This document shows positions 1 to 64,000 of a stretch of DNA of 64,000 nucleotides, one piece after another. The position numbers were made by a program, and so were the translations under genes. Source of the stretch: Planctomycetota bacterium. GTDB lineage: Bacteria; Planctomycetota; Phycisphaerae; Sedimentisphaerales; Anaerobacaceae. The stretch is taken from contig DUZJ01000005.1 in NCBI GenBank assembly GCA_013349615.1, positions 1 to 64,000 of the forward strand. Direction: 5' to 3'. Each line of letters begins with the position of its first letter. Position 1 is the first letter of the stretch. Under the pieces are notes generated by a model. The model ran no database searches, was not told where the DNA came from, and saw only the letters and a list, made by a program, of their open reading frames with translations.

Positions 1-32
1 CTTTCTCCTTCCTGTGATGGACGGGAGGATGG

Positions 33-70
33 AGATAGAAAAAGAGCCTGCCGAAGAGCGATCCGGCAGG
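33..70 (-). terminator. Intrinsic terminator-like hairpin, minus strand (CCTGCCGGATCGCTCTTCGGCAGG then CTCTTTTTC)
   Basis: GC-rich stem followed by a T tract on the minus strand; near-identical to 23183-23218. Confidence 0.6.
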
Positions 71-131
71 ACTTGCCACACAGCATTGTATATCTTTGCT
101 CAACTACGCCGCAGCATTTTTTTGCCTCTGA

Positions 132-374
132 AATTGGGTTTGTTTTGGGTTTGAATTGGGTTTGTTTTGGCATTTTATTGGCTTTAATTGGGTTTGATTG
201 GGTTTGTATTGGGTTTGGATTGGGTTTGTTTTTCCCGCGTTTACCAAGTGTCTTATCTTCGTAATCCTTTGTTGAAACTCGGCTTACGTTCATTTGGTCT
301 TTTTGGAAATTGGGTTTGTTTTGCATAAAATGAGCGATTTGTAGTGCGCTCACTACAGTTGTAGAGGGGAAATT
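132..374 (-). repeat. Dispersed repeat element A, copy 1 (~240 bp; tandem TTGGGTTTG-type repeats plus GTAGTG-cgct-CACTAC hairpin)
   Basis: Near-identical to 44429-44669; contains repeated attgggtttg motifs. Confidence 0.9.
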
Positions 375-469
375 AGTGAAAAGTGAGCTAAAGTGCCTAA
401 AGTGAGCTAAATTTTGATTCTCGATGCTTGTATATCGTATATCGTATTGCGTATGTCGTAATGGATTCC

Positions 470-505
470 CGCCTGCGCGGGAATGACAGGTGTGACGGGA
501 GGCTG
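470..505. repeat. REP-like hairpin TGGATTCCCGCCTGCGCGGGAATGAC
   Basis: Inverted repeat TTCCCGC-ctgc-GCGGGAA; this kind of sequence is common in bacterial genomes. Confidence 0.6.
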
Positions 506-785
506 TCGATTTTGGGGCGTTTGGGCGGTTTGGGAAAGCCGAATGATTATTGATTATTGATAAATGATTATTTTTTTGAATATTCACCATTCACCATTTC
601 CTTCTTTTTGGCTTCTGCAAAAAAAGAAGCGCCTCTATAAATGCACGGATGTGCGCGTTTGATGCGAAAAATGGGGTGTTTTTGACAGGATTTACAGGAT
701 TAAGTTATTGGTAATAAAGAAGTTAAAATTTTTTATTTTTTTGGGATTTTGTCGTTAGGTATGACCGGTTTTGGTTGAAAAAACA

Positions 786-906
786 CGAATTACACGAATT
801 TTTTAGACGCAGATTACGCTGATTTACGCGGATTTTGTTTTTTTACCACGAAGGCACGAAGGGCACGAAGGGAAATTAGACGCAGATTTCGCAGATTACG
901 CGGATT
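786..906. repeat. Dispersed repeat C, copy 1 (GACGCAGATTACGCTGATTTACGCGGAT / ACCACGAAGGCACGAAGGGCACGAAG)
   Basis: Motifs recur at 44933-45016 and partly at 30470-30493. Confidence 0.75.
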
Positions 907-960
907 TTTACGGATTTAACGGATAAAAACCATAATAATTCTGTCTTTATAAGCAAAAAT

Positions 961-1021
961 GACCAAAAATGCACAAAAGGGACAAAAAAATGACCAAAAA
1001 GTGCTTTATAAGCACATAAAT
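961..1021 (+). repeat. Dispersed repeat B, copy 1 (GCACAAAAGGGACAAAAAAATGACCAAAAAGTGCTTTATAAGCACATAAAT)
   Basis: Recurs at 45131-45190 (same orientation) and 30391-30450 (inverted). Confidence 0.85.
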
Positions 1022-1100
1022 TTAGAAAATTTAGGGCTATTTTATTGGCCAGCCGCCGTTGACACGAGGCGCAATACTTGTGCATAAGCACTCCTTTGTT

Positions 1101-4100
1101 TTATCTAATATAAGGAATACCGAAATCTTCAAAAATCTGCCGTGTTAAGTTCTCCGACCGCAAGTGATCTCCGCATTTTTCCATAAATGCGGTGTAAAGT
1201 TTTTGACTAAGATCCCTTATGTAAATTTCGTACTCTTGCACTGCTTTTTTGATGACTATTCTACTTTTCGGGACTTTTAGAACAAGCTCATCTTTCTTTT
1301 TCGCATAAACTATAAACTTTCCCTTCACCTCACTGGCCACTTCCATCAAATGTTGTCCTTCTGCATCACAAATTTCATGATTGTCAAAAAAGCTTTCTCC
1401 AAGTTTCAATTCACCTTGCGGAACTCCAATCTCTTGATATTCCGTCTGCGACAAGCATCTAACAAATCCTTCTGGAAACTTAACAGGCCCATTTGGAAGA
1501 AGCTCGTCGCTAACCTCTTCGCACAACTTTGCATAATCCTGCGCAACCCGTTTCTTTTTCTTCGACGTCCGCAGTTTAGGCAACAAATAACGTTCCTCAA
1601 CAAGCCCAACAACCCCTGCTAAAATTTGACTCCCTAACTCCTCTGGTAGTCCTAATGATTTAAGAACCTCCTTTTCAAACTCTATCCTGTCTTTTCTTTT
1701 CGCTTCCGTTTTAATATCTTTTATACTTCGTTTACAAAGTTTCTCGAATGCCTTGCCTGCATTCTTTTTAAGATTTAATAAAACATCTTTTTCTGGAACA
1801 AGTATTCTCTTCCAATCTATACCATTGAGCTTAAGCGCTCCGTCTCCAAGAGCTATTCGACCTATTATTTCCTTCTGGATAAATGTCCCAGCACTGTTCA
1901 GATATATTCCTAATGCAGCAAGCGTGCCTTTGTCTTTGGAAACAATCTCAAACAAATTATTATCGACCTGTGCGTTACAGAAATTTAAGATGCATCGCAA
2001 CTTGTTCCCGCTGAACGCCGGCAACAGTACTAAACTCGATTCCCTTTTCGGCAACTCATACCAACGCATTCTATTACTAACAGTTGGCACTTCCATCCAC
2101 CGATTTCCGTCTTTGGTTTTTTGCGACTGTGCCCATTGAATATATTTCAGTGCCTTAGTCCCTTTTAATTCTGATTTATCTTTATGACAGAGAAATGCAT
2201 ATAACTTTAAGTCTTTTTCCTTTAATTTTATACCATCACATTCTTTGGGCGACTCAATTACCGGCTTCAAGAATTTACGCTCAATTCCCCAATGCTTTAC
2301 CTCATCCTCCGTTAAATAGAAAAATTTATTTATGCCGGTAGTAATACCCCTGCGTATATCCACTATTTCACCCAACGGCACAAACTTATCTGCACACTCT
2401 CGAAGTATCTCAAAATATATATCCGGTGCTCTTAAATACTGCCCCCATTTTACAGTTTGACCTGCCACTGCTGCCTCATCGGCTAAATCTCCTTGCCGAA
2501 TCATCCTTATCCTTACTTCTTCATCTTCATAAGAGATAATCTCCGGCTGTCTAACGTATTCTTCGCAAATAGGCGCAAAATTCTTACAGCCATCCCCTCC
2601 CAAAAATTCACTTGTTTCTATCTTCTCAACAAACTTATCAAGTCCAATCCACCGCGCCTGTGCGTCAGTCGATGCGTCTTGGGGAAATAACTCAGCAAGC
2701 GTCTTTTTTAACTTCACAAAACGCACAAAATTATTCTTATTTGCTTCTTGCTCGTCCGAACGTTCAAGAATCGTAAACACCGTATTAACTGCTGACTGCT
2801 CAAACCACGGCTCACACCTGCTCTCGCAAATCGCAATAACCTTAAATTTAGACAGGAAAAATCTCTGTAATTCATACCCGTAAGCAACATCAAGCCAGGA
2901 ATTGCTTGTTACAAATCCCATCCGCCCCCCATTTTTTAGATGTGATGCTGCGTGAAAGAACAGATACGCATAAATATCCGCCTGTCCGGATAATTGCAAA
3001 ATATGATTTGTTATGTGATTATTTCCCTGAATCTTGTTTTTAAAGAGTAAGGGATATTCTTTTCCCCAACTTTCATACAAAACACTCTCTAACTTTTTCT
3101 TATATCCTCTCTCTGCTTTCTCAATCTTTTCTTGCCTGATAAATGGGAAATTACCAACCAGAACGTCAAATTTTGGTATCTTTTCCTTTACTAGTTCGCC
3201 GGTTTTTGCGGTCCTCTTCGGCGGCGGAAATTCAAAACTTTGGCCTGGCAGCACGTCAAAAAAATCCTTCGATAAAACTCTTGGGAAATTCCGGTAATCA
3301 CTGAAATCCTGTCTGAACAGGTTTATTGTTGCAAGCTCAGCCGGAAACCCTGCAATATCAAAACCCCACACCTGACTGAGCAGTTCATGATGCGTTTTTC
3401 TCTTTGCACTCAGACCCCGCAGTTTATTATAGCCGCGAATCAAAAATGTCCCCGTCCCGCAGGTCGGATCCATTACACAGTCTTCACCATTACGCACACA
3501 AAAGGTAACTATCAAATCCACCAGATTATTAGGCGTAAAATACTGTCCAAGACTGTGCCTGGCATCTTCGGGGATGAGTTTCTCAAATACATTCCCTATA
3601 ACATCAAGAGGCATTAACTCAAAACTCCAGTGCGCAAGGTGCTCTGTAAGCTGAATTATTATTTTCGCTGTATTAGACGAAAAATCTATCTCGTCCGTAA
3701 TATCCGGCTCGAATATCGCCTGATAATCGACCTCAAGCGCCTGTTGGAATAATTCCCTCATTCTCCTTATTGCTGTCTTATAACTCTTAGGCGGCAACTC
3801 CATTCTCGGCAAATCCAAATTGTGCCTGCGCAAGGTCATATAAAACATAATTTTACCAATTATTTTATATGCAATCTGCTGAGATAAAGTCTCGCGGTAA
3901 TCCTGATCATACTTATTGACACCCTGCTTCTTGGCCCACGCATTCAACTTTTTGTTAAAATCCTTATTTGCTATCGATTTGTTTATATCTTTTAAGAGTG
4001 TACCGGCCATCTGTTCTGAAGCATTAGCTACTAATCCCACAAAAACCGTAGTATCTGCAACTGGCAAATTTATGTTTTCATCTTTATGTAGTCTTGCAAG

Positions 4101-4568
4101 GTCACGCAATAACTGAGCACACATGCTCTGCAACAAAAGCGATTTTTGCAGGTCTCTTATATCATCTACAGACTGTATCCGCGCGTCCGGCCCAAATTCA
4201 CGAACTTTATCTTTTTCTTTAACTGTTGTTCTGGTTTTTGCGGGCGTTCGCCAAATAATCGCAGTTTGCATATTCCAGGTAACAAAATACTTGGCCTTCA
4301 AAGTCTGAGCCTTTTCTACAGCGTCTTTTAACAATTTAGCGTCGCGCACATCTGTAGTAGGAGTTTTCAATTCCCACCCACAAAACGGCCGTTGACATGC
4401 AAAATCTAACGTAAGAAGTACATCTGGAAATCTCACAGTTTCTAAGCCATAAAGGCTTGAGTCGCCTGTAGCGTTTTCAAACGGTAGCCCCCCGTGTGAT
4501 ATTTGCTCTTTTATCCATGAAATAACTTGGCTTTGAAATTCCGGCTCGTTTGCTTTTGTTTTTGCCAT
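1101..4568 (-). CDS. Type IIG-like restriction-modification protein: N-terminal PD-(D/E)XK-like nuclease plus N6-adenine methyltransferase plus target-recognition region
   Basis: FPDVLLTLDF...CGWELKTP nuclease-like motif; SAM motif DPTCGTGTFLIRG; motif IV region DVLVGNFPFIRQE; TRD-like C-terminus; 1155 aa. Confidence 0.85.
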   Translation of the reverse strand: MAKTKANEPEFQSQVISWIKEQISHGGLPFENATGDSSLYGLETVRFPDVLLTLDFACQRPFCGWELKTPTTDVRDAKLLKDAVEKAQTLKAKYFVTWNMQTAIIWRTPAKTRTTVKEKDKVREFGPDARIQSVDDIRDLQKSLLLQSMCAQLLRDLARLHKDENINLPVADTTVFVGLVANASEQMAGTLLKDINKSIANKDFNKKLNAWAKKQGVNKYDQDYRETLSQQIAYKIIGKIMFYMTLRRHNLDLPRMELPPKSYKTAIRRMRELFQQALEVDYQAIFEPDITDEIDFSSNTAKIIIQLTEHLAHWSFELMPLDVIGNVFEKLIPEDARHSLGQYFTPNNLVDLIVTFCVRNGEDCVMDPTCGTGTFLIRGYNKLRGLSAKRKTHHELLSQVWGFDIAGFPAELATINLFRQDFSDYRNFPRVLSKDFFDVLPGQSFEFPPPKRTAKTGELVKEKIPKFDVLVGNFPFIRQEKIEKAERGYKKKLESVLYESWGKEYPLLFKNKIQGNNHITNHILQLSGQADIYAYLFFHAASHLKNGGRMGFVTSNSWLDVAYGYELQRFFLSKFKVIAICESRCEPWFEQSAVNTVFTILERSDEQEANKNNFVRFVKLKKTLAELFPQDASTDAQARWIGLDKFVEKIETSEFLGGDGCKNFAPICEEYVRQPEIISYEDEEVRIRMIRQGDLADEAAVAGQTVKWGQYLRAPDIYFEILRECADKFVPLGEIVDIRRGITTGINKFFYLTEDEVKHWGIERKFLKPVIESPKECDGIKLKEKDLKLYAFLCHKDKSELKGTKALKYIQWAQSQKTKDGNRWMEVPTVSNRMRWYELPKRESSLVLLPAFSGNKLRCILNFCNAQVDNNLFEIVSKDKGTLAALGIYLNSAGTFIQKEIIGRIALGDGALKLNGIDWKRILVPEKDVLLNLKKNAGKAFEKLCKRSIKDIKTEAKRKDRIEFEKEVLKSLGLPEELGSQILAGVVGLVEERYLLPKLRTSKKKKRVAQDYAKLCEEVSDELLPNGPVKFPEGFVRCLSQTEYQEIGVPQGELKLGESFFDNHEICDAEGQHLMEVASEVKGKFIVYAKKKDELVLKVPKSRIVIKKAVQEYEIYIRDLSQKLYTAFMEKCGDHLRSENLTRQIFEDFGIPYIR

Positions 4569-4837
4569 TCAAATCCCCACACTTCCCGTCAATATAAGAA
4601 ATTCCGCCATTTTGTTTTTTCTCCATAGCCTTTATTATAGCCAGATTTACGGCAATATTAGCATCAAGAGGAGGAAGATGCAAAGGAAAAAAGTTTATCA
4701 GGTAATCAGGTGGTGAATATCGAATATCGAGTAAGGAATAACGAATATCGAAGTGAAGGGGGAAGGAGGCAAGGGGAAAAAGACATTGTATTCCTGTCGT
4801 GGGCACTCCGGGCCGAAGACCTGGAAAAAAATAAAGC

Positions 4838-4998
4838 ACCCCCAGCCGAAGACCGGGGCTAAATATAAAGACTACACCCCCGGCCGAAGACCGGGGCTAA
4901 ATATAAAGACTACACCCCCGGCCGAAGACCGGGGCTAAATACAACCCACTGCAGTGCAGTGGGCTAACAACCCCGCCAACAAGTGGCGGGGCTTCCGG
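4838..4998. repeat. Array of hairpin elements with 3' CTAA flank: three CCCCGG/CCGGGG units (38-bp period), one CCCACTGCAGTGCAGTGGG unit, one CCCCGCCA-acaag-TGGCGGGG unit
   Basis: Read directly; hairpins at 4840, 4878, 4916, 4945 and 4971. Confidence 0.9.
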
Positions 4999-5179
4999 TG
5001 ATACAATGTCAACGTTTTTGTATTGTTCCCTTCGGCTGCGCTCAGGGTAAACTCCCAAGCTCAGGATAAACTCAAGAGTGTATTTCAGAAGGTTTCCGAG
5101 CAGGTCTCACTTCGCTTCGCTTAGTGTAAACTCACCTGAAGAGGCAAAACGGTGCAAAACATCGCATTCTACCTTCTGA

Positions 5180-5276
5180 CCCCCAAATAAATTTGGGGGC
5201 TAAACAAACCCCGCCAACAAGTGGCGGGGCATCCGGCATGGAATAGAATTACGTACCCCCGGCATAAAGCCGGGGG
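5180..5276. repeat. Hairpin elements CCCCCAAAT-aa-ATTTGGGGG+CTAAACA, CCCCGCCA-acaag-TGGCGGGG, CCCCCGGC-ataaa-GCCGGGGG+CTTTTGG
   Basis: Perfect inverted repeats; the first two recur at 6173-6323. Confidence 0.9.
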
Positions 5277-5757
5277 CTTTTGGAGAAATGATGTCCGGTT
5301 TTTCTTCTTCGAGGACGATATCTTCGAGTTTAATGAGGTCCATGTGCCTGTCACAACTGTTCCGGAGGTGTATCTTTTCGGGCCTGTGGCCTTCAGCGTT
5401 TATTATGATATCGTATTCCTGCAGCCACATTCCTTCCTTTACGCCGCCGCTTGCGATGAGTCTTTCGAAGCGGAACCGGCCGTCTCCATCGGTAAACACA
5501 ATTTGGGCTTTGGCACGAGCCGGCTTCGTGCTGTTTTCTGAGTGGGCATCGAAAATGGCCAAGGGATGAGCACGGACCTGAACGGCCTTTATTGGCCGGC
5601 CCGCACTGTCTGTTACCCGGCCTATAACGTTCATCCGATTCGGGAAAACCATAGCCAGAAAGAACCAGCCGACGAGTAAAATGACGGCAAGCCCAACAAT
5701 TGCGATGCACACGAACGTGAGCACTGAGATGGCCTTTAATATCAAACGGCCTATCAT
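5200..5757 (-). CDS. Membrane-anchored protein with carboxypeptidase-regulatory-like (Ig-like) domain; C-terminus encoded by hairpin repeats
   Basis: N-terminal TM; VIGRVTDSAGRPIKAVQVRAHP...TDGDGRFRFERL; last ~27 codons lie in repeat DNA. Confidence 0.6.
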   Translation of the reverse strand: MIGRLILKAISVLTFVCIAIVGLAVILLVGWFFLAMVFPNRMNVIGRVTDSAGRPIKAVQVRAHPLAIFDAHSENSTKPARAKAQIVFTDGDGRFRFERLIASGGVKEGMWLQEYDIIINAEGHRPEKIHLRNSCDRHMDLIKLEDIVLEEEKPDIISPKAPGFMPGVRNSIPCRMPRHLLAGFV

Positions 5758-6019
5758 GCAATCGAATCCTTTCGTTAGCTATGGCGGCAAGCTAACCACG
5801 TAGCCATGCAAAACGCTACTTTCGGCTCAATTTTCCTATCTCATATTTCGTTGCACAGTTCACGATGTCCGCATCACTATCTCAGCTAAGATTTTCGGTG
5901 TGCATTGCACACGCTACCCCAGATTAAATAATGGTGGGGCAAGCCGCCACCCTACAATATATCTCATGGGGCAGGGAAGTAGAATAACATAAAAGAATGG
6001 GAAAGGGGAAGAAAAAAAA

Positions 6020-6331
6020 CATTGTATTCCTGTCGTGGGCACTCCGGGCCAAAGACCGGGAAAAAAATAAAGCACCCCCGGCCGAAGACCGGGGCTAAAT
6101 ATAAAGCCCTGACGGTGCCGGGAAATAACAAAAAAGAAAACCCACTGCAGTGCAGTGGGCTAACACTAACAACCCCGCCAACAAGTGGCGGGGCTTCCGG
6201 CGATACAATGTCAACGTTGTTGCATTGTTCCCTTCGGCCTTGCTCAGGGTAAACTCACCTGAAGAGGCAAAATGGTGCGAAACATCGCACCCTACAATCT
6301 GACCCCCAAATAAATTTGGGGGCTAAACAAC
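6020..6331. repeat. Second composite hairpin array, partial duplicate of 4780-5220
   Basis: Shares cattgtattcctgtcgtgggcactccgggcc, CCCCGG, CCCACTGCA, CCCCGCCA and CCCCCAAAT hairpins in similar order; adds GGTGCGA-aaca-TCGCACC+CTAC. Confidence 0.85.
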
Positions 6332-6390
6332 GCAGCCAGACCGCTACGACTTTCGAAGCCGGTTGGAAAAAGAATTTTTCGAGGGGCGGG

Positions 6391-6600
6391 GCTGGCTTTA
6401 GGAGCAAATAGATGTGGTGGAATCGGACGGCGTATTATGGTATTATGTGGTTTCGAAGGATGCAGGTACCCTGTCCATGAGGGCAAATGTGAAAATTCAA
6501 GCTGATATGTGACCAAAGAAGGACAAAAGCAAAGGAAAAAACAATGAGAAAGTTTATGCAAACACTTTGTACACTGGCATTTGCCATGATGCTTCCATGC
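6391..6600 (+). repeat. Duplicated leader/signal-peptide segment, copy 1
   Basis: Near-identical to 15970-16180. Confidence 0.9.
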
Positions 6601-8694
6601 CTTGCGTTGCAGGCGCTCAATGCGAACTCAGGCGTTGCAGGAGCGGCCGGCGACATCTTGATCGCGGATTTCGAAGGCAAGGACTACGGTGACTGGGAAG
6701 TTACGGGGAACGCCTTCGGAAACGCGCCCGTGAAGGGATCGCAAGCCAGCCGGCATACGGTGCGCGGCTTTGTGGGCAAAGGATTGGTTGACACTTACGT
6801 CGACCGTGACGGCCGGTTCAACGATGATAACACCGGCACGCTGACTTCCCCCGAGTTCAAAATCGAACGTGATTACATTACTTTTCTCATTGGGGGCGGT
6901 GCTCACGATACCACGTGCATGCAATTGCTGCTCGACGAGAAAGTTGCAGCTTCGAGTTCGGGAGAAGATGATGAGAAGTTAGTTCAACGCTACTTCGATG
7001 TCGCAAAACACAGAGGCAAAACCGCTAAACTTCGTATTGTTGACGACCAGAAAGGCGGCTGGGCGCATATCAATGTTGACCAGATCGTCCAGTCGGATGA
7101 GAGGCCCAAGACGCCTAATTTTCTTAGCGGACAAGAAAAAGAGATGACGCTGATGAGGCGATATATTTTGTTTCCGATCCAGAACGGAATCAAGAAGGCC
7201 CGCATTGATGTGAGTATCGGCGGCCGGAGCGTTCGGGAGTTTGACGCCGAGATCGCCGTATCGAAGGACAAGGTCAGTTTCTGGGCATTTCTCGACATCA
7301 CCGCCTTCAAAGGTAAGGTCGCGATACTCAAAGTTAATGGAGTAACCCAGGACGGTATGGGGATGATCGTTCAATCGAACGCGATACGCGGTGCCGGCGA
7401 TTTCTACAGCGAGCCGTTGCGGCCGCAATTCCACTTCTCGCAGAAGATCGGTTGGAACAATGACGGTAACGGTATGGTTTATTATGACGGCGAATGGCAC
7501 CTCTACTTCCAGCACAATCCCTATGGCTGGAACTGGGGTAATATGCATTGGGGACATGCGGTCAGTCACGACCTGGTTCATTGGGAACAGCTGCCAATTG
7601 CCATCTACAACAAGAAGCGCGGCGACTGGGCGTTCTCCGGCGGCGGGGTTTTGGACGAAAACAACACGGCTGGTTGGCAGACGGGCACCGAGAAGGTGAT
7701 CGTCGCCTCCTGGACCAGCACCGGGCGCGGAGAATGTATTGCCTACAGTAATGATCGCGGGAGAAGCTTCACCGAATACGAAGGCAACCCTGTGATTAAA
7801 CATTCCGGCCGCGACCCGAAGATCGTCTGGTACGAACCAGGTAAGCACTGGGTCCTGGTAGTGTACGACCATCACGAAGACGCTCCGTACATGGCCTTCT
7901 ACAACTCGGCAAACCTCAGGGAATGGCAGTTCCAGAGCCGGCTCAAGGGCTATTACGAGTGCCCGGAACTTTTCGAATTGCCTGTGGATGGCGATACACA
8001 CAAAACGCGTTGGGTTGTCTTTGCCGCCGATGCAAGATATGCTATTGGTAAGTTCGACGGCAAGACTTTCACGCCGGAGCACGAAGGCAAACATAGGGTT
8101 CATTACGGCAATTACTATGCCTCACAGTTGTTCAGCAACGCCCCCGACGGACGCAAGGTTCAGATCGGCTGGGCCCAGATCGCGATGCCCGGCATGCCTT
8201 TCAACCAGACATTCAGCTTCCCGCACGAATTGAGCCTTCGCACAACCGAGCGCGGCATCCGTATGTTCGCCGAGCCCGTAAAAGAAATCGAGAAAATATA
8301 TAGGAAGAAACAGACCGCAAAGAAAAAGAATCTTACCGAGGACAAGCCGGTCAGGTTGGATGTTTCGGGAGATATTTTCGACGTCACTGCAACCTTCGAG
8401 CTGGGAGACGCACAGGTTCTGGGGCTCGATATCGGCGGCAATCGCATTGAATATAGCGTAGAGACCGGCAGGCTTCAGGACGCTCGGCTGAAACCAGTTG
8501 ACGGTAAAGTAACCATTCGAGTGCTCATTGACCGACCGATGATGGAGATTATCGGCAATCATGGCCGGGTGTTCATTACCAGGCCTCGCGAGAAGAAGGG
8601 CAAGGTCAAGACTGTAGAAGCCTTCGCCGTCGGCGGAAGAGCCAATCTTGTGAAAATCGAAGTCAACGAGCTCGAATCAATCTGGAAGAAGTAG
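6544..8694 (+). CDS. Secreted glycoside hydrolase family 32 (levanase/fructanase-like)
   Basis: Signal peptide MRKFMQTLCTLAFAMMLPCLALQA; GWNNDGNGMVYYDGEWHLYFQHNPYG; GRDPKIVWYEPG; YYECPELFEL. Confidence 0.9.
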   Translation: MRKFMQTLCTLAFAMMLPCLALQALNANSGVAGAAGDILIADFEGKDYGDWEVTGNAFGNAPVKGSQASRHTVRGFVGKGLVDTYVDRDGRFNDDNTGTLTSPEFKIERDYITFLIGGGAHDTTCMQLLLDEKVAASSSGEDDEKLVQRYFDVAKHRGKTAKLRIVDDQKGGWAHINVDQIVQSDERPKTPNFLSGQEKEMTLMRRYILFPIQNGIKKARIDVSIGGRSVREFDAEIAVSKDKVSFWAFLDITAFKGKVAILKVNGVTQDGMGMIVQSNAIRGAGDFYSEPLRPQFHFSQKIGWNNDGNGMVYYDGEWHLYFQHNPYGWNWGNMHWGHAVSHDLVHWEQLPIAIYNKKRGDWAFSGGGVLDENNTAGWQTGTEKVIVASWTSTGRGECIAYSNDRGRSFTEYEGNPVIKHSGRDPKIVWYEPGKHWVLVVYDHHEDAPYMAFYNSANLREWQFQSRLKGYYECPELFELPVDGDTHKTRWVVFAADARYAIGKFDGKTFTPEHEGKHRVHYGNYYASQLFSNAPDGRKVQIGWAQIAMPGMPFNQTFSFPHELSLRTTERGIRMFAEPVKEIEKIYRKKQTAKKKNLTEDKPVRLDVSGDIFDVTATFELGDAQVLGLDIGGNRIEYSVETGRLQDARLKPVDGKVTIRVLIDRPMMEIIGNHGRVFITRPREKKGKVKTVEAFAVGGRANLVKIEVNELESIWKK

Positions 8695-8733
8695 TTTTCA
8701 GTCTCCGTCCGGCAAAGAAACGCCTGTAAGAAA

Positions 8734-9813
8734 GTGAATACGGTGATGCGTATCGCAAGAAGCATCTCTGCAGTGGATACACACGTCTGCGGCGAACCGG
8801 GTCGGGTGATTGTCGGCGGGGTGCCGGATGTGCCTGGCAATACCATCTTCGAAAAGAAGTGCTACCTGGAAGAGCACGGCGACCACCTGCGGAAGATGAT
8901 GTTGCGTGAGCCGCGAGGTTACCCGGCGTCAAACTGCAATCTGATTCTCCCGGCGTGTCATCCCGATGCGGATGCCGGCTTCGTCATCATGGAACAGGTA
9001 GAATACCCGCCGATGTCGGGAACCAACACGATTGCCGTGGCGACCGTTCTGCTGGAAACGGGTATGATATCGGCCGTCGAGCCGATTACCGAGCTCACGC
9101 TGGAGTCGCCGGCGGGGCTCATCGGCGTCCGTGCCGAAGTTCGGGACAAGAAGGTCAAGTCGGTGACTTTCGAGAACGTTCCCGCATTCGCAGTGCACAT
9201 CGATGCGAAAATCAAAGTCCCCGAACTGGGCGAGGTCACGGTTGACGTCGCCTACGGTGGGATGTTCTACGTGATAGCAGAAGCGTCTCAGTTCGGTCTG
9301 AAGATAAAGCCGGACAACGCCGGTGAGATCATACGCATCGGGGAGATGATTAAGGCCGCCAGCCAGGAAGAGCTTCCCGTCTTCCACCCGCAGCAGCCGG
9401 AAATTGCCGGCGTGACGATCTCGCAGCTTTCGTCGGCGTCCTCCAGCCCGGATGCGGACATGCAAAACGCGGTCGTTGTCTCGACGGGCAAGCTGGATTG
9501 GGAGCGGCCCTCTACATGGACCGGCGCCTGTGATCGCTCGCCCTGTGGCACCGGCACGTGTGCGAAGATGGCGGCGCTTTACGCCCGTGGAAAGCTGGGC
9601 CTACACCAGCCGTTCCGACACGCGGGGATTCTTGGTACCGTTTTCACGGGCGAATTGATTCGCGAAGTGGATATCGGTTCTCCCTACCCGGCCGTGGTGC
9701 CGACACTCAGCGGACGGGCGTGGATTACCGGCACCGCCAACTACATGCTCGGTCCGGACGATCCCTTCCCTGAAGGATTCACCGTGGGAGATATCTGGGG
9801 CGGCGAGCTTTGA
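8734..9813 (+). CDS. Proline racemase family (hydroxyproline epimerase / trans-3-hydroxyproline dehydratase-like; Ser/Cys active-site pair)
   Basis: DTHVCGEPGRVI; PPMSGTNTIAVA (Ser in place of first Cys); CDRSPCGTGTCAKMA. Confidence 0.88.
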   Translation: MNTVMRIARSISAVDTHVCGEPGRVIVGGVPDVPGNTIFEKKCYLEEHGDHLRKMMLREPRGYPASNCNLILPACHPDADAGFVIMEQVEYPPMSGTNTIAVATVLLETGMISAVEPITELTLESPAGLIGVRAEVRDKKVKSVTFENVPAFAVHIDAKIKVPELGEVTVDVAYGGMFYVIAEASQFGLKIKPDNAGEIIRIGEMIKAASQEELPVFHPQQPEIAGVTISQLSSASSSPDADMQNAVVVSTGKLDWERPSTWTGACDRSPCGTGTCAKMAALYARGKLGLHQPFRHAGILGTVFTGELIREVDIGSPYPAVVPTLSGRAWITGTANYMLGPDDPFPEGFTVGDIWGGEL

Positions 9814-9839
9814 TATGTTAGGAAAACAGGAAAGATAGA

Positions 9840-12251
9840 ATGCACGAGACTGTAGCAACTAAAGATGGAGTTTCAAGAATGAGTAATTGTATAGGGTCAA
9901 TCCGCAAGTGGAGCGCCGCCGCCTCGTGGTTCGCCGTCTTTGTTGCGACGTTCGTTCTCGGTAGGATGTGCGGCCCGACAGGAGCGCAGGAGCCTTCGTG
10001 GCAGCCTGTCAAGGGACATATTATGACGCGCTGGGCCAAGGATGTCTCTGCGACGAATGCCCTGCCCGAGTACCCGCGGCCGATGATGAAACGCCAGAAC
10101 TGGAAGAACCTGAACGGTCTTTGGGAATACGCCATCCGGCCGAAAAGTGAGACGAACGGCCCCGAGAATTTCGACGGTCAGGTCCTCGTGCCGTTCTGCA
10201 TCGAGTCAGCCCTGTCGGGTGTTAAGAAGAAAGTAGTCGAGACGGACATGCTCTGGTACCGTCGTGCGTTTGATATACCCAGAGAATGGGTAGGGCGGCG
10301 CATCCTGCTGCATTTCGGCGCCGTCGATTGGGAAACGACCGTCTGGGTCAACGGCCGCGAGGCGAGGCGCCACTGCGGCGGTTACGATCCGTTTTCCATT
10401 GACATTACTAATATGCTCAAAGAATCGGGCCCGCAGGAGATCGTTCTGAGTGTTTGGGACCCGACCGACAAGGGCCGGCAGGCGCGAGGCAAACAGCAGA
10501 TCATTCCCGAAGGCTTCATGTACACGCCCTCGTCGGGCATCTGGCAGACGGTCTGGCTCGAGCCCGTGCCTTTGTCGTACATCCGCTCGATTCGCGTGGA
10601 ACCCGACATTGACGAGAACTGCGTTTGGGTAACGGTTGACGTCGCCGGCCCGGGTGACGGCTACACGGTTCGCGCTCAGACACTCATCCCCCGGCCTGAC
10701 GACGAGGAGACTCCTGAGCCGTCCGGGTTTGAGGGCAAGATCGGTCAACACCTGTGTATCTCACTACCAGGCGAACCGAAAACGCGGCTCTGGTCACCCG
10801 ACTCGCCGTTCCTGTACGATCTGGACGTGACGCTGAAAGACCGGGCGGGGAAAACAATTGACACGGTCGAGAGCTACTTCGGCATGCGAAAGATATCGAT
10901 AGGCAAAGATGAGCGCGGCATCAACCGCATCATGTTCAATAACAAGCAGATGTTTCAGTACGGCGTGTTGGATCAGGGCTGGTGGCCGGACGGTCTGTAT
11001 ACCGCCCCCACGGACGAAGCACTGCGGTATGACATCGAGACCATAAAGCGACTCGGCGCCAATATGGTGCGCAAACACGTCAAGTTCGAACCGCAGCGAT
11101 TCTACTATTGGTGCGACAAGCTGGGCATCCTGGTATGGCAGGACATGCCGAGCGGAGGCGGCAACTCCGATGAGCGGAAGGGACAGTTCGAGCTGGAGCT
11201 CAGACGCATGATAGACGCATCGCGGAACCATCCGTCGATAGTCATGTGGGTTGCCTTCAACGAGGGTTGGGGCCAGTTCGACGCTCCACGTCTGGCCCAG
11301 TGGATCAAGCAGTATGACCCGACGCGACTGGTGGACCACGCCAGCGGCTGGGCGGACAGGGGTGATTTCGGGGACGTGCGAGACATCCACCTCTATCCGG
11401 GTCCGGGTGTTGGTCCCGCCCTGCCGAACCGTGCAATGGTCCTGGGTGAGTTCGGCGCCCATGGAATGGCGGTCAAGGGGAATTCTTGGGGTGATGACAG
11501 CAGGTGGAGCAAGTACGGCCCCAAGGAAGTTGCCCGTCTGACCAGGGCCTACCTGAGAACCATCCGTGCCTTGCGGCCGATGATCTATATGGGACTGTCT
11601 GGCGCGGTTTACACGCAGATCACCGACATCGAAAATGAATTGAACGGACTGATGACCTACGACCGGGAGCTCCTCAAGATGGATGCCAGGCAGATGACCG
11701 CCGTCAATTTAGAACTCTACGACCCGCCGCCGGTTGTCAAGACCGTGCTGCCCACCTCGCAGCAGACGCCCCAAATATGGCGCTACACAACCACGAAGCC
11801 GAGCGAGGATTGGTATAGGCCCGGCTACGACGATTCGGTTTGGAAGACCGGTGCGGCGGGCTTCGGTGAATACGATGTACCCACGAACATCGTACCTCCC
11901 AGAACCAAATGGACCAGTTCCGATATATGGATTCGCCGAACATTCGACTTGTCCGATAAGGACCTCGTCTCGCCGCATTTTCTGATCCACTATGACGAAG
12001 ACGCCGAGGTCTATATCAACCGGCAATTGGCCGTGAAACTGCCTGACCACAATGCGTTCTACACGTTGGTCCCCCTGGATAAAGAGACCATGCGGCTGTT
12101 GAAGGCGAAGGCGAACTGCATGGCCGTGCATTGTCGAAACACGAACCGACCGCAGTACATTGACGTTGGAATCGTCGATGTCCTGCCCCCCAGTCGCGCA
12201 GCGGGGATTGGCTCCAAGGCCAAGGACGGCTCGACCCGGCGCTCTTCGTGA
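9840..12251 (+). CDS. Secreted glycoside hydrolase family 2 protein (start may be 9879)
   Basis: LNGLWEYAIRP; WVNGREARRHCGGYDPFSIDIT; NMVRKHVKFEPQRFYYWCDKLGILVWQDMPSGGG; NHPSIVMWVAFNEGWGQ. Confidence 0.9.
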   Translation: MHETVATKDGVSRMSNCIGSIRKWSAAASWFAVFVATFVLGRMCGPTGAQEPSWQPVKGHIMTRWAKDVSATNALPEYPRPMMKRQNWKNLNGLWEYAIRPKSETNGPENFDGQVLVPFCIESALSGVKKKVVETDMLWYRRAFDIPREWVGRRILLHFGAVDWETTVWVNGREARRHCGGYDPFSIDITNMLKESGPQEIVLSVWDPTDKGRQARGKQQIIPEGFMYTPSSGIWQTVWLEPVPLSYIRSIRVEPDIDENCVWVTVDVAGPGDGYTVRAQTLIPRPDDEETPEPSGFEGKIGQHLCISLPGEPKTRLWSPDSPFLYDLDVTLKDRAGKTIDTVESYFGMRKISIGKDERGINRIMFNNKQMFQYGVLDQGWWPDGLYTAPTDEALRYDIETIKRLGANMVRKHVKFEPQRFYYWCDKLGILVWQDMPSGGGNSDERKGQFELELRRMIDASRNHPSIVMWVAFNEGWGQFDAPRLAQWIKQYDPTRLVDHASGWADRGDFGDVRDIHLYPGPGVGPALPNRAMVLGEFGAHGMAVKGNSWGDDSRWSKYGPKEVARLTRAYLRTIRALRPMIYMGLSGAVYTQITDIENELNGLMTYDRELLKMDARQMTAVNLELYDPPPVVKTVLPTSQQTPQIWRYTTTKPSEDWYRPGYDDSVWKTGAAGFGEYDVPTNIVPPRTKWTSSDIWIRRTFDLSDKDLVSPHFLIHYDEDAEVYINRQLAVKLPDHNAFYTLVPLDKETMRLLKAKANCMAVHCRNTNRPQYIDVGIVDVLPPSRAAGIGSKAKDGSTRRSS

Positions 12252-12327
12252 AGTATCCTTCGAGGCAATGAAAGAAGTAAAGGAGAAGACACGATGATGA
12301 ATCAGATAAAATGGCTAATGATACAAA

Positions 12328-12934
12328 ATGAAGCGGCGTGATTTTCTGAAGACAGCAGGTTCCTCGGTAATCACGCTGGCGCCGGCCAATAACCTGACTA
12401 TGCAGGTAAGCTGGAGCCGAGTGCGCCACCGGGTTCTACGATGAAAACGCTTGATGAGGTCGAGCTGAGAATTCCACTTTCTCAAGAGACCACGCCGGGT
12501 GACGCCAACAGTTTGTATAAGATAACATCGCCGGGCAGTTAGCCTATGACGACGAATACTCCATCGAATACATGCATCAGAAACTTCGACCCTGGTGGTA
12601 TAAACATTTCGGCGGACTCAATGCAATGTTTTCCACATTGGCAAAAGACTATCACAAAATTTTGAAACGATGCGATGCTTTCGATAAGGAGTTGATGGAC
12701 GATGCCCGCAGGCTGGGATGGGAAGAATACGCACGGATTATCTCACTTGCCTATCGTCAGGTGCCTGCAAGCGGCAAGATAGTAGTCAGCCCCGATGGAA
12801 CAGAGCCATGTTTTTTCCATAAAGAGTGTTTTTCCAACGGTTGTATCGGAACTGTTGATGTGTCGTATCCCGCTTCACCATTCTTTGCGTTTTTCTCTCC
12901 CAGACTGCTCAACGCTATGACTGCTGCAGTGTAA
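12328..12934 (+). pseudogene. Mosaic of decayed gene fragments: TAT signal start, secreted-protein N-terminal linker, glutaminase-A-like (DUF4965) fragment
   Basis: MKRRDFLKTAGSSVITLAP; other frame GKLEPSAPPGSTMKTLDEVELRIPLSQETTPGDANSLYKITSPGS*; then AYDDEYSIEYMHQKLRPWWYKHFGG...YARIISLAYRQ...FHKECFSNGCIGTVDVSYPASPFFAFF. Confidence 0.75.
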
Positions 12935-13133
12935 AGTGTGTAAATGGTATTCTCCGGTGTTGTCCGGGCGGTGCCTTTATATATGTTTCAATAACAGCCC
13001 TGCTTATCTTATAGCGGCTCAGGGCGACAATTACATAGGAGCTGCAGGGAGCACCTGGAACCGCAAGATTACATCCGCGTGAATTGAAACCATTGATTTT
13101 ATAGGCATTCAGGATACGTCGAATTAATTGAAG

Positions 13134-15572
13134 TTACTCAATCTCAATAACTGCAACGTTCTCGGCATCGAGTGTAAGGAGAGTCTGTCCGTTATCCCAC
13201 GTGATGATTTTTCCATGCACTAACTCGCGGCTTGTCGCCGGTGCGTTTTTTTCTAAAGTGATGGTTACGGTACGACGCTCGGCACTATCGTTGAAAATCG
13301 TGAGGTACCGGGTGCCGAAACGCTCGACGTAAATGTGGCGGTCGCTCGAGTGAGCGAGTGTGATCGGTTCCCACCCAGCCTCCGCAACCAGCCTGCATAG
13401 TGGAACAAACTTTTTGAAGAGGCCTCGATCGCGTTCGTAAAGTGTTGGGCGAGTGAAATATTGCCCCTGAGAAGCGTTGTGACTGAAGAAGCCGGGGAAC
13501 ATACCATAGGCAAGTGAACGCTTCATGTATTTTTCAACGAGTTCATGTGAGAACTCCTCGAAATTAGTGTTCATCAGAAAACAATACGGTTTGCTTCTGC
13601 AGATGACCCGGCGATAAAGCAGTTCGCTGTCGGACATCGGACGCCATGCTCCTCCAGGATTCCAGTTTGTTTCAGAACCCATAACATCCAACAGCGGTGC
13701 CAGCCAACATAGTCGGATGGGTGTAGAATTGGCCTTCATAAGTTTGTCAATAGCATGAACATCGCGAGCGATGGCTCGAACGTAGTCAAAGGCGACCAGT
13801 CCGCGGAAGATGGCCACCTTGCGGCTGTCCAATGAGAAAGTTAGGGGGGTTCCGGAAATGGCAAAGTGATCGCGGCGGAAGTTGAGCTCATCCGTTACAT
13901 AGCCTTCGCTCGAGTCGATATATTCGCCATCCAGGTCGGCGCTGCGCTGAGGGCCATAAAGTTTCCTGCGAAGTGTCGGGTTCCATTTGTTTTTAAAGTC
14001 TGTAATTTCGCCCTGAATATGGGGCATAGAGTTAATACTCCAAACAGCACCGTTACACCAGGGAGTATTAAGAAGACGTGCTGTGAATTGTCCTGCTTCA
14101 TTATGAAAGCCGCTGGTGAAGAGTGCTTTGGCACGAGGCCCTCCCTTTTTTTGGGCAAGACGCCGTGCTTCAGCCAGGGCAGCCTGCAGCGTGCGGGGCA
14201 TCTCTTTGGGCATGGACATCCACCATGTCATCGGCTCAGTATAGCGGAAGGTTATGATTTTATGCTCGTCATCCCACCTGGTTTCATTGGTGCCTTCCTT
14301 GAATTTGAAACCAAAGTCCTGCCAGTCCCTGACCTCGCTGATTTTGGCAAAAGGCATCCAGAGACCTTGCTGAGGAGTACGACAGCGAAAATAATCAGGA
14401 AAGATTTCATAGAATCGGGCCAGTGCGGCACGAAACTGCCATTTCGAATCAAAGTTAAATTTGCAGAACCGCAAGAATGTTTTATGGCTCTCCGGAGCAA
14501 GACCGATATCGTAAGCAAGAAATAGTTCTTTTGTTCCTGAATTGTAGCCAAGCCGGAAAAATGCCGGATAAGCCAGGTCGATGCCAATGCCAAAGCCTTG
14601 TTCTTTACCGGCTACTCCTGCGAAAGGATAGCGTGAGAGCCGGCCGATGGCCCCTGCGGAAAAACCGGATGTGTTAAGATATTCACGTTCCGGCTCAACA
14701 GACACATTTCGACGTGGATTATGGAGCCACTGCAAATTTTTATTGGGGATTGGGACGGCATAAATCAGGGTAATCGCACGATCCTTGCCGGTCGTATCAG
14801 AAAGTGAGACATCGAAGAAAGTGACACCGTGGGATTGTTGCTGCTTTTGGTATTTAATTTCAAGGCCGAGAGCACAATGTTCGAGAGAAACAAAGTCTGT
14901 TTCGGCTGCTATATCGCGCACCTGGAATCCCTCCTTTGCAGAATGTACAGGCGAGACCGGCACACCGTCAAATAAGCAGGCACCCGTTGGCGGTCTTATC
15001 ACGCGCAGTGCCGGAGCGCGGAACCAGGCCATGCCGGAATGACGACGTAAGAGCATGTGAAAAGAAACTGATTTGACCGGCTTTTCCGGGAATACAAAGA
15101 CCTGAGCTTTCTCCCAGTCGTGACTGCCAATATTATATTGGTCGGTCTGACCCCATAGTGTAGTTCCATCGGAATAGATAAGGTCCAGATACAGAGAATA
15201 GTCGTTATTTCGACCTCCCCCAACCCCTTCAGCCTTGCTCCAGGCCACAGCTACAATGGGTTCGGGTTTGGTTTGGTTCAATATGATGTTTTGGGAAATA
15301 CCTCGCTGGACCTGGGCATCGGCACCGTTGTCGCAAGAGAAAACGCTGCCGTGCTGTTCGTAACCTTTTTGCCAGGGTTGCCAGGCTTCCGGTTTGAGGA
15401 GATTCTCACCTGCATCATGGAGGTCAAGGACTTTCTTCACCACGATACCATCTGAAGCTACTTCATCCTCGATTTGCTGGTGAGACGATTTTGCATGCAA
15501 AAGCTGTCCTGATATCGAGCAGAAGAAAACCAGAAATAGAAACAAAAAGCGTTTTACATCAACTAAGTACAT
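13134..15572 (-). CDS. Large secreted protein, probable glycoside-hydrolase-like, family not assigned
   Basis: 812-aa ORF with signal peptide; aromatic-rich, no motif recognised with confidence. Confidence 0.6.
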   Translation of the reverse strand: MYLVDVKRFLFLFLVFFCSISGQLLHAKSSHQQIEDEVASDGIVVKKVLDLHDAGENLLKPEAWQPWQKGYEQHGSVFSCDNGADAQVQRGISQNIILNQTKPEPIVAVAWSKAEGVGGGRNNDYSLYLDLIYSDGTTLWGQTDQYNIGSHDWEKAQVFVFPEKPVKSVSFHMLLRRHSGMAWFRAPALRVIRPPTGACLFDGVPVSPVHSAKEGFQVRDIAAETDFVSLEHCALGLEIKYQKQQQSHGVTFFDVSLSDTTGKDRAITLIYAVPIPNKNLQWLHNPRRNVSVEPEREYLNTSGFSAGAIGRLSRYPFAGVAGKEQGFGIGIDLAYPAFFRLGYNSGTKELFLAYDIGLAPESHKTFLRFCKFNFDSKWQFRAALARFYEIFPDYFRCRTPQQGLWMPFAKISEVRDWQDFGFKFKEGTNETRWDDEHKIITFRYTEPMTWWMSMPKEMPRTLQAALAEARRLAQKKGGPRAKALFTSGFHNEAGQFTARLLNTPWCNGAVWSINSMPHIQGEITDFKNKWNPTLRRKLYGPQRSADLDGEYIDSSEGYVTDELNFRRDHFAISGTPLTFSLDSRKVAIFRGLVAFDYVRAIARDVHAIDKLMKANSTPIRLCWLAPLLDVMGSETNWNPGGAWRPMSDSELLYRRVICRSKPYCFLMNTNFEEFSHELVEKYMKRSLAYGMFPGFFSHNASQGQYFTRPTLYERDRGLFKKFVPLCRLVAEAGWEPITLAHSSDRHIYVERFGTRYLTIFNDSAERRTVTITLEKNAPATSRELVHGKIITWDNGQTLLTLDAENVAVIEIE

Positions 15573-15969
15573 TGCATTGGATACCTTTCAGGCAGCGATG
15601 CTGGTACATAGCTTGCCCAAGTGTCATTAATCCTTCTTATATTTTACGTTTGTGTATGTTCTTCTACAAGGCTAAACTTGCCAACTCTTTTATGCTTAGT
15701 TGTTCCTTAGACTATGATTACGTAAATACCTGAACGTGATGACCTGCAAATGGTTTTTCCATTATATGTGATAGTGGGAGAGCTGCATTTGATTTCACAA
15801 CGCAGTTTTCCAAATTTTGCCAGATCATACCGCCTACTCCGTTCGCGCTAACCTCATAATTGTAGAGAACCTGATTACAGCGAAGATACAGACTGGTCAT
15901 AGTGCGCCACAAATGGGCAAGACACTGGAGTTTGAGCAAGCTTGTGGCATGCGAATTCTGCGCCGAGGC

Positions 15970-16180
15970 ATCTGGCTGTGGGAGCGATTAGATGTACTTG
16001 AATCGGACGGCGTATTATGGTATTATGTGGTTTCGAAGGATGCAGGTACCCTGTCCATGAGGGCAAGTGGGAAAATTCAAGCTGATATGTGACCAAAGAA
16101 GGACAAAAGCAAAGGAAAAAACAATGAGAAAGTTTATGCAAACACTTTGTACGCTGGCATTTGCCATAATGCTCCCGGGC
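15970..16180 (+). repeat. Duplicated leader/signal-peptide segment, copy 2
   Basis: Near-identical to 6391-6600. Confidence 0.9.
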
Positions 16181-19100
16181 CTTGTGTCCGAGGTTCAGGC
16201 CGCTGAAAAGAAGGTGAAGGTATTTATTCTTGCAGGGCAATCCAACATGGAAGGCCATGGCCAGGTTCGCAGTCTCGATTGGTTAGGCCAACATCCTAAA
16301 CTCGGTCATCTTCTGAAGAAACTGAAGAACGCCGATGGCTCCTGGGCGGTCCGCGATGATGTGACCATTTCATATCAGGCTGAGCACAGAAAAATGAAAA
16401 CCGGTCCGCTTACCGTCGGCTGGGGCTGTGAGGAACACGAGGTCGGTCCCGAGCTGATGTTCGGCACGATTATGGGTGAACGCTGCGAGGAGCATGTCCT
16501 GCTGATAAAAACTGCCTGGGGCGGCAAGAGTGTGTGGTGTGACTTCCGCTCGCCGGGCGCCGGCGAGATGACCTGGGACGAGAAGCGAATCCTGAAACGA
16601 GACCACTGGCTCAAGCCGGGCCAATTCTACCGCAAGATGGTTGCCGAGATAAAAGAGTGCCTGGCAAACATCAAAGATGTTGTTCCAGGGTATAAAGGTC
16701 AGGGCTATGAGATCGCCGGCATGGCCTGGTTCCAGGGTTGGAATGACTTCTGCGAGTGGCATCTCCAATTGGACGGCAAACGCGTCGGTATGGGCCTCAT
16801 CAAGCGTTATCCGCACAATCTCGCGGCGATGTTTCGCGACCTGCGCAAGGACCTCGATGCGCCCGACATGCCAATTGTGATTGGTGAGTTGGGTGTGGGT
16901 GGTCATGAGATGACAACCAGAGCAAAGAACCTCGATGAGCACGAGGCGGTTGCCATGGTGAAATTCCGCAAGGCCCAGAAGGCTGTGGCTGATGACCCGT
17001 CGCTCAAGAACGTTACCTTTGTGCCTACCGCCGACTTCTGGGACACACGTTTGCAGGAACTGCGCCGCCAGGCTGATGCGTACTGGAACGAAAAGCAGAA
17101 GCGGAAAATCAAGGATACGGACGATAACGTTCTGCCGACCAAAGAGCTGAACGATGAATACTCGAATCGGGGCGGGCACTGGTACTGCCACTACAACGGC
17201 TCGGCCGCAAACTACTCACTCATCGGCTACGCCCTGGCGGAGGCACTCGATACGGACCCTGACCTTGCCATGACACCGCCGATGGGCTGGAACAGTTGGA
17301 ATGCGTTTGAAAAAGAGATTGACGAGAAGAAGATTAAGGCGATCGCCGAGGCGATGGTAAGTTCCGGTATGCGCGACGCGGGCTATATGTACCTGGTCCT
17401 GGACGACGCATGGATGGCGAAGAAGCGGGACAAGGATGGTCGCCTCGTGGCAGAGGCCAAGAAATTCCCCAGCGGAATGAAAGCTATCGGGGACTACATT
17501 CACAGCAGGGGGCTGAAGTTTGGGCTCTACGAAGACCGGGGAAAGCTGACGTGCCAGCAGTTGCCGGGGAGCTTTGGCCACGAGCGCATTGATATGGAGA
17601 CCTTTGCGCAGTGGGGTGTAGACTACATCAAGATGGATAGTTGCTTCGCCGAGAACAACGGGAGAATGAGCTCGGAAGATTATGCTCTTTATCGTAAGTG
17701 GCTCAAGGCTGCAGGCCGGCCGATGGTGCTGAGTATCTCCGATTTTGGAAACGGGGCCTGGGCGTGGGGCGGGAAGGAATCCGCCCAACTGTGGAGGACT
17801 TCACATGACATCTACCCCTGGATGGGTTCGGTCTACGCCTGTGCGGAGACTTCGGCCGGGGACCGTGCCATTCATCCGGCCTTTAACGGACTCTGGCAGT
17901 TTGCCGGACCCGGTCATTGGAACGATCCGGACATGCTGCAGGTTGGCAATCTGAAGGGGATGGACGAAGACCGCAGAGAGATTGCTGATCGGGCCCACTT
18001 CAGCCTGTGGTGTATTCTTGCCGCTCCCTTGATGGCGGGCAACGACCTCCGCACAATGAGCGATAAGGTGCGCAAGGTCCTAACGGCACCCGAGGTTATC
18101 GCTGTGAACCAGGACAAGCGTGGTGTGCAGGGTTATAAGGTCCTCGAAGATGGTGGCTGTGAGGTTTACAACAAGCCGTTGTCAGACGGGACGACGGCCG
18201 TGTTGCTCCTGAACAAGGGAGACAAAAAGGCAGACATTACAGTCCGTTGGGACAAGATAGGTCTTTCGGGAGCGCAGCCGGTGCGAGATCTTTGGGCGCG
18301 GAAGGACCTCGGTAAGTTCAAGGATTCCTTCATGGCCCATGCCCTCGGCCAGCATGGGCACAGAATGATCAAGGTGGGCAGGCCTGGCCCACCTCTGCCT
18401 ACAGCCGCGATGATGCCGCTTGAGAAATACACCGTGACCCGTAAAGGGGCCACTTACCTGAGCGACCTCTACTACATCTGGAAGGCCGGGAACGCACCGG
18501 TCTACAATACCACTTACGGCGGCGAACCGATCCGGGTCGCCGGCCAGACATTCGAGAAGGGGATGGGCTGTAAGAGCAAGTGCGCCGTGATGTTCAAGGT
18601 AAATGGTCGCGCTGACCGTTTCCGTGCTATTGTGGCAATGGACAAATCCTCCAAGGATAACGCTAATGGCCGGTTCCGCGTGTATAACGAGGACTTCTTT
18701 GCCAACCGTGTTCTTTGGGACAGTGGCAGGATGACTAAGGAAACACCGGCAAAGGAAATAGACATTGAGCTCAACGACGTACAATGCCTGATGCTTGTCT
18801 TCGACGGGAAAGATGTTCTGGGCAAATGGGCCAATGCGCGCGTGATTAACGAAGCTGAAGAAAACGCAATCAACAAAAACGACGCCAAAGCAGGAATCGT
18901 TACAGCCCATTCACGCGGTCTGCACGGGTACATCGGCTACAGTGCATCCCGGCCACAGGACCGTACAAACTACAGTGCGGGCATGGGTTTTTATTCCGCT
19001 GTCTGGCCGCTGATTGCCAAACCGATTGCGCACTTTCAAATCGGCTTGCCCAGCGCGTGGATAACGCCGGACAACTCCGACAACAAAGATACTCCGCTGG

Positions 19101-20449
19101 CTCCGATTGGTACCCTTGCCAGGGACAACTGGCCGGAACGGGGTCCTACCTGGTCGAGCGTTTTTCAAACTGTGGAAGGGGGCCTGGGTTACTGGGCTCG
19201 TAATCACTTCCGCTACGGCCCGCCAAAATTCAGTATGAACGCCACCCCGCAATGCTACGACTATGAGGTCGGATCACCCGGATGGTCATTCTTCTATAGC
19301 AGCAAAGCCCTGCCGGACAATCGACTGGGTATCGCCCAACTGAGCAACCGACTGCTTATTCCACCGGACGCACTGCCTTTCGAGGGCAATCCCAACGGCA
19401 AGTTCCTGGGCTACACATACATGGCCCTTCCCTTTACCAAAGCCACCACGGCCGAGCCTCCCACCGGCGATCAGGCCTGGACATGTTTCCTGAGTGCGGC
19501 CAACTTCAAAGGACCGATGGCCTATTATATCCCGGAGACGTGGAGCAAGATAGGCAAACTGTTTAATTATCCCTTTATCTATGGACGTGGACTCGACGCC
19601 CGTCCGGGCAGGATGGGCGGCGGCGCCATGGAGATCAACACCGTGCCGTGTTTCCGGTCCCAAGACTCCAAAGGTGTCGTTTATTCAAAGCTACCGAAAT
19701 TGCAGTTCCCGGTAGACGAGCAGGGAAGAACGCTGCTTGTGCAGGACGTGACGTATTACTCCAGGGCGGCCCTTTATGACGCCTTCAAGGCATGGCGGGA
19801 CGGCGGCCCGGCCTGCTCCGGACGGTTCGACGACAGCGGTGCCTGGAAGTCGACGTTGAGGACGCGTACACCGGGTTTCGATCAAGGCGGCAAGAGAATC
19901 ACAGGTGTTGACAAAGTCTTTAACACCAAGGTATTTGAATCCAATGTATGGGGCCTGGAGTGGTACGATGGCACTACCAACGCCAACGGCTATTTTCCAC
20001 AATATTTCAAACATGTCGGTGACAAGCGCGTGGCTGTGTCCGCTGCGAACGTGCCCAAGGAGACACAGCTTCTGACAAAGGAGTTCAGACTGGCGGGTCG
20101 TGGCGAGCCCTACACCTCACCGGCAACCGGCGCCTGGACCAAGCCCGGCCCGAAGCGTGGGCCCTACACGGTCGATCTTGCGGACGGCTCGACCGTCACC
20201 TATTCCTGGTATCGCTTTGTCGAGCAGCCGTCCTTCCGGCAATATAAGTGGAGTGAGAATAAGAGGGCGAAATTACAGGCTTTTGTCGAAAAAATCCATG
20301 CCAGTTGGCCGATGGACAGGGACTACATGGCACCACCCAGCAGCGGAAGCCTGGCGAGACTCGATCCGGCCCTGCTCGTGACGCCCCCCGAGGGTCTGGA
20401 AGTTGGTTACGTGCCTATCGTGACACGTCAGGAAGATGCCTCTGAGTAA
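16124..20449 (+). CDS. Multidomain secreted hydrolase: sialate O-acetylesterase-like SGNH domain, GH27 alpha-galactosidase, NPCBM-like domain, C-terminal ~500-aa unassigned domain
   Basis: KVKVFILAGQSNMEGHG; MTPPMGWNSWNAFEKEI...YLVLDDAWM, DYIKMDSC; YGGEPIRVAGQTFEKGMGCKSKCAVMFKV; C-terminus homologous to 28528-30165. Start set at MRKFMQ (16124), not the upstream ATG. Confidence 0.88.
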   Translation: MRKFMQTLCTLAFAIMLPGLVSEVQAAEKKVKVFILAGQSNMEGHGQVRSLDWLGQHPKLGHLLKKLKNADGSWAVRDDVTISYQAEHRKMKTGPLTVGWGCEEHEVGPELMFGTIMGERCEEHVLLIKTAWGGKSVWCDFRSPGAGEMTWDEKRILKRDHWLKPGQFYRKMVAEIKECLANIKDVVPGYKGQGYEIAGMAWFQGWNDFCEWHLQLDGKRVGMGLIKRYPHNLAAMFRDLRKDLDAPDMPIVIGELGVGGHEMTTRAKNLDEHEAVAMVKFRKAQKAVADDPSLKNVTFVPTADFWDTRLQELRRQADAYWNEKQKRKIKDTDDNVLPTKELNDEYSNRGGHWYCHYNGSAANYSLIGYALAEALDTDPDLAMTPPMGWNSWNAFEKEIDEKKIKAIAEAMVSSGMRDAGYMYLVLDDAWMAKKRDKDGRLVAEAKKFPSGMKAIGDYIHSRGLKFGLYEDRGKLTCQQLPGSFGHERIDMETFAQWGVDYIKMDSCFAENNGRMSSEDYALYRKWLKAAGRPMVLSISDFGNGAWAWGGKESAQLWRTSHDIYPWMGSVYACAETSAGDRAIHPAFNGLWQFAGPGHWNDPDMLQVGNLKGMDEDRREIADRAHFSLWCILAAPLMAGNDLRTMSDKVRKVLTAPEVIAVNQDKRGVQGYKVLEDGGCEVYNKPLSDGTTAVLLLNKGDKKADITVRWDKIGLSGAQPVRDLWARKDLGKFKDSFMAHALGQHGHRMIKVGRPGPPLPTAAMMPLEKYTVTRKGATYLSDLYYIWKAGNAPVYNTTYGGEPIRVAGQTFEKGMGCKSKCAVMFKVNGRADRFRAIVAMDKSSKDNANGRFRVYNEDFFANRVLWDSGRMTKETPAKEIDIELNDVQCLMLVFDGKDVLGKWANARVINEAEENAINKNDAKAGIVTAHSRGLHGYIGYSASRPQDRTNYSAGMGFYSAVWPLIAKPIAHFQIGLPSAWITPDNSDNKDTPLAPIGTLARDNWPERGPTWSSVFQTVEGGLGYWARNHFRYGPPKFSMNATPQCYDYEVGSPGWSFFYSSKALPDNRLGIAQLSNRLLIPPDALPFEGNPNGKFLGYTYMALPFTKATTAEPPTGDQAWTCFLSAANFKGPMAYYIPETWSKIGKLFNYPFIYGRGLDARPGRMGGGAMEINTVPCFRSQDSKGVVYSKLPKLQFPVDEQGRTLLVQDVTYYSRAALYDAFKAWRDGGPACSGRFDDSGAWKSTLRTRTPGFDQGGKRITGVDKVFNTKVFESNVWGLEWYDGTTNANGYFPQYFKHVGDKRVAVSAANVPKETQLLTKEFRLAGRGEPYTSPATGAWTKPGPKRGPYTVDLADGSTVTYSWYRFVEQPSFRQYKWSENKRAKLQAFVEKIHASWPMDRDYMAPPSSGSLARLDPALLVTPPEGLEVGYVPIVTRQEDASE

Positions 20450-20702
20450 AGCAGGCCTGCGGGATTGCCCCCCAACAAGCCCAAAGGGGGTGACACGTAA
20501 GGACGGTTTGAGTAAATACAACATCGATGCGTCGAGATTTCCGCGCGGTCGCGGTCCGCAAGGTGATGTGATCCGGATCAATAATTTCGTCCGATGTGTC
20601 CGCGGCGGTGCTGCAAAAGCGCGGGCCACCGGACCGAAAGTTGAGATGAAGCCGGCAACAAGGCGCGGTCCGTTCGACGGGCAGGCGGACACCTTTAATT
20701 AA
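20436..20702 (+). other. Possible gene remnant downstream of the GH27 fusion
   Basis: SRFPRGRGPQGDVIRINNFVRC weakly resembles SFPRGPQGDSAVVHRVTAY in the 28528-30165 product. Confidence 0.25.
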
Positions 20703-21266
20703 CAGTTTTCTGTGTTTTTTGTGCGTTTGGGGGGGGGATTTTTCATATATTTTCGTTGATTTACCGTGGCGTCTATGGTATACAATTTTGTTATCTTCAC
20801 CGATAGAGTAAAGCTATGCACGGAGAGAATAAGCTGCAATGGATTTGCGGCTTAAACGAGCACGATGTAGCTGTGTCATTTTTTATGGGCGGAAAAAGGG
20901 TGATTATTTTCTCAGCAAGCGCGAACAACAGACAAAAAAAGTTGCAAATTAACAGGGAAACTGTTAAAATTAGTGTATGTAAGTCCTTGCTGGAGTGGGA
21001 CATATAGATTTGGCTTTACAAAACTGTACGTTTCCCCTCTGATGTGTCGATAAAATATGAAGAAAAGCGAAGCTGACTTGTAGTTGTGTGCTCCCAGAAG
21101 GTATGCAAAACTGCGAGGGGAATCTTTGGTGCGGACAATGGCAGTCGAAGTAGTATACGAACGTGTCGGCGTTATGAAGATAGCAATGCAACGCAGGCAG
21201 ATGATAGATAAAGGCTCTTTGGCTCCATTTCATTGGTTCAGTGAAAAGGCTAAGACCGCTTAATGA

Positions 21267-22214
21267 ATGAGGATAGGCATGACAGAAATGCCAGAATGCA
21301 AACAGGGCAAGAATAGGCGAGAGAAGAAGTATTCTGAGGTCACTCGCCACCTGGATGTAAAGACACGCTTTCGTCCTCGAACTATTTTCGAGATTGTCTG
21401 GGAAGGGATAAACCGCCTTTTTCTCAGAAGAAGGATACGCCGGTTGTTTGGCTTCGAGGAGGGCCGTATATCAATGGTTGTTAGCGAACTGGCCGATCCT
21501 TCTGAGCCCGGCATGGCGGTTGCAGAGGCAGAGATGGCAGGCGTTGCGCGGGCGAGTCTGGACCTAGGCTACTGTTTCGGCGCCTATAATGTATGGCCAG
21601 AAGTATGTAAAAGTAAAACAGAAAAATACCGCAACGATAATCTGTTTTTGATTGGAGGGCCTGTACATAATTATCTTTGCAATGACCTAATAGGCAATAG
21701 AACAGAAGGAACGAGGTTCTCCAAAGATGGAAATATTTTGCATTATCAAGGAAAAGATTATACTTGTAGATTTCGAAATGATGGAACGCCTGAAGAAGAT
21801 TACGGCATTATAATAAAAATGCCCAATCCCTTTAATCCTGAGCGATGGATTATTATATGTGCTGGTTGTCGCGCTTTCGGCACACTCGCCGCCACAATGG
21901 CACTTTGTAATCCCGTTGTTTTACCAAAGATTTCCCAACTGTACGGAGAAGGGCAACCTTTTGAGATACTTGTGCGTGGGCTCTGGTTGGAAGAGAACCC
22001 CTACCCAACAAGTTTCGTTTGCGAATTGAACTATTCTCTCAGACAATTGTGGATTCTTCGTGTGCGACAATTATTATCCTGGATAGGTTTTATATTTGCT
22101 TTCGGTTTTGCTATCTTGCTCTTCAAGTCAACAGGTATGGCCGTTGTGTGCGCTATATCAGCATTGGGTGCGTGGGGTATTGACTATAGCCTAGCTGGTG
22201 TTGAAGAAGTGTAA
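21267..22214 (+). CDS. Hypothetical protein: soluble domain plus two C-terminal TM helices
   Basis: 315 aa; LFLIGGPVHN and DYGIIIKMPNPFNPERWIIICAGCRAFGTLAAT; two hydrophobic C-terminal helices. Confidence 0.65.
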   Translation: MRIGMTEMPECKQGKNRREKKYSEVTRHLDVKTRFRPRTIFEIVWEGINRLFLRRRIRRLFGFEEGRISMVVSELADPSEPGMAVAEAEMAGVARASLDLGYCFGAYNVWPEVCKSKTEKYRNDNLFLIGGPVHNYLCNDLIGNRTEGTRFSKDGNILHYQGKDYTCRFRNDGTPEEDYGIIIKMPNPFNPERWIIICAGCRAFGTLAATMALCNPVVLPKISQLYGEGQPFEILVRGLWLEENPYPTSFVCELNYSLRQLWILRVRQLLSWIGFIFAFGFAILLFKSTGMAVVCAISALGAWGIDYSLAGVEEV

Positions 22215-22228
22215 GTAGACTTCAAGTT

Positions 22229-22516
22229 ATGGATATTAAGATAATATTCCCCGGCCTGGAACATCTGACAAAGGCTTTGAGGACAGCATGGAGAGGAATG
22301 CCCGAAGCAGTTGCCCGCAATTTGGCCGTAGACCTTTACATTGTCTTGATCACAATAGTCTACCTTATTTTCGGCAAAGATTGGAAATTAGTAGCCTTTT
22401 TGGTTTGCATGTTTTGGATCGGTGGATGTTTCACTATCTCCTCAATTTGTGCCCGCAAGCTGAAGAATAAAAATCTTCCTAATGGACGAGACCAAGCCAC
22501 TTTGCCCGAAAAATAA
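22229..22516 (+). CDS. Small hypothetical membrane protein
   Basis: 95 aa, two predicted TM helices, 14 bp after the preceding gene. Confidence 0.55.
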   Translation: MDIKIIFPGLEHLTKALRTAWRGMPEAVARNLAVDLYIVLITIVYLIFGKDWKLVAFLVCMFWIGGCFTISSICARKLKNKNLPNGRDQATLPEK

Positions 22517-22640
22517 CTACAATAAAGATAGTGCTTTTGTCATCATAAGCCCCTGCATTCTCACTGATGTTCTACGGCAGGGATGGGCTTATTACATTCT
22601 TGGCCAGCCTTGGGTGTGGTGATGGTGGGAAGGATAAGAG

Positions 22641-23027
22641 ATGAAATCAGGGACTGTCGAAAAGTGGATTAGACGCTGTATTCTGGCATATCCCGTGTTG
22701 TTGCCTGCCGCACTTTATGCAACATGGGTGTTTGCCAGGCTATCTTTAGGTAGGTGGCCCCGCACATCACTTGATGACCCTAAATATATCAACATGCTCG
22801 TTTCGTGTGCCCACTCCTTTGTATTATTGCTGTGGATTGTTGGACTACCCACATACGTGGTCTTGGCGGTATTCACCTTGGGATGGGGTCTACTTCGGTG
22901 TCTACGTAAGCAACCCCATGGCATAAAGCTGGCAGTGTATGCTTGCCTGTCCATGGTGTCATTGGTGGTGGCAATCCGTTTCATTTACTGGGACCCACTT
23001 TCCGTTTTTGAATGGTTCATGGATTGA
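22641..23027 (+). CDS. Small hypothetical membrane protein
   Basis: 128 aa with three hydrophobic helices. Confidence 0.55.
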   Translation: MKSGTVEKWIRRCILAYPVLLPAALYATWVFARLSLGRWPRTSLDDPKYINMLVSCAHSFVLLLWIVGLPTYVVLAVFTLGWGLLRCLRKQPHGIKLAVYACLSMVSLVVAIRFIYWDPLSVFEWFMD

Positions 23028-23134
23028 TCCTTTTCCTTAATTGCTTAAACCTGCCTACAGAATCTCCCACAGTGGCTCTCAGAGGTGTTTTACGCTTGCA
23101 GCCCTTTTTTTATTTTTCCGTCCGTGCAAATAGA

Positions 23135-23160
23135 CCTGCGGTAAAACCGCAGGCTAAATA
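23135..23160. repeat. Hairpin CCTGCGG-taaaa-CCGCAGG+CTAAATA
   Basis: Perfect inverted repeat with the same 3' flank as the 4838-4940 array. Confidence 0.8.
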
Positions 23161-23182
23161 TAGATGGGCAAGAGGAAGGAGA

Positions 23183-23218
23183 TAGAAAAAGAGCCTGCCG
23201 AGGACTGGTCCGGCAGGC
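23183..23218 (-). terminator. Intrinsic terminator (GCCTGCCGGACC..CGGCAGGC TCTTTTTC) for the 23266-24297 gene
   Basis: Stem plus T tract just downstream of a minus-strand stop. Confidence 0.75.
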
Positions 23219-23265
23219 CCAGTTAAACACGATTAATTTACTCTGTTCAGCTAAACAAGCTTCAT

Positions 23266-24297
23266 TTACTGCGTTCGGCGTCTTCTGAATGTACGGACAA
23301 CCTTTTTCCCCGTCACCTTCTGGCTGCCTCTGGAAGTCTTCAACTCTCCGGCAAGCTTCGCCTCCTCCACTTTTCCTTCAAAGCTCATTTCGAATTTCCG
23401 CTCACCGAATTCGATGACCATCTTAAAACTAACCTTGCCGTCTTCAAGATTGACCTTCTTGACGGGAAGGGACCCGTACAGGCCGCTCATGTCGGGATTG
23501 ACCATGAGCCTCTGTTTACGAGGGCCCCGCTCCTCGGAAGCGATTTCAAGAATCCAACTGCCGATAAGGGGAGTGCCAATTAGTTTGCCTTCGGCAGTAA
23601 GCTCGCCCCTTTCCGACTTGAACGCGCCGGCAATAGTATCGCCACGGACTGTTCCTTCAAAGGTGGATTCGAACTCACGGTCACCATACTTGCTTGTTCT
23701 TTTGAAGGTCAGGGTGCCTCGTTCGTACTTCAGAGCCGTGATTTGGCTCTCGCCCCTGCGACTCTGCCATTCGGCTGATAGGTTGCGCTCCTTGTCAGCC
23801 TTGATTACAAGCGTTCCGGTAATCTCCCTTTCACCAACTTTGTACTTCATTGCCCAGCTCCCGACGGGCCTGGGCGTGCGCGGGCTGCGCTTGCCTTCGA
23901 GTTTAGACTCCCCTCTGTCGCTCGACAGTGTTCCGGAGAGTATCCCTTCCTCGATGGTCCCTGTGAACTTCGTCGTGGTGGATTGACCTTCACGATTTTG
24001 ACGGACCTGAACGAAGCTGAGTTTATTTTCCTCAAACTTCACATCTTTCAGCTCGCTAAGTCCCCAGAAACTGATCCACTGACCTGTTCGGTTGCCCTCT
24101 CTGTCCCTGGAAAACGACAGAATGGACTCAAACTGCCGCTCGCCGAAACTCATCTTGACCAGCCAGTCGCCGTAGAATCCGCCTCTGCGGGACCGAGATG
24201 ACTGGGCCGAGGCCTGTGCCGAGACCTGTGCCGAGGAGATGACCAGCACTACAAGTGCACAACACAGGACCGCCTTTAGAAAAACTTGGTGTTTCAT
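23266..24297 (-). CDS. Secreted protein of three tandem ~90-aa beta-rich (lipocalin-like) repeats
   Basis: Signal peptide MKHQVFLKAVLCCALVVLVISSAQVSA; repeats begin GDWLVKMSFGERQFES, GSWAMKYKVGEREITG, GSWILEIASEERGPRK. Start set at 24297. Confidence 0.7.
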   Translation of the reverse strand: MKHQVFLKAVLCCALVVLVISSAQVSAQASAQSSRSRRGGFYGDWLVKMSFGERQFESILSFSRDREGNRTGQWISFWGLSELKDVKFEENKLSFVQVRQNREGQSTTTKFTGTIEEGILSGTLSSDRGESKLEGKRSPRTPRPVGSWAMKYKVGEREITGTLVIKADKERNLSAEWQSRRGESQITALKYERGTLTFKRTSKYGDREFESTFEGTVRGDTIAGAFKSERGELTAEGKLIGTPLIGSWILEIASEERGPRKQRLMVNPDMSGLYGSLPVKKVNLEDGKVSFKMVIEFGERKFEMSFEGKVEEAKLAGELKTSRGSQKVTGKKVVRTFRRRRTQ

Positions 24298-24757
24298 AAT
24301 GTGTTCCTCCAAAAAAACATAATTATTTGTAAGATTAACCTGTACCATACCGACTTCCGATTGTCAATGAAAAAATATATAAAAATATATAATCAGGGCT
24401 TTCCATAAGGCATTGTATATCCCTGCTCAACTACGCCCTTGAGCTTCATTCCTGATAGAATACCAGGTCTTTCAGCCAAGGTTTACCAAATAAGCCGCTC
24501 AGAGCGGGAGTGGCGGAGAAGCCTGGAAGGTGCTCTTATGCAGGACAAGCAGCCGATATTGTTGCCAAACTCACACACAATCTCAGCACAGAGATGCTTC
24601 CGGGGAGAGGGGTAGGTCTTTTCAGAGCACCGCCTGTTTTTGGCCCGTTCGACTCCGCTCAGGGCCGCCCTGAGCGAGGAAGCGAGTCGATGGGTGGCAG
24701 TTTTGAGGGCATAGAAAAAACCCTATAAGGCTAATACTCATAGGGATATATAACAAC

Positions 24758-24830
24758 GAGGCCGAAGGGACTTGAACCCTCAACCTTCGGATCGACAGTC
24801 CGATGCTCTATCCAATTGAGCTACGGCCCC
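24758..24830 (-). tRNA. tRNA-Asp (anticodon GUC)
   Basis: 73-nt cloverleaf: ggggccg/cggcctc acceptor, tcgga-ctGTCga-tccga anticodon arm, gagggTTCAAGTccctt T arm. Confidence 0.92.
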
Positions 24831-25023
24831 AAAAGTTTTTTAGCTCTTTGCATAATAGCAGCTTCACCTATAGTCTGTCAAGAGTTTTGGCAATATAAGA
24901 GGGAAAAATTAACAAAAGTGTCATTTTAGTGCCAGCCAACTTTCGTGCTTTTCATAAATATCCAAGCGACAGAAGGTAATGCTTCAATTGAGAATTCCGA
25001 ATTTTATCATTTATGGTAGATTT

Positions 25024-25074
25024 GTGGCACGGCCATCCTGGCCGTGTTTCCATTGGCTGGAAGCCCCTGCCATG
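25024..25074. repeat. Intergenic hairpin GTGGCACGGCCATCCTGGCCGTG...GGCTGGAAGCCCCTGCCA
   Basis: Similar to 51270-51344. Confidence 0.7.
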
Positions 25075-25291
25075 TGTTTACTTTTTTTCTACATTCTGAA
25101 TTGTGAGTAAGAAGGCCTGCGGAGAAACCATCGGGATGTAAGATAAGTTTCATAGACCTTTTAACACAGAAAATTCTTGCGGCGACCGGCAACAAACAAT
25201 ACATTGTGTGTCCGACGAAGGCAAATAATATCCGGCATTGCCCCGTAAAAGGATTTTCTAACCGAATCTCGGTACAGTTGGATTCCGTAAT

Positions 25292-26533
25292 ATGTATGTA
25301 CTAATCGCAATGGCTTTGGCACTTCTGCTGCTGATTTTTCTGCTGCGTCTAAAGGTCAAACTTGGACGTTCAATGCTCATTTCTTCCATCGGGCTGGCCG
25401 TGCTTTTGAGGGTAACACCGGGCGAGTTTTGGCACGCTGTTGTCTACGAGTGGCACAATAAGCCCCTTGTCCAGACAACAGGATACCTTTTCGTTACGCT
25501 AACGGCATTGGTGGTGCTGGTCAACGTGCTTGGAGCTGCGATGAAAAAGACGGGCGTCTCACAGCGCCTGGCACCTGCACTTCAGGGCTTGTTTAGAAGC
25601 CGTCGTCTTGCTCTCTCGGTGATACCGCTGATGATGGGTATGCTGCCTACACCCGGTGGGATTATGTTATCGGCGCCGATGGTCCGTGACTTAGGTGACC
25701 GTATCGGCGTGGACCGGACGCGCTTGGCAGCCATAAACTTTTTCTTCCGCCACCAGTGGGAATCAGTCTGGCCGCTTTTTCCGGCAGTGCCGCTGATACA
25801 GAGCATGCTCGGCATATCTGCATTTGTACTTATTTCCCACAATATCGCTATTATGCTCTCAGGTATGCTTGGCGGTGTGATTTTTCTGCTGCTTATAGGG
25901 ATGCCGCCAAGAGACCAGGAAAACCAATCGAGCGGCCGATTTGCGGGCAACTTATGTAACTTCCTCCATGCTTTTTGGCCTATTGCCTCGGTGGCAGCGC
26001 TTTATGCCGGTGTCAATCTACCGCCTGCTGCCGGAGTTTTGCTGGTAATATTCATCTTCCTGGTCCTTCATAAGGTGCCTTTAAATCGCTGGGGAACAAT
26101 CTTCAAATCAGGCGCTGAACCTGATTTTGCATTCCTGGTTCTTGGAGCTTTGTTCTTTAAGCTCAACCTTGAGGCGGGCCGGGCCATTCCTTCTGTGGTC
26201 CAATTTCTATCTGAAATGAACGTGCCGCCATACTTTCTCATCTTTTTCCTGCCTCTGCTGGTTGGTTTCCTGACCGGCCTGACTATGCCAACCGTTGCAA
26301 TCACCTTTCCGTTTCTGATTCCTTTCATTGGTACCGGACAGGAGGCAAAAGTTGAACTCGAAACTCTGGCCTTTTCCGGCCTGGTCTGTGGGCTTCTTCT
26401 GACCCCTGTACACCTGTGCCTGGCACTTTCAGCGAGTTACTTTGAGGCGCCGCTGGTGAGAATCGTGCTAAAGCTGTTGGGTCCGGTCATTTTTGTGGCT
26501 GCTGCCGGAGTCTTGGTGGCAGTCTTACTTTGA
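25292..26533 (+). CDS. DUF401 family integral membrane protein
   Basis: TPGGIMLSAPMVRDLGDRIGVDRTRLAAINFFFRHQWE; about ten TM segments. Confidence 0.75.
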   Translation: MYVLIAMALALLLLIFLLRLKVKLGRSMLISSIGLAVLLRVTPGEFWHAVVYEWHNKPLVQTTGYLFVTLTALVVLVNVLGAAMKKTGVSQRLAPALQGLFRSRRLALSVIPLMMGMLPTPGGIMLSAPMVRDLGDRIGVDRTRLAAINFFFRHQWESVWPLFPAVPLIQSMLGISAFVLISHNIAIMLSGMLGGVIFLLLIGMPPRDQENQSSGRFAGNLCNFLHAFWPIASVAALYAGVNLPPAAGVLLVIFIFLVLHKVPLNRWGTIFKSGAEPDFAFLVLGALFFKLNLEAGRAIPSVVQFLSEMNVPPYFLIFFLPLLVGFLTGLTMPTVAITFPFLIPFIGTGQEAKVELETLAFSGLVCGLLLTPVHLCLALSASYFEAPLVRIVLKLLGPVIFVAAAGVLVAVLL

Positions 26534-26561
26534 TGAGATACATACCATCGCCGGGCTGGCT

Positions 26562-28184
26562 TCATCTTTGCCGGCTCTTCGCCCGGCTATAGCCTTGCTT
26601 CTTATATTTTTCCAGCAGGTTTGTCAGCCTCTCGACTTGCTCAGGGAGTTTATCCCACAGGTCGTTTTCTTCATAAGGGTCGTTGGCCAAATTGTACAAC
26701 TGTCCCGGACTGCCCGGCTTGGGCCCACCGCCTCCAGGCTCAACCCATCCGCCGGAGCCTTTAGTGCCTTGAATCAACTTCCAGCGGCCCTGTCGAATAC
26801 TAAATACGCCAAAACAGGAATGATGAACAATTGCTTCGCGAATCGGCTTATCGAGTTTTTTTCCCAACAGCGCCGGCAATATATTGTAACTGTCCTGGCC
26901 GGCGTTCTCTGGCAGACTGGTTCCAACAATGGCTGCACAAGTTGCCGTCAGGTCTGTCAGGCATATCAACTCATCGCACGTAGTATCAGGTTCTATCCTG
27001 CCGGGCCAACGAGCGATAAAGGGTACCCGATGGCCACCCTCCCAGATATGAGATTTAAACCCTCGCCAATTGCCGGCAGATTTATGCCCTTTCTTGCCGA
27101 TTCGAGGCCCATTATCGCTTGTAAATATTACCAGAGTATCGTTTGTTAGCTTCAATCTGTCCAATGTATCAAGGACCTGCCCCACACACCAATCCACTAA
27201 AACGACGAGGTCGCCTCGGGGGCCCGTTTTACTGCGTCCTTTGATAAAATCCGGCGGCAGCCACGGCGCGTGCGGCGCTGAAAGTGCCAGGTAGATGAAA
27301 AACGGACTGTTTTCATCGGTACCTTTATATCGCTCAAGAAATTCCCTGGTCTTCTCGATGTAGGTCGGGTCAACATTTTCGTTGGACCAGCCGGGCACCA
27401 TTGGGCCCGGGCGACTGCCGGTCGTTGTTACGGGACCTCTCCGGACCATCGCTGCTGTTGGTTCCGCGGTACATCGGCCGTTTTCAATGAACACATAGGG
27501 CGGGTCAACTGTTGAACACGCAGCGGTAATAAATGAATAATCGAAGCCATGTTCCTTTGGCCCGTCGAGTATTGGTTTGTTGAAATCAACGCGTTCAGCA
27601 TCTTTGACGCTGTTTATAGTTCCGCCATTTTTTGATTGCCAACCAACACCAAGATGCCACTTGCCTATGCAGGCGCTTGCGTAGCTATATTTCTTGAGAA
27701 GCTCGGCAACAGTCGTCTGCTCCCGTGAAATCAATGGCCGGGAGAAGCCGCTCAACACATTGCGTTTCAGGCGGGTCCGCCAGCAATATCGGCCTGTTAG
27801 CACACCGTAGCGCGTCGGACTACAGACCGCAGAAGGTGAATGGGCATCTGTAAAACGTACACCCTGGCTTGCAAGAGCATCGGCGTTTGGTGTATGAATC
27901 TTTGACTCCTTGTTATAGCAACTGATGTCACCATAGCCCAGGTCATCGGCCATGATGAAGACGATGTTGGGCTTATCAGGATGTGCTCTGCTCGCTGACT
28001 GCTTGGGAGAGCCTGTACACCCCTGAATGACCAGGGACGCCGCGCCTATACCTGCGGCTTTGATAAACTCCCGTCGGTTAATCCCGTTAGAAATCTTAGT
28101 TTTTTGTACCATATTCTTACCTCCATCGGATTTTCTAACGGGGTTAATTTCGGGCTTCATAGAAAGATTCCTTATTTTTCTCAA
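26562..28184 (-). CDS. Type I sulfatase, exported (start may be 28112)
   Basis: NINRREFIKAAG-type TAT signal; PNIVFIMADDLGYGDIS; C-S-P-T-R formylglycine motif in SAVCSPTRYGVLTGR. Confidence 0.95.
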   Translation of the reverse strand: MRKIRNLSMKPEINPVRKSDGGKNMVQKTKISNGINRREFIKAAGIGAASLVIQGCTGSPKQSASRAHPDKPNIVFIMADDLGYGDISCYNKESKIHTPNADALASQGVRFTDAHSPSAVCSPTRYGVLTGRYCWRTRLKRNVLSGFSRPLISREQTTVAELLKKYSYASACIGKWHLGVGWQSKNGGTINSVKDAERVDFNKPILDGPKEHGFDYSFITAACSTVDPPYVFIENGRCTAEPTAAMVRRGPVTTTGSRPGPMVPGWSNENVDPTYIEKTREFLERYKGTDENSPFFIYLALSAPHAPWLPPDFIKGRSKTGPRGDLVVLVDWCVGQVLDTLDRLKLTNDTLVIFTSDNGPRIGKKGHKSAGNWRGFKSHIWEGGHRVPFIARWPGRIEPDTTCDELICLTDLTATCAAIVGTSLPENAGQDSYNILPALLGKKLDKPIREAIVHHSCFGVFSIRQGRWKLIQGTKGSGGWVEPGGGGPKPGSPGQLYNLANDPYEENDLWDKLPEQVERLTNLLEKYKKQGYSRAKSRQR

Positions 28185-28527
28185 ATTAAACAGATGTAGG
28201 GATTATAAAACCTGTTAAGCCTTTTATTTAAGAAAATCTTTTATTTCACCTAAAATTTTCGTCGCCCCCTCGCCTTCTGCTGAAGGCAGAAAAGGGGGCT
28301 GCCCGAATCCCTGCACTGTATTAGTGCAGGATATGGAGTTGAAATGTGATAACTAATGATACTGTCCTTATTTTTGGGGGGAAATTAAAGGTATCCGGTA
28401 CATTTTTTCTTTCAAAGTATGGATGGAATACCAGCCCGCTTTTTGGCGGTTCATTCGCATGCTGTTGTCATATCTTCTTTCAACCCTGCTTAGCCGAGGC
28501 TGCGAACGACATTGGGCCGAAGCTAAC

Positions 28528-30165
28528 CTATTCTTTCGCTGCCTGCCGTGTGGCGATGGGTACATACCCTGCCTCCAAGCCCTGCGGCGGGTTTACAATC
28601 AAGGCCGGGTCGATATCGGCCAGTTTTCCAATCCTGGGGGGCGCCAGGTAGTCGCGGTCTTTTTTCCAGTTGCGGTGGAGTTTTTCCACCCGCGCCTGCA
28701 GGCTCTGGCGCTCAATATCGGTTAAATCGGCGTTGAGTAATGCAGGCTGGTCGGCGAATCGATACCAGTAGTACGTGACCACACTACCGTCCCCCGGATG
28801 CGCCTTGAAAGGTCCTGCCACGGGGCCAGGCTTCTTCCAGCAACTCTGGGCATCGTCAGGAGTGACGTAGGGTTGGGAGGATTGCTCGCGGGGCCGACTA
28901 AAGCTAACCTTGGCCAGTCCTGTTTCAGCCGGAACGTCTTCGGGGCGTATCACAACCCACTGAGCCCTTTTATCATTATCATTCACCAGGCGATAGTATT
29001 CGGGGAGCGTCACCAGTGGGCCATCCTTAGTATCTTTTTTCGTAGCCAGTTCGTAGTTCCACCGGAACCCGTAGGTACTTGAATCAGGCGCCACGGAACT
29101 GGCAAAAGAATCCCAGGCAAGAGGAACCTTTTTTCCCCTGGTGACAGAGATCTTCCAGGTTGACCTGCCTCGTCCGGGAAAGCTGTGCACGACGGCCCCC
29201 TTGGGGTCGATGGCTCCGCTGGCCGGGGCCCCGCCTTCAAACCAGGCCTTGACGGCATCCCAGAGGGCCTTTTTGTTGTAGGCGGTAACGCGGTGCACGA
29301 CCGCCGAATCGCCCTGCGGCCCTCGTGGAAACGAAGTGGGTGCTATGCGGGCGTAGGTCTGGCCCTTCTCGTCAGTGGACTGGACGCTGGGGACGTACTG
29401 GGTTTCCATCTGCAAAGCCCTATTTGGCCCTGAGGGACGGCTATCCAGAAACATTCCACCCAGGCGAGGGTCGTCCACAGTCACGCGGGACCAGAAATAG
29501 GGGGTGAAGAAAGCAACCGGTCCTTTGAAGTTTCGCGTGTTCAGAAACAAGGTCCAACAGTTATTTCCGGTAGGCACGTTTTTGCCGGCGGTGGTGGACT
29601 TGGCCTCGGTGAGCGGAAGCGGCAGATACCCGTAGCCGAACAGCTCACCGCAGGTGCCTTGTTTCAGATTCAGGCCATCGGGGGGCCACAGCAACCAGGG
29701 ACTGAACTGTGCCACACCGTACTTGCCTCTCGGTTCATCCCAGCTCCTTCCTTTGCCGGCCCCGGGTCCGTTGGCCCATGCACGGAAATTCAGGGCCACC
29801 CCGCCCATAATGAACTTCGGTGTTTCCGTGGCGAACCGCGTGTCACGCCACCATCCCAGGCCGCCCTCGATATCGGAATACAGTCTTTCAGACGGACGAC
29901 TGTCATACTGGGCATGCATCCAGGTGCCGAACAGACCTGTTTGAAAACGACGCCCCGGGTATTCCTGCAACAAAGGCCAGGCGGCTACATACATTGAGAA
30001 CCCGGCGTTATATGTTTCTTGAACTTTATCGTTAGGTACGAGCAGGTATCCGGCCATCTCTCCTTTCTGAATCTGATTGGGGGCGCCGAGCAGTGGTGCC
30101 AGGGGCAAGACGAACACGAGGGCCAGGCAGGAAGTGAACAATGTAAAAAACCTTTTTTTCAACAT
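28528..30165 (-). CDS. Secreted protein consisting of the ~500-aa domain also found at the C-terminus of 16124-20449
   Basis: Shared YLAPPxxGxLAxxDPALxVxPPxGLExGYVPIxTRQ terminus plus NFKGPxAyy, TYYWYRFADQP and others. Confidence 0.75.
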   Translation of the reverse strand: MLKKRFFTLFTSCLALVFVLPLAPLLGAPNQIQKGEMAGYLLVPNDKVQETYNAGFSMYVAAWPLLQEYPGRRFQTGLFGTWMHAQYDSRPSERLYSDIEGGLGWWRDTRFATETPKFIMGGVALNFRAWANGPGAGKGRSWDEPRGKYGVAQFSPWLLWPPDGLNLKQGTCGELFGYGYLPLPLTEAKSTTAGKNVPTGNNCWTLFLNTRNFKGPVAFFTPYFWSRVTVDDPRLGGMFLDSRPSGPNRALQMETQYVPSVQSTDEKGQTYARIAPTSFPRGPQGDSAVVHRVTAYNKKALWDAVKAWFEGGAPASGAIDPKGAVVHSFPGRGRSTWKISVTRGKKVPLAWDSFASSVAPDSSTYGFRWNYELATKKDTKDGPLVTLPEYYRLVNDNDKRAQWVVIRPEDVPAETGLAKVSFSRPREQSSQPYVTPDDAQSCWKKPGPVAGPFKAHPGDGSVVTYYWYRFADQPALLNADLTDIERQSLQARVEKLHRNWKKDRDYLAPPRIGKLADIDPALIVNPPQGLEAGYVPIATRQAAKE

Positions 30166-30390
30166 AAGGGAAGCTCCGGTAACTATTTTTCTTTCTTTAT
30201 TTGCAGCGTCTAACGTAGCACTCTAAAAGCATACAGCAGACAATGGACGTCTGTCAAGCAGGGTTTTCGGGAATTATTCAGAACGTGTGTACTTGTCAAG
30301 GGCTAACGGGACCATCTGACAACTGTCCTATCTTCTTAGAAAATAAGTATTTACGCTTTAAGCCGCGTGTTATTTACGTGCCTAAGGCAC

Positions 30391-30450
30391 CGCTATTTAT
30401 GTTCTTATAAAGCACTTTTTTGGTCATTTTTTTGTTGTCTTTTGTGCCTT
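30391..30450 (-). repeat. Dispersed repeat B, copy 3 (inverted)
   Basis: Reverse complement matches 961-1021 and 45131-45190. Confidence 0.8.
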
Positions 30451-30493
30451 TTCGCGGCCAAACTAAATCGGCGTGAATCAGTGTAATCCGCGA

Positions 30494-32119
30494 TTAGTTA
30501 TTTCTTCGTGCCGCGACCGGCAGCAGTATGTGTGATGGATATTTTGCATTCAGGTAGATGGTGTTAGCTGCCGCCTTAGTCTCATCGTCCATACCTGAGG
30601 GCTTACCCGTGTTAGGATTCGGTTCAAAACGCGGTGAATTGCTGGAGGATATGGCAACACGGACTCGATGGCCCGGACTAAAGACCAGGCTGGTGGCCCA
30701 CAAGTCAATTTCAAACTCATAGATTTTGCGGGGTTCCATCAGCTCACTTTTCTCCATAGAATTTCGATGCCGAGCTCTAATGATGCCGTCCAGCACAATC
30801 ATGCTCCGACCGTCCGGGTACACGTCACAAAGCTTCGCTGTAAAGTCCGTATCCGTCGCCGTTGAAGACGCCCAGAGCCTGACTTTGACGGGGCCCGTGA
30901 TTTCTACCGGCTTTTTCAGCTCTCTGGATGTGAAAAGCAGGACGTCCGGGCGTTCTTCGACCGGTCGCTGGTCTCTGGGGCCTTTTGTTATGATGAGGTT
31001 GGCCCCGCCGATAGTGGGCACAGGGTCCCTGGGGTCATAGTGAAAGATAAGTGAAGAACCGGTTTTTTTGGGTGGCCGCGGGCGCAACGTTCCATTGGCA
31101 TTGAAATAGAAGGGTTTTATCTTCGCCGGAACGGGCCAATCATCAGCGGTTTTCCACACGTTCGCCCGCGTATCCTTGTCGGCTGGGTCGCCCATTACAA
31201 AATACTGCACAATCGGGATATCATCGAACCCTTTGCCGTTTTTCTTCATCCATATATCAAACCAATTCAACATGCCGACGGTTTTAGGATACTCGGTATT
31301 GGGAAAGACCAGGTCTTCTGAGCGACCATGCCCATACGGCCCCATAACCAGCCGGCATTTACCCCGCGCACCCTTGTCGCCTTTCTTTTGTATAGTAAGA
31401 AAACTATTGATGGTGCCCGCATTAAAAATATCATACCACCCGCCCAGGAACATCACGGGGACATTGACACGATGAGCTACGAGCTCGGGGTCGAACTGTT
31501 TGCAGAAATCGTCGTAGTCCGGGTGCGCCCGCATCTCTTTTAGATTCTCGGGACTGAACTTGTTTCCGCTCAACCAACCCTCCAACAAACTCTTGCGAAA
31601 AGCACCTCCCTGATAGGCGGCCTGGCGGTACATGCTGGAAAATGCGACCGCAACATACTGGCAGACCAGATGTGGCGGTCGGCTGGGAGCCATCATGTTC
31701 TGCGTAATCCCGTTGGCACTCGCGCCCACCGTCCCGACCTTGCCGTTGCACCATTTCTGAGCCGCAATCCATTCGACCGCGTCATATCCATCCTTATGCT
31801 CTCCCCACCCATCATGCCCGAAGACCGGATAATCCACACCTTCCGAGCCAAATCTTCCGCGAATGTCCTGCGAGACAAAGGCATAACCGTGTTGATTGGC
31901 CATCCTTGCCTGCCCTTGTGCTCCACCCTTTCCATAAGGCGTGCGAAAAAGGATTGTAGGCCAGGGCCCCTCGCCATCAGGAAGATAAACATCCGTCGCC
32001 AGCTTCACTCCGTCCCGCATCGGGACCATAACAGTCTGAGTTGGCTTCGCGCAGCAAAGGACAGCGGCGATTAGAATGACGGCAAGACTGATTTTTATGA
32101 TAGTAACTCTTTTACGCAT
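30494..32119 (-). CDS. CocE/NonD family (peptidase S15-like) hydrolase
   Basis: VMVPMRDGVKLATDVYLPDGEGPWPTILFRTPYGK; QDIRGRFGSEG; GTVGASANGITQ. Confidence 0.9.
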   Translation of the reverse strand: MRKRVTIIKISLAVILIAAVLCCAKPTQTVMVPMRDGVKLATDVYLPDGEGPWPTILFRTPYGKGGAQGQARMANQHGYAFVSQDIRGRFGSEGVDYPVFGHDGWGEHKDGYDAVEWIAAQKWCNGKVGTVGASANGITQNMMAPSRPPHLVCQYVAVAFSSMYRQAAYQGGAFRKSLLEGWLSGNKFSPENLKEMRAHPDYDDFCKQFDPELVAHRVNVPVMFLGGWYDIFNAGTINSFLTIQKKGDKGARGKCRLVMGPYGHGRSEDLVFPNTEYPKTVGMLNWFDIWMKKNGKGFDDIPIVQYFVMGDPADKDTRANVWKTADDWPVPAKIKPFYFNANGTLRPRPPKKTGSSLIFHYDPRDPVPTIGGANLIITKGPRDQRPVEERPDVLLFTSRELKKPVEITGPVKVRLWASSTATDTDFTAKLCDVYPDGRSMIVLDGIIRARHRNSMEKSELMEPRKIYEFEIDLWATSLVFSPGHRVRVAISSSNSPRFEPNPNTGKPSGMDDETKAAANTIYLNAKYPSHILLPVAARRNN

Positions 32120-32495
32120 AATATCCTCCTTTACCCAAACTCCAGGACCTTAGTGTTTCAAGGAATGGCAGCCGACTCCATACCAACAGAAATAACTACA
32201 GCAATTGCTTATAAATACACAAAAGTCCGTAATATTACAACCTTTTTGTTACTGTTTTCGGGAGACTTCCTGTTGTACGCCAATGGGCGGCAAATATTTG
32301 TAAAAGGCGCTGGAATTGGGCCGCCTAATGGAGTATTATACCATACAAACAGGAGAATGGTCGTTGACGAGCAGGGTATGTATTTTTCATCTTCTCAACG
32401 TGCCAACTTTTTGTGAAAGTCCTTCGCTGAAGCGCCGGATGGGATGAAAGATGTTCAATAAAGTATGTTACGCAGTTTATTCAAGGGAGAAAAAA

Positions 32496-33845
32496 ATGGG
32501 AACAATAAATCGCAGAGAATTTTTGAAAGGTTCAATAGGTGCAGCTACAACGTTTACCGTCCTGTCTCAAAACAAAAGTGTGGGGGCTGCAAACAAGGTG
32601 GTGTTGGGAATAATGGGGGTCGGCGGTCGAGGGCGTGCGCTTTTGAGCAGCCTGGTGAAAAGGTCTGACGTTAAGATTAAATATATCTGCGACGCGGATA
32701 CGCGAAGCTATGGGCCGGCAGCAGAGATTGTGATGGAAGGCCACGACTACAAGCCGAAATTTGTGCAGGATTTTCGAAAAATGCTCGACGACCGCCAGGT
32801 CGATGCGGTCGTAATAGCGACTTCGGACCGCTGGCATGCATTAGGTACAATAATGGCCTGCCAGGCGGGAAAAGACGTCTATGTGGAGAAACCTCTGTCG
32901 CTGAGCATCTGGGACGGCAGAAAGATGGTTGAGGCGGCCCGGAAATACAACAGGGTTGTTCAGGTTGGAACGCAAAGCCGCAGCGCCCCCTATACCGATA
33001 AAGCCGCGGAGTATATCCGCAGCGGTAAACTGGGGGACGTTTATCTGGCCCGCGTGTTTCTTATGCAGGGAGCCGGGCCTATTCATGTAGCCGGAGTGCA
33101 GCCGGTTCCGGAAGGTCTGGACTATGATTTGTGGTGTGGCCCGTCACCTAAGCTGCCTTACCGTCCGGGCAGATGGTTCTGGAGGCTTTGGGATTTTTAT
33201 GTCGGTTACATTATGGCTGATATGACCCATCAGATCGACTTGGCGCGGTACCTGATTGGCAAGGAATATCCGGACACTGTCTGTAATGCAGGAGGAGTGT
33301 ACCACTTCAACGATGGCAGAGAGCAGCCGGACACCCAGTTTGCGACGTTTGAGTTCGGCGAACTTACCTTACTTTTCGAAGCGTCCCTCTGGTCGCCTTA
33401 TATGCATCGAATTGTTCATTTGAAAGACAAGACGAAGTTCCCGGACTGGCCTTTCTCCGCAACAAAGGTGGAAATATGCGGAACCAAGGGCTTTATGTGC
33501 TTTGGCAGACACGGCGGCGGATGGCAGGTATTTGAAGGAGACAGCAATGTGCGGGAGAGCAAGGCTGTTGTCTCGGAGCCGGCCGGCTTGAAATTCGGAA
33601 GTATAATAGACTCGCATTTCGACGATTTCATAGACTGTATCCGCAGCCGAAAGAAACCTAAAGCGGATGTCGAAGAAGCGCACCTTTCAATGGTGTTGTG
33701 CCATCTTGCCAACATCTCATATCGGGTCGGAAACCGTAAACTCAAATTTGATGGCACAACTGAAAAGTTTGTCGCAGACAACGAAGCCAACAAGTACCTA
33801 AAGGCCAACTATAGAAAGCCCTGGATTGTACCCGAGAAAGTATAA
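32496..33845 (+). CDS. Gfo/Idh/MocA family oxidoreductase with TAT signal
   Basis: INRREFLKGSIGAATT; KVVLGIMGVGGRGRALL; GKDVYVEKPLSLS. Confidence 0.92.
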   Translation: MGTINRREFLKGSIGAATTFTVLSQNKSVGAANKVVLGIMGVGGRGRALLSSLVKRSDVKIKYICDADTRSYGPAAEIVMEGHDYKPKFVQDFRKMLDDRQVDAVVIATSDRWHALGTIMACQAGKDVYVEKPLSLSIWDGRKMVEAARKYNRVVQVGTQSRSAPYTDKAAEYIRSGKLGDVYLARVFLMQGAGPIHVAGVQPVPEGLDYDLWCGPSPKLPYRPGRWFWRLWDFYVGYIMADMTHQIDLARYLIGKEYPDTVCNAGGVYHFNDGREQPDTQFATFEFGELTLLFEASLWSPYMHRIVHLKDKTKFPDWPFSATKVEICGTKGFMCFGRHGGGWQVFEGDSNVRESKAVVSEPAGLKFGSIIDSHFDDFIDCIRSRKKPKADVEEAHLSMVLCHLANISYRVGNRKLKFDGTTEKFVADNEANKYLKANYRKPWIVPEKV

Positions 33846-33888
33846 GGACCGCTGAGGACAGAGCAAATCGGATTTTAAGGTGAATAAG

Positions 33889-35091
33889 ATGCCCAAAAGT
33901 ATTTTGCCATTGACGGCTGTTTGTCTAATCTGGTGCAATTTGTGCTATTCACAGTGGATTGAGATTAGCAATACGAAGGTAACACAGGAGCCGACTGAAT
34001 TGGGCGGCCCGAGGATAGTGATAGAGTATGACTTAAAAGACGCGGAAATTTCAAAGGATTGTCCCGCATACGTTTTCATCCGCTATAGTAAGGATTCAGG
34101 CGCTGCCTGGGAATTTCTCGCTATGGAGTATCTCAGAGGCAATGGTTACGGCCTTGTCGAAGGTCCGGGACACAAAAAGATAATCTGGTGGGGTACAGGC
34201 GAAACGAGCTTTGGAGGACCTGGCGAAACAGGCACAACACGTATTGTGGACCTAAGTCGGTTAAAGTTTAGAGTTCGTGGAATCAGGATGGTGCGAGTTC
34301 CGGCCGGAGTTTTCAAGATGAAGAGTCTGCCGGGCGGAGGTTATGACGAGTCAAGATGGGACGAAGAGCCTGTTTGTGAACTGCCGTTGTTTTATATAGC
34401 AAAATATGAAACCACAGTTGCTATGTATGCAGACTATCTTAACGAAATCGGCCGAGAGGGAACAGGTTGGAACAAACGAATGTCGAACAGCCGCCGCTGC
34501 GGCATTGTCCGGAACGGGTCCGCCCCTGATTTTACTTACAGTGTAAAACCAGGCAGAGAAAACTATCCGGTTACATACATATCCTGGTACGATGCGGCAG
34601 CGTTTCTGAAGTGGTGTGGTTTGAGACTGCCGAGTGAAGCAGAATGGGAAAAAACTGTTCGTGGCGGGATTTGCCTGGATGGCGACAAGACAAAGCAGCG
34701 TGAAAATCCTCTGCCCGAGAGAAAATATCCCTGGGGAAATGAATCGCCGAGCGCCGGTGGTGTTTATCGATGTAATTGCGATGGTGAACAAGACGGGTTT
34801 TCGTGTACGGCGCCGGTAGGCAGCTTTGGTAAATTCAACAGTCCTTACGGAGCCTGTGACATGGCGGGAAACGTTGCAGAGTGGACCTTAGACTGGTATT
34901 CAACTTCGTATCATGTCGGGTTGGATGGATTCAGAATGGTGCGTGGCGGCTCGTGGATGGCTGTTCCGTTTGCCTGTGATGCCATCACGGGAGCCACGCA
35001 GCTACCTCTAAAGGAGAGCAGTATTATGGGATTTCGCGCTGTGCGCAGCACGCCTTCCGGCGGTTGCGGGGCCGGGCACAAATCACCCTGA
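33889..35091 (+). CDS. SUMF1/formylglycine-generating-enzyme-like protein with beta-sandwich N-terminus
   Basis: VRVPAGVFKM; LPSEAEWEKTVRGG; YPWGNE; YGACDMAGNVAEWTLDWY; RMVRGGSW; GFRAVRS. Confidence 0.88.
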   Translation: MPKSILPLTAVCLIWCNLCYSQWIEISNTKVTQEPTELGGPRIVIEYDLKDAEISKDCPAYVFIRYSKDSGAAWEFLAMEYLRGNGYGLVEGPGHKKIIWWGTGETSFGGPGETGTTRIVDLSRLKFRVRGIRMVRVPAGVFKMKSLPGGGYDESRWDEEPVCELPLFYIAKYETTVAMYADYLNEIGREGTGWNKRMSNSRRCGIVRNGSAPDFTYSVKPGRENYPVTYISWYDAAAFLKWCGLRLPSEAEWEKTVRGGICLDGDKTKQRENPLPERKYPWGNESPSAGGVYRCNCDGEQDGFSCTAPVGSFGKFNSPYGACDMAGNVAEWTLDWYSTSYHVGLDGFRMVRGGSWMAVPFACDAITGATQLPLKESSIMGFRAVRSTPSGGCGAGHKSP

Positions 35092-35239
35092 CGAATCATT
35101 AGGCGGTCACGCCCCGGCTGAGCTCGCCGAAGTCGACACTCATTTCCCGCCGATATTGTGAGTAGTCAAGTATGGAAGAGGGGCCGCAAAATGTCCTGTT
35201 TTGAGTTTGGGGAGAACCGGGAAATAAATTTAAGAAAAA

Positions 35240-35323
35240 GCCCCTGTGTCGGCAGTGGCGATATTATCCCTGTTATTGTCTTATTTCGTATTTTTGAGAT
35301 ATTCGCCTTAGCTTCACAGGGGC
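35240..35323. repeat. 84-nt imperfect hairpin with GCCCCTGTG/CACAGGGGC outer stem
   Basis: Inverted arms seen directly; GGCGATATTA also occurs as a direct repeat. Confidence 0.6.
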
Positions 35324-35931
35324 GATATTAAATTGCGGCTCTTTCCTTTTTTCCTCTTAGCCCTCCCTAACGTTGCCTGTATTACGTTCTGACTTGTGTG
35401 CGAAAGTCCAAGACAAACAACATAAGTTTGAGCTAACATGGCCGAACAGGTCATTATCCAGAGCCACCTTTTTTTCTTCTAACACATAGCGCATCGACAG
35501 ATTTCCTGCTCGGTCTTGAACCTTTTTTGGATGTCCCGGACGTCAGCAATTCCGCACAGTTTAACACGGGCAATAATGCCAATAGTTTGAAAGGTTCTCA
35601 TTTCTCCTCGACCGCCCCAAAGTGTAAGCCGGCAGCTTCAATTATCTCGCCCATCTTCAATGACTTTCCCCACTTAAACCCGATAACGAGAAATATTCCC
35701 GCTCAAACTTTGTTTCCAGCGGCTCAAAAAAAATATATTTTTTTCTTTTTTTGACCAAAGTAATCGTATGCTGTCAAACTTCAAACCCCCGCTTTCTGTC
35801 CCTCGGCCTGGCAAGGGCCTTTTTACACTTGCCGTATTTTTGCTCTGGGATTCCCAAAACGCCCATCTTGGCGTTTGGGCAAGCCCTCTGAAGCTGTGGG
35901 CGAGAGTGAATAGCAATATGGTTATTGAGTG

Positions 35932-37890
35932 CTATAACAACCTAAGCAACAGGGCCCAGTCGGTCCTGGATTTGGTGGAATTGCCTGGGGGGCCCCCCAA
36001 ACGCCCTGTTTCGCGTTTGCCGAATCCCGGGAAACTCGGCAGAGAAATCCTGCCCGAAGAATTGGCAATTAAAACGCCTGCATTCAGCCAATCACCGGTT
36101 CGCGGATTAAACCACCTTGCCTTGTATTTTCCGTTGGATAACGCTCCTGAGAGGGCTGCTTCAGGACAATCCTTTTCGAAATATAAAAGGAATAAATCCT
36201 TTTTGGCGGTGCGTGCGCAGTAGGCCCAGCCGATACAACTATTGGCCTTGCCCGACCTGTTTGGCCGGAGAAGGTTCGCACTGGGAACAAGGTTCTGGTA
36301 TCTGCGGCCTTCGGATAGGATGAAGCTTCTTAAGTGCCGCATTTGGTCTGCGGATTGCCACTTGATGACGTCCCAGATGTGGTTTTTCGCAGCATCTTCG
36401 ACGTTACCGCCCCACATTCCTCCATCCCAGCCGCCTGCACCGTAGATGTGGCCGCCCAATCCGCCGGACAACACGCTGCCGTACATCCCTGAGCGGCAAT
36501 ACAGCGCGGAGGTCTCCGTTCCACCCGGCGCGCCTAACATTCCGGCATAGTAAGGTTCTCCGTTGATTCCGGGCACCGGAGGCGAGGCATTGAATATCTC
36601 CGTCAAATAGGGGTAAAGGTCGTGGGTACGCTTATTGCCTATCTGATGGAACGTAAGCCATTTTGCCTTGTCAACGTGACCGAAATTCCGAAGCGTCGAA
36701 GGATTCGAGTTGGTTCCGGCCAAGGTCCCAAACGGCGGATGACCATACTTCTCAATAACCTTGTTCGCCGCCTCGTTCCAATCGTCTGCCGATATGGTCG
36801 CCCCTGTCCAGTCAAGATGGATGGGACTAAACAAGCAGATGTTGGCCTGATAACGGCTCCATAGGTACTGGATATAGCGGGTATAAGAGTCCGGCCACTG
36901 GTAGTATTTTTTCCAGCACTGGCCGATATCCCGGCGGCTCACTTCGATAAAAGGAACAAATCCCTGACTATTCAAGTAGTCAATCTTTCTGTCCAGGTTG
37001 CGGAAGTATTTCGGGTTAATGCGGTCAACATCGGGGAAATAATTCTCGTAGCCGGGGACCCTGCCCGGGAACAGGAATGCGCGATTACCGTCCTCGTCGT
37101 GCATATCCTTTGCACTTTTAGTGCCTGGCTGCTTCCAGGCCGAACGCAGTACCGTACCATCGGCTGTCTTTAATGATGCCGGCTTGCCATCGTTGGCCCA
37201 GTTTGGAAATGCAGCTATCATCGCGATGCAATTGAAGCCCTGCTTTCTGCGAAATGCTATGTAGTCCTTAAAGCCGGCCTTCGGGCCGATAGGGCGTCGT
37301 TTGCCGTCATCGTACCATTTATAGCGGAAAGTCGGGACAGACCACCAGGTATCGCCTAAAAGAAAGAAGGGCGTGCCATCCGCATATTCAAACGCGTGAC
37401 CATTTGCAGATGCCTTGAGCATCCCCCTTCGACAGGGATTGTCAGTAGTCTGGGCTTCATCCCACGCAATAGCGACGAATCCGCCCGTTTTGCCGTTCAG
37501 CCCCGAGTCGTGTTGGTTTGACCCGCTGTTCCATACCCATTTTCCCGGAGCAGTGGCCAGAACGCGCACCCTGAACACATTATCAGCATCCCAAAATCCA
37601 TAGCATCGCTTGTTGAATCCCGGCCCCTTGAGGTCCACCCAGACTTCTACCTTCGTATATGGATTTTCATACACTTTACTCGCGTACAAGGTAATTTCCA
37701 CCTTCTCCCAGACATGATAAGTGCCAGGGGGGGCCTCAGCAAAAACGGAGTTGAATGGTCCCGAAGTAAAAGCGGTGATTGCAAACAAAAACAGGAGAAA
37801 TAATGGGACATTGCTTTCCGCCTGGGGGCGCCTTACGGCGGACCTTTTCACTTGAAGTACCAGCTTTCTAACCATAATGATTACCTCCAC
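35932..37890 (-). CDS. DUF5060/DUF4038 glycosidase-like secreted protein (start may be 37875)
   Basis: TYHVWEKVEITLYASKVYENPYTKVEVWVDLKGP; ADGTPFFLLGDTWWSVP; TIM-barrel-like core. Confidence 0.85.
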   Translation of the reverse strand: MEVIIMVRKLVLQVKRSAVRRPQAESNVPLFLLFLFAITAFTSGPFNSVFAEAPPGTYHVWEKVEITLYASKVYENPYTKVEVWVDLKGPGFNKRCYGFWDADNVFRVRVLATAPGKWVWNSGSNQHDSGLNGKTGGFVAIAWDEAQTTDNPCRRGMLKASANGHAFEYADGTPFFLLGDTWWSVPTFRYKWYDDGKRRPIGPKAGFKDYIAFRRKQGFNCIAMIAAFPNWANDGKPASLKTADGTVLRSAWKQPGTKSAKDMHDEDGNRAFLFPGRVPGYENYFPDVDRINPKYFRNLDRKIDYLNSQGFVPFIEVSRRDIGQCWKKYYQWPDSYTRYIQYLWSRYQANICLFSPIHLDWTGATISADDWNEAANKVIEKYGHPPFGTLAGTNSNPSTLRNFGHVDKAKWLTFHQIGNKRTHDLYPYLTEIFNASPPVPGINGEPYYAGMLGAPGGTETSALYCRSGMYGSVLSGGLGGHIYGAGGWDGGMWGGNVEDAAKNHIWDVIKWQSADQMRHLRSFILSEGRRYQNLVPSANLLRPNRSGKANSCIGWAYCARTAKKDLFLLYFEKDCPEAALSGALSNGKYKARWFNPRTGDWLNAGVLIANSSGRISLPSFPGFGKRETGRLGGPPGNSTKSRTDWALLLRLL

Positions 37891-38138
37891 TCTGTTTGTT
37901 CTCAGCCAAAGCCAATAAAAAGCCCTTTGGGTTTTTGAGGGTACCGATATTATACTTCAAGCGAGCTGTACATCCAAGAGTAAAAATATGTTTGCAAAAA
38001 TAAATGTCCGGCCAAAACTATCTTGGCGCCTTGTCACTTTTCCTTTACATTATTAGCAGCGAAACTGCTCGTGTGTGCTTTGGGGCCGGTGATGTGAGAA
38101 ATTTCGATTCAAATGGATTACGTTGTAAAAAGAAAAAT

Positions 38139-38215
38139 TAGATGCAGAGAACGCCGAGATGAAGAAATTAAAAATATATTTTCTCTGCGAACTCTGCGGG
38201 CTCGGCGGTAAAAGT
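38139..38215. repeat. Dispersed inverted repeat E, copy 1 (GCAGAGAACGCCGAG...CTCTGCGAACTCTGCGGG)
   Basis: Similar pair at 42957-43074; both lie just upstream of genes. Confidence 0.7.
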
Positions 38216-38244
38216 GGAATAGCACGTGTATTAAGGAGATTACA

Positions 38245-41200
38245 ATGATGAGAGGTTTTATGAAAGCAACCCCGAGGAATGTCTTTGTGGTTTTACTTTT
38301 CATTGGGCAGTTATCGGTTCTTCCGAGATTGAGCGAGGCAAGGGTCAGGGCCTGGGAGGAGACGGTGACAATTCCCACCTATGGATGGGCGGAAGATGTT
38401 AATCCGAAGTTCTGGGCCCTGGAAGGCGCGGTTAAATTCTCGACCACGGTCAAAGGCTCCATCGTCTACCCGTATACGATGCAGGACCATCTTTACAGGA
38501 CAAAGTCGGATAGAACTTACAAAGCCTTATTTCTTGAAAATGAATACCTGAAAATCACCTGTCTGCCGGAGCTGGGGGGTCGGCTGCATTCGGTTTTCGA
38601 CAAGACCAAAGGCGAGGAAATGTTTCACATCAATAACGTTATCAAGCCGGGCATGATAGCGATGCGTGGGGCTTTTATCAGCGGTGGCGTTGAGTGGAAC
38701 GCGGGCCCACAGGTACACACCGTTACTATTGTCTCGCCGGTCGATGCACTCATCGGGCGCAATTCAGATGGTTCGGCCTACCTTGAAGTGAGTAATCTGG
38801 AAAAGAGCCTGCGAACTCGCTGGATCGTGCGGGTCACTCTGCATCCGGGAAAAGCATACCTCGATGAGCGCATTCGCATTTTCAATCCCGCGGATGCGAT
38901 TAATCCATACTACTTCTGGAACTGCACTGCTTTCCCCAACCGGGCTGGTACGCGATTTATATATCCTATGACTCTTGGAACAGACCATCACGGAGTCAAA
39001 TTTTTTTCGTGGCCCATCCACGAAGGCAAGGACCTGTCCTGGCTCAAGAACTATGAGACGTGGTCGTCGATTTTTGCTGTTGACTGTGCCTTCGATTTCT
39101 TTGGTGCTTACGATGTGGACGCAGACCGTGGTATAGTGCAGGTGGCGGACCGCCGGGAGCTCAGCGGGAAAAAGGCCTGGACATGGGGCAATTGGGACTT
39201 TGGCCTGGTGAGCCAAAAGAACCTGACTGATGACGACGGCCCCTATATTGAGGTGCAAAGCGGGCCGTTGCCGACACAGTCTGACTATGGGATGCTGCTG
39301 CCGAGGGAAGAGGTCTCGTGGCAGGAATGGTGGTATCCCGTACATGGACTCGGGGACGGTTTCGAATACGCTACGAAAGACGTGGCCGTTCAGACCGTCC
39401 ACAAGGATGACAAGCTCCGGTTGCATATCCTCGCAACGAACAAGTTCCCCAGAGCGATTTGCACTCTCAGCCAGGGACGCCGGCAGCTTCTTAGAGAAAG
39501 GATAGACCTTTCTCCCAAACGTCCCGAGGTGGTAACGCTTTCGTCGTCTCCGCAGTCGCCCGTAGATGTCACCATCAAGACAAGGAACGGAGATGTGCTT
39601 GCCTCCTTCGTTACACCCCTGCCGATTCCCAGGACTTCCCCGCCTGCTCGCGCGGGGTTTAGAGATAAGGTCGATGAGCAGCTCACCGTTGATGAGAAGT
39701 ATCGCAAAGGTCTAAAATATGACCTGGCAACAAACCGTAAGAAGGCACGTGAGTACTACGAAAAGGCGCTGGCGGACGATGCTGAATATTCGCCTGCACT
39801 GCGAGGCCTGGCGGTGCTCGATATCGAAGCGGCGCTTTACGAGAATGCGATTGAGAGGCTGGAAAAAGCCTTAGTGCGTGATGGCAGTGACGGATTGTCG
39901 TGGTTCTTTTTGGGCGTGAGTCATTTGAGGCTGCGAAACGAAAAGGAAACGCTCAGGTGCGCATATAAGGCGGTGCGATGCTTCGGCACCGCGTCTCTGG
40001 GCTATGACCTTGCCGGCCGTGCTTATATGCGTTTGCGAGATTACTCAAGGGCTGTGGAGGCCTTTGAGAAATCTGTACAGCTAAATCCAAGGGACACCCA
40101 GGCGCAGAACCATCTGCTGTTGGCCCTGTATGCTGCAGGAGAAACAATGTCGGCATACAAACAGGCACAAAAAAGAATCGCTGAGAATCTGACGGACCTG
40201 GTTCCGCGAGCAGTGGTCGTGCTGCGGCACGAAAACGAAATGGACCGGTTTGTGCGGGAGGCACGGGATTTTGTCGGGGAAGATGATTTTGAAATGTTAG
40301 AGACAAGTCTTGCTTTCGCAGAGCTGGGCCTGGTGAATGAAGCTGCTAAGTTGCTGTCGGCAGTATGTATCGAGGCGGTCCCGCAAACTGAGCGCAATCC
40401 TCTGCCACTCTATTACCTGGCTTATTTTGCATCGGTGCAGGGTGACCAGAAGAATGCCAGGACCTATCTTGCTCAGGCCGGCAAGACTTACAAGGATTAT
40501 GTTTTTCCTTCCCGCCCTGAAGCGGTGGAGGTATTTAAATATGCCATTGATGAAAAGCCGGATGATGCTTATGCACATCTGCATCTTGGCAATCTTTACG
40601 GAAATTTTGGTCGGCTTGATGAAGCTGCACGGCACTGGCGAAGGGCCGGCGAGCTGGACTCATCCTTGAGTATCGCATTTCGTAATCTTGGCCTTTATGC
40701 CTGGGCGGTGGATGAAGACCTGGCGAAGGCCGAAGGGTACTATCGTAAGGCCATCGCGGCCCGGCCAAAAGACCAGACCTTGTATCGTGACCTGGCGGAT
40801 ATTCTACTGGCCGGTAAAAAGCGCTCCGAAGCGATAAAGGTTCTGGAATCCACGCCGTTCGAGAAGCTAAGACGTGCGGACGTGATTATAATGCTCGCCC
40901 AGGCTTATGTTGATGAGCAAAGGTACACCAATGCGATTGATTTACTGGAATCTACGCCTTACTTTGTCAACTGGGAGGGCCAGACAATCACCCGGGACCT
41001 GTTTAGTAAAGCGCATTTGCAGCGCGGCCGGAAACGTTTCGAAGACAAGAGTTTCGAAGGTGCTCTAAAGGACTTTGAGGCGGCTTTGACCTATCCGGAA
41101 AATATAGGTGTGGGGCGGTCGAACAAACCTCGAGAGGCACCGGCCCATTACTGGAGAGGCAAGGCACTGGAGGCCCTTGGCCGCCTTGAAGATGCGTGTT

Positions 41201-41304
41201 CGGCCTGGGAGAAAGGGGCGAACGGACAGGGAGGTTCGAAAGAGCAGAACGAATATCAGGAACTCTGCAAAAAAGCGCTTTTGACGCACAAGTGGCTGCT
41301 TTGA
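38245..41304 (+). CDS. DUF5107 domain plus TPR-repeat protein
   Basis: YKALFLENEYLKITCLPELGGRLHSVFDKTKGEEMFHIN; TPR units such as SPALRGLAVLDIEAALYENAIERLEKAL. Confidence 0.88.
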   Translation: MMRGFMKATPRNVFVVLLFIGQLSVLPRLSEARVRAWEETVTIPTYGWAEDVNPKFWALEGAVKFSTTVKGSIVYPYTMQDHLYRTKSDRTYKALFLENEYLKITCLPELGGRLHSVFDKTKGEEMFHINNVIKPGMIAMRGAFISGGVEWNAGPQVHTVTIVSPVDALIGRNSDGSAYLEVSNLEKSLRTRWIVRVTLHPGKAYLDERIRIFNPADAINPYYFWNCTAFPNRAGTRFIYPMTLGTDHHGVKFFSWPIHEGKDLSWLKNYETWSSIFAVDCAFDFFGAYDVDADRGIVQVADRRELSGKKAWTWGNWDFGLVSQKNLTDDDGPYIEVQSGPLPTQSDYGMLLPREEVSWQEWWYPVHGLGDGFEYATKDVAVQTVHKDDKLRLHILATNKFPRAICTLSQGRRQLLRERIDLSPKRPEVVTLSSSPQSPVDVTIKTRNGDVLASFVTPLPIPRTSPPARAGFRDKVDEQLTVDEKYRKGLKYDLATNRKKAREYYEKALADDAEYSPALRGLAVLDIEAALYENAIERLEKALVRDGSDGLSWFFLGVSHLRLRNEKETLRCAYKAVRCFGTASLGYDLAGRAYMRLRDYSRAVEAFEKSVQLNPRDTQAQNHLLLALYAAGETMSAYKQAQKRIAENLTDLVPRAVVVLRHENEMDRFVREARDFVGEDDFEMLETSLAFAELGLVNEAAKLLSAVCIEAVPQTERNPLPLYYLAYFASVQGDQKNARTYLAQAGKTYKDYVFPSRPEAVEVFKYAIDEKPDDAYAHLHLGNLYGNFGRLDEAARHWRRAGELDSSLSIAFRNLGLYAWAVDEDLAKAEGYYRKAIAARPKDQTLYRDLADILLAGKKRSEAIKVLESTPFEKLRRADVIIMLAQAYVDEQRYTNAIDLLESTPYFVNWEGQTITRDLFSKAHLQRGRKRFEDKSFEGALKDFEAALTYPENIGVGRSNKPREAPAHYWRGKALEALGRLEDACSAWEKGANGQGGSKEQNEYQELCKKALLTHKWLL

Positions 41305-41364
41305 ACCAGAGAACAGAAGACAGAGGACTGACCATCTGGTTTCTGACATTAACCGGGAGATTAT

Positions 41365-42993
41365 ATGGACTTAAGTGCTTTGGGAATTGAAACTAATTTC
41401 AGCACTTTAGACTGGTGCATTGTCATCGGCTACCTGCTGGTCATTGTAGCTGTCGGGGTTTATATAAAGCGATATATCAGCAATGTTACAGATTTCATGG
41501 TCGCGGGGCGAGGCTTAAAGACTTTCCTGGGTGTCGCGACGATGATAGGGACCGAATTAGGTCTGGTTACGGTGATGTACTCGGCGCAAAAGGGCTTTAC
41601 CGGTGGTTTCGCGGCCTTTCACATAGCGTTGGCATCGGCAGTTGTAGCTTTAACTGTGGGGCTTACCGGTTTTATTGTGGTGCCGCTGCGAAGAATGAAG
41701 GTGATGACCATCCCGGAATTTTACGAGAGACGCTTCGGGCATGGCGTGCGAATTTTGGGTGGAGCGATATTAGCATTTTCCGGTATCCTGAATATGGGAA
41801 TGTTCCTTAAGGCCGGTTCGATTTTTGTGATGGGTATCACGGGCAGAACAGCGGAATACGAGCTTAAGATAATAATGAGCGCTCTGCTGGGGATGGTGCT
41901 GTTATACACTACTCTGGGCGGGATGGTCTCGGTAGTGGTTCTCGACTATATCCAGTTTGTGGTTCTATCGTTTAGCCTTTTGGCTACGAGTGTGCTGGCC
42001 ATTAGATATTTGGGCTGGAGTAACATTATTGAGACGGTATCGCAGTTAAAAGGAGAAGCTGGTTTTAATCCATTCCACAGCAAAGGCTTCGGCACTTCTT
42101 ACGTAGTATGGATGTTCTTTCTGGGGCTGGTCAACTGCGCGATTTGGCAGACGGCTGTTATACGTGCCTGCTCTGCCGAAAGTGTTAAAACAGTCAAGAG
42201 GCTCTATACCTTTGCTTCTGTTGGTTGGCTGATTCGGTTTTTGTTACCGTACTTTTTTGGGATATCTGCTTTTGTATTCATAGCACAGCACCCGACACTC
42301 AAGAATGTATTTTTGCCGGAAGGCTCTGTTGCCGATTCCCAGGTGACGTTGATGGCGATGCCGGTTTTCCTGAGCCAAATCCTTCCTGCCGGACTTATCG
42401 GTATTATTTCAGCGGGTATGTTAGCTGCGTTTATGTCCACACACGACAGCTACCTGTTATGCTGGAGCTCGGTTCTGACACAGGATGTGGTGGCCCCCTG
42501 GTTCAAAAAAGGATTGTCATCAAAGGCGCGTTTGCTGCTGACACGAATTTTTATCGTAGCTATCGGTATCTTTATCCTGGTATGGGGACTCTGGTACGAT
42601 TTAGGGCAGGACTTGTGGGATTATATGGCTATTTCCGGGGCCATTTATTTTACGGGAGCAATCGCGCTGCTTGTTTTTGGTATTTACTGGAAACGTGCGA
42701 GCAGAGTCGGCGCATATTTGGCTCTTGTTTGTGGATTCGGTGCCCTTATAGGATTGAAGCCGGTACAAGCCCCGTTGAGTCCCTTGATATTTCGTTTTTC
42801 CTCTCTTCTTTCTTCCTGTCGAGTCGGTTCCATTTTAGGAATAAAGCCTGTTGAAGAGCTATCGAGTGCGACCGTTGGATTGACTGTTATAACGTGTGCG
42901 ATAACGCTCATGGTGGTCGGCTCCTTAATATTTGGCGACCGTAGCAAAGAAAAATTAACCGCAGAGAACGCCAAGAGCGCAGAAGAAAAATAG
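41365..42993 (+). CDS. Sodium:solute symporter (SSS) family transporter
   Basis: NVTDFMVAGRGLKTFLGVATMIGTELG; multi-TM; AAFMSTHDSYLL. Confidence 0.9.
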   Translation: MDLSALGIETNFSTLDWCIVIGYLLVIVAVGVYIKRYISNVTDFMVAGRGLKTFLGVATMIGTELGLVTVMYSAQKGFTGGFAAFHIALASAVVALTVGLTGFIVVPLRRMKVMTIPEFYERRFGHGVRILGGAILAFSGILNMGMFLKAGSIFVMGITGRTAEYELKIIMSALLGMVLLYTTLGGMVSVVVLDYIQFVVLSFSLLATSVLAIRYLGWSNIIETVSQLKGEAGFNPFHSKGFGTSYVVWMFFLGLVNCAIWQTAVIRACSAESVKTVKRLYTFASVGWLIRFLLPYFFGISAFVFIAQHPTLKNVFLPEGSVADSQVTLMAMPVFLSQILPAGLIGIISAGMLAAFMSTHDSYLLCWSSVLTQDVVAPWFKKGLSSKARLLLTRIFIVAIGIFILVWGLWYDLGQDLWDYMAISGAIYFTGAIALLVFGIYWKRASRVGAYLALVCGFGALIGLKPVQAPLSPLIFRFSSLLSSCRVGSILGIKPVEELSSATVGLTVITCAITLMVVGSLIFGDRSKEKLTAENAKSAEEK

Positions 42994-43074
42994 AATAAAA
43001 GGTAAATGGCATAAGTTGTGAGTAAATGAAATATTACACAACTCTGTGTACTCTGCGAGGTCGGCGGTAAAAAA
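42957..43074. repeat. Dispersed inverted repeat E, copy 2
   Basis: CCGCAGAGAACGCCAAGAGCGCAGA...CTCTGTGTACTCTGCGAGGTCGGCGGTAAAA. Confidence 0.7.
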
Positions 43075-43087
43075 AGGACAACAAAAC

Positions 43088-43246
43088 ATGAATTTTTGGA
43101 TTAATTTCTGGTCGTTTTTTTTCTTTGCAAGTCTTGCTATTTTTGCATGCCTTGCCGTGGTTGTTACAATCGGCGGCTTTTATAACATTCGCTCACTGTT
43201 TAAGAGTCTTACAGACCGGGCTGACCAGCATGATGACCAGCCGTGA
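43088..43246 (+). CDS. Small single-TM protein, possible symporter accessory protein
   Basis: MNFWINFWSFFFFASLAIFACLAVVVTIGGFYNIRSLFKSL; directly after the SSS gene; overlaps the next CDS by 17 bp. Confidence 0.65.
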   Translation: MNFWINFWSFFFFASLAIFACLAVVVTIGGFYNIRSLFKSLTDRADQHDDQP

Positions 43247-44405
43247 AAGATTGATGGCGACTTTGCGCGGCGAACCGGTCGACCGGCCTGCAGTCAATTT
43301 CTATGAAATAGGCGGATTTAAGGTTGACCCGTCCGACCCGGATGAGTTCAACGTCTATAACGACCCGTCCTGGCAGCCGTTGCTGCAACTGGCTGAAGAG
43401 CAGACCGACCTGATTCGTATGCGCAGCTCTGTCAGGCCGCGCTCCCACGAGGTCGAGATGTCGCTTGACAGGGCCCGCGCCGCCAATTGCCGGGATGAAT
43501 TCTTCCAAACAGAAAAATATATGGAGGATGGATGCCGTTTCAGACGCGTGCGGTTGAAAGTTGGTGACAGGACTATGACTTCGCTCACGCGTCGCAGCCC
43601 GGAAGTTGACACTGTATGGACTATAGAACACCTGCTCAAGAGCGTAGATGACCTGAAAGCTTATCTGCAACTGCCCGACGAAGCATTCACTGAACAGGTC
43701 AGCGTAGCCAACCTGGTCGAGGAGGACAAGAAGCTCGGCGACCGGGGCATCGTGATGGTAGATACGGAAGACCCGATTTGCGCCGCGGCGTACCTTTTCA
43801 GTATGGAAGACTTTACTGTTGTTGCCTTGACGGAGCAGAAGCTGTTTCATCGCCTGCTTGAGAAGCTTTCCGGCCATATATACACGAGGACCGAGGAAAC
43901 AGCGAAGGCATTTGGCGGCCACTTGTGGCGCATATACGGGCCGGAATATGCCACTGAGCCTTACCTGCCGCCTCACCTTTTCAAAGAATATGTTGTGCGT
44001 TATACCGGGCCGATGGTAGAGACTATTGGAAAGTATGGCGGTTTTGCCCGAATTCATTGTCACGGCAGGATTCGTGCCGTTCTTGACTACATAATCGAGA
44101 TGGGGGCGGCTGCCATCGACCCTATTGAGCCGCCGCCGCACGGGGACGTGGAGCTTGAATACGTGCGCCGCGAGTACGGCAGGGAGCTGGTCCTTTTTGG
44201 GAATATCGAGATAGCCGACGTGGAAAATATGGAGCCGAGCGAGTTTGAAAAGGTCGTTGAAAAAACGCTCAAAGATGGAACAATTGGTGAGGGCAAGGGT
44301 TTTGTCCTGATGCCGTCTTCGGCCCCGAACGGACGGAAAATCACACCCGTAATGATGGCAAATTATCAAACAATGATACGCCTGACCACCGGGTTCAACT
44401 TGTGA
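43230..44405 (+). CDS. Uroporphyrinogen decarboxylase (UroD)-like protein
   Basis: MTSRERLMATLRGEPVDRPAVNFYE; IHCHGRIRAVLDYIIEMGAAAIDPIEPPPHGDVELEYV. Confidence 0.85.
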   Translation: MMTSRERLMATLRGEPVDRPAVNFYEIGGFKVDPSDPDEFNVYNDPSWQPLLQLAEEQTDLIRMRSSVRPRSHEVEMSLDRARAANCRDEFFQTEKYMEDGCRFRRVRLKVGDRTMTSLTRRSPEVDTVWTIEHLLKSVDDLKAYLQLPDEAFTEQVSVANLVEEDKKLGDRGIVMVDTEDPICAAAYLFSMEDFTVVALTEQKLFHRLLEKLSGHIYTRTEETAKAFGGHLWRIYGPEYATEPYLPPHLFKEYVVRYTGPMVETIGKYGGFARIHCHGRIRAVLDYIIEMGAAAIDPIEPPPHGDVELEYVRREYGRELVLFGNIEIADVENMEPSEFEKVVEKTLKDGTIGEGKGFVLMPSSAPNGRKITPVMMANYQTMIRLTTGFNL

Positions 44406-44428
44406 GAGCATACAACAGAGGGCAGGAG

Positions 44429-44669
44429 ATTGGGTTTGTTTGGGTTTGTATTGGGTTTGTTTTGGCATTTTATTGGCTTTAATTGGGTTTGATTGGGTTT
44501 GTATTGGGTTTGAATTGGGTTTGTTTTTCCCACGTTCACCAGGTGTCTTATCTTCGTAATCCCTTGATAATACCATATTTACGTTCATTTGGGCTTTTTG
44601 GAAATTGGGTTTGTTTTGCATAAAATGAGCGATTTGTAGTGCGCTCACTACATTTGTAGAGGAGAAATT
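44429..44669 (-). repeat. Dispersed repeat element A, copy 2
   Basis: Near-identical to 132-374. Confidence 0.9.
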
Positions 44670-44932
44670 CGTATCTCGATACGAAAAATACGAAATAAGA
44701 AGCACGAAATTCGAAACAATATCAAAATCTAAATTACCCAAATTCAAAACTTTGCCTTTCTTGCCAAATAATGATTTTTGGCGTGTCCCGCACCAAATAG
44801 GCTGCTGCCGTAATTTGGTGCCGGACGATACGTGCGGGTCTCCGCTATATCTGCCATTTCTATGGCTGTTTGTATTATACACAACTCGGCCGGAATGTTC
44901 AATAAAAATGTAACTTTTTTTGGAAAAATATT

Positions 44933-45016
44933 CACCACGAAGGCATCCGTCTTCGCTGGGCGATGCCAGCTTCGCCGGACAGGCTCCGGCACGAAGAAAA
45001 ATTAGACGCAGATTAG
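44933..45016. repeat. Dispersed repeat C, copy 2, interrupted by a ~45-bp GC-rich insertion
   Basis: ccacgaaggca-[tccgtcttcgctgggcgatgccagcttcgccggacaggctccgg]-cacgaag...ttagacgcagatt. Confidence 0.7.
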
Positions 45017-45130
45017 GGACAGACGCAAGATGCAAGACTCAAGATGCAAGGAACAAGAGCATAAGGCATAAGAGCATAAAGGATTAAACCAACAAAATGG
45101 GCGAAAAAGGTGTTTTATGAGTCAAGAAAA

Positions 45131-45190
45131 GGCACAAAATGCACAAAAGGGGCAAAAAAATGACCAAAAAAGTGCTTTTTAGCACATAAA
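45131..45190 (+). repeat. Dispersed repeat B, copy 2
   Basis: Matches 961-1021. Confidence 0.85.
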
Positions 45191-45207
45191 TAGCGATTTA
45201 AGCTTAA

Positions 45208-45308
45208 AATGCTCTATATGAAGGGCATATGCTCCATTGTAAGTATGCAATGCTCAATTTGAAGCATCGAATGCTCTATATTAAAAGTATATGCTCTATT
45301 TGCCCCGC
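45208..45308. repeat. Five degenerate 20-21-bp tandem repeats (AATGCTCTATATGAAGNNNNN)
   Basis: Units at 45208, 45229, 45249, 45270 and 45291. Confidence 0.8.
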
Positions 45309-45358
45309 TCATTCGCCGCGGGGGCTAGGGGAGAATATTATAACGGAGAATGCAGGTT

Positions 45359-46234
45359 TCAGGTCTTCTGCGTGGATTCAGCGTCATCGTCACTTTTCTC
45401 TGGGAAAGTTATGCCCTGATCTAAAATAGATTTGCCCGGGTCAGTTAGAGTCAACCCCCCGAGACCCGAGAGAAACGGGTACGACCTCCCCGATATGCTC
45501 AAGCCAGATGGATAATTCGCGTCAGACAAAGTAGATACCACCGTGCCAAGAAGAGATGAGCCAACTTTTGTTTGTTGAGATAAAATCTCTGACCTAAGTT
45601 CGCGGATTTTTGATTCTTTATTCTCTAACTGGTTCTTTAGTTGGGCGTTCTGCTCTGCTGAGCGGCTCTTCGTCTCTTTAATCTCCTTTTGTAGCCGCGC
45701 GAACTCTATCATTGTTTGATTCAACTGGTTTCGTAATTCGGTCAGTTCCCCAATTTGTGTTCGGACATTTGCCTCGGGAATAATATCCGTCCAATTCTCA
45801 ATGGAGTTGACCGCTTCCTCGGCTAAGCTGTCGCATTTAGATACGATTTCTTCATAATTACGAGTTGTTATGGCCTTTGGTGCTTTGGCTTGGTCTTTTA
45901 TATTATGCGTAAACATCCGTACACGTGTTCCTAACATAGCGATATTGTGCATAAGAAGCTTTAAATTTCGAATCGCAGTTTTTCCGCGTACAACCAAAAT
46001 TCCGGACTCAGTCTGTTCCAGCCACTGCTTCGTTAGTCTGGCACCCAGAATACCTGAGGAAACGATAAGCATCAGATTTAATAATGCCGAGTACACGGCT
46101 GGAGGAGGGGTTTGTTGTTTGCCCTGGCGCACCGAAATGACAAGGAGGATGCCTGTCGCTATTAGTAATATAACGATCCATGGATCAAGAATAGTATGAA
46201 GGAAGGCCTTCCAGTTTTCCTTTAGCGATTTCAT
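45359..46234 (-). CDS. Hypothetical membrane protein with two N-terminal TM helices and coiled coil
   Basis: DPWIVILLIATGILLVISVRQ; EFARLQKEIKETKSRSAEQNAQLKNQLENKESKIRELRSEILSQQ. Confidence 0.65.
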   Translation of the reverse strand: MKSLKENWKAFLHTILDPWIVILLIATGILLVISVRQGKQQTPPPAVYSALLNLMLIVSSGILGARLTKQWLEQTESGILVVRGKTAIRNLKLLMHNIAMLGTRVRMFTHNIKDQAKAPKAITTRNYEEIVSKCDSLAEEAVNSIENWTDIIPEANVRTQIGELTELRNQLNQTMIEFARLQKEIKETKSRSAEQNAQLKNQLENKESKIRELRSEILSQQTKVGSSLLGTVVSTLSDANYPSGLSISGRSYPFLSGLGGLTLTDPGKSILDQGITFPEKSDDDAESTQKT

Positions 46235-46526
46235 TTTTCTATCACTCCCCTAAATCAATCAATTAACTGTAAAACACCTGTACACACAATACGATCCGCA
46301 TATTCCCCAATCAAGCACTCAACAGCTCCGTTTCCCGTCTTTCTTTTCAAATTCCACCCATTCTGTCAAAAACCGCAAGGCCATTTTCGCCAAATAATAA
46401 ATACTATTCACCATTCACTAATCACGAATTAACTCGCCGTCTTAGTTGCTGGTCTACGTTGCTGATTTCTAATTATACCCTTTATGTCAAAAACGACAAG
46501 CCATTTTTGTTTTGTAAAGAGTTTGG

Positions 46527-47438
46527 TTATTCATCGAAATAATCGGTATCTATTTTCTTAACCTCATATGAGGCGGCTGTTGAAACTCCAACATTGTGCT
46601 CAATCATTAGTTGAGCCAATCTTTCACCATCTATGAGAATAATTTTATTTTCTATATTTGAGGCATAGTGAGTTGCTTCTTTTGAAAACGCTGAAGTTGT
46701 TATGAAAATACCTTTTTTAGCTCTCTGGCCCTGTAAGGCACCTGCAAATTTTTGAATTTCTGGACGACAGACAGCGTTTTCCCACCTTTTAGCTTGTATA
46801 TAAATCGCATCAAGTCCAAGTTTATCCTCTTTTATTATCCCATCGATACCTTCATCGCTACTCCTACCAACTGCCTGCCCCGCATCTTTTCTGGAACCAC
46901 CATACCCCATTTTTACCAGAAGATCAATTACCAAAATTTCGAAGAAGGTCGAAGAGCCATCTTTAACCTTCATTAATAATTCGTGTGACAAATTTTGATT
47001 CAACTCCTCATACGCAGTGCCCAAAAGTTCCTCAGGGGTTTGTACTTCAACCCCATTGAGATTTTTACTCAATTTCTTTCCGGTCTTTTTTTTCTTTAGA
47101 GTTTTAAATTCGTGGAATTCTGGGTACTGTTGAAGGAATTTATTGCCTATCTTATCTGGATTCTGATTTAAAACATCAATACCTCTTTGAGTAATCTTAA
47201 AATATCCACGTTTCGTGGATTCAAGAAGCCAACACTTTTTTAGGTAGGTCGCAGCCCATCCTGTCCTGTTTACAATTACTCGGATAGTTCCACTTGGCAA
47301 AAGTTGCTTTTGCTCTTGCTCAGTTAAGCCAAACTCCTTGATAAAAACCTCGGTTGCTTCTCTTGTACGATGCTCTTTTCCATCACTTGCAAGCTTTAAT
47401 AGTGGTAGCATTAAGGTTTCGTAATCTGGAATTGCCAT
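46527..47438 (-). CDS. mrr: Mrr-family restriction endonuclease
   Basis: Mrr N-terminal domain MAIPDYETLMLPLLKLASDGKEH; catalytic GIDGIIKEDKLGLDAIYIQAKRW; PEIQKFAGALQGQRAKKGIFITTSAFSKEA. Confidence 0.92.
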   Translation of the reverse strand: MAIPDYETLMLPLLKLASDGKEHRTREATEVFIKEFGLTEQEQKQLLPSGTIRVIVNRTGWAATYLKKCWLLESTKRGYFKITQRGIDVLNQNPDKIGNKFLQQYPEFHEFKTLKKKKTGKKLSKNLNGVEVQTPEELLGTAYEELNQNLSHELLMKVKDGSSTFFEILVIDLLVKMGYGGSRKDAGQAVGRSSDEGIDGIIKEDKLGLDAIYIQAKRWENAVCRPEIQKFAGALQGQRAKKGIFITTSAFSKEATHYASNIENKIILIDGERLAQLMIEHNVGVSTAASYEVKKIDTDYFDE

Positions 47439-47635
47439 ATAACTGCCTCCAAAAAGTAATTGCAAAAAACGCTTCCATATTTCATCCCACTATTATACCG
47501 AGTGCCTACGTCAACAATCAATAAATTTATAGCATTTTGAGAAAACCACACACAGACGGCGAATTTGAGGTGTATAGCGGTTTTTTTGGGTGAATGTAGG
47601 GGGCCGCTTTTAAGGGGTTTATTCTATGCTGTGCC

Positions 47636-47793
47636 AGATCCCTCCACTCCGCCCCGCACCAATTGCCCAGCACCAAAACGGCCCCGGTGCTTCTGTTTTG
47701 TGAAGCAAAACGGCGGGACGGCGGGACCGAAGCTCTTTTGGTGCTGGACTCGCCTAATTGGTGCGGGACTTCGGTCGGGATGACACTGGGGAT
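47636..47793. repeat. Nested multi-level inverted repeat
   Basis: Outer 47654-47664/47756-47767, middle 47668-47678/47736-47746, inner GTTTTG/CAAAAC 47695-47711. Confidence 0.85.
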
Positions 47794-47908
47794 GTGGCAT
47801 TGCTTCGGTCGGGATGACCCCAGTGGGATAACGCTTCGCTATCCCACGGGGCAGGCAGCGATGAATATCGAATATCGAACAAGGAATTTCGAATGATGAA
47901 GGAAAAGG

Positions 47909-47953
47909 GAGAAGTGAGAAGGCGATAAGTGAGAAGGCGATAAGTGAGAAGGG
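47909..47953. repeat. Three 15-bp tandem repeats (GATAAGTGAGAAGGC)
   Basis: Read directly. Confidence 0.85.
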
Positions 47954-47985
47954 TTGACAGATTTGATATTGGTTCTATTCGGTGG

Positions 47986-48054
47986 CAGATCCCTCGACTC
48001 CGCCCCCATGCTTTCTTGCGAAAGCAAGAACGGGGGCTTCGGTCGAAATGACAG
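47986..48054. repeat. Element with the same flanks as 47636-47793 but a different internal hairpin
   Basis: cagatccctcgactccgccccc-[atGCTTTCTTGcgaaagCAAGAAcgg]-gggcttcggtcgaaatgacag. Confidence 0.8.
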
Positions 48055-48061
48055 AAATAAT

Positions 48062-48083
48062 GGTGGGGCAAGCCCCACCCTAC
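48062..48083. repeat. Hairpin GGTGGGGC-aa-GCCCCACC+CTAC
   Basis: Perfect 8-bp stem with CTAC flank. Confidence 0.8.
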
Positions 48084-48190
48084 CGCCGGAAATGACAGCG
48101 ATGAATGTCGAATATCGAAGTGAAGGTGCGGGTTAGAATAGGCAAGATTTAGAAAATTAGGAGTGGTTCGGGTATATATGGTTCGGGTAA

Positions 48191-48214
48191 GGGCGGTTCG
48201 CGAACCGCCCCTAC
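48191..48214. repeat. Hairpin GGGCGGTTCGCGAACCGCCC+CTAC
   Basis: Identical to 55178, 55378 and 55578. Confidence 0.95.
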
Positions 48215-50349
48215 TGAGGTGTTGCGTCAAACACCAATACCTCAAATGGTTTCAGTTCAAACGTGTGCTCTTTGACTGCGGATAGGACAATCGCCGCCTT
48301 ATTTGCATCTTGTTTCCAGGGGCTTTTCAGGGAATACTTCTGTGGTGCGCCGGTCGGCACCTGTACCTGCGTCTCCTGTGCAGGTAGCACAGGTGCAGGC
48401 AGCTCGAAGGTTTTGCCAATATCTAAGGTGAGCTTGGCCGGCTTGTCGTGAGGATTACGCAGCGACAGGATGCCTTTTCGCTTAGACCAGGCAGCCCAGC
48501 CGTAGATTTGTCCCCTGGCTGGGTCGCCTCCCACCCAGTGCGTATCTACCAGCACGTCTGCATTATTTCGAGACCATTTTGCAGCCTCGGCCAAGGCGTC
48601 CCAGTCCTGCGGCCGCATCAGTGAGGGAGTAATGTACAGTTCCTGACAATTCGTTCCGCCGGCAAAGAATGCTTTTATATCGTCAGTGAGGTCGTTCACC
48701 TCATCTGGAAGGCCGTGATTTGCGAACATAACGCCCTGCGTCATAAGCGAATTGAGCGGATATAAAGGCGCACGGACCACTACATTGTGATAGGTTTCCT
48801 TGTCACGATAGGTGATTTGCTGCTGTCGTTTGGAGCCCCAGCCGTGGGTGCTCCAATCCGCTCCCGAACGCCAGGTCGAGTCGCCATACCAGAGCCAATA
48901 AGGCGATGACCAGGTGCCTGTAGTAATGTTCACGAAGATGTCAGGTTTAACCTCGCGCAGCTCACTGACAAGTTTAAGCAGGGCCGACATATCGTAGACA
49001 AATTCAGCACCGGCTCCGGTTGGTCTGTCGCCTGTGCCAATACCGTCAAACTTAAAATAGTTCAATCCATACTCGCGAATCATATTTACACACACATTGC
49101 GAAACCGGGCGTGATACGTGGGCCCGGCTAATGAGAAACCACTTTTGTTTGTCTCGAAGCCCTGCTGTCGGCCATATTTGAGCCGGTCCTGCTTTGCTTT
49201 GCCGTAGCCGCCGAAAGGAGAAAGCCACGCCCCCAAGGCCGAGTCATATTTTTCCACAACCTTTCGCAGCGGGGCAAAGCCGTTGGGAAACCCCTTGTGA
49301 AACCGCCAGAGCGAGGCGGTGTCATCCCACCCATCGTCAAGGGCGAACGAGTCCATTACAACATTTCGCCCCCTGACGAGCTCTTTTCCGAAGAGGTCAA
49401 TCACATCCATACATTGTCGCTGCTGTATTTTTTCAGCCCCATAACCAATATCGTACCAACTGTTGTAATGCAGGAACGGCCTGTATGGATGCGCCCGCTC
49501 ACGTTCTACGTAATACAAGAAGCCGCGGCGCAACTGTCCCTGTGGAACAACACCGATAACGCAGCTCTGCATAAGCGGCTTGCCCGGCTTTAGTTCGGTA
49601 CTGCACGGTAAGCTGCAACGCAAACGAGACGGGCTGCCCTGTAATACTCTGCTCTTCGATAGGGGGTGCTCGTAAGCGAAAAATATGTTACCCGCCACTA
49701 CGGGCGAGCCATCCACGGTGCCCATTACTTTGGCCTGCGACACGTCTAAGTCCAAAAGCACTATTTCCTTTATGTTGATTGGCTTGTTTTTTGTCGTGAG
49801 GACGACCTGCCGGCGAACATAGTTCGAGCCATCTCGCAAAATCGCCCGCCATTCGACATTGAGGTTATCGTCAGAGGATGTCAGCTTTGCAGTAATTAGC
49901 TTACCGCTCCGTCTAAAGCCGGACTCCGCCAATCGAGATGACTTACGGTTTGGTTCCAAGTTTTTCAGGGTCGGCTTGCCAACGATTTTTAGTTCAGAAG
50001 CCTTTACCGTCCGCCCGCTTTTTAGAATTAGTTGAAAGCATTCGGCGTTTCGTAGTCGGAGCGTGGTTGCCGACAATTTGTCCGTGACATACCTGGGCTT
50101 GAGTTGTGCTTCACGGATATCCCAGGAGCACTCAAGCACTTTGTTCTGCAGAAAGAGTTGACCTGAGCTTATCCTGCCTTGCCCATCGCCCGGCGCAGGT
50201 CCCGGAAACTCAAGGGCCGATTCCGCCCATACATAGGTGGACAGCAGTGAGACGACCAAAACTACCGTGCCTATGGACCGATGTTTTTGTGTCTTTTCGA
50301 ACAACTTAGTGCAAAAAATCCGGACATTGTCTTGGTTTTTGTTAGGCAT
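48211..50349 (-). CDS. GH36-like alpha-galactosidase/raffinose-synthase-type secreted protein
   Basis: NVVMDSFALDDGWDD; LGAWLSPFGGYGKAK; YGLNYFKFDGIG; DIFVNITTGTWSSPYWLWYGDS. Confidence 0.8.
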   Translation of the reverse strand: MPNKNQDNVRIFCTKLFEKTQKHRSIGTVVLVVSLLSTYVWAESALEFPGPAPGDGQGRISSGQLFLQNKVLECSWDIREAQLKPRYVTDKLSATTLRLRNAECFQLILKSGRTVKASELKIVGKPTLKNLEPNRKSSRLAESGFRRSGKLITAKLTSSDDNLNVEWRAILRDGSNYVRRQVVLTTKNKPINIKEIVLLDLDVSQAKVMGTVDGSPVVAGNIFFAYEHPLSKSRVLQGSPSRLRCSLPCSTELKPGKPLMQSCVIGVVPQGQLRRGFLYYVERERAHPYRPFLHYNSWYDIGYGAEKIQQRQCMDVIDLFGKELVRGRNVVMDSFALDDGWDDTASLWRFHKGFPNGFAPLRKVVEKYDSALGAWLSPFGGYGKAKQDRLKYGRQQGFETNKSGFSLAGPTYHARFRNVCVNMIREYGLNYFKFDGIGTGDRPTGAGAEFVYDMSALLKLVSELREVKPDIFVNITTGTWSSPYWLWYGDSTWRSGADWSTHGWGSKRQQQITYRDKETYHNVVVRAPLYPLNSLMTQGVMFANHGLPDEVNDLTDDIKAFFAGGTNCQELYITPSLMRPQDWDALAEAAKWSRNNADVLVDTHWVGGDPARGQIYGWAAWSKRKGILSLRNPHDKPAKLTLDIGKTFELPAPVLPAQETQVQVPTGAPQKYSLKSPWKQDANKAAIVLSAVKEHTFELKPFEVLVFDATPQ

Positions 50350-50423
50350 CGCTGTTATACTTTGCTCCGTGAAAGATTGTTATGTTTTAAGCCCATATAA
50401 ATTATTGAGTAGGTTATCATAAA

Positions 50424-51260
50424 ATGAAGATAAGTGCAAGTTACTGGATGTTCGAGGGTGGACTCGAAGCCGAGAAACCGATAGCTGAGGCGATGCAGGA
50501 GGCAAAAGAGCTTGGATTCGATGCCATTGAGCTGGCTATTGCAAGTAATGGAGTTTTGACAGACAAGGCCACACAAGAGCAGTGCGAAGACATAGTGGCC
50601 ACGGCCAAAAAAATTGGTGTTGAGATTTCAAGCGTTGCCTCCGGTGAAAGCTGGGGCTGTTCGCCTACTGCGAGTGACCCGGCCATCAGGGCGAAGATTA
50701 TTGATTTTACCTGTAAGGGGCTGCAGATAACAAAATGGCTCGGTACCGATGCGTATCTTTTTGTTCCCGGTGCGGTAGATGTGTTCTTTTTGCCCGATGC
50801 CGAGGTGATTGACTATGACGTTTGTTATGAGCGGGCTGGAGATGCAATCAAGCAGCTTCTGCCGGCCGCCGAAGAGACCGGGGTGGCAATCTGTATTGAG
50901 AACGTCTGGAACAAATTCTTGTTGAGTCCGCTGGAGATGCGGGACTTTATCGACGGCTTTAACTCCGAAATGGTGGGGGCCTACTTCGATGTCGGCAATG
51001 TTCTGCTGACCGGATATCCCGAGCAGTGGATTCGTATCCTCGGTGAGCGGATAAAACGCGTGCACGTTAAAGACTTTAAGGTTTCCGTCGGTACTGCGGA
51101 GGGTTTCGTTGACTTATTGGAGGGTGATGTGGACTTCGAAGCGGTCAAAAAAGCTCTCTCTGTGCTCGGCTACGATGGCTATGTTACAGCCGAGTTGTTG
51201 CCCTTTGAGCCGGGCAGACCGGAGAAAACAGCACAAGCAATGAAAAAAATCTTCAAATAA
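50424..51260 (+). CDS. Sugar phosphate isomerase/epimerase (xylose isomerase-like TIM barrel)
   Basis: AKELGFDAIELAI; GVAICIENVWNKFLLSPLEMRDFIDGFNSEMVGAYFDVGNVL; RIKRVHVKDFK. Confidence 0.9.
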   Translation: MKISASYWMFEGGLEAEKPIAEAMQEAKELGFDAIELAIASNGVLTDKATQEQCEDIVATAKKIGVEISSVASGESWGCSPTASDPAIRAKIIDFTCKGLQITKWLGTDAYLFVPGAVDVFFLPDAEVIDYDVCYERAGDAIKQLLPAAEETGVAICIENVWNKFLLSPLEMRDFIDGFNSEMVGAYFDVGNVLLTGYPEQWIRILGERIKRVHVKDFKVSVGTAEGFVDLLEGDVDFEAVKKALSVLGYDGYVTAELLPFEPGRPEKTAQAMKKIFK

Positions 51261-51269
51261 ATGACCTGA

Positions 51270-51344
51270 GTGGCACGGCCATCCCCTCGACTTCCCTTGG
51301 GACAGGCTTGGCCGTGTATTCACGGGCTGGAAGCCCGTGCCACA
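51270..51344. repeat. Intergenic hairpin related to 25024-25074, with a second repeat inserted in its loop
   Basis: gtggcacggccatc-[ccctcgacttcccttgggacagg]-cttggccgtg...ggctggaagcccgtgccac. Confidence 0.75.
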
Positions 51345-51442
51345 GGGGCCGGTCAAGCTTTTGGGGAGCAGGCTAAAGTAAGGGCAGGCCTGCGTGCCTG
51401 CCCAGGGCAACCACACGGGGTAGCCCGTACATACCCTGGAGT

Positions 51443-54400
51443 TTAGCTGATTTTGGCCCCACGGGCAATCAGTACCTTCCGAAGCTCTTCCAGAGGGCGC
51501 ATAGATAAATCTGAACTCAGTCCTTCGGCTACGAAAATCTGTTCGCAGTTGGCCGGAGTGGGATTTTGCGACAGCTTATCAAGGTAAATGGCGCTTTTAC
51601 CCTTCTTGGCTGTGGCTGCTACTGCTTCCGCCAGGGCGAGCTGCCTGATGACCGGATGTGGGTCATCAAGCGCTCCAACGGCGGTATCTAATACTTTTTC
51701 TTTTCTCAGAGCCGCGAGCCTGGCAAGAATTGACCGCCTAACCTTCCAATAGCTGTCTTTTCTGAGAAGAGAAACCAGATATTCAATATCATTCTTATTG
51801 CCCCGGTCAAAAAGCGCCTCTACAAGAGCAGCTCTCAGGACTGCGTGGGAACGGCCGGCGACCTTCTTTGATTTTAACAGTTTTTGCGCAGCAACATAAA
51901 AATCATCTCCCGGTTCATAGCCCCGCAGATGCTGTACTACCGTAGCCAGCAGTTCCGGTTTATCCAGGAATGATTCTTTGTTCAGGATATTTTCGCTAAG
52001 GTAGGAAGCTGCCTTCTTATAGCCGACCAGGACCGAAACAGCCATCGCCTGGACATCTTTATCACCGTCGGAAGCGAGCTTAAGGATGCCGGGATAAGCA
52101 TCTTCCTGCTCGTAACCGGCAAGTGTTTTGAGGGCTATCAGGCTGATTGCCTTTTTGAGGTTGTACTTACCCTTGGTTGTAGATGTGGGATAGTCCTTAT
52201 CCAGAGCCTGGACGAAGATTTTCCGGACTTTTGTTTTGACAGTCGGGTCGGCCCCGGCCAATCGGGCAAGGCCCAGGCCTGCTTCTAATACGGCAAAATA
52301 CTGCTGATCGGAATCGGCCTGAAGCAGGATATTTGAGAGTTCCGGAATAAGGCTGTTTATCTTTCGTGCCTCTGTCTCGGCCTTTATAGCTAAGGCGGCA
52401 ACTCTGGGGTCCTTATCGGCTACAAGCAGAGCAATCAAGCGCTCGGCCTCTTTTCCAAGCTTCTTATCGGCCAACGCATAGGCGGTCAGCATCCGAACAG
52501 CAGCATCCTTATCTTTGGCGGTTCTGCGTAGAATATTTAGAGGCACCGGCTTTTTAATCGTACAGACAGCCGAGAGCGCCTGCGAGCGGATGTGTTCGTT
52601 CTCACCATCGGTGGCCAGCTTTATCGCCCTGGCGATATGTGCTTTATCAATCTTTACCTTTTGCTGAGCCAGTGTAGCCAACAGGTTTAATCCCACCGCT
52701 ACTTCAGATCCATCCTTGCTGTTCAGCAATTTCTTCAGAATTTCGTTTGCTTTTGTTTCATTTAATTTCTGTCCATAATAGGTCGCGCTAAGCATGTTAT
52801 ATAAATCTTTATCCTTTTCGGACAAGGCTCTGTGGCCTTGCTGGAGATATTCGCTTTCTTCTTTATCTGCATAAAGCAAGAGGCCAAGTCCTTCTTTTTT
52901 GTCTGCCGAACCCCTATACTGGCTTCCGTATCCTCCGTATCCGTAAAAGTGTGAAGTTGAACGCGACCCTAATGATTCAGCCAATTTTTCGGATCGAATA
53001 GGTGATAGAGCCGCTCGAGATGCCGGGAGTGCAAAACTTCGTCTTGCACGGGTATTCTGCGGTGTACCGACAAACCTCGGTTGGCGCTGAAACGAAAGGT
53101 CGAATTTTGCCTTGCCCAGTGTCGCTCCCTTCACGTAATCTCCCGGATACCCGCTCGGCGGCCCGAACACGCCCGTGAAGCTTACTCCATCAGGCATCGG
53201 TACAGGAATGGCAATGGTCATGGGAAGTGTTGTGTCGCTTCCTTCGGGAATAACCTCGTCGACGGCAACAAATGAGGTGTACTGGGACATAAGATTATAC
53301 TCTAATGCAAGATTGGTAACCTCTTGCTCAATACCGGGCATCCTGCCGCCAAGCTGCTCTAAGCACAGGTATTTGATTTTTTCTCTGGCCCACACTGAAG
53401 CTAAGGAGCTGTTATCAGGATTCCAATTTGGAAGTGAAATCCATATCCTTTCCTCATAAGGCTGACCATCAATCCTGCCTCTCAAAATCACCGCTGCCTG
53501 TCCTGAACCATTGTAACGGGCAAATAGAATAAGCGGCTGGGCGGAGTAAAGGTCTGGAATAGGATTAGGATAGACATCGCCGACGGCAAGGCCCCCCCAG
53601 TCTATTTCGACATCGGTAAGATAAGGTTTGGAAATCCGGGAAAGCATAGCGGTTATTACCGGCTGTGCATCCTCATCCTGCCGAATATACTGGGATGTGC
53701 CGCGGCCAAGCTGGGCCATACGCTCTAACAAAGAACGGTTGGGTGAAGAACCCACTCCGAAGGAAAAGAGCCGGGTGGCGCCTACTTTTTCTTTTATCGC
53801 AGCCAGAATCTGACTGTCATTGCCGATGAGGCCATCCGTCATAAAAAAGACAATCCGCTTACGCTCAGGTACGTGGGGATAGTCCAGGCAGGCTTTAATA
53901 CCTTCAATCATCATCGTACCGCCACTTCCGTGAAGGGCCTGAATATAATCCAGGGCCTCCTCCTTATGAAGGCGAGTGGCGGGGACCGGCTTGGGCGAAA
54001 ATGCACTTGCATTTGATGAGAAACTGATTATCTGAAAGGTATCGTCAGGGCTGATTCCCTGAATACAGTAGTACATCGCCTCTTTGACCTTCTGTATAGG
54101 ATAGCCGCTCATCGAGCCGGAGCAGTCCACCACAAAGAATATCTCCTTGGGCTCGATATTCCGGGTAACACTTTCCAGGCTCGGCTGGAGCATCAGTAAC
54201 AGATACCCTCCCTGTTGCGAATAATGGGTAAGGAAAGCTGCGCGGGGTTTCTCTTCAGCAACGCGGTATTCAAGGACAAAGTCCTTATTAGGAATAGTAT
54301 CTTGCGCCATTATGCTCACTGTGGCTTTTCCTACGCTCTCATCCGTCAGCTCTATATCGTGCGACTTTGAATTCAGGTCTTCGATAGAAAGACCTGCATC

Positions 54401-55147
54401 CAGTGTAACGGTGAGGCTGATGTCGTGGCCGCTTCTTCGGCCGGGTTTCAGCACGGGCGGAGTGATTCGGGAGGCGTCGGGTACTGTATTTGTATCCGGT
54501 GCCCAGCCGGTGCCTTTTTTTCCAGACGGAGCGCCCGGAATAAATCGCGGGCCAACGACCATAGGAAAGACATATCTGTACACGCCGCGGTCATATTTAA
54601 GGGCCTGCACGTAACGGATGGTAATCACAATCTCTTCGCCCGGCTGAATATTCGCCACTGACTGCGTAAAGATATTTGGCCTCTCCTGTTCTAAAAGCGC
54701 GGTGCGCTTGCCAACGGCACGGGCCTGCTCATAGATTTGCCTGGCTACCCTGCGCTTATGAATCTCCCCGTAGATATTGCGTGTGCCCACCACCATTATC
54801 ATCTCGTTCACAGCCGAATTTTCCGGCAGTGGAAAGACATAGACCGCCTCAATCTTTTCATTATGAGGATTGTGGAAATGCTGTTTTACCTCTACCTGGG
54901 CCAGGAATCCGGAAATCCGGGCATAAACGGAGGTATGTTTGAGTGGGAACTCCAGCATCACCTCGCCCTCCTCATCCACTGCATGCAAAGTACCTTGAGT
55001 TGTTTTAGGCTCCTCTGCCATTTGAGGCTTATCGGGAGGATTAACCTCTGCTGTGTCTCTGCTCCAGGCGTGTGAGATGAAGGCAACTGCCAGCAAAATA
55101 ATCCCTGCAACTACCAGTCTCATCTTTTTTGTCTTGTGATTTTTCAT
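51443..55147 (-). CDS. VIT domain plus VWA domain plus C-terminal HEAT-repeat protein
   Basis: VKQHFHNPHNEKIEAVYVFPLPENSAV (VIT); FFVVDCSGSMSG (VWA MIDAS); helical HEAT-like C-terminus. Start set at 55147. Confidence 0.88.
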   Translation of the reverse strand: MKNHKTKKMRLVVAGIILLAVAFISHAWSRDTAEVNPPDKPQMAEEPKTTQGTLHAVDEEGEVMLEFPLKHTSVYARISGFLAQVEVKQHFHNPHNEKIEAVYVFPLPENSAVNEMIMVVGTRNIYGEIHKRRVARQIYEQARAVGKRTALLEQERPNIFTQSVANIQPGEEIVITIRYVQALKYDRGVYRYVFPMVVGPRFIPGAPSGKKGTGWAPDTNTVPDASRITPPVLKPGRRSGHDISLTVTLDAGLSIEDLNSKSHDIELTDESVGKATVSIMAQDTIPNKDFVLEYRVAEEKPRAAFLTHYSQQGGYLLLMLQPSLESVTRNIEPKEIFFVVDCSGSMSGYPIQKVKEAMYYCIQGISPDDTFQIISFSSNASAFSPKPVPATRLHKEEALDYIQALHGSGGTMMIEGIKACLDYPHVPERKRIVFFMTDGLIGNDSQILAAIKEKVGATRLFSFGVGSSPNRSLLERMAQLGRGTSQYIRQDEDAQPVITAMLSRISKPYLTDVEIDWGGLAVGDVYPNPIPDLYSAQPLILFARYNGSGQAAVILRGRIDGQPYEERIWISLPNWNPDNSSLASVWAREKIKYLCLEQLGGRMPGIEQEVTNLALEYNLMSQYTSFVAVDEVIPEGSDTTLPMTIAIPVPMPDGVSFTGVFGPPSGYPGDYVKGATLGKAKFDLSFQRQPRFVGTPQNTRARRSFALPASRAALSPIRSEKLAESLGSRSTSHFYGYGGYGSQYRGSADKKEGLGLLLYADKEESEYLQQGHRALSEKDKDLYNMLSATYYGQKLNETKANEILKKLLNSKDGSEVAVGLNLLATLAQQKVKIDKAHIARAIKLATDGENEHIRSQALSAVCTIKKPVPLNILRRTAKDKDAAVRMLTAYALADKKLGKEAERLIALLVADKDPRVAALAIKAETEARKINSLIPELSNILLQADSDQQYFAVLEAGLGLARLAGADPTVKTKVRKIFVQALDKDYPTSTTKGKYNLKKAISLIALKTLAGYEQEDAYPGILKLASDGDKDVQAMAVSVLVGYKKAASYLSENILNKESFLDKPELLATVVQHLRGYEPGDDFYVAAQKLLKSKKVAGRSHAVLRAALVEALFDRGNKNDIEYLVSLLRKDSYWKVRRSILARLAALRKEKVLDTAVGALDDPHPVIRQLALAEAVAATAKKGKSAIYLDKLSQNPTPANCEQIFVAEGLSSDLSMRPLEELRKVLIARGAKIS

Positions 55148-55177
55148 TTTTTTCTCCTGTAAAAATTTGATTGGTAC

Positions 55178-55601
55178 GGGCGGTTCGCGAACCGCCCCTA
55201 CGTCCAGGCTATACACAGCCATCTATATATTTAGACGTATTAACCATCTGACAGTTGACAGAAACGATACAATTTTATCCTATATTTCCCTCATTGTGGC
55301 CTAAGCTCGTTCTCAAAAAGTACTTAGGCAAGGTAAAAGTTCTGTAAAATATCAGCCAAACCTTTTGCACAGTGAACGGGCGGTTCGCGAACCGCCCCTA
55401 CATCCAGGCTATACACAGCCATCTATATATTTAGACGTATTAACCATCTGACAGTTGACAGAAACGATACAATTTTATCCAAGTTTCCCCTCATTTTGAC
55501 CTAAGAACATTGTCAAAAAGTACTTAGGTAAGGTAAAAGTTATGTAAAATAGCGCCCCAACCTTTTGCAAAGTGAACGGGCGGTTCGCGAACCGCCCCTA
55601 C
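55178..55601. repeat. Two 200-bp tandem units bounded by three identical hairpins
   Basis: GGGCGGTTCGCGAACCGCCCCTAC at 55178, 55378 and 55578. Confidence 0.95.
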
Positions 55602-55672
55602 TGATGTGTTGTGAATATGCTGATAAAAATTCGGGACTGCCAACGGTTTCCTGGCTGTCCTGAATTTTTAGA

Positions 55673-57172
55673 TCACCAGATTTTAATCCTGCGTTCAGGT
55701 TTCCTGAGTCCTGCGGCGATGGCCTTTTTGCGGAGTTGCTCACCCGCCGGAACAGGACTGTGAAAAAACAGGACTTGAACCACCCTGGGGTAATGGTTTA
55801 TCGCTTCCAAAGCTTTGGCCCATTGTTTGGGCTCATTTTGTCTCAGAGGTTGAGCTAAATCAAGGCAAATTGCCAGATAGGCGGCAAATGCAAGTTTTTG
55901 GTCGTCATCCGGCCTGATTACGGTTTCCTCGATATCGGATTTCATTTCTGACCGCAGCCGCCCGGCCTGTTCGCTGAAGTCGGTCAGGGGCATTACATTT
56001 GTCGGCCTTTCCCGGCGTATATGAAAGGCGAGCTGGCCATTGATATTTTCTCTTCGTCCTCCATTTGCGATAATTATCTGCCCGGCCAGGTCAATGAGGC
56101 GGTCGGCAAAACTGGTGATAGTTTCATCCATCGGCATATCATCACGGGTAGTATTGCGGTAGCGGTCGACAATCTGCCAGCCCCGTGACAACATCCAGCG
56201 ATAACCTTTGACCACTCCGATAATGGTGCCGGACGTGGCGGCGTTATTGTCGGCGTCCCAGCCGAAGTTAAAGGCCGTCTTTAGGGTGTTAACAAAGTCT
56301 CCCTGGCCGTAAAGCAAGGCGGCAATCGTGGAGGCGGTATTGAGCTCATATCCGTTTCTGTCCCTCATAGCGCCGTTATGCCGGCTGTATTTGGCTTTCA
56401 CAAGCCGCCGGGTCGTATGCCAGTTGTTTGGGTGCAAACGATACCACCGGCGGACGTCGTTGACAATTTGCCGGACAGCGCACTTTGGGTCGATTGCATT
56501 AACGCCGGCGTCAAGAATCTTATCGATGTCGTTTGTTATGAAAGCCGTTGCTATCATTGTCGTGAAAAGCTGTGTCGTTTGTGCGGGCTCCGCATCGATA
56601 GTGACGCGAGTATAATTTAAGCCGATTCTTGCCGCAGTTTGGGGCATGCCCGGAGCAAGCAAGCCGAATGTTTCACAGATGAACTGCCCCGAAATATTAA
56701 AGTCGGCCCACGGGTTTAGCACAATGCTGCCCGTTAGTGGCGGCTGAACTCCAATATCCATCAACTGACGCGCATATTGATTGGAACACCAGATGCGTTT
56801 ATTGATTCGTCCTTTCCATAATTGCACAATCATAAGAGGTGGCAGCATAATCTCATTATGGCGCTGCATCGCGACGATATATACCCATTCCAGGTCTGTG
56901 TCGTCGTCCGTTCGGGCGCCCTCCGGAAGGGCGGGAACATATTCCTGGACATTGCCCGGCTCGTTGATATATTTCATTTCGTGCTGGAGTCCGTTGAGAT
57001 TACCCAACAATTGGCCGAGCAGTCCACCTCGAATCTTGTCGCGAAGTACCTCAGCAGGCAATTTTATCGAATTGGCAGGACTCTTTGCCCCGTATATTGG
57101 TGCGTTCCTTGTTAGAGAACATAAGCTCAGAAAAATCAGAATCGATATTATATGTGTTCTTTTTATTATCAC
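55673..57172 (-). CDS. ADP-ribosylglycohydrolase family protein, exported
   Basis: LRDKIRGGLLGQLLGNLNG; ARTDDDTDLEWV; NFGWDADNNAATSGTIIGVVKG. Confidence 0.85.
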   Translation of the reverse strand: MIIKRTHIISILIFLSLCSLTRNAPIYGAKSPANSIKLPAEVLRDKIRGGLLGQLLGNLNGLQHEMKYINEPGNVQEYVPALPEGARTDDDTDLEWVYIVAMQRHNEIMLPPLMIVQLWKGRINKRIWCSNQYARQLMDIGVQPPLTGSIVLNPWADFNISGQFICETFGLLAPGMPQTAARIGLNYTRVTIDAEPAQTTQLFTTMIATAFITNDIDKILDAGVNAIDPKCAVRQIVNDVRRWYRLHPNNWHTTRRLVKAKYSRHNGAMRDRNGYELNTASTIAALLYGQGDFVNTLKTAFNFGWDADNNAATSGTIIGVVKGYRWMLSRGWQIVDRYRNTTRDDMPMDETITSFADRLIDLAGQIIIANGGRRENINGQLAFHIRRERPTNVMPLTDFSEQAGRLRSEMKSDIEETVIRPDDDQKLAFAAYLAICLDLAQPLRQNEPKQWAKALEAINHYPRVVQVLFFHSPVPAGEQLRKKAIAAGLRKPERRIKIW

Positions 57173-57203
57173 CTTCTATCTCCTATGATTTCTTTAGCTC
57201 TGT

Positions 57204-59591
57204 TTATATAGTGGTTTCTCCGGGTTCAATCCTCATAATAATATCTTCCTGAATCGCCGGTGACAGGTCCAGGAAGTTGACGAATGTGCCGTGGATTCGC
57301 ATAATATATATGCCGTTTGGAGCATACTTCTTGGGATTTTTCAGGACCTGACGCAGGTGATTGGCGCTATCTACGTTGGAATAAACGTAGTAGGGCGACT
57401 CGACCGGCTCCATCCCCAATCTAAATAACGGCTTTATAACGTTATCACGCATCCATATTCCTTTCTCCTCAAGGTTGTCGGTATCTCCGGCACTGGTTTG
57501 GCGTAAACCGATATGTGAAGCGTACCCTCCGGTCATCTTCAGATAGGGCAGCTTCCAGGCTGAAAGGAGTCGATTTGGCAGACCGCCGCGGTCAGCTTCA
57601 GGCCGTGGGTCTACGCCGAATCCCAACATCGTCCTCGACTTTCGCCCGTCGGGCGTTGCACCCACCCAATAGCCATAGAGAAGATGCGTACTTGGAGTCG
57701 AGAAGTCAGCGAGGTAACTGTTACCCGTTGGATTCTCCAGGTTACTTACCAAATCGCCGACACGATTGACGAGTCGAACTGCTATTGCATCCACCTCGTC
57801 GCAGTTATTGCCGAATTTGTCCTGATTTGAGAGAAAGTGATGTAGCTCTCCATATCCTTCAAAGTTATTTTGCAGTGCGCTGCAAATGTCTGCCGCTGTC
57901 CATTTGCCGTAAGAAAGAGCGCGACTGACCGCGTATAGAGAATCGGCAACTACAGAAAGCCCATGAATAAGACAGCCGCTTGCATTATAGCGGGTCCCCT
58001 GTTTTTGAGGGTCACGCATGTCACGCCAGGTGTGAAAGCTGTCCATCAGTGCCGAAGTAAATGGAACAGGTTTCTCCTTTCCCAATAGCACCGTACAGGA
58101 ATTGCCTGCCTCACGCATCCGCAGCAGCGTCTTCTCAAGTAAATCAAAAAAGACATCTTCCAGATTTGCATACACTGCATCGGCACCGCCCCCAAGCCCA
58201 AGTTCCTGCGCAGACTCTCCTATCTTTTTTCCGGTTATCAGGGACCGCCCATCATTCATTGCCAGTTCCAAAACTTTTGCAAGATTCAGCCAGGTGTTAG
58301 TCGTATTCAACGATGCCTTGCCCATGATAAGCGGCTCCTGACAGCCGGCGATGCAATAGTCCGGCAGGTCCTCGTTAGCTACACCTCGACCACTTAATAT
58401 TTCAAACATCACGTCGTCGTTAAAGAGCGAAGGGTTCGAGTGCCCCGGAGAGAAAAAGAAACGTCCTAACGAACGATAGAAGGCCTCGCGAGTACCGCTA
58501 TGAACCTTGACGGACAAAGCCGGCTGCGGGTCATTTGTCTCGAAGAATGCGTCCAGCACAATATAAGTCATATCGCAATCAAGGTCACGGCCTTTCTCAT
58601 CACGCCCGCCAACGATAACGTTTTGCGATATTGCCCAGCAGCGCTTGCCGACCTGGAAAAAACATAGTAAGTGCCTGACAAGTTCTACGGCTTCCTCTCG
58701 AGAGGTATCAGCCTCACTGTAATACCGCTGTAGTATTCCGTCGATGTTACCGACGGAAAAAGCATAAGGATTAGGCGCCTGTTCCAACGCCATTACCTGC
58801 CACAAGAGCACAAAAGACTGAACGGCCTCATGTAGGGTCTTCGCTCCTTCTGCCGGCACACGACTTAGAATGTCGGCAATGCGGGCCAGCCGCGTCTTTT
58901 CATTCGGACAATCTTCTTGTTGTGCTAAAGATTCTGCAAGCTCTCTATAACGCGCTGCAAGTATAATCACCGCCTCAAGCGCCCCGGCCATAATCTCGCC
59001 ATATTTTTCTCCTGATTGGCGGGCCTTTTGCTGCATAGCCCGAACGCCATTCTTTAGAAAGGGACGCAGGTCTGGAATAGTATGGCCGGTAACCGGCTCC
59101 ACAAAATACACAACCTCATTGATTTCGTCACCGGCCTTTGCGTAAATTTCCCGCAAGTTACTAACGTAGGCGGTCTTCTGGCAGTACCGACGAACAGCCT
59201 GGATTCTATCCTTTGTAATACCTTTCTGAGGATTGGGTGAGATATCATTATAGATATCGGTCGGGTCGCAGTAGCCAGCAAATTCCTCCACCTTAAAAGA
59301 AGGATTTATCAAGGCATACGAAGCTGAGAAAGCCCCATCCTGCGTTCCCGCAATCGCGCTGCCTTTGATGATGGAGATCGGCATACGCCGGATTACCCGG
59401 CAGAGAAGCTCCGCCTGTCCGGCAGCGTCATCCGGATTCCGGCCGTCGGCCCGCATTGCGCGCGCCTCCTGCATTTTTATCTCCTGAACGAAAAACCACT
59501 CGTCCATACATTCCTGGGACCGCTTGGCTTTACGAACAAGCTCTACACCTTCTTTAAATATTTCTTTCCACTCTTTATTTAATCTTATCAT
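57204..59591 (-). CDS. Glycyl radical enzyme (pyruvate formate-lyase-like), divergent
   Basis: Active-site Cys motif YCIAGCQEPLIMG; C-terminal radical loop IYIMRIHGTFVNFLDLSPAIQEDII. Start set at 59591. Confidence 0.88.
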   Translation of the reverse strand: MIRLNKEWKEIFKEGVELVRKAKRSQECMDEWFFVQEIKMQEARAMRADGRNPDDAAGQAELLCRVIRRMPISIIKGSAIAGTQDGAFSASYALINPSFKVEEFAGYCDPTDIYNDISPNPQKGITKDRIQAVRRYCQKTAYVSNLREIYAKAGDEINEVVYFVEPVTGHTIPDLRPFLKNGVRAMQQKARQSGEKYGEIMAGALEAVIILAARYRELAESLAQQEDCPNEKTRLARIADILSRVPAEGAKTLHEAVQSFVLLWQVMALEQAPNPYAFSVGNIDGILQRYYSEADTSREEAVELVRHLLCFFQVGKRCWAISQNVIVGGRDEKGRDLDCDMTYIVLDAFFETNDPQPALSVKVHSGTREAFYRSLGRFFFSPGHSNPSLFNDDVMFEILSGRGVANEDLPDYCIAGCQEPLIMGKASLNTTNTWLNLAKVLELAMNDGRSLITGKKIGESAQELGLGGGADAVYANLEDVFFDLLEKTLLRMREAGNSCTVLLGKEKPVPFTSALMDSFHTWRDMRDPQKQGTRYNASGCLIHGLSVVADSLYAVSRALSYGKWTAADICSALQNNFEGYGELHHFLSNQDKFGNNCDEVDAIAVRLVNRVGDLVSNLENPTGNSYLADFSTPSTHLLYGYWVGATPDGRKSRTMLGFGVDPRPEADRGGLPNRLLSAWKLPYLKMTGGYASHIGLRQTSAGDTDNLEEKGIWMRDNVIKPLFRLGMEPVESPYYVYSNVDSANHLRQVLKNPKKYAPNGIYIMRIHGTFVNFLDLSPAIQEDIIMRIEPGETTI

Positions 59592-59613
59592 TGTCTGAGT
59601 CCTCTTTTCAGGT

Positions 59614-60507
59614 TTAACCTCCCAGTGACGCGCCGAGCCCGCATTTGACAAGCTCATCGACAAAGTCTTGTGCCTCATTGCGTTCCGGCAGCGGCGTATT
59701 GCGCATCGGATATTCCTTGCCGAGGGCGGCATACTTTGGCTCACCCAGGTGATGCTGCCTTAATACCTCCACCTGCAAATATTTTCTCTGCTTTGCCAAA
59801 TCACCCAAAAACGTCTTGATTTTTTCCATCTCCTCTTTGCTGTCGTTCATACCCTTGACAAAGGGTATGCGAACTATAAGCTGGGGCTGCTTTTTCGCCG
59901 TTGACAGTAGATTTTGAAGGACCTGCCGGTTATCAGCGTTCATCCAATGCAGATGTTTATCATTTGAGATACACTTGAGGTCGCAAATCAGCAAATCAAC
60001 CAGTCCGACAAACTTTTGAAAATCTGCGGTGCCGGCGTTTGTCTCGATAGCTGTATGAATACCCTTTTTTCGCAATGCCTTAATAGTCAGCACAAGCTGA
60101 TTTGCCTGCAGTGTTGGCTCTCCTCCGCCGAAGGTAACGCCGCCGTCGCGGCCAAAAAGTGGTCGGTATTGCTCCGCGCGGCCGACAATCTCTGGCACAG
60201 AAACTTCCTTGCCGGCGTATTCAAATGCCGGATGGCGCCACACTCTCACGCAACTGATGTCCGGACATACTGTGCACTTTTGGCGGTCAAGCGTCCACTT
60301 ATTTGCTGATTTCGCAACCGCGCCATAAGGACACGCCTTGTCAGCGTATTGAGCACGGTCAGGATAGAACAAAATTTGCGGCTCAGGGGACAAACCTTCG
60401 GGATTAGCACACCACCGGCACAGGAAGTTACATCCCTTAAGATACACTACCCATCGCCGGCCGGGACCGTCAAAACCCTCACTCCAGCCTGTAGAAAAAA
60501 TATTCAT
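59614..60507 (-). CDS. Glycyl radical enzyme activating radical-SAM protein
   Basis: KGCNFLCRWCANPEG (CxxxCxxC); GVTFGGGEPTLQ; upstream of the GRE. Confidence 0.92.
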   Translation of the reverse strand: MNIFSTGWSEGFDGPGRRWVVYLKGCNFLCRWCANPEGLSPEPQILFYPDRAQYADKACPYGAVAKSANKWTLDRQKCTVCPDISCVRVWRHPAFEYAGKEVSVPEIVGRAEQYRPLFGRDGGVTFGGGEPTLQANQLVLTIKALRKKGIHTAIETNAGTADFQKFVGLVDLLICDLKCISNDKHLHWMNADNRQVLQNLLSTAKKQPQLIVRIPFVKGMNDSKEEMEKIKTFLGDLAKQRKYLQVEVLRQHHLGEPKYAALGKEYPMRNTPLPERNEAQDFVDELVKCGLGASLGG

Positions 60508-61889
60508 CTACTCTTCTCCAGGTTGGGACGAATATCATCTTTGGATATTAGTCCCAAACCGATAGCAGCGGCGTAAGCTGCTCCGAGCGCCGCCTCCTCC
60601 CGACTGGAACTGATGTAACACGGCAAACCAAAAATCGACTCAATAACTTCAGAGACCACAGGGTTTTTACGAACAGCGTTGCCGCCGGCAATTATTTTCT
60701 TAAAATCTTTAATACCAGCCTTAGATGCCATCTCTGCGAGCTCTCGAATCATACCCTCGACAAAGCCTCGTGTCAAATTAGCAGGAGTGAAATTCTCCGC
60801 CCCTATACCGTTGATACTTCCCCTGATGTTTGGCTCAAGTCGAGTGCCGCTAAAGCGAGTGTCCACCGATATTCCCGAAGCTCCTTGCGGTGCTTCTGCT
60901 GCAATTGAATTCATCCTGCTGTAAATCTCTTCATCGCCTGGCTGTGTCCCGGCAAATTCCTTGACAGTTGCCTGAATAAACTTTTGCAAATATTTATATG
61001 CCCATCCTCCGCATAAGCTCGCGCCTACGAGAATAAAGCCGCCAAACGGCATAGGTCTTGTTTCCAATGTTTCGACGAACTTATAGTCATTTTGAGGGAA
61101 CGAGATTTGTCCCCCGGTGCCAAGGTTCAAAACCGCAGCGTTGCCGGCAAAACCAGCGGCCCCAATAATGCCGGCCTGATTGTCACCCAACGGACTGCAA
61201 ACCTGTACATCAGGTCCAAGACCCAACTGCTGTGCAAGAGCAGGCCTGATATTGCCTAAGGGTCTTGCCGTCGAAAGCACGCTCGGCAGCACATCCTTAT
61301 CTATACCAAGCCTGTCAACCAACTCTGCATCCCATAGACCTTCCTGGAGGTTAAAGATTCCCCAGCTTGCAGCGTGGGTCGCTTCGGTCGCAATGACTCC
61401 GGTCAAGTGAGCCGCGACATAATCAGCAATCGTTAATGCAGTCGCGTTTTCAGAAAGCTTGCCATTTTTCGCCAGCCACCGCAATGTCGCTCCGCCATAA
61501 CCCGTGTGCAGCGGTGAGCCTGTTCTCTTTGAGTGCCGGGTTCTGAATTCTGAGTTCTGAGTTCTCTGGTCTCTCCAGGTGATGAGATTGCTCTGCGGCT
61601 CTAAGTCAGAATTGACCAGCAGCACACCATGCATCTGGCCGGTAATGCCGATGCCAACGACCTCATCTGCACGAACCTTTTTATCACTCAAAAGTTTTTG
61701 GAGCAATCCAAGACACAGAGCCCGGCTCCGCAGAGGGTCCTGCTCGTGATAGCCGGCAGGAAGCTCCTTGATTTGGGTATCATTTACTTGTGAGCAGATT
61801 GCCACCGGCCGCAGAGACTTGCACGAAAGTGCCAGTGCAGCAAGTTTAGATGTCCCAATATCCAAAGAAATAACGACTTTTTCGCCCAT
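60504..61889 (-). CDS. FGGY-family carbohydrate kinase
   Basis: VVISLDIGTSKLAALAL; GIGITGQMHGVLLVN; NLITWRDQRT; ATG overlaps the next gene. Confidence 0.9.
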   Translation of the reverse strand: MGEKVVISLDIGTSKLAALALSCKSLRPVAICSQVNDTQIKELPAGYHEQDPLRSRALCLGLLQKLLSDKKVRADEVVGIGITGQMHGVLLVNSDLEPQSNLITWRDQRTQNSEFRTRHSKRTGSPLHTGYGGATLRWLAKNGKLSENATALTIADYVAAHLTGVIATEATHAASWGIFNLQEGLWDAELVDRLGIDKDVLPSVLSTARPLGNIRPALAQQLGLGPDVQVCSPLGDNQAGIIGAAGFAGNAAVLNLGTGGQISFPQNDYKFVETLETRPMPFGGFILVGASLCGGWAYKYLQKFIQATVKEFAGTQPGDEEIYSRMNSIAAEAPQGASGISVDTRFSGTRLEPNIRGSINGIGAENFTPANLTRGFVEGMIRELAEMASKAGIKDFKKIIAGGNAVRKNPVVSEVIESIFGLPCYISSSREEAALGAAYAAAIGLGLISKDDIRPNLEKSR

Positions 61890-62182
61890 TCTCGCTCCGT
61901 ATCAGTTCAATCAAGGCTCACCCCGCCCCTCCTAAAGTCTGGAAAAGGAGGTGCCGGGCTCATCTATTATAGATGCAATGAAATGCACAATATTACTGGA
62001 ATTGCAACCCGTTGTCAAATGAGCAATCCTGTAACTTGCTGTAAGGCCGAATTCTGGATTTGTTGCCGGATTCATGCTAAAATTTTTTGTGTCGAATTCC
62101 ACCTTTATTTGGAACAAAAGCGTTAAGATTCAGAGGCGTTAAAATTAGGTCTGAAGACGAGAAATCATTTAAGGAGCATTTT

Positions 62183-62431
62183 ATGAGTCAACGGCAACGA
62201 AGCCGAAAAGCGTTTTTGCCCATAGTTGTGATGTTGGCAACACTGACGGCCTATGCCAATAATAGCGATATACTTTTCGATATGGGGCCGGACTCTTGGG
62301 CCAGTACGATTTCGCCCGGCGGACAATGCCAATGTCCAGATAACTGTCATCGGCAGATTCAGTACAGGGGAATACTTCTATGACACTGACACCGTCAGAA
62401 TAATTAGTCCGGCAGATGTGCAAGAGCAATA
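62183..62431 (+). pseudogene. Remnant of a short secreted protein, split by a frameshift
   Basis: Signal peptide SRKAFLPIVVMLATLTAYANNSDILFDMGPDSWASTISP, then other frame ADNANVQITVIGRFSTGEYFYDTDTVRIISPADVQEQ*. Confidence 0.55.
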
Positions 62432-62539
62432 GCGACAGTAGCCACAAAGACACAAAGGCACAAAGAAACAAAAATTAAAATAAATATATAATCTTGGTGT
62501 CTTGGTGCTTTCGTGTCAAAGAGTTGAGAATTGGGGGAC

Positions 62540-64000
62540 CTACGGGTTGGGGGCGCCGGGTGAAGGCACAGCCGCTTTCCAATTGTTCACATCATCTCCG
62601 TAATCATTCGGGTCTTTACGAGAAAGTGATTTGCCGTACCCATCCGGCTCGGTCGGCCACGGAGCTTTATCATAGTAACGTACACGGTCGATACAGATAT
62701 ACTGACGAACACCTGCGCTGTTCAAATCGCCGGGCATACTGAGCTCCAACTTCTCACCGGCGCCGCTTAACCAGCCATCGTAAGACTCGAGCACCTCAAC
62801 GCCATGCGGCACAATGCCGCCGTATCTTGCTGTAAAGGCCGTCTTGTCCTTCACAACCAATAGATAACTATACCCATATATCGTAACAGGTGAGCTGTCC
62901 GAAAAGACATACTCAATACCGTCGGTAAACTTCCACGGTGTGTGCTTATCAATGCGGTATAATGTTACCGGAAGGGTGAGGGTATTGTACAGCTCGATAT
63001 ATTCCTCATTCTGATTGCCGCTCGGGGGATTGTACATAATCTCGTTGATAACAATGGGGCCGACTCTGGGCCCGGCGTTAGGCAGCTCCGGGGTGTTGTG
63101 GTCGAGCGCAACAAAGTGATATATGCCGGTACTTGTAAGGTAACGGCCGAACGACACACCGGTCTGTGAAGCGCCAAATTCCTGAATCTTTGTGTATCCG
63201 GTCAACACACCATCCAGGCCCGAAGACAGGCACACCATTTCGCCATTTTCGCTCAACGCGAAGGGTAGATGGCAACCGGGGTCGTTTGGGTTGCCAAAAT
63301 TCACGTCTTCGTAGAAAACGAAATACTTATCTGGGTCGATTGTTGTTCCATCGGCAATCTCATATTTCATCCGGCTGCCGCTATTGTCGCTGAGGAACCA
63401 GCCGCCGATGTTAATGACTTCGTCGGTAGTGTTGTGCAATTCAATCCAGTCTGAATTGCTATCGTGCGAATGTGCCATCGCCTCGTTAATTACCACGGTA
63501 TCGATGTTCGAGACACCGGGTGTGGGCGGCTGGCAGAATGCGTAGGTCTCTGCGCCATCCGGGGCGCGACCCTGGGAGACATCGCTTGTCTGTGGGCCGT
63601 AGATGACCTTGTCGACTTCGTTGAGGTCGGCGTCGAACAGTGCGACGATTTCCTGGTCGGCGGAGAGCTGGAAGTCCAGGTGGGTCGGCCCGTCTTCCGG
63701 GTCGCCGTCAGCGATGAGAACGGCCATACCCGCGCCGGGTACGAAGCTCAGTGGGGCCAACCTGTGCTTATTTGGCTCAGCGACAGGGTCATCGGTCAGG
63801 AACAGCCCGCCCAGGTTCACCGGAAAGGCGCGTGGATTGTATAATTCGATGAAGTCGTTATTGAACAGGCAATCAGCGTTGGCAAGCCACTCGTTGATCT
63901 TCAGGGCAGCCGGGTCCCCAAGTGGCTGACGCGTATTGGCCTGGCCGAAAGTCGGTTGTGTCAGCGTCCATCGACCATTGTAACCAACCCGACCAATGGA
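62540..64000 (-). CDS. Lamin-tail-domain (LTD) repeat protein, 5' end beyond the window
   Basis: VVINEAMAHSHDSNSDWIELHNTTDEVINIGGWFLSD; VINEIMYNPPSGNQNEEYIELYN; frame stays open from 63820 to 64000 (KINEWLANADCLFNNDFIELYNPRAFPVNLGG). Confidence 0.85.
   Translation of the reverse strand, partial: SIGRVGYNGRWTLTQPTFGQANTRQPLGDPAALKINEWLANADCLFNNDFIELYNPRAFPVNLGGLFLTDDPVAEPNKHRLAPLSFVPGAGMAVLIADGDPEDGPTHLDFQLSADQEIVALFDADLNEVDKVIYGPQTSDVSQGRAPDGAETYAFCQPPTPGVSNIDTVVINEAMAHSHDSNSDWIELHNTTDEVINIGGWFLSDNSGSRMKYEIADGTTIDPDKYFVFYEDVNFGNPNDPGCHLPFALSENGEMVCLSSGLDGVLTGYTKIQEFGASQTGVSFGRYLTSTGIYHFVALDHNTPELPNAGPRVGPIVINEIMYNPPSGNQNEEYIELYNTLTLPVTLYRIDKHTPWKFTDGIEYVFSDSSPVTIYGYSYLLVVKDKTAFTARYGGIVPHGVEVLESYDGWLSGAGEKLELSMPGDLNSAGVRQYICIDRVRYYDKAPWPTEPDGYGKSLSRKDPNDYGDDVNNWKAAVPSPGAPNP

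What the first reader, a model, noticed from the sequence alone, without database searches (positions are those of the whole stretch)
4838..6331. Hairpin family with unrelated stems but a shared 3' CTAA/CTAC flank
At least twelve short inverted repeats follow one layout: a 7-10 bp stem, a small loop, the complementary arm, then CTAA(A/C) or CTAC. Stems include CCCCGG, CCCACTGCA, CCCCCAAAT, CCTGCGG (23135), GGTGCGA (6274), GGTGGGGC (48062) and GGGCGGTTCG (48191, 55178, 55378, 55578). The arms change together while the flank stays, so base pairing is kept and stem sequence is not. On the opposite strand the flank reads GTAG or TTAG. GTAG is the tetranucleotide recognised beside REP hairpins by RAYT (TnpA-REP) transposases (established for E. 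coli). Inference: a REP-like system with a fixed guide tetranucleotide and freely diversifying stems. No RAYT gene lies in this window.
Basis: partly seen in the sequence, partly recalled or inferred. Interest (0 to 1): 0.8.

Follow-up and report, generated by a model that had tools for sequence, protein, structure and literature searches.

The report
REP-like hairpins tagged TTAG, with RAYTs
The hairpins are copies of small repeats (REPs) whose matching single-strand-DNA transposase genes lie elsewhere in the same planctomycete genome; they carry a four-letter tag, TTAG, that I did not find in the published REP papers I searched, and the transposase and its hairpin change together.

Summary
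In 1.28 Mb of the genome, stems of 8 bp or more are followed by CTAA 14 times (1.1 expected) and CTAC 22 times (0.96 expected); the reversed tag after the stem occurs once. Around 97 nonredundant relatives, nearly all from Phycisphaerae MAGs, hairpins bracket the gene with TTAG facing it; de novo, TTAG is the commonest gene-facing tetramer (107 of 187). The two REPs of one gene share geometry and loop sequence; stems differ between genes and track the RAYT tree. Lineages with ATAG or AAAG tags have changed residues at W+5/+6, where E. coli RAYT contacts its guide (literature). GTAG REPs (48 exact copies) are absent at aligned sites in genus-mates. This is a new variant of the REP/RAYT system: tag and RAYT clade differ from the published GTRG, CGTC and CnGA systems. 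Transposition itself is inferred.

The parts
4840..4862 (-). TTAG-tagged REP, CCCCGG(TC)-type stem (one mismatch)
4878..4900 (-). TTAG-tagged REP, CCCCGG-type stem
4916..4938 (-). TTAG-tagged REP, CCCCGG-type stem
4945..4967 (-). TTAG-tagged REP, stem CCCACTGC, loop act (loop and stem tip resemble REPs of the L101/L106/L187 RAYT clade)
4971..4995 (-). REP-like hairpin CCCCGCCA.cttgt with variant tag GGAAG
5180..5203 (-). TTAG-tagged REP, stem CCCCCAAA, loop ttta; identical to the REPs flanking the RAYT gene at C22:44810-45265 (L003)
5209..5233 (-). REP-like hairpin CCCCGCCA.cttgt with variant tag GGATG
5256..5280 (-). REP-like hairpin CCCCCGGC.tttat with tag AAAAG; the GAAAG-tagged equivalent is in genus-mate L258
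6076..6098 (-). TTAG-tagged REP, CCCCGG-type stem
6141..6163 (-). TTAG-tagged REP, stem CCCACTGC, loop act
6173..6197 (-). REP-like hairpin CCCCGCCA.cttgt with variant tag GGAAG
6274..6295 (-). GTAG-tagged REP, stem GGTGCGA, loop tgtt
6303..6326 (-). TTAG-tagged REP, stem CCCCCAAA, loop ttta
23135..23157 (-). TTAG-tagged REP, stem CCTGCGGT, loop ttt; same arm and loop as REPs beside RAYTs L093, L154, L163, L175, L193 (and, ATAG-tagged, L201) of other genomes
48062..48083 (-). GTAG-tagged REP, stem GGTGGGG, loop cttg
48191..48214 (-). GTAG-tagged REP, stem GGGCGGTT, loop cgcg (48 exact copies in this genome)
55178..55201 (-). GTAG-tagged REP GGGCGGTT, first of three in a 200-bp tandem; absent at the aligned site in G003 and G004
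55378..55401 (-). GTAG-tagged REP GGGCGGTT, second of three
55578..55601 (-). GTAG-tagged REP GGGCGGTT, third of three

Best explanation
The TTAG hairpins are REP elements of a RAYT-type (TnpAREP-like) system of Phycisphaerae. A small HUH/Tyr (Y1) single-strand DNA transposase recognises, on one strand, a hairpin of 7-9 bp with a clade-specific loop and stem tip, plus a 5' guide TTAG at the hairpin foot. It is inferred to cut and rejoin single-stranded DNA next to the hairpin and so scatter copies. Each RAYT lineage carries its own hairpin pair, inverted and tag-inwards, around its gene and has seeded dispersed copies; stem and loop drift together with the protein while the guide mostly stays. 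Shown: the hairpins, the tag, the arrangement at RAYT genes, matched hairpin pairs, RAYT/REP co-divergence, and association of rare tag changes with residues W+5/+6. Inferred: cleavage, strand transfer, guide reading by those residues. The window's cluster is a mosaic of several REP types; RAYTs for some of them were not found in this 80% complete genome.
For: Cognate pair in this genome: RAYT L003 (C22) has CCCCCAAA.ttta REPs within about 50 bp on both sides, the same sequence as window 5180 and 6303. De novo: beside 108 nonredundant RAYT-like genes (97 in the TTAG clade), TTAG is the gene-facing tetramer at 107 of 187 GC-rich hairpins within 150 bp; no other exceeds 10. REPs found with TAG in the search pattern: tag facing the gene 154, not facing 31; 51 genes have facing REPs on both sides. 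Test without selecting hairpins: 121 of 161 outward-pointing TTAGC within 120 bp of a RAYT start a stem of 7 bp or more, 0 of 33 inside the RAYT genes. Same-gene REP pairs share geometry (0.80 vs 0.15 permuted) and loop identity (0.75 vs 0.31), 0 of 2000 permutations each; Mantel RAYT distance vs loop identity r=-0.41, 0/2000. On the RAYT tree loops change 44 times (minimum of 100 shuffles 59), tags 5 (6). Protein: Pfam Y1_Tnp above cut-off; AlphaFold model matches E. coli RAYT-REP complex 4er8 (TM 0.60, 2.9 A) and IS200/IS605 TnpAs; HxH and Tyr invariant. W+6 is the conserved column most associated with tag: K in 66 of 69 TTAG rows, changed in 7 of 8 ATAG/AAAG rows, Fisher p=4e-7, not phylogeny-corrected. 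The own RAYT of the DRR type (C48) overlaps the end of the window's contig by 123 identical bases, just downstream of ATAG REPs.
Against: No cleavage or transposition was observed. No exact empty site for a TTAG REP: 23135 is absent in four genus-mates, but only one flank aligns. TTAG copy numbers are modest: 28 TTAG hairpins in 1.28 Mb including chance ones, 6 in the simulation. About 20% of all loci have no TTAG/ATAG REP by the script's rule, some because contigs end, some with other tags, some because they lie outside the clade. The tag/residue link rests on few independent events (2 supported pairs; the sign test cannot reach 0.05). The tests start from hairpins found with TAG in the pattern. 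The RAYT tree rests on 149 columns and many forks are unresolved.
Confidence: 0.87

Rival explanations
1. The hairpins are ordinary intrinsic (rho-independent) terminators, and the flank is chance or a terminator context.
For: Hairpins beside RAYT genes are often followed on the outer side by T-rich sequence (outward tetramer AAAA 22 of 188); GC-rich 8-bp stems suit terminators.
Against: TTAG is fixed on one side only and faces the gene upstream as well as downstream; the dispersed CCCCCAAA copies in this genome end in TCA, not a T run; the same arm and loop recur in other genomes beside RAYTs; pairs around one gene match each other.
Confidence: 0.05
2. They are ends of IS200/IS605-type insertion sequences and the Y1 gene is an active IS transposase.
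For: Y1 fold; Foldseek best hits are ISDra2 and IS200/IS608-type TnpA; an IS200-type TnpA does exist at C40 (L001; NF033573 84.7 bits, over cut-off).
Against: End hairpins are inverted (tag inwards on both sides) instead of lying on one strand; the other full-length gene copies in the genome are only 45-49% identical to L003; L003 scores 22.5 bits on NF033573, below its cut-off of 55. The same-strand rule for IS ends is background knowledge.
Confidence: 0.05
3. The GTAG (CTAC) hairpins belong to the same system as the TTAG ones, one guide with G/T freedom.
For: Both are 7-8 bp hairpins with NTAG at the 5' foot and both occur in the 4838-6331 cluster.
Against: The only GTAG call beside RAYTs of this clade has an unrelated AT-rich stem; GTAG hairpins start with G stems and often have GTAC/GTAA at the far foot; 48 exact GGGCGGTT copies in this genome versus 0-1 in genus-mates. 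No GTAG-flanked RAYT was found in this genome.
Confidence: 0.1

Closest known systems
GTAG/GTGG REPs with RAYT (TnpAREP), E. coli, Pseudomonas, Stenotrophomonas (PMC3686654, PMC3733652, PMC8266576)
   Same: Y1 HUH gene flanked by hairpins with a fixed 5' tetranucleotide and variable palindromes; several RAYT/REP pairs per genome; REP classes persisting without their RAYT; in Stenotrophomonas also 8-9 bp perfect stems directly at the tag.
   Different: Tag is TTAG (rarely ATAG, AAAG), not GT[AG]G; the RAYT scores 30.5 bits on NF047646 against a cut-off of 80; Y motif YV..H, not Y---NP.
Class 3 TnpAY1 (PMC6006769), Planctomycetes and Acidobacteria
   Same: NHVH, W[TA], conserved N-terminal extension; planctomycete hosts; rows with the class 3 Y motif form the sister group of the TTAG clade in my tree (branch support 100).
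   Different: Class 3 has YV[VI]xEQ and an atypical foot CnGA; the TTAG clade has YV..H and foot TTAG.
IS200/IS605 TnpA (IS608, ISDra2)
   Same: Fold and catalytic motifs.
   Different: End hairpins inverted, low copy identity, no IS structure.
CGTC-tagged REPs (PMC3733652)
   Same: Tagged dispersed palindromes.
   Different: Other tag; those have no known transposase.

Membership tests
REP/RAYT (REPtron) system | Y1 transposase with HUH and catalytic Tyr | tested here: met
   Pfam Y1_Tnp 26.4 bits vs 23; H85, H87, Y143 invariant in A2; fold matches 4er8
REP/RAYT (REPtron) system | Gene flanked by tagged hairpins, inverted | tested here: met
   154 facing vs 31 not; 51 genes on both sides
REP/RAYT (REPtron) system | Same hairpin dispersed in the host genome | tested here: met
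   CCCCCAAA.ttta at 11 or more places in G000
REP/RAYT (REPtron) system | 5' tetranucleotide GT[AG]G | tested here: not met
   TTAG 81, ATAG 3, GTAG 0 of 84 perfect REPs beside RAYTs. Met for the separate GTAG family
REP/RAYT (REPtron) system | NCBIfam REP_Tyr_transpos NF047646 above cut-off | tested here: not met
   30.5 bits vs 80
REP/RAYT (REPtron) system | Strand-specific cleavage of the REP by its RAYT | not testable with these tools
   needs purified protein
Class 3 TnpAY1 | NHVH, W[TA] and YVxxEQ motifs | tested here: not met
   NHVH and WT met; Y motif is YV..H. YVxxEQ occurs in the sister rows L078, L113
Class 3 TnpAY1 | Hairpin foot CnGA | tested here: not met
   gene-facing foot is TTAG; CTGA 1 of 187
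IS200/IS605 | Both end hairpins on one strand | tested here: not met
GTAG REP (PMC3733652) | GTAG-tagged 6-13 bp palindrome, dispersed | tested here: met
GTAG REP (PMC3733652) | Repeat-specific RAYT in the genome | tested here: inconclusive
   none of the Y1 genes found is GTAG-flanked; genome only 80% complete

The most novel reading that the evidence does not exclude
A TTAG-guided RAYT clade in which guide and hairpin recognition are separate modules: residues W+5/+6 read the first guide bases (DK: TTAG, DR: ATAG, S at +5: AAAG) while another surface reads loop and stem tip, giving a naturally re-addressable single-strand nuclease family.
Probability: 0.35. Interest if true: 0.72.

Novelty: new variant of a known kind. 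Interest (0 to 1): 0.58.

Why it matters
How a RAYT recognises its REP and how REP families diverge is only partly known, from a few proteobacterial models with GTAG. Here is one clade of 97 natural RAYT-like genes, most with a REP at hand, with another guide, perfect stems, matched loops and several guide switches. That makes the guide/hairpin recognition code directly testable by swapping residues and REPs in vitro. It also shows REP/RAYT systems as a common feature of a largely uncultured group (Sedimentisphaerales and relatives).

Tried and rejected
One single system for CTAA and CTAC: rejected. Terminators: rejected as the main explanation. IS200/IS605 ends: rejected. Exact empty site for a TTAG REP: not found; around ORF 5200-5757 REPs lie on one side in this genome, on the other in G001, none in G002, but edges are not exact. 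Strand bias: the tag lies on the locally C-rich strand in 28 of 36 REPs, in line with a lagging-strand preference, but skews are tiny and REPs are clustered, so only suggestive. L330 and L331 (about 35% identity) have no TTAG. Of 20 loci fetched as a fresh set most were already in the data; of the new ones L319, L322 and L329 have TTAG with DKR. PDB by sequence gave only IS200/IS605-type TnpAs as credible matches. A first protein alignment failed on a stop codon.

Full report
Observation. Read on the strand where the tag is 5', the window holds nine TTAG hairpins and six GTAG hairpins, all on the - strand, plus four hairpins of the same style with GGAAG, GGATG or AAAAG feet. In 1.28 Mb of the same genome (3.77 Mb, 157 contigs, 80% complete), 3' flanks of stems of 8 bp or more are CTAA 14 times (1.08 expected; 8 distinct arms vs 0.37) and CTAC 22 times (0.96 expected; 5 arms vs 0.33); the reversed tag occurs once. 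A Markov simulation gives 0 and 1. With a direct search for NTAG+hairpin the real sequence has 28 TTAG, 36 GTAG and 25 ATAG, the simulation 6, 5 and 8.

The host. Close relatives of the RAYT genes come from Planctomycetota MAGs, mostly Phycisphaerae and Sedimentisphaerales, with a few records bearing other names. The genome itself is not named by the tools.

The transposases. The genome has Y1_Tnp genes at C40 (IS200-type), C33 and C22, and by search with the C22 protein further ones at C48 and C38 (one stop), and pieces at the end of C5 and at C36. The C5 piece is the start of a gene cut by the contig end; the last 123 bases of C5 equal the end of C48, so the C48 gene most probably lies 10.7 kb beyond the window on the same replicon. 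The C22 gene is flanked by TTAGCCCCCAAATTTATTTGGGGG on both sides, the same sequence as window 5180 and 6303. The C38 gene has GAAAG-tagged CCCACCGG.tttat hairpins downstream. The C48 gene belongs to the clade with ATAG REPs, and ATAG REPs lie just upstream of its start on C5. The C33 gene, a different RAYT, sits between hairpins of the form GTTTAGC + GTCGCCG-type stem, with a tandem array on one side.

The arrangement. Among 108 nonredundant genes (97 in the TTAG clade, 11 outside), the tetramer between hairpin and gene is TTAG in 107 of 187 cases within 150 bp, without any assumption about the tag. With TAG required in the search, 154 REPs face the gene and 31 do not; 51 genes have both sides. 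A test that starts from TTAGC alone and asks for a stem afterwards: 121 of 161 outward-pointing sites near the gene have one of 7 bp or more, 7 of 40 further off, 0 of 33 inside the gene. At the middle stem positions several pair types occur, mostly standard pairs, though the geometry was fitted there.

Co-divergence. The upstream and downstream REP of one gene agree in stem and loop length in 80% (15% when permuted), in loop identity 0.75 (0.31) and arm identity 0.73 (0.54); none of 2000 permutations reaches these. RAYT protein distance correlates with loop identity (Mantel r=-0.41) and arm identity (-0.24). On the RAYT tree loops change 44 times against at least 59 in 100 shuffles, arms 58 against 66, tags 5 against 6. 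Clades own loops such as ttt, cctg, acctgtg, tttat, cttg. Thus the tag is steady, while stem tip and loop move with the protein.

A candidate guide code. In E. coli RAYT, residues W94, Q95, E100, H101 and R104 lie in the guide-contact region (PMC6006769). Counting from the conserved W, residues +5 to +7 read DKR in 61 of 72 TTAG genes; the ATAG genes read DRR (4) or NTK (1), the AAAG genes SVR (2) or SKR (1). Among columns conserved in TTAG genes, W+6 (K131 of L003) has the strongest association with tag (changed in 7 of 8 vs 3 of 69, p=4e-7) and W+5 the second. Only two independent pairs stand on supported branches, so this is a hypothesis. The C48 gene, left out because no REP was scored beside it, reads DRR and has ATAG REPs across the contig join, as predicted.

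Mobility. The GTAG family has 48 exact copies here, 0 or 1 in each of four genus-mates, 5 in G041 of another family. At window 55178 and at L011:12767, 13585 and 18855 the aligned loci of genus-mates lack it; flanks at 13585 align on both sides, elsewhere the edges are less clean. So GTAG REPs have spread or been lost recently. For TTAG REPs only coarser differences were found.

Structure. The model of a relative (pLDDT 84) matches ISDra2 and IS200/IS608-type TnpA best by E-value and the E. coli RAYT bound to a REP (4er8) with TM 0.60 and rmsd 2.9 A.

Comparison. Published tags are GTAG/GTGG and CGTC (PMC3733652, PMC3686654) and CnGA for class 3 (PMC6006769). TTAG does not occur as a word in the three papers searched for it (PMC3733652, PMC6006769, PMC8266576), nor did a library search show a paper joining it with TnpAREP; papers outside the library were not searched. 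Variable palindromes behind a fixed tag, and co-evolution with RAYTs, are established for GTAG REPs (PMC3686654). What is new is the tag, the RAYT clade (sister to class-3-like rows), its breadth in one bacterial order, and the tag switches with residue changes.

Noticed in passing
window 130-377 and 44426-44673: A dispersed repeat of about 245 bp with dozens of copies in this genome (about 90-98% identity) and in each genus-mate (about 75-88%), often at contig ends; the hairpin TGTAGTGcgctCACTACA lies in or beside it. Possibly a MITE or a structured RNA.
   Followed up: no
window 44407-48210: About 3.8 kb present here but missing in G001, G002 and G004, where the two flanks are neighbours; its right edge coincides with the GTAG REP at 48191-48214.
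   Followed up: partly
L002:1-230 (C33 contig start): Tandem array of 41-bp units each holding a GTCGCCG-type TTAG-C hairpin beside a different RAYT gene.
   Followed up: partly
window 465-484 and elsewhere in G000: Another hairpin family, ATTCCCGC..GCGGGAAT followed by GACA (GACA 22 vs 1.95 expected after stems of 8 bp or more).
   Followed up: no
window 55178-55601: Three GTAG REPs in a 200-bp tandem duplication; aligned genus-mates have a single unit without REPs.
   Followed up: partly
G145:C11, G245:C82, G120:C157 and others: Distant class-3-like Y1 domains lie inside open frames of 1200-1700 aa; may be fusions or merely long open frames.
   Followed up: no
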